Source of the DNA: Candidatus Gastranaerophilales bacterium
GTDB lineage: Bacteria > Cyanobacteriota > Vampirovibrionia > Gastranaerophilales > Gastranaerophilaceae
Length of the DNA stretch: 32,506 nucleotides
NCBI GenBank assembly: GCA_944324165.1
Contig: CALUVG010000021.1
Coordinates: 1-32,506, forward strand
Direction: 5' to 3'
This document shows, piece by piece, positions 1 to 32,506 of this stretch. Within the stretch, counting starts at the first letter, position 1. Each line of letters starts with the position of its first letter. A program made the translations under genes and the position numbers. The notes beneath the pieces were generated by a model. It had not been told where the DNA came from. It saw nothing but the letters and a program-made list of their open reading frames with translations, and did no database searches.

Positions 1-5
1 CTCAT
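1..5 (-). CDS. Start of an unknown leftward gene, cut by the window edge
   Basis: Only the ATG and two further bases lie inside the window. The call rests on a perfect AGGAGG ribosome site at 10-15, four bases upstream of the ATG at 3-5. The gene sits directly downstream of the 28-residue mini-gene on the same strand, so the two may share a transcript. The product cannot be known from here. Confidence 0.5.
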
Positions 6-40
6 TGTTCCTCCTTTTTTTATTATATTCGAAAACTTGC

Positions 41-127
41 CTACTGACCGATTACGTTTTTAGGGGGACAATTCAAGAAACCCCAACCTACAGTAAATTT
101 TTCTTTCGTTGCACAATTTGCAGCCAT
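41..127 (-). CDS. VGW-motif mini-gene, 28 residues (locus 1)
   Basis: A tiny minus-strand reading frame begins at ATG 127 behind an AGAGGAG ribosome site (133-139) and ends at TAG 41-43. The peptide starts MAANCATKEKFTVGWGF. Its first 17 codons align without gaps to the first 17 codons of the small gene at 23840-24085 (8 of 17 residues identical, including M-A, A6, K10 and VGW-F). The upstream leader is also shared (35 of 39 bases identical, 152-190 versus 24106-24144), so this is unlikely to be a chance frame. It has one VGW unit where the longer relative has three, and may be a truncated copy. No function is known. The run GTAGGTTGGGGTTTC that encodes VGWGF recurs as DNA in the longer gene. 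Confidence 0.55.
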   Translation of the reverse strand: MAANCATKEKFTVGWGFLNCPPKNVIGQ

Positions 128-151
128 CCAAACTCCTCTAAGTTTTGTCCT

Positions 152-193
152 CATACTTCTATTATTACATATTGCTCAGAATTTTTCAAGTCC
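152..193 (-). repeat. Dispersed leader repeat, copy 1
   Basis: On the minus strand the 39 bases at 152-190 match 24106-24144 at 35 positions. The 15 bases at 179-193 (GGACTTGAAAAATTC) recur with one change on the plus strand at 23654-23668. The repeat carries the promoter of the mini-gene and ends about 70 bases from the tspO start. Confidence 0.65.
161..189 (-). promoter_or_regulatory. Promoter of VGW locus 1
   Basis: On the minus strand, TTGAAA (184-189), a 17-base spacer and AATAAT (161-166) preceded by TG (extended -10) form a good sigma-70-type promoter. The block is nearly identical to the one before the second VGW gene at 24115-24143, which supports it as functional rather than chance. 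Confidence 0.6.
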
Positions 194-262
194 TTTAGCA
201 CACATCTGTATAATCTCTTATAAGGTGATGTGAAAAATAAATGACTCTTATAAACTTCCATT

Positions 263-655
263 ATGATGAAAAATATGCAGTGGTATCACAGTTTGGATAA
301 AGCCCCTTTAAGTCCGCCGGATTGGATTTTCGCTCCTGTATGGACAATTTTATATATAATGATTGCCATATCTCTATTTCTATTTCTCAAAAACGGATTT
401 TCTAAAGCAAAAATTCTGCCGCTTGTCTTCTTTATAATACAAATGCTTTTAAACTTTGCATGGACACCCGTATTCTTTGGAATGCAAAATATAAGAGCTG
501 CATATATAATTCTTGTCCTGCTTATAATATTCTTAATTTTAACAATCACATCACTTTTTAAATTTTCAAAAGCCGCAGCTTATATATTAATCCCATACCT
601 TTTATGGTCATCATTTGCCGCTTATTTAAACTATATGATTATGGTCAGAAACTAG
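263..655 (+). CDS. tspO: TspO/MBR family membrane protein lacking the first helix
   Basis: This 130-residue protein has the TspO signature near its N-terminus: WYHSLDKAPLSPPDW, then FAPVWTILY. A second family motif, NFAWTPVFFG, and four hydrophobic helices follow (about residues 21-43, 50-73, 78-100 and 104-127). TspO proteins bind porphyrins and related hydrophobic ligands and normally have five helices and about 150-160 residues. Here the helix that should precede the WY motif is absent, and the frame is closed by a stop at 251-253. The start is uncertain: ATGs at 263, 266 and 275 all lack a good ribosome site, while a well-placed AAGGTG serves a 19-codon frame (241-300) overlapping it. A -10-like TATAAT lies at 209-214. 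The stop codon overlaps that of the convergent gene. The family call is firm; activity is uncertain. Confidence 0.85.
   Translation: MMKNMQWYHSLDKAPLSPPDWIFAPVWTILYIMIAISLFLFLKNGFSKAKILPLVFFIIQMLLNFAWTPVFFGMQNIRAAYIILVLLIIFLILTITSLFKFSKAAAYILIPYLLWSSFAAYLNYMIMVRN
652..655. other. Shared CTAG stop of two convergent genes
   Basis: The palindrome CTAG contains the TAG stop of tspO (653-655, plus) and the TAG stop of the unknown gene (652-654, minus). The genes therefore overlap by four bases and no separate terminator lies between them. Confidence 0.9.
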
Positions 656-2163
656 TGCTGAATGATTATACGTCCGGTATTATTATTAACCACTCTGAGT
701 ATATCTTTTCCAAACTTATCAAACTGTTCCTGTGAACAAATAACCTTTCCTGTAACTGTTTCAAGTTTTGGAGGAAATTGCTGTATTGAAGATACAAAAA
801 GCGGATTTTTGTGAGTTAATGTAAAGTTTCCGTTTATAACTTTCACATTACTTAAAAGGTTATCTTCAACAATACCCATCATTGAATACGGAACAGATAT
901 TCCACTATTTGCATTTACAAGGCAAGACGGTTTATATGAATCTATAGCAAGCAAGTCATCAGTAAATGAAAGTCTTTCTACGTCTTTACCCAAAAATTTA
1001 AATATTGCAAAATTATCATTTTCTTTAATAGCTTTTTCAAAGTTCTTACCTAATTCAGGACTGTATTCTGAAAGTTTCTCGCTTATAAGTATTTCCTGAA
1101 ACGCCTTCGGTCCCTCAGGTATAATATCAGAATTGCATTTAAGACCTTTTTCTTTAATAAAAGATTTAACCTTGTCCAATAAGTTAATAGGAATTATATT
1201 ATTATTATCGCCGCCTTGAATCTGGTCAATTTTTCCTTTTTCTGTTGTCATACCTATCAAAGACTGCCAGAGGTTATTTTTCTTTTCGCGTTCAAGGTAT
1301 ACATAAAAATCGCCATCCTGCAATGCTGCTTCGGCTTTATCTACACTTGAACGTGTACACCAGTTTTTATTACTTAGAATTTCCAGTGTATGAATATTTT
1401 CCTCTTTATGCTGCGGATCATTTTTTATTGAAGGAATTTTTACCCACACAGCACTATTATCTGACAAATTTTTGTCTAATAACAGATTATCTCTCAATCT
1501 ATGTGTATAAATTTCCAAAAATGACGGGGTTGCGCAACGAACAGCTCTGTCTTTAGGCTCTATTTTTTCAAACCCGCGAATAGTCTCTAAAAGTGCTTTT
1601 GCATCAAACGGCACAGGTATATGCCTGTTGCTGTTTTTCAACTCACTGTTTACAGAATGCCAGATTACAAACTTAACAGACGGATCTTTAGTAAAATATT
1701 CAGTCAGTTTCTCTGTTTCCTCTGTTTTAGGAAATTTTTCAGGTGCTTGTAAAAATGTCTGCCATTCATGCAGGCGGCTTGCTCTTGCTTCATTAATTTT
1801 ATCAACGGAATATTGCCGAATATCCTGAGGTATATAATTTTTCCACTTTATTTTATCCGTAATACTTTCTGTATATGGACCGTAAACACGGTTTAGCTTA
1901 AATAATTTATCAATACCTGTTTTTATATTTGCAGCGGACAATAGGCTGCCATCTATCTGGTATTTCTTATTTTTATTAAGAATATCTGCAGAAAGATATT
2001 CAAATACTGTTTTGTAATATGATGGCTGGGACATGCCTGTAAAGCACACCGTATCTTGTCGTAATGTATGCGATATATCAGGCATTTTTAAAAATTTATT
2101 ATTTGTATTTATTTTCGGGGAAATTATAGGTATATATCCAAAATTATTAATATTTTGAACCAT
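652..2163 (-). CDS. Unknown 503-residue protein with a PcfJ-like segment and LRR-like tail
   Basis: I do not recognise a characterised family. No signal peptide or membrane helix is seen. The middle holds NKNWCTRSSVDKAEAALQ, then GDFYVYLER and later IDQIQGGDNNN. That order (Trp-Cys-Thr, a Gly-Asp-Phe-Tyr-Val-Tyr strand, then Q-x-G-x-x-N) resembles the C-terminal half of PcfJ-like proteins; this is a weak, motif-level likeness. Near the C-terminus VKVINGNFTLTHKN and LETVTGKVICSQ look like two short LRR-like units. The N-terminal 45 residues are low in complexity and probably disordered. It stands alone, convergent with tspO and divergent from the DUF2971 gene. No good ribosome site is seen before the ATG. 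Confidence 0.75.
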   Translation of the reverse strand: MVQNINNFGYIPIISPKINTNNKFLKMPDISHTLRQDTVCFTGMSQPSYYKTVFEYLSADILNKNKKYQIDGSLLSAANIKTGIDKLFKLNRVYGPYTESITDKIKWKNYIPQDIRQYSVDKINEARASRLHEWQTFLQAPEKFPKTEETEKLTEYFTKDPSVKFVIWHSVNSELKNSNRHIPVPFDAKALLETIRGFEKIEPKDRAVRCATPSFLEIYTHRLRDNLLLDKNLSDNSAVWVKIPSIKNDPQHKEENIHTLEILSNKNWCTRSSVDKAEAALQDGDFYVYLEREKKNNLWQSLIGMTTEKGKIDQIQGGDNNNIIPINLLDKVKSFIKEKGLKCNSDIIPEGPKAFQEILISEKLSEYSPELGKNFEKAIKENDNFAIFKFLGKDVERLSFTDDLLAIDSYKPSCLVNANSGISVPYSMMGIVEDNLLSNVKVINGNFTLTHKNPLFVSSIQQFPPKLETVTGKVICSQEQFDKFGKDILRVVNNNTGRIIIQH

Positions 2164-2295
2164 TTATATTTGCCTTCCAATAGGATTAGAGTCACTTTCG
2201 CATGAGTAGTAATGTCTGTAAAAATGTTTTTTTGCATTTTTATCAATCTATTTTTTACATTTGTTAACAATATTACAGTATTCTTTTCTCTAATA

Positions 2296-2304
2296 TGTTA
2301 TAAT
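2296..2304 (+). promoter_or_regulatory. Extended -10 promoter of the DUF2971 gene
   Basis: TGTTATAAT is a perfect extended -10 element (TG-n-TATAAT). No convincing -35 box stands 16-18 bases upstream. The same nine bases occur before the GGDEF gene and rsmI. It lies 37 bases before the chosen start. Confidence 0.55.
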
Positions 2305-2340
2305 ATTAATAGAGATTTTGTTTTCCGGCGGGGGATTAAA

Positions 2341-3258
2341 ATGATTGATTATGACAGTTTATTGAAAAAAATTCCAAAGGTTAAAAAATACCTTGATGAT
2401 GGTCAAAATAGTATTCTGTATCACTATACAAAGCCGGAAAAACTGTTAAGCATACTGGAATCAGGTATAATCAGATTTTCAAATGCTTTATATCTTAATG
2501 ATAAAGAAGAAGTAACATATTCTTACAAACTTATTGTCGAACTTATTGATGATATGCCGGAATTGAACCAAAAATTGTTTGAAAAAGTTCGGGAACATTT
2601 TGACAGCAAATATAAAAACATTATTAACGGAGAGGATAATTTCAACTATAAATATGAATATTACACTATTTCTTTTTCCGTTGACGGCGACAATCTTATG
2701 TTGTGGAATAATTATTCAAAAGGTCAAACATATACAGGTTACAATATCGGATTCTGCAAAAAAGACCTGATAGCTGATATGGAAAAACAAGGATTTCATT
2801 CAGTCTATGGGAATATTATTTACACAAGAACAACACAAATTGAAGTCCTTAAACAAATATTTGAAAAATGGAACAGGCAGTTTGAAAAACTTGAAAAAGC
2901 TAAAAAAACTCAAAAAAATTCGGACAAAGAGCTTGATGTATTATTTGAACTTATAGATATTTTGAGCATTATAAGTTTATTCTTCAAAAATCCCCATTTC
3001 AAGGATGAAAAAGAATACCGCATTATTTTTATCAATAATTTTAAAATAAGCTCATTTAAACAAACAAAAATTTTTGAAAAAAACGGACTCTTCGTACCTT
3101 ATATTGAATATAAATTCTTAAAGAAAAATGTCAGTTGCATCAATATTGGTCCAACGCTTAATGAAAACATTTTTTACACAAGCACCTGCCGTATGTTGTC
3201 CAATTTTGGCTATGGAAACAAAACTATCAACCGCTCCAAAATTCCATTAAGATTTTAA
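2341..3258 (+). CDS. DUF2971 domain protein
   Basis: This 305-residue cytoplasmic protein has the DUF2971 hallmarks in order: LYHYTKPEKLLSILESGIIR near residue 25, ALYLNDKEEVTY, ISFSVDGDNLMLWNNY, GYNIGF, and FKDEKEYRIIF in the C-terminal half. The family is widespread and of unsettled function; the HYT near the start recalls ADP-ribosyltransferase-like folds, but that is only a resemblance. An earlier in-frame ATG at 2212 would add 43 hydrophobic residues that include the promoter and match nothing in the family. The ATG at 2341 follows a G-rich ribosome site (GGCGGGGG) and is preferred. The gene ends four bases before the convergent WG-repeat gene. Confidence 0.85.
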   Translation: MIDYDSLLKKIPKVKKYLDDGQNSILYHYTKPEKLLSILESGIIRFSNALYLNDKEEVTYSYKLIVELIDDMPELNQKLFEKVREHFDSKYKNIINGEDNFNYKYEYYTISFSVDGDNLMLWNNYSKGQTYTGYNIGFCKKDLIADMEKQGFHSVYGNIIYTRTTQIEVLKQIFEKWNRQFEKLEKAKKTQKNSDKELDVLFELIDILSIISLFFKNPHFKDEKEYRIIFINNFKISSFKQTKIFEKNGLFVPYIEYKFLKKNVSCINIGPTLNENIFYTSTCRMLSNFGYGNKTINRSKIPLRF

Positions 3259-3262
3259 AGTT

Positions 3263-4150
3263 TTATTTTATCTGTCTAATTAAATTCGTTCTAACATCAG
3301 ACAACGGTCCATTGTTAGGATTACGTACAATGTGATAATAATTTCTTATATAAGTAAACGGATATTTTGGAATCCAGGAAAATTTCAACAAAATATTAAC
3401 AGTTTCAGCCCCTTGTGAAAGCATTAGATCATCAATTGTAGCTTCGTGCGCGGGGGAAATTGAGGCAAATATTTTTATAAGATAATCTGTAAAGGTTAAT
3501 ACAGAATATCCTGACATTACACCTGTATTTGCCACCAAATTTGTTACTTTGAAATTTTCATCCGTTTTAATAGTATGTATATCTTCCGGTAAAGTAAGAG
3601 TTTCTGCACTAACTTGTTCTATTTCATACCATTGCCCTTGATATTTTAACCTCATAATATTAGGTTTGGGCATATATATATCATCAAAACGATTGTCCAA
3701 TAGAACTTTCCCGTTGAAATCAGAAACTCCGTAATGATAATCTTTGTATGTTAATATCATTCCTCCAAAAAGCAAATCCAGAGAATCGTATTCAGGAGAT
3801 ATTACAGCCTTACCTGTTTCGTCATACAAACCATAATCACTGGAATTTCCCAGCTTTGCATATTTACCGAGAACTCTGTCAACATGTCTGTATTTAGGCG
3901 GCACAAGTATTGTCCCGTCCGCCCCAATTATACCGTATTTATTCTTCTTATTCATGATGATGAATGCTGAATCGCCAAGCATTATCATCTTTTTGTACTC
4001 AGGCTCAACAATCACTTTGTTATTAACATCCTTCAACCCGAATGTTTTATTGTCATTTGTAAATACTAATGGCAGTTCTCCCGCGGTACAAGCAATATTA
4101 AGATTTTGAAATAATAAAAATAACCCGAGTAAAAATAGTAACTTTTTCAT
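3263..4150 (-). CDS. Secreted WG-repeat protein
   Basis: A 295-residue protein with an N-terminal signal (MKKLLFLLGLFLLFQNLN, cleavage likely near residues 20-24; the Cys at 21 lacks a good lipobox). It then has at least four WG/KWG-type repeats of about 40 residues: FGLKDVNNKVIVEPEYKK, YGIIGADGTILVPPKYRH, YGLYDETGKAVISPEYDS and YGVSDFNGKVLLDNRFDD. Such repeats form beta-rich solenoid or propeller-like scaffolds in exported proteins and are thought to bind proteins or surfaces. The last 110 residues have no repeat and may be a helical domain. It is divergent from the AsmA-like gene with only 54 bases between. Function is unknown beyond a likely envelope location. Confidence 0.8.
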   Translation of the reverse strand: MKKLLFLLGLFLLFQNLNIACTAGELPLVFTNDNKTFGLKDVNNKVIVEPEYKKMIMLGDSAFIIMNKKNKYGIIGADGTILVPPKYRHVDRVLGKYAKLGNSSDYGLYDETGKAVISPEYDSLDLLFGGMILTYKDYHYGVSDFNGKVLLDNRFDDIYMPKPNIMRLKYQGQWYEIEQVSAETLTLPEDIHTIKTDENFKVTNLVANTGVMSGYSVLTFTDYLIKIFASISPAHEATIDDLMLSQGAETVNILLKFSWIPKYPFTYIRNYYHIVRNPNNGPLSDVRTNLIRQIK

Positions 4151-4204
4151 AATTATATGATATCATAAAAATATAGAGAGTATAATTTTTGATAGGGAAT
4201 AGTT

Positions 4205-6985
4205 ATGTCTGGTAGAAAAATCTATAGAATAGTATCCATTACAATATTAAGCATTTTACTGCTAATAGGTGCACTTATGCTTGTATACACAAAAGCATTA
4301 CCTGCACTTGTTGCAAATAAAAATGTACAAAATAAAGTTGAAAAATGTCTTAACAAATCTTTAGGCGTTGAATTACAAATTGAAGATCCTGTATTGAAAA
4401 CTGCAGTGTCTCCTGTTTTAGAATTTAAAGTTAAAAAAATTAAATTAACAAAAGGCGAAGATAAGTTACTTTTTGCAGAAAATTTTGATGCTGTTATATC
4501 CTTTGAAAAAATATTTTCCAAACAATTAGTAATAAAAAAATTTGGCGCAGATAATCTGCTTGTTGATCTTACAAAAATAACAGCTCTGTTTCCGCAGCAA
4601 CAAGAACAAAAAGAAAAGAAACCTTCTGAATGGACTGTTGATTTATTTGACTCAATCTTGTATTTGAAAAACAGCGTCCTGATTTATAAAATGCAGCCGG
4701 ATATACTTGTAAAAATTACGGCTAAAAATTTAGGCATTAATAACACTCAAAAAATTGAACGATTTGTTCATTTTGACATTAATGTTGATATTATAAAAGA
4801 CAAAAAAGCATTTAATATAGCCATCGCTGATAACAACAAAGTAATAATAAAAAATAAACAAATTTATGTTAATAATTGCGAATTAACCATAAATAAATCA
4901 AAAATGTTTATCAATGCATCAGCAGACAGCAGAAAGAATTTTGAACTCCTTGTATATGCAAAAAGATTTTTTATACCGGATGTAATAAAACTATTACAGA
5001 CAAACATTATTCCAAATAATATAAACGATATTCTTGTATATTTTAACGGTCTTAACGGAGATTTTGATTTCGGAATTAAATTGAACAATAACGGACTTAA
5101 CGGTCAGGTAAAACTTAATAAGGTTTCAACCAAATTAATTCCGCTAAACAATCTTCCGGTAACAATGACCAATGGTGAAATAAAGCTTGATGATAAAAAT
5201 ATAGTTTTGTCGAATTTTAAAGGTACTTATGACAATAAATCATCAAATACTTTCAGCTTTAACGGAAATGTTAATGATTATTTAAAATCAATGGATACAA
5301 CTATTGATATGTCAGCAAAATTAACTAATGATTTTACTGAAAAATACATTTCTAAATTAGTCGGCATTCCTATAACTTTAACCGGTAATGCCAACTCAAA
5401 AATTATAATAAAATCTATTTACAACAAAATAGATATAATGCTAGCCGGTAAAATAGCAAAAGGAGATGACATACTTATTGATGGGGCATCTTTAAGCCCG
5501 AAAAATTACGACCGTGCATTAACAGCCGATTTGCACTTTGCTGATAATCTTTTAAATATCAAAAAAATAAATTATTACATCGCATCGGACATAAGCCGTG
5601 GAGTAAAACTTAAACCTATTTTAACATTAACCGGTAATTTTGACATTGCTAAAAATAAATTAACGGATATTGGATTTGATATCCCTAGACCATTACCCAG
5701 CGAATTTTTAAATGTTTTAATCGGGCAAAGAATGTTTAAAAAAGGAACTTTCTCCGGTAATATGCATTACTATGATAATAACGGTAAATTTCCGACACTT
5801 GCCGGGAATTTACAGGCTGAAAAAATACTAATCCCGGGACAAAGATTATTCCTGAAAAGCGGAAGCATTAAAACTGAAAACGGAACTGTTAACATCTCCG
5901 CAAATGGCAAATACAGACGCTCAGGCTACGACTTTTCAGGCAAAATATCTAATGCGATAAAATTCCCGATTGTAATAAAAGACATAAATCTTACTATTGA
6001 CGAAATTGATATTGATAAAATGTTAACTTCAATGAACACGCAGGTAGATCAAAATCAAACAACATTAGCCGCTGAAAATGTTAATTCTGAAGAAGATATT
6101 GAAACAGATGAAGGCGCACCAACTTTTGATATGTCTAATTTAATCATCGAAAAATGTGTGCTCCAAGTATTAAAAGGCAGCTATAAAGATATCCTGTTTA
6201 ATAATGTAAAAGCCAATTTAACTTTAGACAAAAACAGCCTTCTTAAAGTGCACTCAAACCGCTTTGAGATAGCCGAAGGTCATTCTTCAGCCAAAATAGA
6301 ATGCGATTTGAAAAAGCATAAATACAGTGTTGTACTTGGAATTTTGAATGTAAACTCTGATATCATGTCAACATCAATTCTAAACTTAAAACGCGAAATA
6401 TCAGGTAAAGCTAGCGGACTTATTTCACTCAATACAGATGAATCATTAAAACTTAACGGGTCAATTAAATTTTCGGTAAAAGACGGCACTATACAAAAAG
6501 TTGGTCTTGTCGAATATGTATTAAAATTTGCAGCATTGTTCAGAAATCCTGTCGCAATGATAAGTCCTTCTATTTTTTCTGATTTAGTTAACATTCCAGA
6601 AGGTAATTTTGACAAAATTACCGGAGAGTTATATCTTAAAGATAATGTCATTGAAATGATGAAAATCAAATCTTATGCATCACAATTAAGTGCATATATT
6701 GTTGGACGATATGATCTGGAACGCGCCGATGCAACTCTAAGAATTTATACAAAATTTTCTAATAAAGGTAAAGGATTTGCCGGGGCATTAAGAAACTTTT
6801 CGCTCAACAGTCTGGCTAACAGAATTCCTCTTAACAGCGGTAATGACAGCAACTATTATGCCGCAGAACTCGCTGAATTACCGGCAATTGATGCAGATGA
6901 AAAAGATTGTCAGGTATTTCTTACCAAAGTTGACGGTGATGTCGAACATAATAACTTTATATCTTCCTTGAAAAAAATTAAATAA
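4205..6985 (+). CDS. AsmA-like inner-membrane-anchored envelope protein
   Basis: The 926-residue product has one N-terminal membrane anchor (about residues 8-28) and then a long, beta-rich, periplasmic body with many short strands separated by turns. The C-terminal part (GSIKFSVKDGTIQKVGL, LYLKDNVIEMMKIKS, LSAYIVGRYDLERADATL) is the AsmA-like C-terminal domain. AsmA, TamB and YhdP relatives form bridge-like tubes that carry phospholipid to the outer membrane; a similar role here is inferred from family and topology. An acidic linker (about 618-642) splits the body. A -10-like TATAAT lies at 4181-4186 and an AGGGA site stands before the ATG. Transcription ends at the palindrome at 6996-7031. 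The family is fairly sure; the exact subfamily is not. Confidence 0.8.
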   Translation: MSGRKIYRIVSITILSILLLIGALMLVYTKALPALVANKNVQNKVEKCLNKSLGVELQIEDPVLKTAVSPVLEFKVKKIKLTKGEDKLLFAENFDAVISFEKIFSKQLVIKKFGADNLLVDLTKITALFPQQQEQKEKKPSEWTVDLFDSILYLKNSVLIYKMQPDILVKITAKNLGINNTQKIERFVHFDINVDIIKDKKAFNIAIADNNKVIIKNKQIYVNNCELTINKSKMFINASADSRKNFELLVYAKRFFIPDVIKLLQTNIIPNNINDILVYFNGLNGDFDFGIKLNNNGLNGQVKLNKVSTKLIPLNNLPVTMTNGEIKLDDKNIVLSNFKGTYDNKSSNTFSFNGNVNDYLKSMDTTIDMSAKLTNDFTEKYISKLVGIPITLTGNANSKIIIKSIYNKIDIMLAGKIAKGDDILIDGASLSPKNYDRALTADLHFADNLLNIKKINYYIASDISRGVKLKPILTLTGNFDIAKNKLTDIGFDIPRPLPSEFLNVLIGQRMFKKGTFSGNMHYYDNNGKFPTLAGNLQAEKILIPGQRLFLKSGSIKTENGTVNISANGKYRRSGYDFSGKISNAIKFPIVIKDINLTIDEIDIDKMLTSMNTQVDQNQTTLAAENVNSEEDIETDEGAPTFDMSNLIIEKCVLQVLKGSYKDILFNNVKANLTLDKNSLLKVHSNRFEIAEGHSSAKIECDLKKHKYSVVLGILNVNSDIMSTSILNLKREISGKASGLISLNTDESLKLNGSIKFSVKDGTIQKVGLVEYVLKFAALFRNPVAMISPSIFSDLVNIPEGNFDKITGELYLKDNVIEMMKIKSYASQLSAYIVGRYDLERADATLRIYTKFSNKGKGFAGALRNFSLNSLANRIPLNSGNDSNYYAAELAELPAIDADEKDCQVFLTKVDGDVEHNNFISSLKKIK

Positions 6986-6995
6986 TTAATTTTAA

Positions 6996-7031
6996 AAAAG
7001 CGGCGGTCAGGAATTCCTGACCGCCGCTTTT
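6996..7031. terminator. Perfect palindromic bidirectional terminator
   Basis: The 36 bases form a perfect inverted repeat centred on GAATTC: AAAAGCGGCGGTCAGG and its complement. The A and T flanks make it a strong intrinsic terminator on both strands. It serves the AsmA-like gene from the left and the LRR-like gene from the right. Confidence 0.9.
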
Positions 7032-7049
7032 AAAATATTTAAATTGTTT

Positions 7050-7610
7050 TTATACACAAGCACAAGCATCAGCTGTTTCTGCAGAATTTACACTGCAAAA
7101 AGCAAAATTGCTATCAAATGATGAAACTTGTGAATAAACTTGTCCATCAATTTCAACTGACCCGGCTTGATTTAAAGTTGCTAATGAAAGATTTTTTGCA
7201 ACTTTTGAATCAATAACAAGTCTGTTAACTCTCATATCTTTTGGCAATGCTTCAACTTTTGTATTTCTGATATTTAAAGTATTTACTCTAATATCGCTTG
7301 ACAATTTTGTAACATTGCTTTTTTCAAGAGTTAAATAATCAGCACCAATATGAGCAGGTAATTTTTTAACCTGTGTGCCGGTCATGTTAACAACTTTAGC
7401 ATCAATTGAGCAAGCAAAATTCTTAATTTCTGCTCCTGTCATGTTTAAAGTTTCGCTAACCCAGCCGATTGACAATTTGTCAATTGTACATTTTGAAAGA
7501 TTCAAGTTTCCTTCAATGTTTCCTAGTTCCAAAGTTTTGATTGTACAACCTGAAAGATCTAAGTCTCCGCCGTTGTAACTGTTGATAATTTGTTCGTAAT
7601 CTTTTTTCAT
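7050..7610 (-). CDS. LRR-like solenoid protein with exact 19-residue repeats
   Basis: The start at ATG 7610 follows AGGAGG at a good distance; the open frame runs further upstream but without a site. The 186-residue protein has a 15-residue head, then seven consecutive repeats of exactly 19 residues (16-148), with the consensus xLxLxxxxIxKLxxxIxxx. Examples are NLNLSKCTIDKLSIGWVSE and TLNIRNTKVEALPKDMRVN. This should fold as a short right-handed solenoid of the leucine-rich-repeat kind. A 38-residue tail ends in ACACV. No signal peptide is seen, so it is probably cytosolic. LRR proteins usually bind other proteins; the partner is unknown. It follows the DUF4145 gene on the same strand after 119 bases. 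Confidence 0.8.
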   Translation of the reverse strand: MKKDYEQIINSYNGGDLDLSGCTIKTLELGNIEGNLNLSKCTIDKLSIGWVSETLNMTGAEIKNFACSIDAKVVNMTGTQVKKLPAHIGADYLTLEKSNVTKLSSDIRVNTLNIRNTKVEALPKDMRVNRLVIDSKVAKNLSLATLNQAGSVEIDGQVYSQVSSFDSNFAFCSVNSAETADACACV

Positions 7611-7729
7611 TGTGTAAAACCTCCTGATTAAGTAATACAATAAATTTAAAGAAAAGTAACTGATAAAACATCCTCTATATAAATGTTTTTTATTATTTTT
7701 ATTATGAACATAAAAATAATTTTTGCAAA

Positions 7730-8383
7730 TTATTTTACAAAAATTATCATAAGAATAATAACAAATGAAATTAAAAATGAAACAGCTACAAAAATCCAAT
7801 ATAATGGAAGTTTTTTTCTATATTTTTGAGATGTTTTTTTTGAATAAACTTGTTCTTTTTTAGAAATTTTTCTATCGTTATTAGCATGACTTTTTTTCGT
7901 TTTTAACTTTACTTTTGAATACTCATCCGCCAGTGATTCATTCGGAATTCCTGTTGCAAGAAGTTCAATATCATAATGCAAATTTAAAATATTTTTTGAA
8001 GAATTTTTATAATAAACCGCATAACTTATTGCTGTTTCAAATGCTCTTTTAAGGCATTCTAATGCAGTAATTCCATCTTTATTGATTCTTGCGGAATGTG
8101 CAGAGGCATTGCCATGTTTTTTTATAAAATATAAATCATCTAAAAATTCTTTTTCTTCCTCAGAGCCGGTAGATTTATCTTTCAAAGTTGCAAGCATATC
8201 GTCAAAAGTTTTTTCATTCGTTCTGAAATTTCCAAGAACATCTTTACAAATTTGTTCCGCAAATCTTCTTGTTTGTGTCATGGATTGTTCGAAATATTTA
8301 TCACGATATAATTTTTCAGATTCAGCAATTATTTCGTATAAATCTTTGTTTATTTTTTGCAAAAAATCAAAATTTGTTATCAT
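7730..8383 (-). CDS. DUF4145 domain protein with C-terminal membrane anchor
   Basis: Residues 1-125 are helical and carry the DUF4145 pattern: MTQTRRFAEQICKDVL, then EFLDDLYFIKKHGNASAHS. This domain is also found in restriction and other nucleic-acid-related proteins, and its role is not settled. A basic linker (about 160-192) leads to a single C-terminal membrane helix (LPLYWIFVAVSFLISFVIIL) and a very short end, so the domain is predicted to face the cytoplasm as a tail-anchored protein. AAGGA precedes the ATG. It begins 16 bases after the alcohol dehydrogenase gene ends, suggesting one transcript with it. Confidence 0.75.
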   Translation of the reverse strand: MITNFDFLQKINKDLYEIIAESEKLYRDKYFEQSMTQTRRFAEQICKDVLGNFRTNEKTFDDMLATLKDKSTGSEEEKEFLDDLYFIKKHGNASAHSARINKDGITALECLKRAFETAISYAVYYKNSSKNILNLHYDIELLATGIPNESLADEYSKVKLKTKKSHANNDRKISKKEQVYSKKTSQKYRKKLPLYWIFVAVSFLISFVIILMIIFVK

Positions 8384-8399
8384 AAAAAATCCTTAAAAA

Positions 8400-9437
8400 T
8401 TATTCATTTACAACTGCAACTTTCAAACAATTTTCACGTTTTTCTTCAAAAATTTTATACCCTTCTAAAATATTTTCAAGTTTTACAGTATGTGTAATCA
8501 AAAAATCTGTATTTATATCTCCATTTTTAATATATTGAATCAATTTATCACAATGAACTGCATCAACGCCGCCTGTCTTAAAAATCAAATTTTTTCCATA
8601 CATTTCAGGCAGCGGTAAAGTCTGATTTTTTTCATACATTGCAACAAGAGCGACTATAGCATTCGGGCGTGCAATTTTCCATGCCAGCTCAAATGTATTT
8701 TCGCCGCCCGCAGCCTCAATCACACCATCTGCCCCATGACCATGGGTTATATTTTTAATCAAATCTTCAACATTTTCTTTTAAAGGATTGATTATATAAT
8801 CTGCAAGATTTTTTGATTTTGCAAGATCAAGACGATATTTATCAATGTCAATTGCAATAATTTTTTCAGCTCCGAGTAATTTAGCACAATTCATTGCACA
8901 AAGCCCCACAGGTCCAGACCCAATTACAGCGACTGTATCTCCTTTTTTTATCTCACACAATTCTGCCCCAAAATATCCGCTTGATAAAATATCACCCACA
9001 AAAAGTGCATTTTTATAACTGACTTCATCCGGCAAAATACTTAATCCCATATCAGCATAAGGTACTCTGACATATTCAGCCTGACAGCCGTCAATACGGC
9101 AACCGATTTCCCAGCCGCCTTTTTCACAATTATTTATAAATCCGCGTTTACAAAAATAACATTCCCCGCAAAAAGTTATGCAATTTGCAGCAACTCTTGA
9201 GCCGATTTTAAGCTTTTTAACATCACTTCCTATATCAACTACCTCGCCGACAAATTCATGCCCCAGAATAGTTTCAGGAATAGCACGCGGCACAGCTCCA
9301 TGCATTATATGCAAATCACTGGTACAAATAGCAGACATTGCAACTTTTACAATTGCGTCTTTTGAATCCTTAATCACAGGGATTGGCTTTTCAATCAATT
9401 CAATATTTCCATTACTATGGCAGCATAATCCTTTCAT
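8400..9437 (-). CDS. Zinc-dependent medium-chain alcohol dehydrogenase
   Basis: The 345-residue enzyme has the MDR alcohol dehydrogenase layout. Catalytic zinc ligands are Cys38 and His60-Glu61 (GHEFVGEV), with Asp41 nearby. The structural zinc lobe has Cys90, Cys93, Cys96 and Cys104. The Rossmann site is VIGSGPVGLCAM, and IIAIDIDKYRLDLAK carries the acidic residue typical of NAD binding. It would oxidise an alcohol or reduce an aldehyde or ketone with NAD(H); the substrate cannot be named from sequence. The start at 9437 is chosen because GGAGGAGG stands just before it; a further eight codons upstream are open but lack a site. Confidence 0.9.
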   Translation of the reverse strand: MKGLCCHSNGNIELIEKPIPVIKDSKDAIVKVAMSAICTSDLHIMHGAVPRAIPETILGHEFVGEVVDIGSDVKKLKIGSRVAANCITFCGECYFCKRGFINNCEKGGWEIGCRIDGCQAEYVRVPYADMGLSILPDEVSYKNALFVGDILSSGYFGAELCEIKKGDTVAVIGSGPVGLCAMNCAKLLGAEKIIAIDIDKYRLDLAKSKNLADYIINPLKENVEDLIKNITHGHGADGVIEAAGGENTFELAWKIARPNAIVALVAMYEKNQTLPLPEMYGKNLIFKTGGVDAVHCDKLIQYIKNGDINTDFLITHTVKLENILEGYKIFEEKRENCLKVAVVNE

Positions 9438-9465
9438 CCTACCTCCTCCGGCTTTTGTCAAAAAT

Positions 9466-9474
9466 ATTATACCA
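9466..9474 (-). promoter_or_regulatory. Extended -10 promoter of the alcohol dehydrogenase gene
   Basis: On the minus strand TGGTATAAT fits the extended -10 consensus. It lies 29 bases before the start, leaving room for the GGAGGAGG ribosome site. Only a weak -35-like TTAGTA lies 17 bases upstream. Confidence 0.5.
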
Positions 9475-9551
9475 TAAATTAGACTTTTTACTAATTAAAT
9501 CTTGACGAAAAAAGTAAATAATAAACTGTGTACAACAAAAAGGAGTTTACT

Positions 9552-9785
9552 ATGCGTGAAGATGAAAATAAAAAAGAAACTTTAAAAGAAAAAGCACATG
9601 AAAAAGCTGCAGAACTTAAAAAAGATGTAGAAAAAGGTGCTGAAAAAGTCAAAGAAAAAATGCACGACACAAAAGAACATATTAAAGAAGATGCTCATAA
9701 AGTTAAAGAAAAAATTGCAGAAAAAGCAGATGATGTAAAAGAAAAACTTCACAAGAAAAAAGAAGAAAATGAAGAAAAAAAATAA
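9552..9785 (+). CDS. Charged LEA-like amphipathic helical protein
   Basis: A 77-residue protein made almost wholly of Lys, Glu, Ala and Asp, with repeats such as KEKAHEKAAELKKD, KVKEKMHDTKEH and KVKEKIAEKADDVKEKL. The spacing is close to the 11-residue pattern of group 3 LEA and related stress proteins. It is predicted to be a long soluble amphipathic helix with no signal or membrane segment. AGGAG precedes ATG 9552; the open frame upstream (from 9528) has no site. It has its own terminator. A protective role under drying or envelope stress is only suggested by composition. Confidence 0.7.
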   Translation: MREDENKKETLKEKAHEKAAELKKDVEKGAEKVKEKMHDTKEHIKEDAHKVKEKIAEKADDVKEKLHKKKEENEEKK

Positions 9786-9795
9786 TTTTTTAAAA

Positions 9796-9824
9796 GGGTC
9801 TGATTAAATTCAGACTCTTTTTTT
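9796..9824 (+). terminator. Intrinsic terminator after the LEA-like gene
   Basis: An 8-bp stem (GGGTCTGA with TCAGACTC, one G-T pair) around a 6-base loop is followed by a run of T. Confidence 0.85.
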
Positions 9825-9921
9825 AAAACTTAAAAAATTAGCTCTATAAAATATTATTTTGCATAATAAAAAATTCGATTTTTTCTATTAATTTACTGCA
9901 ATGAAAGGAGAGAAAAATAGA

Positions 9922-10875
9922 ATGACAAATCCATCATCAAAATTACCGAATTTAACAAAAGATACAGAAGAATTTTTGAACTATCTTGAAAGTCTTGATA
10001 ACAAACCTTTATATGAATTATCGCCGCAGGAAGCCAGAGATTTTTTAAGAAACTTGCAAGCCGAAACATATCAAAATATCGAAGCAAGCGTAGAAGAATT
10101 ATTTATTAATGATGTACGCACATTTATAATCCGTCCGGATCACAATAATACAAAGCTGCCTGTAGTCTTATATTTACACGGAGGTGGCTGGGTTATGGGA
10201 GATGAATATGTTTTTGATAATTTAATAAAAAAAATATCAATCTGTTCAAATACCGCCGTTGTTTTTCCAGAATATACACGTGCGCCGGAGGCTCAATATC
10301 CAACACAAATTAACGAAGTCTATTCTGTTTTAAATTACATTTATGATCACGCGGATGAATTAAATTTTGATAAAAATAAAATTGCAATTATGGGTGACAG
10401 CGCAGGCGGCAACATGGCGGCAGTTACAACAATGAAAGCAATGGAAGAAAATGGTCCAAAAATAAAATTTCAGTTATTAATTTATCCCGTTACAAATGCA
10501 GATATGGACACTGATTCTTACCATAATTTTAAAGACGGTCCATGGCTTACTAAAAAAGCTATGGAATATTTTTGGGATGCATATGCACCTGATAAAAATT
10601 TAAGACAAAATAAATATGTTTCACCGCTTTATGCAGAACTTGAAGATTTAAAAGGAATGCCAACTACTTTAATTATCACGGATGAAAATGATGTTCTTTG
10701 TGATGAAGGTGAAGCATTTTCACGAAAACTTGATAACGCCGGTGTGGATGTAATAAATGTACGCATTAACGGTACTCATCATGACTTTATTATGCTTAAT
10801 GCATTATCAGAAACTGAACCTGCTAAAGGTACTTTAAAAATGATATGTTCTGTTTTAAGATCCGAATTAAGATAA
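9922..10875 (+). CDS. Alpha/beta hydrolase, HSL-type esterase/lipase
   Basis: The 317-residue enzyme has the hormone-sensitive-lipase family marks: oxyanion-hole motif HGGGW (86-90), nucleophile elbow GDSAGG (Ser160), the acid in ITDENDVL and the catalytic His in THHDF near the C-terminus. The motif FPEYTRAPEAQYP matches the typical DYRLAPExxxP of the family. It should hydrolyse short-chain carboxyl esters in the cytoplasm. ATG 9922 is preferred because AAAGGAGAG precedes it, though the spacing is long; ATG 9901 lies before that site and has none of its own. It ends at a strong terminator. Confidence 0.9.
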   Translation: MTNPSSKLPNLTKDTEEFLNYLESLDNKPLYELSPQEARDFLRNLQAETYQNIEASVEELFINDVRTFIIRPDHNNTKLPVVLYLHGGGWVMGDEYVFDNLIKKISICSNTAVVFPEYTRAPEAQYPTQINEVYSVLNYIYDHADELNFDKNKIAIMGDSAGGNMAAVTTMKAMEENGPKIKFQLLIYPVTNADMDTDSYHNFKDGPWLTKKAMEYFWDAYAPDKNLRQNKYVSPLYAELEDLKGMPTTLIITDENDVLCDEGEAFSRKLDNAGVDVINVRINGTHHDFIMLNALSETEPAKGTLKMICSVLRSELR

Positions 10876-10890
10876 TTTTTTATACACTTA

Positions 10891-10917
10891 ACGTGCGGCA
10901 GATATAATGCCGCACGT
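10891..10917 (+). terminator. Terminator after the esterase gene
   Basis: A 10-bp perfect stem (ACGTGCGGCA with TGCCGCACGT) and 7-base loop are followed by CTATATTTTT. It abuts the stop of the XRE remnant on the other strand. Confidence 0.75.
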
Positions 10918-11089
10918 CTATATTTTTCCTAAAGTTCTCAAAAATTTATATACAAGCATTGTTGAATCTGCATCATTCTGTAATTTCTTAATAACCTGTT
11001 CCAGTATATGAGTATAATCACTCAACTGTGAAAACTGAAACAACTCTGCTATTTCAACATTCAAAACTTTACTGATTTTTACTTTAATA
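10918..11089 (-). pseudogene. C-terminal remnant of an XRE-family regulator
   Basis: The minus-strand frame reads VKISKVLNVEIAELFQF, followed by a helical tail ending LRTLGKI. The first part is the usual end of an XRE/Cro-type helix-turn-helix domain (K-I-S-K-V-L-N-V). The four DNA-binding helices that should precede it are missing. Upstream the frame runs into sequence that is the reverse complement of the prepilin remnant, so the open frame to 11208 is not its natural start. Likely dead. The break point is about 11083-11090. Confidence 0.6.
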
Positions 11090-11541
11090 AAATATGTAAA
11101 ACAACAGACCCGCAAACATGCTTTCCTAATGTAACATATTTGGCAATTGATGACACTCCTTATTCGGACTGGACTAATATTGAAATAATGACTAGAGCAA
11201 GGGCTCAAATGTCAGATGGCACATTATTTATGGTTAATATTAGACCTTATGCAGGTAATACACCAATACAATTCTACATTGATTTAAATGGTAAGTCTAA
11301 ACCAAATAAACTTGGCGATGATTTTTTCAACTTCTTTGTATGGAATGACAATAAACTGCGACCGGGAGGCTGGGATCCAGATCCTGCAAAAAAACAAACC
11401 AATTTTATAAATTCTTGTGTTAAAGAGGCAGGTCACCAATGTGCAAATTGGGTTATTGAAAAAGGAAACAGGGATTATTTATACTGTAAAGATCTAAGTT
11501 ATGATGGGAAATCAAAATGCGACAAAAAAAGAGGTTCATAA
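11086..11541 (+). pseudogene. 5'-truncated prepilin-like gene
   Basis: The frame is open from 11032 but homology seems to begin near 11086 (NKICKTTDPQTCFPNVTY). It continues through MSDGTLFMVNIRP, FYIDLNGKSKPNKLGDDFF, and CANWVIEKGNRDYLYC to the end. This matches the C-terminal region of a group of prepilin-like proteins (with an N-terminal cleavage/methylation motif) that I associate with Gastranaerophilales; that recognition is from memory. The N-terminal KAFTLxE-type helix needed for assembly is absent. The only possible starts are poor (for example TTG 11140, 134 codons to the stop) and have no ribosome site. Its stop codon lies inside the terminator hairpin. It faces the XRE remnant head to head, as expected after a deletion that removed both 5' ends. 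Confidence 0.65.
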
Positions 11542-11555
11542 TGAACCTCTTTTTT
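11525..11555. terminator. Bidirectional terminator
   Basis: AAAAAAGAGGTTCAT and its complement ATGAACCTCTTTTTT form a near-perfect hairpin with A and T flanks. It overlaps the TAA of the prepilin remnant and lies just past the convergent holin-family gene. Confidence 0.88.
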
Positions 11556-11559
11556 AAAT

Positions 11560-11901
11560 CTAATGTCTCCATACCAGCGCATTTATTACCATACTTAAAA
11601 CAGAGAGAACTATTGAGCCTAACAACGCACTCAAAAATCCATCTACATGTACCCCCGGTGCCAAATACCCGGCAAGCATAAATAACAATGCATTAATAAT
11701 CAAACCAAATATCCCTAATGTCAGAAAATTTATTGGTAAAGTAACTAGCTGTATAATCGGTCTTATAAAAATATTTATTAATGCTATTACTACACACACC
11801 AACATCGCGCTGGAAAAATTTTCAACAGAAATACCAGGTACAAGCCATGCAATAAATATTATCGCAAGTGCATACAAAATCCATGAAATAATTAATGACA
11901 T
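11560..11901 (-). CDS. Four-helix phage holin superfamily IV / YvlD-like membrane protein
   Basis: This 113-residue protein has four membrane helices (about 3-20, 27-46, 50-76 and 84-109) and the family signature: AWLVPGISVENF, IRPIIQLVTLPINFLTLGIF, INALLFMLAGYLAPG. Members are called holins in databases, but most are chromosomal, stand alone and have no link to a phage, as here. AAAGG precedes ATG 11901. Function is unknown. Confidence 0.85.
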   Translation of the reverse strand: MSLIISWILYALAIIFIAWLVPGISVENFSSAMLVCVVIALINIFIRPIIQLVTLPINFLTLGIFGLIINALLFMLAGYLAPGVHVDGFLSALLGSIVLSVLSMVINALVWRH

Positions 11902-11980
11902 AATACTACCTTTCTTGTTATACATTATATATTTTAAAATCAAACATATAATTTTACATTGTCAGAAATGGCAATAAAAA

Positions 11981-12325
11981 CTATTCTTTGTCCTCTACAA
12001 GTATCAAATGCCAGCCAAATTGAGTATGAACCGGTGCTGTAACCTGCCCGACAGGAGTTGAAAAAGCAGCTTTTTCAAATTCCGGAACCATCTGCCCGCG
12101 TTCAAAATAACCCAATTCACCGCCATTACGACCGGAAGGACATTGTGAATATCTCATTGCAAGTATGGAAAAATCTGCCCCTTTATTAAGTTCACGTTTA
12201 AGCTCTATTGCCTCAACCTCACTGCCTACAAGTATGTGTTTTGCTCTAACTTTTGTAAATTCCTGAGCAACGGCAATTGAACATATTGACAAAAATACAA
12301 TTAATAACTTTACTAAATTTTTCAT
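11981..12325 (-). CDS. Exported parvulin-type peptidyl-prolyl isomerase
   Basis: A 114-residue protein with a signal peptide (MKNLVKLLIVFLSICSIAVA, cleaved before QEF) and one complete PpiC/rotamase domain: KVRAKHILV, then ADFSILAMRYSQCPSGRNGG, LGYFERGQMVPEFEKAAF and QFGWHLILVEDK. It should catalyse Xaa-Pro isomerisation in the periplasm and assist folding of envelope proteins. It lacks the chaperone arms of SurA or PrsA, so it is a minimal enzyme. Confidence 0.9.
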   Translation of the reverse strand: MKNLVKLLIVFLSICSIAVAQEFTKVRAKHILVGSEVEAIELKRELNKGADFSILAMRYSQCPSGRNGGELGYFERGQMVPEFEKAAFSTPVGQVTAPVHTQFGWHLILVEDKE

Positions 12326-12364
12326 AATTTTTTTATCCCCTATTATAGTAAAAAAATCAACTAC

Positions 12365-13027
12365 CTACTTATATACTCTGACTTGATTACGCCCGTTCTT
12401 TTTTGCATCATAAAGAGCTCTATCAGCAAAATCGAAAAATTCCCATGGAGAATCCGTGTTTTGCAAATTTGAACTTACTCCTATACTAATAGTGATGTTT
12501 AGATACTGATTATTATATTTAAATTTATTTGCCTCAACAGATTTTCTTAATCTTTCAAGCGGAATAACAGCATTTTCAGAATCAGTTTCTGTCAAAATAA
12601 CAACAAATTCCTCGCCGCCATAACGAAAAACCATATCAGTTTTTCTGAATGCCTCATTAATCAAAAAAGCAATTTCCTTTAGTACATAATCGCCGCATGC
12701 ATGCCCGTATGTGTCATTAACCTTTTTGAAAAAATCTACATCTATCATTGCAATACTTAAATTATTTTTATATCTTTTAGCACGCATAAACTCGCGTTCA
12801 AGATTTACTTCAAAATGACGACGGTTATACAAGCCAGTAAGTCCGTCAGTTACAGACAAATGTCTTGTTTGCGTATACATGAAATTAATTTTTCTAATTA
12901 CGTCAGTTTTATTATCGTCCGGTACATCAAACCCTTCAATAATACTCTGAATATTCTTTTGAATCTCATCCAACATTTCATCGGAAAAGTTAAAAGCTAT
13001 GTTTTCGATATTAGAACTCTCACCCAT
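12365..13027 (-). CDS. GGDEF diguanylate cyclase
   Basis: The 220-residue soluble protein has a helical N-terminal segment (1-58) and a full GGDEF domain from DGLTGLYNRRHF. The active-site loop is GGEEF (137-141). An inhibitory site RKTD (128-131) stands five residues before it, so product feedback is likely intact. The metal and nucleotide residues (DVDFFKKVNDTYGH) are present. It should make cyclic di-GMP from two GTP. No recognised sensor domain is seen. It is divergent from an HD phosphohydrolase, 72 bases apart. An AGGTAGAG site precedes the ATG. Confidence 0.92.
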   Translation of the reverse strand: MGESSNIENIAFNFSDEMLDEIQKNIQSIIEGFDVPDDNKTDVIRKINFMYTQTRHLSVTDGLTGLYNRRHFEVNLEREFMRAKRYKNNLSIAMIDVDFFKKVNDTYGHACGDYVLKEIAFLINEAFRKTDMVFRYGGEEFVVILTETDSENAVIPLERLRKSVEANKFKYNNQYLNITISIGVSSNLQNTDSPWEFFDFADRALYDAKKNGRNQVRVYK

Positions 13028-13049
13028 AATCTCTACCTGTACAATTTTT

Positions 13050-13058
13050 ATTATAACA
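13050..13058 (-). promoter_or_regulatory. Extended -10 promoter of the GGDEF gene
   Basis: TGTTATAAT on the minus strand, 23 bases before the start, is identical to the elements before the DUF2971 gene and rsmI. Confidence 0.55.
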
Positions 13059-13065
13059 TAAAAAA

Positions 13066-13093
13066 TTGCGTATGCATTTTTTTTTGATAAAAT
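13066..13093 (+). promoter_or_regulatory. Promoter of the HD gene, probably giving a leaderless mRNA
   Basis: TTGCGT (13066-13071), a 16-base spacer and TAAAAT (13088-13093) place the expected start of transcription at or beside the ATG at 13100. No ribosome site is seen. Confidence 0.4.
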
Positions 13094-13099
13094 TTTTTT

Positions 13100-13693
13100 A
13101 TGAACAAACTTACACCAAATGAAATGCTGAGAAAATATCGCGGGAAAATATCACATTCGCAAGAAGTGCAGAGGCTTGCAATGATGATATTCAACGAGGC
13201 AAGTAAAAAAATTCACGAAATGCAGCCGCAAGATTGCAAATATCTGCAGGCGGGTGCACTGCTTCATGACATTGGTTATTATATAGAATCCAAAAGCCAT
13301 AATAAACATAGTCTGAAAATGATTCTAGACGAAGGTCTGGAAGGATTTGATTACTATGAATTAAAGATTATTGGCTGTATATGCAGATATCACAGAGGCA
13401 GCCTTCCTGACAAAAATGAACACGAAATTTACCGCGATTTAGCTAAAGAAGACCGCAAACGCGTAAAACGTCTCGGCGGGATTGTAAAACTTGCCGATGG
13501 ATTAGCCGGAGACAAGCTGACATATTTTGACCAAATCCGTATTGACTTCAATCCGGTTGATAAAATTGCAAAAATTATTCTGACGCCGAAAATGTCCGAT
13601 TACAAACCGGATATTCGCCATGCAATAAGAAAACGCGATCTGTTTGAGGTGGGATTTAAATGCCAATCTGTCTTAGTTCTTGATTATAAATAA
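13100..13693 (+). CDS. HD-domain phosphohydrolase, Ppx/GppA C-terminal-like
   Basis: The 197-residue protein resembles the C-terminal HD domain of Ppx/GppA phosphatases: KISHSQEVQRLAMMIF (His19), ALLHDIGYYIESKSHNKHS (HD at 56-57), IICRYHRG-like segment IIGCICRYHRG (His98) and VKLADGLAGD. The actin-like N-terminal domain of Ppx/GppA is absent, so this is a stand-alone HD unit. Such domains cleave phosphomonoester or phosphodiester bonds; the substrate is open (nucleotide, ppGpp-like or polyphosphate). Its divergence from the cyclase is suggestive but no HD-GYP motif is present, so cyclic di-GMP breakdown should not be assumed. Confidence 0.85.
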   Translation: MNKLTPNEMLRKYRGKISHSQEVQRLAMMIFNEASKKIHEMQPQDCKYLQAGALLHDIGYYIESKSHNKHSLKMILDEGLEGFDYYELKIIGCICRYHRGSLPDKNEHEIYRDLAKEDRKRVKRLGGIVKLADGLAGDKLTYFDQIRIDFNPVDKIAKIILTPKMSDYKPDIRHAIRKRDLFEVGFKCQSVLVLDYK

Positions 13694-13822
13694 TCAGATG
13701 TAAATTTTTATTAACAAAACCCCAAAATTGTAACATTTCTTCATGAAAAAATACTTTATATATATAGGGAAAAAATATAGAAAGGCGGTTCATAGCAAAA
13801 AAAGCAATGACCGAAAAGGACA

Positions 13823-14107
13823 ATGAGTTTTGATGTTAATGTTTTAAGCACAAAACCTATAATCAAGGCGGCGGCGAACATGCAAAACGACGGCGGCAGC
13901 GGTGGAAACCTTGGTTATATGGAGCGGGATGTCGGTGAACAAGAAAAGAAAAAACAAAAATATGAAAGTATATTTGCCCAACGACCCGAATACGATATTT
14001 TAGATTTTCAAAAAACACCACCATACGCAGAAGAATCATTTTCATTTAGTAAATTTGTAGTGAAGGTTATTCAAAAGATAAAAGATTTTTTTAAAGTAGG
14101 TAGATAA
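13823..14107 (+). CDS. Small unknown protein, 94 residues
   Basis: I do not recognise the family. The start is supported by AAGGA just upstream. The N-terminal third is Gly/Asn-rich (NDGGSGGNLGYMERD), a charged stretch (EQEKKKQKYESIFAQRPEYD) follows, and the C-terminus is a basic amphipathic helix (FSKFVVKVIQKIKDFFKVG) that could lie on a membrane. An 8-codon frame (13807-13833) overlaps its start. The gene has its own downstream hairpin. Confidence 0.6.
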   Translation: MSFDVNVLSTKPIIKAAANMQNDGGSGGNLGYMERDVGEQEKKKQKYESIFAQRPEYDILDFQKTPPYAEESFSFSKFVVKVIQKIKDFFKVGR

Positions 14108-14141
14108 TATAAAAAATGACAGGTTATTACTTTTTAGTTGT

Positions 14142-14172
14142 AATTAGCTTTAACTTTTGCTAATTTCTTTTT
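14142..14172 (+). terminator. Intrinsic terminator after the 94-residue gene
   Basis: AATTAGC and GCTAATT form a 7-bp stem around a 10-base loop, followed by TCTTTTT. The remaining bases to 14330 are very AT-rich with no other structure I can support. Confidence 0.55.
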
Positions 14173-14330
14173 AAACTAATTCGCATATCCTTCTTCCAAT
14201 TATTCTTTTATCTTATTCTCTAACAAAATCATCCTTAACCTGTATTCCATTTTGTAAAAAAAATAATTATAATCTTTACATAATTTCATGTTTATTTTTA
14301 AAATATGGTATATAAAAAAGGATTCATAAA

Positions 14331-14978
14331 TTGCTAAATAATAACTTCGAAAGCTTTGATAATTCTGAAACATCTGCAAGAAAATCCGCTTTGTTACAAG
14401 AAAGAGTAAGTCTTGTCTCTGCTCATATGTACAAACAGTTTCTGGATTATCAACGTGCGACTGTCAATACAAATGAAATTTTCTTGAGAATGATTGACAA
14501 TTTACAGGCTGTTTCTGAAACATTAAAAGAAGCTTTTTCCTCCCGCGGGGTTACTACTCAAAATATATATGTTGATACTGACCCGCAAAAGTCTGTTGTT
14601 ATTATTAACATTTTATGGCACAAAATGAGTTTTACAACAAGATGTAATTTTCAGCCGCAGGCACTTTACCGTGAAAACGGACAACATATATTTTCCGGAA
14701 GAATTATGGCGATAAAAGGCAGCTATAACGAATTAATGAAAGGTGTCAATGATCACGATGAAGAAATGGTCAGACTGCTTGATAATGAAGTTGCGTCACT
14801 ATTCGTGCCGGCAGAAACAAATCAGAATTGCATCATGAAAATCAGACATCTGACTAACAGAGACTTTTACCTCAACCAATTAGATGCTCCGCGTGAATTT
14901 GTTCTAAAAGTTGTTGAAACAATTTGCGGCGGTGGTTTCTATCACGAAGAAGGAGCAAGAAAAAGCTTTAATATTTAA
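14331..14978 (+). CDS. Unknown 215-residue cytoplasmic protein (TTG start)
   Basis: No known family is recognised. The frame begins with TTG 14331, seven bases after AAGGAT, and no upstream ATG is available; an internal ATG at residue 33 has no site. The N-terminal 75 residues are helical (SALLQERVSLVSAHMYKQF). The rest alternates strands and helices and includes VVIINILWHKMSFTTRCNF, which looks like a beta hairpin. No signal or membrane helix is present. It stands alone between two short AT-rich spacers. Confidence 0.65.
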   Translation: MLNNNFESFDNSETSARKSALLQERVSLVSAHMYKQFLDYQRATVNTNEIFLRMIDNLQAVSETLKEAFSSRGVTTQNIYVDTDPQKSVVIINILWHKMSFTTRCNFQPQALYRENGQHIFSGRIMAIKGSYNELMKGVNDHDEEMVRLLDNEVASLFVPAETNQNCIMKIRHLTNRDFYLNQLDAPREFVLKVVETICGGGFYHEEGARKSFNI

Positions 14979-15111
14979 TATTTTATACAAAATTCGTGCT
15001 TAAATGCATATATTTTAGATAAAATATTCTTAAAATAATGTATTTCATCAAAAAGTTGACTTTATACAAAAAATAAATAAAATAGTATTGTAGAGGATGT
15101 AGGTATTTTAA

Positions 15112-15363
15112 ATGAGACTATTAGAAAAACTAAAAGAACATGAAAATCAATACATGTTTATACGCTGGGCGACAGGGGGAGAATATGGGAAACTCATCTA
15201 TGCCGGTGATGATTTTATTGAGTTTAATATAATAGATATTGATACTATGGAATACAGAGAAACTGTTCTTATACATTCACCTCTTATACTTGAGGTTTCA
15301 ATAGGCGGGGCTGATATTGCAAGAATTGTTGCAGAAGTGTCTTCTAAAATCACTTATGAATAA
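15112..15363 (+). CDS. Small beta-rich unknown protein, 83 residues
   Basis: After a short helix the protein reads MFIRWATGGEYGKLIYAGDDF, IEFNIIDIDTMEYRETVLI, then LILEVSIGGADIARIVAEVS. The strand-turn-strand pattern with G-K-L-x-x-x-G-D-D-F resembles small Sm-like or OB-like barrels, but I cannot place it in a family. A -35-like TTGACT lies at about 15056-15061; the -10 is unclear. The ribosome site is weak (AGAGGATGTAGG lies early). Confidence 0.6.
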   Translation: MRLLEKLKEHENQYMFIRWATGGEYGKLIYAGDDFIEFNIIDIDTMEYRETVLIHSPLILEVSIGGADIARIVAEVSSKITYE

Positions 15364-15391
15364 ATAATATTTATAAAAATTTTTCCCTTCT

Positions 15392-15431
15392 GTTCATAAA
15401 AAAAAGTCATACGGATTGTATGACTTTGAAC
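15392..15431 (-). terminator. Hairpin with a T tract on the minus strand only
   Basis: AAAGTCATAC (15403-15412) and GTATGACTTT (15418-15427) form a perfect 10-bp stem with a 5-base loop. Outer GTTC/GAAC can also pair. On the plus strand A residues precede the stem and no T run follows, so it is a poor terminator for the 83-residue gene. On the minus strand it is followed by eight T. No minus-strand gene is visible just upstream. The 209-base gap (15364-15572) otherwise holds the aroQ promoter and a weak 17-residue frame (15467-15520). Confidence 0.55.
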
Positions 15432-15526
15432 AATAATCTTGGGAGGAGATTTGGGGATAGTTGTACATGCATGATAAAGCAAGCATGGAAAAATTGTTAC
15501 ATTTACTGTCAAAAAATTAATAAAAA

Positions 15527-15555
15527 TTTACAATTCCTTGATTTTGTATTATAAT
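15527..15555 (+). promoter_or_regulatory. Promoter of aroQ
   Basis: TTTACA (15527-15532), a 17-base spacer and a perfect TATAAT (15550-15555) lie just before aroQ. Transcription should start near 15562, giving a leader of about 11 bases with the ribosome site (GAGG) at its very 5' end. Confidence 0.7.
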
Positions 15556-15572
15556 TGTTACCGAGGTAAGGC

Positions 15573-16013
15573 ATGAAAATTCTTGTTATAAACGGCGTAA
15601 ATATGAATATGCTCGGGCTACGTGAACCTGAAAAATACGGGCAAATGACACTTCCACAACTGGAAAACACCCTAAAACAATTTACATCTGAATTACAGAT
15701 CACTCTTGATTGCTGGCAAAGCAATATTGAAGGAGAAATAGTTGAAAAAATTCAGACCAGCCGCAATTTATATGATGGTATTGTTTTAAATGCAGGAGCA
15801 TACACGCATACAAGCGTTGCAATAAGAGATGCTATAAGTTCTGTTAACGCGCATGTAGTAGAAATTCACATGACCAATATCCATGCTCGTGAAGAATTCC
15901 GCCACACTTCTTTGATTGCCCCTGTTTGTATAGGGCAAATCGCAGGATTTGGAATTGACAGCTATAAATTAGGCATTATCGGTCTTGTTGACTATTTGAC
16001 ACAAAAATTTTAA
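15573..16013 (+). CDS. aroQ: Type II 3-dehydroquinate dehydratase
   Basis: The 146-residue enzyme is full length for the type II family. It carries NGVNMNMLGLREPEKYG (Arg17 and catalytic Tyr22), QSNIEGEIVEKI, LNAGAYTHTSVAIRDA and VEIHMTNIHAREEFRHTS with the catalytic His. It removes water from 3-dehydroquinate to give 3-dehydroshikimate in the shikimate pathway; type II enzymes form dodecamers and act through an enolate. It is transcribed alone from its own promoter and converges on the GH77 gene with 10 bases between. Confidence 0.97.
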   Translation: MKILVINGVNMNMLGLREPEKYGQMTLPQLENTLKQFTSELQITLDCWQSNIEGEIVEKIQTSRNLYDGIVLNAGAYTHTSVAIRDAISSVNAHVVEIHMTNIHAREEFRHTSLIAPVCIGQIAGFGIDSYKLGIIGLVDYLTQKF

Positions 16014-16023
16014 TATAGTAAAT

Positions 16024-17991
16024 TTAAGCTACCAGATCAAGATTTTCTTCCGGTTCAGGTCTTTTCAAAAATTCAGCAAGTTCTTGCAGATGTTGAATTA
16101 ACGGTGCCTTTTCCGTATTCAACTCTTCTCTGAGTTGTGCGGCTTCTTCCGGATTTGAATCATTTTTCTTTGCAACTGTCATGTCAATTTTAGACTGCAC
16201 AGCTTTTGCCAACAATTCAGGTATATTAGGCACTGTAGGATTTTCGCTGGATAAATTTTTATAATATGTATCTATATAATTATTGTTTATACGTAATTTC
16301 CAGTTTGTATTATTTTGTTCACCAGGAACATTATAACGTTTATCAATACCAAAGAAATCGGCAAAGCTTATCTGGATATTCTTACTGCTGCGGAATAGTT
16401 CAATAAATTTTGCTTTAACAAGTTCCATTGGATTAGTAGAGATATTATGAAGAAATTCGTCATGCTCTTTGCGTTTTGCCGGATCAGGCTGCAAGAAACC
16501 CGCAAGATAATTTTTATCCCATTGATTACCATCCATCATACGAACAGGACTTGAATCATGAGAGCCAATAATAGTTGTATCATTTACCCCTGCTTGCTCT
16601 CCTGCCTTCCATTCCAGTTGTGTTATTCCTGGCAAATGTACCTTATTGTAATATATTTCTCTAAATACATCTGTCTGGTTGCCTAAATCCTCCCAAACAG
16701 CATCTTCAGGTTTTACTCCTCTTTCTCGCAATGTAGGCAGAACAATTCGCTCTAAAATATTGCGATAATTACCTTCCGGATCTATATGCGGCATATTGGA
16801 GATATAGTTGCCTCTTATACTGTGCACGAACCCGTTTGCAACATAAAGTGATTCATCTTCATAAATCCATGGATCTACAAGACCCATTGCATGGTCAATT
16901 CTTACGTTTTCACAGTATTCTAATGCCGATTCAAGTTTCTTTTTCAAAAATTGTCCGGCTATATCAAGCGAACCATCTGACTTGAATAATCTTTTCGGAT
17001 TCAGCACAGGTAAATCCCATGCTTGAGGACAATTGTCCTTGCCGCCATACTGACAGCCCATTGAGTATCCTGTCAAAAATGCATCACGATTTGCCCATAC
17101 GTCTGCTTTGGAACAGCCGACAAGCAAGTCATTTATATACATAAAATTATTTGATTTACGAAATTCTTTATTTGCTTTTATCTGTTTATCTATCAAAAAT
17201 TGCGTAAAACTATTCTTTTCTATTTTATCTTTAGAGCGGTTTGCTATCTGATTATAACGTTTAACAGCAATCAAATCACCTTTTTCAACTCTTGATATCA
17301 AATTTGCATCCAATTGATTTTCCCATTTAGTAAAATCATCTGTACCATTCATTTTGGATAAAATTTTAAAAATACCATCTTTTACAAGCCAATCCTTAGA
17401 TTTTTCCTTAAATCGGACAAATTCTTTATTCAGCGCAATAGCATTTTTATCTTTATCTCTTAGACGAATTTTAAAGGTTGTATAGGCTTCTTCTAAGGCA
17501 ATATCTGTATTTTCAAAAGCTTCTAAAAAATTAGCATAATTATAATTTTGACCTTTCACTTTATGCAAGTCTGTTATATTATCATAAGTTTCCTTTGAAA
17601 GAATACAAGCATACCCTGGTGTTGTTAATTCTTTAAAATCAATAAATAAAGGATTTTTTGCAAATACTTTTGATGCATAAGGAGAGATATCAAAACTTGT
17701 TATTTCACCGGTCGGACCTAACTGCATTGCATTAAATCCATACATCATAAATTCTTTTGTCAAATCCTGTGCAGCTTTTGAGTAAGGTGATCCCACACCG
17801 ATATCCGGTCCTGCTGACGGAAAACTTGAACCGTGTAAAATTATTGCGCGATTTTGAATACCTAAATAATCAAATGCCTCATTACAAGTATCCTGCATTT
17901 CTTTAATTTTTTCGCCTTTCGGACGTTCGGTAAACACAGGCTGTATTCTGTTATTATAACTGTTAATACCTAAAATTTTCATATTATACAT
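16024..17991 (-). CDS. malQ: Divergent GH77 4-alpha-glucanotransferase
   Basis: The 655-residue protein keeps the GH77 core: VGSPYSKAAQ and ISPYASKVFAKNPLFID at the start of the barrel, SKADVWANRDAF, the nucleophile region ENVRIDHAMGLVDPWIY, the acid/base region DAVWEDLG, and GSHDSSPVRMM in place of the usual T-H-D. Such enzymes transfer alpha-1,4-glucan segments in glycogen or maltodextrin turnover. It is longer than typical MalQ (about 500 residues), with a Lys-rich helical insert (about 150-270) and a charged C-terminal extension. The second ATG (17982) may be the true start, as the first stands only three bases from AGGGA. It follows the FlhA-C-like gene after 23 bases. Confidence 0.8.
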   Translation of the reverse strand: MYNMKILGINSYNNRIQPVFTERPKGEKIKEMQDTCNEAFDYLGIQNRAIILHGSSFPSAGPDIGVGSPYSKAAQDLTKEFMMYGFNAMQLGPTGEITSFDISPYASKVFAKNPLFIDFKELTTPGYACILSKETYDNITDLHKVKGQNYNYANFLEAFENTDIALEEAYTTFKIRLRDKDKNAIALNKEFVRFKEKSKDWLVKDGIFKILSKMNGTDDFTKWENQLDANLISRVEKGDLIAVKRYNQIANRSKDKIEKNSFTQFLIDKQIKANKEFRKSNNFMYINDLLVGCSKADVWANRDAFLTGYSMGCQYGGKDNCPQAWDLPVLNPKRLFKSDGSLDIAGQFLKKKLESALEYCENVRIDHAMGLVDPWIYEDESLYVANGFVHSIRGNYISNMPHIDPEGNYRNILERIVLPTLRERGVKPEDAVWEDLGNQTDVFREIYYNKVHLPGITQLEWKAGEQAGVNDTTIIGSHDSSPVRMMDGNQWDKNYLAGFLQPDPAKRKEHDEFLHNISTNPMELVKAKFIELFRSSKNIQISFADFFGIDKRYNVPGEQNNTNWKLRINNNYIDTYYKNLSSENPTVPNIPELLAKAVQSKIDMTVAKKNDSNPEEAAQLREELNTEKAPLIQHLQELAEFLKRPEPEENLDLVA

Positions 17992-18014
17992 AAATCCCTA
18001 AATATTTTTTTTTG

Positions 18015-19490
18015 CTATACTTCAGTCAAAATTTCAATCTGACAGTTACAGCTTATTTCTTCACGTGCCAGTACTACAACATTATTCATATAGTTATTTA
18101 ATATAGTAAACATTAATTGTCTGTAATCAATTGGTACAATAAGTTTTATTAAATCCATATTATATTCTTTTGCTTTATCAACAACTTTATTTGCAAGTTC
18201 TTCAGCATAATCTGCATCAATACGAACGACTTCATCACCTTCAACATAATCATCGGCAGTCAACGCGACCAATGAATCCGTGGATATTTCTATAGCACTT
18301 ATAACACCATTTTCATCTGCAAAATTCTGACATATTTGCCTTGACAATGCCAGACGTATTTTCTTTAAAAGATCTATACGTGCATTATCTTCTGCATAAT
18401 CATTCATCTTCTCGAAAATATACGTTATATCTTTTATCGAAATTCTCTCTGTAATCAAACTTGTCAGGATATACCTCAAATCAGACAGAGAAAGAAAATC
18501 CGGTATTAGATTTTCAACCAGAAATGCATTCTTTTTACTTACTACATCAATATATTTGTCTAATTCATTATAATCTAATAAATCATCTACGTATTTAATA
18601 GAAACGAATTCAAGTGCTCTGGCTATATACTGACTTCCTGACAGTCCTTTTTCCCAAAAATCTTTAGCCTGATCTCTTTCTACCCAAAGAATATCTCTTC
18701 CTGTTATAAAATCAACATCTTTTATTGTATCTGTTACTTTTTCATCCAGATGAATATCGTCCGTAAAATACATTACATAATTAGGATAAACAATTGCCTT
18801 ATATACATCCAAACCACGTATTCTTATTGCAAACTCATAAGGATTAAGCTGCTCATCATCCTGAAAAATTATTTTAGGGATTACGAAACCCAATTCTTCT
18901 GTAAGTTTTAATCTTGATTTAACCGTCTCTGCAACTAATTCTTCTTCTGCAATATCCTGTTCCGGATCTACATAACCTAATAGTTCTTCACTTAAATAAA
19001 TTCCTAACTTTTCAGTTTGTAGTCTTGAATACATTTCATCAGGTGATGTTGCGCGGGAAAGGTTTACTTTTAACTCGTCTAATTCTTTAAGACCTGCGGA
19101 AATTTTATCATTAAGCTTTTTTCTACCTGCAGATGCCGGATCCTCACCTTCCAATTCCTGTTTTATACGTGCAATTTTATTTTTTTGCTCCCTTATTTTA
19201 CTTTGTATTTCCAGACACTGTTCATAAGGCGTTAATTTTGGCGAAAGCATTTTTTCCATCTGGCTTTTAAAAGTAGTAATATTTATTATATCAGAGTTTG
19301 AATTATGTTCATAATCCGGAGCTTCCATCATGAAAATACAATTATACTGAAATCCTTCATCCGCCTCAACTTCATGCATGCTATACAATTCCCAGCCGTT
19401 CATTGACATTTCATTAAGCAAATTCTGAAGTTCCTGTACATTTTCACTTGAACAGGTTTTTATAACATATTGCATTCTCTTATTAAACAT
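18015..19490 (-). CDS. Soluble FlhA/SctV cytoplasmic-domain protein with a DUF4177-like head
   Basis: The 491-residue protein has three parts. Residues 6-55 (MQYVIKTCSSENVQELQNLL, MNGWELYSMHEVE, YNCIFMME) look like DUF4177. Residues 66-145 are coiled coil. From about 160 the sequence follows the FHIPEP family C-terminal domain: ELGFVIPKIIFQDDEQLNPY, EFAIRIRGLDVYKA, a strand-rich part, DILWVERDQAKDFWE, then VENLIPDFLSLSDLRYILT, ERISIKDITYIFEKMNDYA and ALSRQICQNF. The eight-helix membrane export channel of FlhA is wholly absent, and no other flagellar or secretion gene is in the window. In FlhA this domain docks export chaperones; here the job is unknown. Its start is two bases after the uridine phosphorylase stop, with AGGAG in the overlap, so translation is coupled. 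Confidence 0.8.
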   Translation of the reverse strand: MFNKRMQYVIKTCSSENVQELQNLLNEMSMNGWELYSMHEVEADEGFQYNCIFMMEAPDYEHNSNSDIINITTFKSQMEKMLSPKLTPYEQCLEIQSKIREQKNKIARIKQELEGEDPASAGRKKLNDKISAGLKELDELKVNLSRATSPDEMYSRLQTEKLGIYLSEELLGYVDPEQDIAEEELVAETVKSRLKLTEELGFVIPKIIFQDDEQLNPYEFAIRIRGLDVYKAIVYPNYVMYFTDDIHLDEKVTDTIKDVDFITGRDILWVERDQAKDFWEKGLSGSQYIARALEFVSIKYVDDLLDYNELDKYIDVVSKKNAFLVENLIPDFLSLSDLRYILTSLITERISIKDITYIFEKMNDYAEDNARIDLLKKIRLALSRQICQNFADENGVISAIEISTDSLVALTADDYVEGDEVVRIDADYAEELANKVVDKAKEYNMDLIKLIVPIDYRQLMFTILNNYMNNVVVLAREEISCNCQIEILTEV

Positions 19491-19492
19491 AA

Positions 19493-20263
19493 TTACTCCT
19501 TGCTTTGATTTATCAGGATTTTTATTGCATCTATTGCAAGCTTTATTGCTTTATCTGTATCATGAACAACAGGATTTTCCAATCCTGCTTTTTCTCTTTC
19601 CTGATTAGCAACAACCAGAAACACTGAACCTGTTTTTACGTTTAAAAAACTCGAAACAACAAATAATGCAGCAGACTCCATTTCAGATGCAAGACACCCT
19701 AAACGTTTCCATGCCTCCCACTTGTTAGTCAATTCATAACTCACAGGCATTCTTTCAGGCGAGTGCTGCCCGTAAAAAGAATCTTTACACTGAACAATTC
19801 CTCTGTGATAAATTTCACCGGCACATTTCGCAGCCTGAGTAAGCGAGTTAACAATATCAATATCCGCAACTGCAGGAAACTCGATCGGTGCATATTCTTT
19901 ACTTGTACCTTCCATACGTATAGCACCGGTTGCAATAACAATATCTCCGCCTTTAACATCAAGGTCTATGCCGCCGCAAGTTCCAACTCTTATAAACGTA
20001 TCTGCGCCCACATTCACAAGCTCTTCCAAAGCGATAGCGGCTGATGCTCCGCCTATACCGGTAGATGTAACGCTCACTTTTTCACCGTTTAAATAGCCGG
20101 TATAAGTTGTAAATTCCCGATTATCGGCAACCAATTCCGCATTGTCTAAATATTTTGCAATTTTTGAACAGCGTTTAGGATCTCCGGGCAATATAACATA
20201 TTTTCCAACCTCGCCGTGTTTTAAGCCAATATGATATTGTTCACCATTTTGTGAATAGTTCAT
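19493..20263 (-). CDS. udp: Uridine phosphorylase
   Basis: The 256-residue enzyme has the PNP/UDP family 1 layout and length: [19 protein letters not shown] (phosphate site), [44 protein letters not shown] (pyrimidine-side loop), [17 protein letters not shown] (ribose site E-M-E-S) and a C-terminal helix. It cleaves uridine with phosphate to uracil and ribose-1-phosphate for pyrimidine salvage. The R-V-G-T and E-M-E-S motifs and the Q-H-like loop favour uridine over purines. It is the first gene of the group leading into the FlhA-C-like and GH77 genes. The ribosome site is weak (AAAGGAT lies near). Confidence 0.93.
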
Positions 20264-20290
20264 TTGTATTATCCTTTATTCAAATTTTGA

Positions 20291-20327
20291 AAACAGCGGG
20301 TCAAACCCATTAGATTTGACCGCTTTT
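20291..20327 (-). terminator. Terminator at the end of skp
   Basis: On the minus strand AGCGGTCAAAT pairs with GTTTGACCCGCT (one bulge) and is followed by GTTTTCAAAATTT. The stem begins inside the last codons of skp. Confidence 0.7.
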
Positions 20328-20759
20328 CAATTTTTGTATAACTAAATCACTTATATCCACACCGCCAACAAAAATCATTCTGTAATCAACAACTGCATCA
20401 AGTTTTTGTTCTACAAGAACTTGTTTTGCTGCTGCCTGAATTTTATTAAGAATTAATTCTTCTTTTTGTGCACGCAATTTAATCAAAGCGTCTTCTTTTG
20501 CTTTTAATTCTTTAGCAGTTGCTTCTTCAAAGTTTTGTTTTTGAACAGGAGTGTTCAAAGCCTTATATTGTTTCTCCTTATCAATCATAAACTGTTGAAT
20601 TTCAAGACTTTTTGCATCAATTTCTTTTATAGCGGATTGTGCTAAAGGATAACCATTTTGTACTTTTTGATAATTAATGTATCCTACTCCGCCTGCAAGA
20701 GCCTGGCTGCCAAGTAAAATCATACCCAAAGTAACTGCTGCTAATTTTAAGTTTTTCAT
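20310..20759 (-). CDS. skp: OmpH/Skp-family periplasmic chaperone
   Basis: A 149-residue exported protein with a signal peptide ending at SQALAG, a short strand VGYINYQKVQNGYPLAQSA that matches the Skp core, a long coiled-coil hairpin (about 45-125) rich in Lys, Glu and Gln, and a final core segment LDAVVDYRMIFVGGVDISD. Skp trimers hold unfolded outer-membrane proteins in the periplasm and pass them to BamA. The gene follows bamA by 26 bases on the same strand, as in many Gram-negative genomes, and has a strong GGAGGG site. Confidence 0.9.
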   Translation of the reverse strand: MKNLKLAAVTLGMILLGSQALAGGVGYINYQKVQNGYPLAQSAIKEIDAKSLEIQQFMIDKEKQYKALNTPVQKQNFEEATAKELKAKEDALIKLRAQKEELILNKIQAAAKQVLVEQKLDAVVDYRMIFVGGVDISDLVIQKLKSGQI

Positions 20760-20785
20760 AAACCCTCCTATAAGTTTATATTTTA

Positions 20786-22702
20786 TTAGTACATCAAATC
20801 ACCTACACCAAATGTGAAGTAACCATTTTCATTACCGTTTTCACCCGGATTGGTAAGTGGAATACCATAGTCAATTGACAACGGTCCCATACCAGGTATA
20901 TAAAGTTTTAACCCGATACCGGCTGATACGGCATATCCAGGTCTGTCATACAGAGTATCGCTGACAGTGTTATTAAATATTTTACCGGCATCAACGAATA
21001 CCGTAAATCTCAAGTTGTTAAGGAATTTAATCTTTGTTCTGTCTAGGAACGGAATAGGCGTTGCGAACTCTGCTGACCCCATAATAAAGGCGTCACCGGT
21101 ACCTACACCGCTCATTTTGAAACCTCTGATAGTGTATGGACCGCCTAAACGATAAGCCATTACATCGGGCATATCATCACCATGGATTTTACCGCCGCCT
21201 TTTGCAGTGAATGATAATGATGATTTTTTACCGACAGGAATATATTGTTTAATCATACCGGTAAGTTTCCCGTGAGTTTTATCAAATCCATCAAGCCCGA
21301 TTTCTTCGTCAAATCTCAAGCTTGCCATTGTACCTTTTCTGGTAACTGTATTACTATCACGTGTATCAAATACAAGTGCCGGACTTAATGATAAGAACAG
21401 ACCACCGTCTAGTTGTTTAGCACGTTCAGAAATAGGGACATTATATCTGTTGTAAAGACTTGATATCTTGCCAAAATCACCTTCTGAAACATGAACATTT
21501 TCAACCCCTAAAGAGAAAGTTGAAGTTAAATGCTTGTTTGTCTTCATTCTGTGAGCAACGGTCATCTCGGCACCAAGTCTTCTTTCAATAGCCAATGGTA
21601 CCTGATAGCTGCCGAAATCTCTATAATAAATCTTACTCAACAAAGAGGTATCCGCATTAAAGAAATATGGTTTGTAGTAACTCAATTCTGCCTGCAAATT
21701 CATTCGTCTTTTTATAGATGCGTCATTCAAGATAACACCGGTACCGGCTAAAACATTTAATGCAAGTCTTTCATTACGTCCTTTAAAGTTGTTATCAGCT
21801 ATACCTACAGATCCAAATAACCCTGTAACAGTATCTATACCGCCGCCAATTGAAAGATTTGCTGTTCTTTGTTCTTCAACTTTTATCGTAATATCGTATG
21901 CATCCGGATTATCTACACTTGGTTCTATTTCACGAGTTACATTCTTAAATGCCTGAGTTGCATATAATCTGACAAGATCTTCTTTTATTTGATTTTCATT
22001 ATACACAACTCCTGGTTCAGTTAAGATGTTACGTTCTATAATATAATCCTTTGTTTTTTCATTTCCTGCAATCATGATTTTATCAATAGTACCTTCTTTA
22101 ATACTAATATTAACAGTACCGTCAGGATCATCGGTTATAGAATCCACACGTGCGAGAATATATCCTTTCTGTGTATATAAATTCTGAATTTTAACCATAG
22201 CACTGTTAAGCTCTTCAATATTTTGAGGTTTACCTTTCATTGGCAAAAGACATTCAAGTATTTCCTCTGTGGAGACTACAGTATTGCCTTCTATTGTAAA
22301 ATCGGTAATCGGGGCGTTTTCTTCTAAGATAATTTTTAAAGTCACTGTTCCATCTGAATTTGTTACAGGAATAGCTTTCATATTTTCTGAGAAAAATCCC
22401 GTATCGTATATGCTTTTTAAATCATTTAATAAAGTTTCTTTATTATATTCATCCCCTTTATGCAAGTTAATTTTTTGCATAACAATATCAGGCTTAATAA
22501 CATTTAGCCCGTGAACTTCAATATCTTTAATAATTCTTGATGTTTTAATATCGCTTTCAGTAAAACTTTCTTCCACAGAAGAAGGGACATCGCTTTCGCC
22601 CCAAAAATCCGACGCAGCATAAACGGTTGCAGGGAATGCCATTATCGCCAGTGTCAAAATTACAACTATTCTTTTATATAAATTGTTTGATAATAAACTC
22701 AA
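20786..22702 (-). CDS. bamA: Outer-membrane assembly protein BamA (Omp85), three POTRA domains
   Basis: The 638-residue protein starts with TTG 22702 behind AAGGA and has a signal peptide cleaved after TVYA. Three POTRA domains follow: about 45-115 (IKDIEVHGLNVIKPD), 118-190 (ITDFTIEGNTVVSTEE) and 192-270 (IDKIMIAGNEKTKDY). The 16-strand barrel (275-638) has the lid-loop motif as TIRGF. E. coli BamA has five POTRA domains; three is the cyanobacterial-type count, which supports the suggested lineage. The C-terminal residue is Tyr (GVGDLMY) where Phe is usual. It inserts beta-barrel proteins into the outer membrane. Confidence 0.95.
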   Translation of the reverse strand: MSLLSNNLYKRIVVILTLAIMAFPATVYAASDFWGESDVPSSVEESFTESDIKTSRIIKDIEVHGLNVIKPDIVMQKINLHKGDEYNKETLLNDLKSIYDTGFFSENMKAIPVTNSDGTVTLKIILEENAPITDFTIEGNTVVSTEEILECLLPMKGKPQNIEELNSAMVKIQNLYTQKGYILARVDSITDDPDGTVNISIKEGTIDKIMIAGNEKTKDYIIERNILTEPGVVYNENQIKEDLVRLYATQAFKNVTREIEPSVDNPDAYDITIKVEEQRTANLSIGGGIDTVTGLFGSVGIADNNFKGRNERLALNVLAGTGVILNDASIKRRMNLQAELSYYKPYFFNADTSLLSKIYYRDFGSYQVPLAIERRLGAEMTVAHRMKTNKHLTSTFSLGVENVHVSEGDFGKISSLYNRYNVPISERAKQLDGGLFLSLSPALVFDTRDSNTVTRKGTMASLRFDEEIGLDGFDKTHGKLTGMIKQYIPVGKKSSLSFTAKGGGKIHGDDMPDVMAYRLGGPYTIRGFKMSGVGTGDAFIMGSAEFATPIPFLDRTKIKFLNNLRFTVFVDAGKIFNNTVSDTLYDRPGYAVSAGIGLKLYIPGMGPLSIDYGIPLTNPGENGNENGYFTFGVGDLMY

Positions 22703-22786
22703 GAAAATCTTGTCCTTACAACTTTATTATGTCTATTCCTATAAAAACATTATATCATCAAATTTTTAAAAGTGAAAACACGTAAA

Positions 22787-23611
22787 TTAATTTTTACATA
22801 AATCTTCAATAATTTTTTTATACACATCATTTTTATTAAGATTATAAAGAGCGGAAAGTATTGCTGCTATTTCTTTTGCCTTAAAATTTTTCTTTTTCAA
22901 TACATTTATTTTTTCATCTAAATCCACATCATTTTTTATATTTTTATCTCTAAAGACAAGTGCAGCAATTTCACCTTTAACAAGATTATTTTTAAAATAT
23001 TTTATAACATTATCACATTCATCAATTATAATTTCTTCAAAAACCTTTGTAAGTTCTCTGGCAACAGCGACCTTCGGATTGTTGCGACTGGATGAAATTA
23101 TTTCAAGCGTATTTAGAATTCTATTTGGCGATTCATAAAATACAAGATCCGTAGTTTTACATTTTAATAAAATATTTTCAATTTTATCTTTAGTTCTTGG
23201 CAGAAATCCGACAAATAAAAAATCTTCGTCATCTCTTGCTATTTGAGAAAGAAAAGTTACAACCGCATTGGCTCCGGGTAAAGCGGTTATGGTAAATCCA
23301 TGTTGACGTAATTCTTCAACAATTACAGCCCCCGGATCACAAAACAAAGGAGTACCTGCATCAGAAACAAGTGCAATTTTTTTACCTTCATTTAATATTG
23401 CAAGAAACTTGTCAATACGCTCTTTTTCATTAAACTTATGATAAGAAATACATTTTGTTTTGATATTAAAATGATTGAGAAGTTTTTGCGTAACACGTAT
23501 ATCCTCACATGCAATAATATCCACCGATTTTAGCGTTTCTAAAGCACGAAGAGTTATATCTCCAAGATTACCTATGGGCGTCGGAACAATATAAAAATCA
23601 TATTCTTTCAT
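22787..23611 (-). CDS. rsmI: 16S rRNA (cytidine1402-2'-O)-methyltransferase
   Basis: The 274-residue enzyme shows the RsmI signatures: FYIVPTPIGNLGDITLRAL, VDIIACEDIRVTQKLLNHF, ALVSDAGTPLFCDPG, ALPGANAVVTFL, FVGFLPRT, FYESPNRI and VAVARELTKVFEEI. It uses S-adenosylmethionine to methylate the ribose of C1402 in the ribosomal decoding site. The tetrapyrrole-methylase fold and length are normal, with a C-terminal basic tail. No ribosome site stands before the ATG; instead a perfect extended -10 lies six bases upstream, so the message may be leaderless. bamA begins 84 bases downstream on the same strand. Confidence 0.96.
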   Translation of the reverse strand: MKEYDFYIVPTPIGNLGDITLRALETLKSVDIIACEDIRVTQKLLNHFNIKTKCISYHKFNEKERIDKFLAILNEGKKIALVSDAGTPLFCDPGAVIVEELRQHGFTITALPGANAVVTFLSQIARDDEDFLFVGFLPRTKDKIENILLKCKTTDLVFYESPNRILNTLEIISSSRNNPKVAVARELTKVFEEIIIDECDNVIKYFKNNLVKGEIAALVFRDKNIKNDVDLDEKINVLKKKNFKAKEIAAILSALYNLNKNDVYKKIIEDLCKN

Positions 23612-23617
23612 AACCGA

Positions 23618-23626
23618 ATTATAACA
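23618..23626 (-). promoter_or_regulatory. Extended -10 promoter of rsmI, probably leaderless
   Basis: TGTTATAAT on the minus strand is followed by six bases and then the rsmI ATG. The normal start distance puts the RNA 5' end at the ATG. It may also feed bamA and skp. Confidence 0.55.
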
Positions 23627-23651
23627 TGAAATATAATTGAGTATGCTTAAT

Positions 23652-23768
23652 AAGGACTTAAAAAATTCAGGACAATAATGGAAGAGCAGGTCGGCTTTAC
23701 CAAGCCGACAATTAAAGGGTAGGAACGCTGGAAAGGCACTATGGAGTTAATGAAGTCGTTAAGTCCTT
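23652..23768. repeat. 117-bp element with 10-bp perfect terminal inverted repeats
   Basis: AAGGACTTAA (23652-23661) and TTAAGTCCTT (23759-23768) are perfect inverted repeats at the two ends. Inside is a perfect 8-bp hairpin with a 4-base loop (GTCGGCTT, TACC, AAGCCGAC; 23690-23709). The left end, GGACTTAAAAAATTC, is shared with the leader of VGW locus 1. The shape fits a very small non-autonomous mobile element or a structured RNA. Sequence match to a known family was not recognised. Confidence 0.55.
23678..23722 (+). CDS. Possible 14-residue VGF-motif peptide (locus 3)
   Basis: ATG 23678 opens a 14-codon frame, MEEQVGFTKPTIKG, ending in TAG. It lies inside the inverted-repeat element, after a leader that matches the start of the other two VGW leaders. 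Its V-G-F-x-x-P arrangement parallels VGWGFHPNK in the longer gene. The coding run is also the perfect hairpin, so the match could reflect the DNA repeat rather than a translated peptide. No clear ribosome site is seen. Confidence 0.25.
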   Translation: MEEQVGFTKPTIKG

Positions 23769-23839
23769 TACATTTTTTAGTCCATGTAAAACATATAAGT
23801 TTTTGAATAATGTACCTGAAAGCCTTGTGGGGCTTGAAG

Positions 23840-24085
23840 TTAGATGCCCCCCTCCCCAGAAAATGCACTATTCATGCGGGTTTTAGCCTCATTCAAAGCA
23901 GAAGTATTTTTGTTGGGATGGAAACCCCAACCTACAGCATTGGAACCTTGTGGCACAACAACTTTTTTATTATTGGGCAAGTATGCACAACCGACTGTAT
24001 GAGCAGGCTGAACAAATTCACCATTATAACGGTCAAATTCCCAACCGACTTTATGTTTTTGTTCTTCTGCCAGCTTTTCCGCCAT
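23840..24085 (-). CDS. VGW-motif small protein, 81 residues (locus 2)
   Basis: This soluble 81-residue protein has three spaced units: HKVGWEFDRYNGEF, HTVGCAYLPNNKKV and NAVGWGFHPNKNTS, with a Ser/Gly tail ending GEGGI. Its first 17 codons align without gaps to the 28-residue gene near the left edge, and its leader is nearly identical. The ATG at 24085 has GAGGGA upstream; a TTG one codon earlier is less likely. The DNA behind the last unit (GTTGGG, 8-base loop, CCCAAC) is an inverted repeat, like the hairpin of the third locus. No known function or domain. It sits between fabZ and rsmI, where many genomes have lpxA. Terminators separate it from fabZ. Confidence 0.65.
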   Translation of the reverse strand: MAEKLAEEQKHKVGWEFDRYNGEFVQPAHTVGCAYLPNNKKVVVPQGSNAVGWGFHPNKNTSALNEAKTRMNSAFSGEGGI

Positions 24086-24105
24086 CAAAATCCCTCGTAT
24101 ATATC

Positions 24106-24144
24106 CATACCTCCATTATTACATATCTCTCAGAATTTTTCAAG
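24106..24144 (-). repeat. Dispersed leader repeat, copy 2, with promoter
   Basis: Matches 152-190 at 35 of 39 bases on the minus strand. It holds TTGAAA (24138-24143), a 17-base spacer and AATAAT (24115-24120) with TG before it, the promoter of the 81-residue gene. Confidence 0.65.
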
Positions 24145-24153
24145 TGCTAAATT

Positions 24154-24186
24154 AAAAACAGGCAATATCATAATATCGCCTGTTTC
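24154..24186 (-). terminator. Terminator after fabZ
   Basis: On the minus strand GAAACAGGCGATAT pairs with ATATTGCCTGTTTT (one mismatch) around TATG and runs into TTTTTAATTT. Confidence 0.8.
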
Positions 24187-24211
24187 ATATTTAAAACTAC
24201 CTAACTTAAAA

Positions 24212-24661
24212 CTACTTAAGTGCAAAAGTCATATCCGCCTCTACGCACATTTTACCGTCAACTGTACCTATGCCGTGAGCCTTGCAAATCGGACCTTTTA
24301 CCTTTGTTAATTCAACATGCATTTCAAATCTGTCACCGGGTCTTACTATATTTTTGAAACGAACATTGTCAACTCCAGCATAAAGAGTCAATTTACCCTC
24401 AAATTCAGGCATTGTCATCAATATCGGAGCTGAGCATTGTGCCATTGCCTCTAATTGCAATACACCAGGCATTATAGGATTGTTAGGGAAATGCCCCTGA
24501 AAAAACTCCTCATTCATAGTTAAATTTTTATATCCGTTGGCATACTTTCCCGGTACACATTCTGTAATTCTGTCTACAAGCAAAAACGGATAACGATGTG
24601 GTATCATTTTCATAATTTCAGTTGTGTCAAAGCTTAATACTTTTGTCTCTTCTGTCATCAT
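24212..24661 (-). CDS. fabZ: 3-hydroxyacyl-[acyl-carrier-protein] dehydratase FabZ
   Basis: The 149-residue hot-dog enzyme has IPHRYPFLLVDRI, the catalytic His in QGHFPNNPIMPG, the catalytic Glu in LQLEAMAQ, and VRFKNIVRPGD. It dehydrates beta-hydroxyacyl-ACP in fatty acid synthesis and competes with LpxA/LpxD for hydroxyacyl-ACP, hence the common pairing with lpx genes. AAGGAG precedes two adjacent ATGs; the second (24658) has the better spacing. It follows lpxC by 12 bases. A 14-base tandem duplication lies at and after its stop. Confidence 0.96.
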   Translation of the reverse strand: MMTEETKVLSFDTTEIMKMIPHRYPFLLVDRITECVPGKYANGYKNLTMNEEFFQGHFPNNPIMPGVLQLEAMAQCSAPILMTMPEFEGKLTLYAGVDNVRFKNIVRPGDRFEMHVELTKVKGPICKAHGIGTVDGKMCVEADMTFALK

Positions 24662-24673
24662 TTTCTCCTTACT

Positions 24674-25492
24674 TTATTTACATTCAATTAATTTATCTTT
24701 TAGTATTTTGGCAGTTTTTAAATGTACAGCATGCCCTGCCTCTTTAACAAGTATTTGCGCTCTCAAATTCAGAGGATTTACACCGGTCAAATACAAATCG
24801 CCAATTAAATCTAATATTTTATGTTTAATCGGTTCTTTATCAGACCTTAATTCAGTTGTAAAGCCTACATCTTCAAGCCCTACTGTGTTATCATAGGTTA
24901 CTCCCTGTGCAAATCCCATCATCTGGAATTTTTTCAGATCTTTGTAAAATCCGAATGTTCTTGCCTCAATAATTTCTTCCTGATTTCGAGGGTTGTAATT
25001 TACCCAACGTTGTTTCAAATCAGGATGATCATAATTTACGGCATAAGAAATAAACAGTTCTTTATCAGGAATTATGACAAGACTTGTTTTTCCGTTCAAG
25101 TAGTATACCGGTTCAGAAACAGTATATTTTTTCGGACTATAAAGAAACGGTTTTTTAATACCTGCTTTTTTAAACAGCTCCACCCAGCATTTTGAACTGC
25201 CGTCCAGTGCGGGAACTTCTTCTTCAGACATACAAATGTCAATAGAATCAATTCCGCAGAACGCAAGTGCCGCAGTTAAATGCTCAGTAAGTATTGCTCT
25301 GCTTGATTTATCCCCCAGTGTTACACAATGGTCTGTTGAAATTACATGGTCAATATCAGCTGTAAAAGCATCCTTACCTTTTACAAAATACCTTATTTTA
25401 CCCTCTTCTGACGGGAAAAAATTAACAGTACAAGGCTTGTTTTTCATCAAGCCTTTTCCTGTTATAGAAATTTCTTTTTTAATTGTTATCAT
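24674..25492 (-). CDS. lpxC: UDP-3-O-acyl-N-acetylglucosamine deacetylase LpxC
   Basis: The 272-residue zinc enzyme performs the committed step of lipid A synthesis. Zinc ligands are visible as TEHL (His71), [11 protein letters not shown] (His224 and Asp228), and the general-base partner His254 in AGHAVHL. Other marks are [23 protein letters not shown] and [12 protein letters not shown]. It lacks long inserts. Its start lies inside the end of lpxD (14-base overlap), so translation is probably coupled. Confidence 0.97.
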
Positions 25493-26582
25493 TGTTTATA
25501 TTGTCCTCAAACTCTTTTAAAAGCGGTTCATATTTTCTAAATTTTGCGAAAATTTCCTGAGCATCTTTCATAGTTTTTAACTGTTTAATAAATTCTTTTC
25601 TAGGAACAGCAGGAATACCAACTACTATAGATTTTTCAGGGAATGATTTTGTTACGCCGGCTTTTGCGGTAATAATTGAATCTGAACCTATTTCTATATG
25701 ATCAGCAAGACCTGCTTGACCGGCAAGAACAACTCTATCACCGATTACGCAGCTTCCTGCAATACCAACCTGAGAAACTATCAAGCAGCCCTTTCCGATT
25801 TTACAATTATGCCCTATCATCACGAGGTCATCAATTTTTGTATTATCACCGATTGTTGTATTTTCTATTGTGCCGCGGTCTATTGTGGTATTAGCCCCTA
25901 TTTCCACGTTATTACCTATTACAACTGACCCTATTGAAGGAATTTTAAAAATAACATGATTATCAGCCGTACCTTCTTTAATGTGTCCTTCTTTTCTGGC
26001 TTGTTCAATATTATCAGGATTTTCAGTAACAAAACTGAAACCGTCAGCCCCTAAAGAAACGCCGTGCTGTAGAATTACATCATTACCTATTTGAACTCTG
26101 TCACCAATATTTACTCCAGGATGGAAAAAGCAATTTGACCCGATTTTTGCATCGCTGCCAATATAAACATTTGCAACAATTCTTGTATTGTCACCGATTT
26201 GAGCACCGCGAGAAACAACTACATTAGGACCTATTTTTACATTTTGCCCCAATTTTGCTTCAGGGTGAACACTTGCAGAAGGGTGAATACCTTCATTTAC
26301 TTCCGGTTCTTTGTAAAAAAGAGTAATCAATTTCATCATTGCAAGACGCGGTCTTTCTACTTCAATAGTTGTAAGCCCGTCAATTTGCACGCCCAATGGC
26401 ACAAGTGCAGCTTTGGCTTTTGACTTAGCGAGATTTGCAATTTCATCTTCGCCGAGAGCCAATGCAAGAGTGTTTTCATCAGCAAGCAATGGCGGAGCAA
26501 TATGTTCAATTTTTGCATCCTGAACTTTTGTCAACATTCCGCCTGTAATTTGTGTAATTTCTTCTAGTGTGAAAGTTTTCAT
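25479..26582 (-). CDS. lpxD: UDP-3-O-acylglucosamine N-acyltransferase LpxD
   Basis: The 367-residue protein has the LpxD N-terminal uridine-binding domain (about 1-100) and then a left-handed beta-helix of hexapeptide repeats ([20 protein letters not shown] and many more). The catalytic His is in [13 protein letters not shown], and a C-terminal helical region follows. It adds the N-linked hydroxyacyl chain to the LpxC product. AAGGAG precedes the ATG. The order lpxD-lpxC-fabZ implies one operon. Confidence 0.97.
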
Positions 26583-26598
26583 TTTTATTACTCCTTAT

Positions 26599-27069
26599 CT
26601 AATTATTATTTATTTTATTTATTAAATTTGTTGTGGATTTGCCTTCTACAAAACTTATAAATTCTACTCTGGTACCGTTTTTACGCATAATATCCGCCTC
26701 GGGTAATGTTTCCATTGTATAATCGGCACCCTTAGTATACACATCCGGTTTTATTTCATCAAGTAAATCACGGGGACTATCCTCATCAAAAATTACAACG
26801 TAATCTACGCAGCTTAAAGCGCACAAAATTTCGGCTCTGTCATTTTCATTATTAACCGGTCTGCCCTCACCTTTTATTGCGCGAACAGATCTGTCAGAAT
26901 TCAATAATACAACCATATAATCTGCAAAAGTCTTTGTTTTTTGCAAATAACGTACATGCCCGACATGTAAAATATCGAAACACCCATTGGTTGCCACTAT
27001 TGTTTTGCCGCTTTTTTGAAGATTATGAAAAAATAGTGCAGCATTTTCTCTTCTTAAAAGTTGTCCCAT
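26599..27069 (-). CDS. rfaE2: D-glycero-beta-D-manno-heptose 1-phosphate adenylyltransferase
   Basis: The 156-residue cytidylyltransferase-fold protein matches the C-terminal half of HldE: TNGCFDILHVGHVRYLQ (HxGH motif), NSDRSVRAIKGEGRPVNNE, DRAEILCALSCVDYVV, YTKGADYT and EGKSTTNLI. It makes ADP-heptose from heptose-1-phosphate and ATP for the lipopolysaccharide core. The kinase half (RfaE1) is not fused and not in the window. It lies 16 bases before lpxD and probably belongs to the same operon. Confidence 0.93.
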   Translation of the reverse strand: MGQLLRRENAALFFHNLQKSGKTIVATNGCFDILHVGHVRYLQKTKTFADYMVVLLNSDRSVRAIKGEGRPVNNENDRAEILCALSCVDYVVIFDEDSPRDLLDEIKPDVYTKGADYTMETLPEADIMRKNGTRVEFISFVEGKSTTNLINKINNN

Positions 27070-27182
27070 ATTTATACATACCTTAATCTTTCCTTTATAT
27101 TACCAGAAAAATAAAGGAATGCGGATACTTCTTTAACAAAAAGTAATAAATAATAGTACAGACTTGATTAAAAATTGCCTAT

Positions 27183-27392
27183 TCAGCCTATTTTATTTAA
27201 CTTTTTACCGAGAGCTTCGCTTATTACACTGCCAAGCTTATATGTTTTACCGGTATCAGGTTGGGAGGTTGCCTGTTTGTAATATTCTTCCAATCTTGCT
27301 TCTGCAATTTCTTTCTGAATATCATCAAAACGGGTTGGAATTCTATCAGGCAAAAATTCTTGCGCTGTTTTATAGACAATTTTTATAGACAT
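27183..27392 (-). CDS. Small unknown protein, 69 residues
   Basis: A helical, charged protein: MSIKIVYKTAQEFLPDRIPT, then IQKEIAEARLEEYYKQATS and VISEALGKKLNKIG. No family is recognised and no signal or membrane helix is present. The ATG at 27392 has only a weak purine-rich site (AGAAAGAAG). It lies between a similar-sized unknown gene and rfaE2 on the same strand. Confidence 0.55.
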   Translation of the reverse strand: MSIKIVYKTAQEFLPDRIPTRFDDIQKEIAEARLEEYYKQATSQPDTGKTYKLGSVISEALGKKLNKIG

Positions 27393-27458
27393 AATTACAC
27401 TTCTTTCTAACACTATAAAGAAGCGTGAAGAAAATAATTGCCTTATTTTAAAGTTTTG

Positions 27459-27746
27459 TTAACCCCAGTAATTAAGTCCGCACCCGCCCAAAACACGCGG
27501 ATCCTCCACCGGAGTCTTTTTTAAACCTGCATTACCTACATAACTATTCATATTTACAAATGCCGGTATTGAGTTTTCTTTAGCCTGTTTTTTAAGAATA
27601 GACTTAGGTATATTGTTAGCCTGCCCTAAAACTTTTTTGGTTGTAGCCAAAAGTGCCTGACGTACAACTTCAGAATCAGGATTTTTTAAAGGGGTAGGGC
27701 GCATGTTTTTTGCCATCGGGGCAATTATTAATTTATTTACAATCAT
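27459..27746 (-). CDS. Small unknown protein, 95 residues
   Basis: Not recognised. The protein is basic at its start (MAKNMRPTPLKNPDSEVVRQ), with a helix containing ALLATTKKVLGQ and a Gly/Asn-rich end (GGCGLNYWG) that looks disordered. GGGAG precedes the ATG. It follows asd after a hairpin and comes before another small unknown gene, so the two may be co-transcribed. Confidence 0.55.
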   Translation of the reverse strand: MIVNKLIIAPMAKNMRPTPLKNPDSEVVRQALLATTKKVLGQANNIPKSILKKQAKENSIPAFVNMNSYVGNAGLKKTPVEDPRVLGGCGLNYWG

Positions 27747-27760
27747 CTGTGTCTCCCAAA

Positions 27761-27783
27761 CAATGACTCTAACGAGGTCATTG
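27761..27783 (-). terminator. Hairpin between asd and the small genes
   Basis: CAATGAC and GTCATTG form a 7-bp stem with a 9-base loop, followed on the minus strand by only a short T run (TTTGGG). It could be a weak terminator or an RNA processing site. Confidence 0.4.
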
Positions 27784-27800
27784 CATAAATAATGTATAAT

Positions 27801-28817
27801 CTAATATAAATTCATTTCAATAACTTTTTGACAAATTCTTACAGTGTTCAATGCTGCGCCAATAAGTAAATTATCAGCAACACACCAGAGAGTAATTCCG
27901 TTATCAAATGCCAAATTCTTACGAACACGTCCTACGAATACAGGATTTACCCCTGCAGCATCACAGGTGGTAGGATATTCGTAATTTTCAGGGTTATCAA
28001 TGACTTCTACCCCAAAAGAATTTTTCAGCACTTCGCGAACATCTTCCGGAGTTACATTTTTATCAAACTCAATATCAACCGCCTCAGAATGCCCCCTATA
28101 AACAGGTACGCGGACCGCTGTGCAAGAAATAAGAGTATCTTCACCCAAATGCAAAATCTTTCTGGTTTCATTAACCACTTTCATCTCTTCTTTTGTATAA
28201 CCATTATCACAAAATACATCTATCTGAGGAATAACGTTAAATGCAATTGGCTTTTTAAAACATTTATTCTCAAATTTTTCATTTGCAAGTGCAGCTTTCG
28301 TATTCTCTGTTAATTCATTAATAGCAGCTAAACCTGCTCCTGAAACTGATTGATAAGTAGATACAATAAGTCGTTTAATATTTGCTTTATCCAGTAATGG
28401 TTTTAATACAAGCATTAATTGAGAAGTTGAGCAATTCGGATTTGCTATAATACCTTTATGTTTTCTCAAATCTTCATCATTAACATATGCGATAACAAGC
28501 GGAACATCCTTCTCCATTCTAAAAGCACTTGAATTATCTATCAAAACACCGCCGCGTTTAACAATTTCCGGCGCAAACATTTTACTTGTAGCGGCTCCGG
28601 CTGAAGCCAGAACAATATTAACACCGTCAAAACTCTCAGGTTTTGCCTCTTCCACAATATATTTTTTTCCCTGAAACTCGATTTCTGATCCGGCACTTTT
28701 GGCACTTGATAAAAACTTTATTTCATTAAAATCTATTTTTAACTCATCAACAACTCTTGTAATTTCTCTTCCTACAACTCCGGTTGCGCCCAAAATAGCA
28801 ATGTTTGGTTTTCTCAT
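27801..28817 (-). CDS. asd: Aspartate-semialdehyde dehydrogenase
   Basis: The 338-residue enzyme has the NADP site ILGATGVVGRE, the phosphate-binding DNSSAFRM, the catalytic Cys129 in ANPNCSTSQ, YQSVSGAG, VRVPVYRGHSEAV with the catalytic His, and a closing CVADNLLIGAALN. It reduces aspartyl phosphate to the semialdehyde for lysine, diaminopimelate, threonine and methionine synthesis, and so feeds the cell wall. The start at 28817 follows AAAGGA; the open frame upstream (to 28865) is extra. Confidence 0.96.
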   Translation of the reverse strand: MRKPNIAILGATGVVGREITRVVDELKIDFNEIKFLSSAKSAGSEIEFQGKKYIVEEAKPESFDGVNIVLASAGAATSKMFAPEIVKRGGVLIDNSSAFRMEKDVPLVIAYVNDEDLRKHKGIIANPNCSTSQLMLVLKPLLDKANIKRLIVSTYQSVSGAGLAAINELTENTKAALANEKFENKCFKKPIAFNVIPQIDVFCDNGYTKEEMKVVNETRKILHLGEDTLISCTAVRVPVYRGHSEAVDIEFDKNVTPEDVREVLKNSFGVEVIDNPENYEYPTTCDAAGVNPVFVGRVRKNLAFDNGITLWCVADNLLIGAALNTVRICQKVIEMNLY

Positions 28818-28978
28818 TATTATTCCTTTATATAAAATGTTACATAAGTAGTGTAGCAAAAACACATATTTCAGTAAATAGATTTTTTAAAAAATTTTAA
28901 TATTAATATTCCCGTTCGAATCCGACACTTGATAAGCAAAAATATATCTGATATTATATATAATCGGAGGATAGCTGT

Positions 28979-30538
28979 ATGAAAAGAAAAAACAAATTAC
29001 AATTAATAATAGCAATCGGATTATTATCACTTACTTTTTTGACATCTGCATATGCAAGCAATACAACAAATGATGCCCGAAAGTTATTCCTTGATAATAA
29101 CGCGATTATATACGAAATAAATATGCGAACATTTAATGCAAATGATATAAATGGAAACGGTATTATTGATTTTGATCTGGGAGAAGTAAGCGGAAATTTT
29201 ACCAATGCAATTGAACGGCTTGACGAGATGCAGGCTATGGGAATAAACATGCTCCATGTTTTACCGATTACACAAACCGGTAAAACTAAAGCACTCGGAA
29301 CAGCCGGCTCATTATATGCTGCTGCATCTTTTAACAAAATCAATGAACAATTAAATGATAAAAATTCAACGCTCACACTTACAGATCAGGCAAAAAAATT
29401 TGTTGAAGAAGCACACAAACGCGGAATACGTATAATTCTTGATATACCGGCATGCGGAGCTTATGATCTTTACTTGCAAAGACCTGAACTGTTCGTCAAA
29501 GATAAAGAGCAAATACCTGTAATTCCTGCGGATTGGACAGACGTAAGATTATTAAATGCAGGCAATGAGACAACTATTAATGACGATGTATTCAATGTTT
29601 ACAAGGAATTTGTCGACATGGCAATTGATGAACTCGGAGTTGATGGTATTAGAGCGGATGTAGCACATTGCAAACCTGCAAAATTCTGGAAAGAATTAAT
29701 TTCATACTCCAGAAAAAAAGACCCTCAGTTTCTATGGCTGGCAGAAAGTTCTGACAGCTGGCATGATGCCATCTCTACATACGGAGTTTTCACATCGTAT
29801 GACAAATTACTGGATGCCGGATTTGACGGCTACTACGGAAGTTTCTTTAATTTAAAGACCTGGCATACCGCCGAAGAATTAATAAATCATATTCAATTTA
29901 ACCAAAGCCTTGCCAAAACATTTACAACACCTAAAAGTGTAATCGGAAGTTTTACAACACATGATGAACTATCTCCCGTACTTATTAATGGAATTCCATA
30001 TAGTTCAATGATTATCTGGCTGAATGCTACATTGCCGATTAATTCTTACTTTGTAGATGGGTTTGCAACCGGTGATGATTATGTTTATGACTGGGCAAAT
30101 CAAAAAGCCGAAACATCCTTCACTGATGATGATTATTACTTTGCACACAGAGGTAAGATTGATATATTTAACTTTTCAAGAAAACCGGGGAAAGATAATC
30201 AAGAACTTTTACAAGAATTTACAGCTGCAAATAAGTTCAAAAAATCTATTGCGCCGATTATAACTCACGGTAAATTTACACCTTTAAAAACTAATTTTGA
30301 ATCTGTTTTTGCTTATGCAATGAGTTACAATAACAATACTGTTCTGGTTTATGGCAATTTAGATTTCGACAATCCGGCGACCGACATAAATATTAAAATA
30401 CCAGGGCTAACTAAAGACGTAATTAATATTCCGGCAAAAGCACGTATACAACCGGAATTATCTAACGGTAGAATTACAGTTGATTTAAATCCTGGAGAAA
30501 TAAATGTATTTTTGTTAGAAGATTTTGAATTAAAATAA
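28979..30538 (+). CDS. Secreted GH13-like alpha-amylase family protein with altered region I
   Basis: The 519-residue product has a signal peptide cleaved after SAYA. A TIM-barrel domain of the GH13 kind follows: AIIYEINMRTFN, MGINMLHVLPI, region I as GIRIILDIPACGAYDL, region II VDGIRADVAHC with the nucleophile Asp, region III FLWLAESS with the acid Glu, and region IV FTTHDE. A C-terminal beta domain follows. The catalytic Asp-Glu-Asp set is present, but the N-H of region I (DxxxNH) is replaced by A-C-G. It would act on alpha-glucans outside the cytoplasm; the specificity is unknown. GGAGG precedes the ATG. Confidence 0.82.
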   Translation: MKRKNKLQLIIAIGLLSLTFLTSAYASNTTNDARKLFLDNNAIIYEINMRTFNANDINGNGIIDFDLGEVSGNFTNAIERLDEMQAMGINMLHVLPITQTGKTKALGTAGSLYAAASFNKINEQLNDKNSTLTLTDQAKKFVEEAHKRGIRIILDIPACGAYDLYLQRPELFVKDKEQIPVIPADWTDVRLLNAGNETTINDDVFNVYKEFVDMAIDELGVDGIRADVAHCKPAKFWKELISYSRKKDPQFLWLAESSDSWHDAISTYGVFTSYDKLLDAGFDGYYGSFFNLKTWHTAEELINHIQFNQSLAKTFTTPKSVIGSFTTHDELSPVLINGIPYSSMIIWLNATLPINSYFVDGFATGDDYVYDWANQKAETSFTDDDYYFAHRGKIDIFNFSRKPGKDNQELLQEFTAANKFKKSIAPIITHGKFTPLKTNFESVFAYAMSYNNNTVLVYGNLDFDNPATDINIKIPGLTKDVINIPAKARIQPELSNGRITVDLNPGEINVFLLEDFELK

Positions 30539-30543
30539 TAACT

Positions 30544-30579
30544 AAAAAGACGGATTAAATTCAAATAGTCCGTCTTTTT
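30544..30579. terminator. Bidirectional terminator
   Basis: AAAAAGACGGA and TCCGTCTTTTT form an 11-bp perfect stem with a 14-base loop. It ends the GH13-like gene, and its right end touches the stop of the convergent coiled-coil gene. Confidence 0.85.
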
Positions 30580-32506
30580 ATACTCCATATCTTGTTGCTG
30601 CATAATCTCTGCGTTTTTTGTTTTTGCGTTGAATTTCTTTGAAATGGTCAGAAAGTTCAATTTTATATGTTGATTTTTGCTGCTCTTCCTTGCCAGAAGA
30701 ATCCTGATTGCCTGTTTGAGATTGTGCCATAGCCATGCCAACACCAAGTGCGCTTTTGCCTGCGCCTTTTAATGTTTCTTTAATTGCAGTTTTTGATTGT
30801 TCTTTCATTGTAGAAACAGTACCGGCAGCTGCAGCTTTTTGTATTGCTTGCTGCTGTGCCTTTTCTCCTGTACCAGTAACTGCAGCTTTTGCAGCTTCTT
30901 TAGCAGCTTTGTAAGTTGCGGCTCTGCTTTTAGAAGTAGCAATATTTTTGCTCATTTCCTGAAAACCTTTAGTAGCCTGTTTTGTTGCGCTTACTGCTGA
31001 TGCACCTGCCATAATTGCACTCGTAGCACTCATCAAAGCTCCCATTAAGTTACCTTGAGCAGCATAAGTTGCAGCTTTTGTTACACCTGCTGCGGCAACA
31101 CCGTAATTACCTACTGCTTCTGCAGCATGACCTATCGGAGACATTACAGCACCAACGGCAGGAATCCAAGGCGGTAAAATAACTTTCATTAAAATATCGC
31201 CTGTTGTACCAACAATCATACCGGTCATTGCAACTGCTGATGAGATACTTTCAATTTTACCGGCAACTTCCAATACTTTTTCACTTCTTGTTTGATCTTC
31301 CTGTTTGGCTTTTTGTTCTTGTTTTACCGCTGTATTATATTTTTTTGTAGTAGTATTCATTCTTCTAAGAATAGTATTTGAACTATTTTGAGTATTTACT
31401 AATTTATCAGAATAGATACTAATAATGTTTGCTTTTTCTCCAATTTGTTTATTCAGTGTTTCAATTTGTTCCTGATTAGAACTTGAAGAATTTGATGTTA
31501 CAGGAGCTGCAGCACCTGCCATTACGCTATCCATAACATTGAAACTATTATTAGTTGCCTGTTGAGCTGTATTATTTGCAGCATTTGTATCATTTCCTAT
31601 AACACCTGAATTTTCAGCAGATGCAGCCTCTTCTTCCGTAATTCTGTCTACTTCCATTTGAAGAGTTTCAAATGCCATTATTTCTTCTTCTATTTGTTTT
31701 TGAGTTTCAGCGACTTCTTTTTCATTCTTTTGCAATTCTTTCTGATCTTTTTTCATATCTTTTTGAAGTGCTTTAGAATCTTTTTGTAATTCTTTATCAG
31801 ACTTTTGAGCTTCTTTGTCTGTTTTTTCCATGTCTTTAGTATTTTCTTCGGTTGTTTTAGTATCTGCATCAACTTCGTCGGCATCTTTGTCTACATCATT
31901 TGCAGCTTGCTTACCATTTTTGGCATCCACTTCATTAGTGCTTGAAGTTTCTGATTTTGACCCTGTTTTTTGTTCAGATTTATTTTCATCTGATGCAGAT
32001 GCTGATCTTACTCTGCCGGCAGCATTAGTATTAGCTGAAACTTCAGGATTATCTTCTTCTGTTTCAGATGTATAAGCTGCTTTTACTTTAGATGTTGCAG
32101 CAAGGCTTTCTGCACTAACTTCATCACTTGAAGATGCAAGCGTTTCAGCCTCTTCTACTTCTTTTTCTTCTTCATTTGCAGTTTCGGTAGCTGCCGGAGC
32201 AACTTCGTCTGTTTCTTCGACTGCTGCAGGCTCTGCTGTTGCTTGAGCGGTTTCGTCTGTTTCTTCGACTGCTGCAGGCTCTGCTGGAACTTGAGCAACT
32301 TCGTCTGTTTCTTCGACTGCTGCAGGCTCTGCTGGAACTTGAGCAGTTTCGTCTGTTTCTTCGGCTGCTGCAGGTTCTGCTGGAACTTGAGCAGTTTCGT
32401 CTGTTTCTTCGACTGCTGCAGGCTCTGCTGGAGCTTGAGCAGTTTCGTCTGTTTCTTCGGCTGCTGCAGGCTCTGCTGGAACTTGAGCAGTTTCGTCTGT
32501 TTCTTC
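30578..32506 (-). CDS. Large coiled-coil, Ala-rich protein with tandem repeats; N-terminus beyond the window
   Basis: The frame is open from the right edge to TAA 30578, giving 642 visible residues. The part nearest the edge is six and a bit copies of a 16-residue acidic repeat (EETDETAQVPAEPAAx). A Ser/Glu-rich stretch, then a long Lys/Glu/Gln coiled coil (KEAQKSDKELQKDSKALQKD and on) follow. After a Gln/Asn-rich linker there is a second coiled coil, a hydrophobic Gly/Ala region (VAMTGMIVGTTGDILMKVI, IPAVGAVMSPIGHAAEAVG, MGALMSATSAIMAGASAV), an Ala/Lys-rich helix and a basic end. No family is recognised. The coiled-coil plus hydrophobic hairpin layout is like that of secreted pore or translocator proteins, but this is only a shape likeness. 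The true start is not in the window. Confidence 0.8.
   Translation of the reverse strand, partial: EETDETAQVPAEPAAAEETDETAQAPAEPAAVEETDETAQVPAEPAAAEETDETAQVPAEPAAVEETDEVAQVPAEPAAVEETDETAQATAEPAAVEETDEVAPAATETANEEEKEVEEAETLASSSDEVSAESLAATSKVKAAYTSETEEDNPEVSANTNAAGRVRSASASDENKSEQKTGSKSETSSTNEVDAKNGKQAANDVDKDADEVDADTKTTEENTKDMEKTDKEAQKSDKELQKDSKALQKDMKKDQKELQKNEKEVAETQKQIEEEIMAFETLQMEVDRITEEEAASAENSGVIGNDTNAANNTAQQATNNSFNVMDSVMAGAAAPVTSNSSSSNQEQIETLNKQIGEKANIISIYSDKLVNTQNSSNTILRRMNTTTKKYNTAVKQEQKAKQEDQTRSEKVLEVAGKIESISSAVAMTGMIVGTTGDILMKVILPPWIPAVGAVMSPIGHAAEAVGNYGVAAAGVTKAATYAAQGNLMGALMSATSAIMAGASAVSATKQATKGFQEMSKNIATSKSRAATYKAAKEAAKAAVTGTGEKAQQQAIQKAAAAGTVSTMKEQSKTAIKETLKGAGKSALGVGMAMAQSQTGNQDSSGKEEQQKSTYKIELSDHFKEIQRKNKKRRDYAATRYGV
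32206..32506 (-). repeat. 48-bp in-frame tandem repeat
   Basis: Copies begin at 32206, 32254, 32302, 32350, 32398, 32446 and 32494, exactly 48 bases apart, the last cut by the edge. Copies differ at a few bases, giving V/A and T/V changes. The repeat encodes a Pro/Ala/Glu-rich, probably disordered stalk and could change copy number by slippage. Confidence 0.95.

Follow-up and report, generated by a model that had tools for sequence, protein, structure and literature searches.

The window, the whole stretch of 32,506 nucleotides that was analysed, is contig 21 of a Candidatus Gastranaerophilales genome of 2.05 Mb in 55 contigs (G000). Two copies of a leader unit were found on its minus strand, each with a promoter, a ribosome site and a short open reading frame (ORF), together with one end of an insertion sequence (IS) and a remnant of a further unit in the opposite orientation. 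The features are as follows.

1..75, minus strand: left end of the IS (TGAATTGTCCCCCTAAAAACG...GGAGGAACAATGAG), matching a contig end of congener G003 at 97% identity
41..127, minus strand: copy 1 leader ORF, interrupted, with MAANCATKEKFTVGWGF and then 11 IS-encoded residues
76..91, minus strand: left half of the copy 1 REP-like palindrome (GTAGGTTGGGGTTTCT), cut in the loop
135..138, minus strand: copy 1 ribosome site GAGG, read from the sequence
161..189, minus strand: copy 1 promoter TTGAAA-17-TGnAATAAT, from the leader-pattern search
23639..24212: rearrangement breakpoint interval, with its flanks on different contigs in 5 of 5 congeners
23650..23709, plus strand: remnant of the opposite-orientation unit, with a decayed leader AAGGACTTAAAAAATTCAGGACAATAATGG and a REP-like GTCGGCTTTACCAAGCCGAC
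23840..24085, minus strand: copy 2 leader ORF, intact, 81 residues with three VGW/VGC segments
23847..23857, minus strand: copy 2 interrupted G tract GGGGAGGGGGG
23912..23935, minus strand: copy 2 REP-like palindrome GTAGGTTGGGGTTTCCATCCCAAC (VGWGFHPN)
23972..23995, minus strand: copy 2 REP-like palindrome GTCGGTTGTGCATACTTGCCCAAT (VGCAYLPN)
24091..24096, minus strand: copy 2 ribosome site GAGGGA, read from the sequence
24115..24143, minus strand: copy 2 promoter TTGAAA-17-TGnAATAAT, from the leader-pattern search

An earlier sequence-only reading had taken the two copies as members of an amplified or mobile small-gene family, and its description of them was reproduced: the leaders are alike (152-194 versus 24106-24148, 88% identity over 43 bases), the common promoter TTGAAA-17-TGnAATAAT was found at minus-strand positions 189-161 and 24143-24115, respectively, and each leader is followed by a ribosome site and a short gene beginning with MA. 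No Rfam family was matched in the window, and the search of phage and plasmid sequences gave no match. A 48-base tandem repeat was observed at 32112-32506, continuing past the contig end.

The same reading had regarded the 28-residue product of copy 1 as a short member of the family, which was not confirmed, as the terminal repeat of the IS begins after VGWGF and the gene is an interrupted one. After GTAGGTTGGGGTTTCT the window runs on as TGAATTGTCCCCC..., which is 97% identical to G003 contig ends, and the contig stops five bases into the first IS gene. The final four bases of the half-palindrome at 76..91 (minus strand), TTCT, are the target duplication. The opposite IS end was found as an inverted match, with the flank TTCTACCCCAAC, at the end of contig C39, and the joining of the window and C39 flanks restores an intact palindrome with a 4-base duplication; the 28-residue product is thus a leader ORF cut by the IS. 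Judged from these sequences, the ends of the two contigs are likely to flank one and the same insertion. Related IS ends in REP-like loops were detected by BLAST in G003, G004, G005 and G001, and one further G003 IS end sits in other, non-REP sequence. Insertion into a palindrome with a short target duplication was thus found, with REP-like loops as the target at most of the sites, and REP sequences are known as IS targets (PMC1525189).

In copy 2, the interrupted tract GGGGAGGGGGG occupies the position of the 9-15 unbroken G's of most copies and has a stop codon directly after it. The REP-like GTCGGCTTTACCAAGCCGAC of the neighbouring remnant is of the same type as the repeats flanking a RAYT gene in congener G004. 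Since each of the five congeners has the two flanks of copy 2 on separate contigs, copy 2 marks a rearrangement.

For the genome as a whole, a 29-base leader pattern (at most 3 mismatches) gave 22 matches and the reversed pattern gave 0, in agreement with the proposal of a non-random repeat. Among the relatives, matches to this pattern were found only in congener G001 (6 matches), with none in the 37 other relatives searched. A protein profile of the leader matched 49 times in the genome and 10 times in G001, with 0 internal stops, and after the removal of duplicates 36 distinct leader starts were counted in the genome. Several contigs start or stop within a leader copy. The ribosome site and ATG are retained in nearly all copies, so that an amplified family with promoter, ribosome site and protein start in common is borne out; further copies exist, and their frame is not freely broken.

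The reading frame was analysed from the ATG to the G tract in 19 copies, which were picked from the DNA-pattern hits blind to frame. The leader frame contained 0 stops in 988 codons, and the other two frames contained 53 and 81, respectively. The stop-creating share of random substitutions was 4%, at which rate about 19 stops would be expected among the 485 leader differences. The pN/pS ratio of the leader was 0.63 for nearest neighbours and 0.81 for all pairs, the substitutions were spread almost equally across the three codon positions, and the differences in length were whole modules with the frame retained. Comparison of the leader peptides with Pfam and NCBIfam gave nothing credible. An open frame with near-free change of the peptide may reflect selection for translation and not for a given peptide.

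The VGW segments were found to be DNA repeats as well as peptide motifs. Read as codons, a REP-like palindrome, GTAG-GTTGGGG-loop-CCCCAAC, gives exactly VGW(G/A)(F/Y)xPN, and GTAGGTTGGGGTTTCTACCCCAAC translates as V-G-W-G-F-Y-P-N; the earlier suggestion that the VGW codons and a GTnGG-type DNA repeat are one thing is supported. An unpaired GTAG-like head is followed by a short palindrome (GTAGGTTGGGGTTTCNACCCCAAC and variants), as in the GTAG REP family of Di Nocera and colleagues, for which REPs within genes have also been reported (PMC3733652). Each stem pair is retained in 24-27 of 29 distinct palindrome sequences, including a G-C to C-G exchange. With at most 2 mismatches, the palindrome was found 20 times in the genome, 26 times in G041 and 16 times in G016 (reversed control, 0), and it is present in 12 of the 47 genera searched. 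It lies on both sides of a RAYT gene in G041 (identified by NF047646, 130 bits) and on the downstream side in G049, and a variant palindrome flanks the RAYT gene of congener G004. The source genome gave no PF01797 match to RAYT under conditions in which control genomes did match, and its REPs may be immobile or mobilised in trans. In a congener, other palindromes take the same place as the leader REPs. As a separate observation, the RAYT genes at L237 597-1130 (G041) and L236 659-1189 (G049) carry their own REP palindrome in frame as VGVETPTY, which is the REP palindrome read in the opposite direction.

The G tract consists of 9-15 G's in 29 copies, with about twelve typical, the lengths being those of assembled contigs, in which homopolymers are error-prone; in some leader copies the run is interrupted or missing. 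For the copies readable through the tract, one G-phase is closed by a stop in the first 20 nt, and the remaining two stay open, mostly for 100-300 nt. As assembled, 22 copies are in the short phase and 5 in a long one. The prepilin ATG was readable in 15 copies; in each of these, one long phase or both stop 35-103 nt short of it, and in 10 of the 15 both long phases end within 126 nt of it. The frames beyond the G-run contained 99 stops versus 154 on the reverse strand, a modest gain among copies that are related. That G slippage fuses leader and prepilin directly was considered and rejected, because a leader stop precedes the prepilin ATG in each of the three phases wherever these are readable.

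The leader was located 0.4-1.2 kb before the core motif in 14 of the 22 close prepilin genes for which 1.5 kb upstream was available, and the remaining ones mostly have an ordinary short signal region. The small gene had been proposed as the whole unit, and this part of the proposal was not supported: most testable copies of it precede prepilin-like genes as their 5' leader. These tiny genes make up the first part of a repeated, multi-copy unit, in which they form an open leader cistron (upstream ORF). About five leader copies, copy 2 included, lack a nearby downstream prepilin, and the leader can therefore occur by itself; within the window no prepilin gene was found. The interpretation from sequence was thus supported for an amplified, mobile unit with an open frame and a peptide equal to the DNA repeat, but not for the small gene as the entire unit.

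Prepilin-like matches in the whole genome amounted to 91. The linked family has a well conserved N-terminal part, with a cleavage/methylation motif (TIGR02532, 17.1 bits versus a cut-off of 16.3), and a variable C-terminal domain. Some prepilin signal regions of 40-120 residues are seemingly encoded by strings of short palindromes (L096, L099, L102, L104). In 14 aligned variable regions, the differences by codon position were 0.48/0.41/0.15, versus 0.14/0.05/0.45 at the N-terminal end of these genes. A was found in 27 of 27 variable columns and in 2 of 30 near-invariant ones, and the variable codons are NNC, with the third base fixed, at the 3' end of the gene. This NNC pattern is a putative footprint of a diversity-generating retroelement (DGR). 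Reading of the genome covered about 1.2 of the 2.05 Mb, prepilin neighbourhoods first, and neither a reverse transcriptase (by motif) nor a template (by A-rich consensus) was found in that part; the DGR assignment thus rests on the footprint.

The AlphaFold prepilin model contained a confident C-terminal domain at residues 186-344, with pLDDT mostly over 80-90. Foldseek gave weak E-values for this model, and no significant match was found in a viral structure library. A second structure alignment gave C-type-lectin-like domains at 186-344, with the Bd2740 CTD at the top (Z 8.2, rmsd 3.1, 98 aligned) and intimin, the Lcl CTD, InvE, rhodocetin and CLEC12A in the other best rows. The domain is accordingly modelled as C-type-lectin-like, a Z near 8 not being decisive by itself.

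Mobility, which had also been suggested, was supported by comparison with the congeners. At eight conserved upstream flanks in five congeners, the unit was mostly missing or a different leader was present. G000 contig 11 and contig 2 of the sister species G001 share, at 99.6% identity, a 0.7-kb stretch that starts just 5' of the -35 box and reaches into the prepilin extension. It differs in one base and in the G count, and its flanks are unrelated; the background identity of the two genomes is 80-85%. A near-identical unit between unrelated flanks indicates that movement of the leader module does not depend on the pilin body, and the 12 versus 11 G's of the two units, as read from assembled sequence, indicate that the tract changes in length. 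Beside a leader unit, 4.8 kb are 98.7% identical between L323 1332-6173 and L322 (G000 C3 and G001 C8, respectively), which against the background of about 80-85% argues for a recent exchange between species. On G004 C14, downstream of 54281 (L203), a different leader ORF (MAETAGKRFN...) with a nearby G13 tract was observed at the site where G000 has a VGW leader. The leader architecture is thus wider than the VGW peptide.

Taken together, we consider it probable that the unit is mobile and serves as a translated, possibly phase-switched leader for a family of hypervariable pilin-lectins. Its order is promoter, leader ORF, 9-15 G's, an array of short hairpins and a prepilin gene whose N-terminal extension is long. 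Slippage in the G-run would set the distance that ribosomes travel along the leader, and this travel would switch or tune the downstream prepilin by translational coupling, antitermination or hairpin melting. The effective length of the leader would be set by the G tract, and the active phase could be the long or the short one. The exact leader peptide would be of little importance, recombination or transposition would spread the modules, and RAYT-mobilised REPs, which may also draw REP-targeting IS, would be the source of the VGW segments.

Three other explanations were weighed against this one. The unit may be pure mobile DNA, with REP-like palindromes and hairpins piling up in a tolerant region 5' of prepilins, the open frame as a by-product and the G-run as a mutational curiosity. 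The occurrence of palindromes in 12 of 47 genera, their position beside RAYT in relatives, the other palindromes at the same place in a congener, and retained stems with a hardly constrained peptide are all in keeping with it, but 0 stops in 988 codons versus 53 and 81 in the neighbouring frames, with ribosome site and ATG kept in nearly all copies, make it rather unlikely. A role of RNA or DNA structure, in which the hairpins and the G-run, the latter perhaps as a G-quadruplex, would govern transcript stability or recombination between copies independently of translation, leaves that preserved frame unexplained. Such a role is also unlikely in view of the G-runs that are interrupted or missing in some copies, although the REP stems are retained, most copies have their G-run on the coding strand, leader modules undergo recombination across loci and species, and copy 2 lies at a rearrangement breakpoint.

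Conservation of frame and start, and the copies without a prepilin, would suit a leader peptide with a function of its own as a small protein (acting as chaperone or regulator, or secreted, for example), the prepilin being merely co-transcribed. This we regard as improbable, given the pN/pS of 0.63-0.81 with equally changed codon positions, the varying module make-up and length, and a peptide that matches no Pfam or NCBIfam family. With the translated, possibly switched leader as the preferred reading, a wider picture may be drawn tentatively, at somewhat less than even confidence, of layered surface variation: dozens of dispersed prepilin-lectin genes with retroelement-hypermutated tips and REP-built, poly-G-switched translated leaders, whose modules pass from locus to locus and between species independently of the pilin body. 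If true, an uncultured gut lineage would join targeted hypermutation, a hypermutable tract and module exchange within a single repeated unit, and would offer a clear example of REP palindromes retained as coding sequence, with the open frame selected and the peptide hardly so.

Among known systems, the phase-variable poly-G loci of Neisseria (PMC5953494, PMC5320596) likewise have a long in-frame G tract in a surface-protein system and a tract length that differs between otherwise near-identical copies. Unlike in those loci, the tract here is in a separate leader cistron and not in the surface gene or its promoter; the likeness consists of the tract and the length difference, and switching would be the presumed counterpart here. 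The GTAG-tagged REPs with RAYT (PMC3733652, PMC2817692) share the unpaired GTAG head, the short palindrome, dispersed copies, a RAYT gene flanked by repeats (here in relatives) and some intragenic repeats. They differ in that the repeat here is a fixed in-frame part of a whole repeated leader gene, in a host genome without a RAYT match. The Rickettsia palindromic elements, linked to REPs in PMC3733652, are also palindromic DNA in frame within proteins, whereas those described here are part of a short leader ORF and of the N-terminal extensions of prepilins. IS1397 and similar REP-targeting IS (PMC1525189) insert in a palindrome, as does the present element with its 4-base TTCT duplication; the likeness is that of insertion site and duplication, the IS here being known from its ends and not from a transposase gene. 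In the literature searched, no paper was found that links Gastranaerophilales or Melainabacteria with phase variation or DGRs, and a large DGR survey mentions neither these two groups nor pilins. The DGR variable proteins with a C-type lectin fold (PMC6328139, PMC5006420, PMC8144416) are alike in their hypervariable NNC codons and C-terminal C-type-lectin-like domain, and the present family is unlike them in the fusion to a prepilin N-terminus, in the number of some 25 related genes in one genome, and in the leader unit that most of these genes carry.
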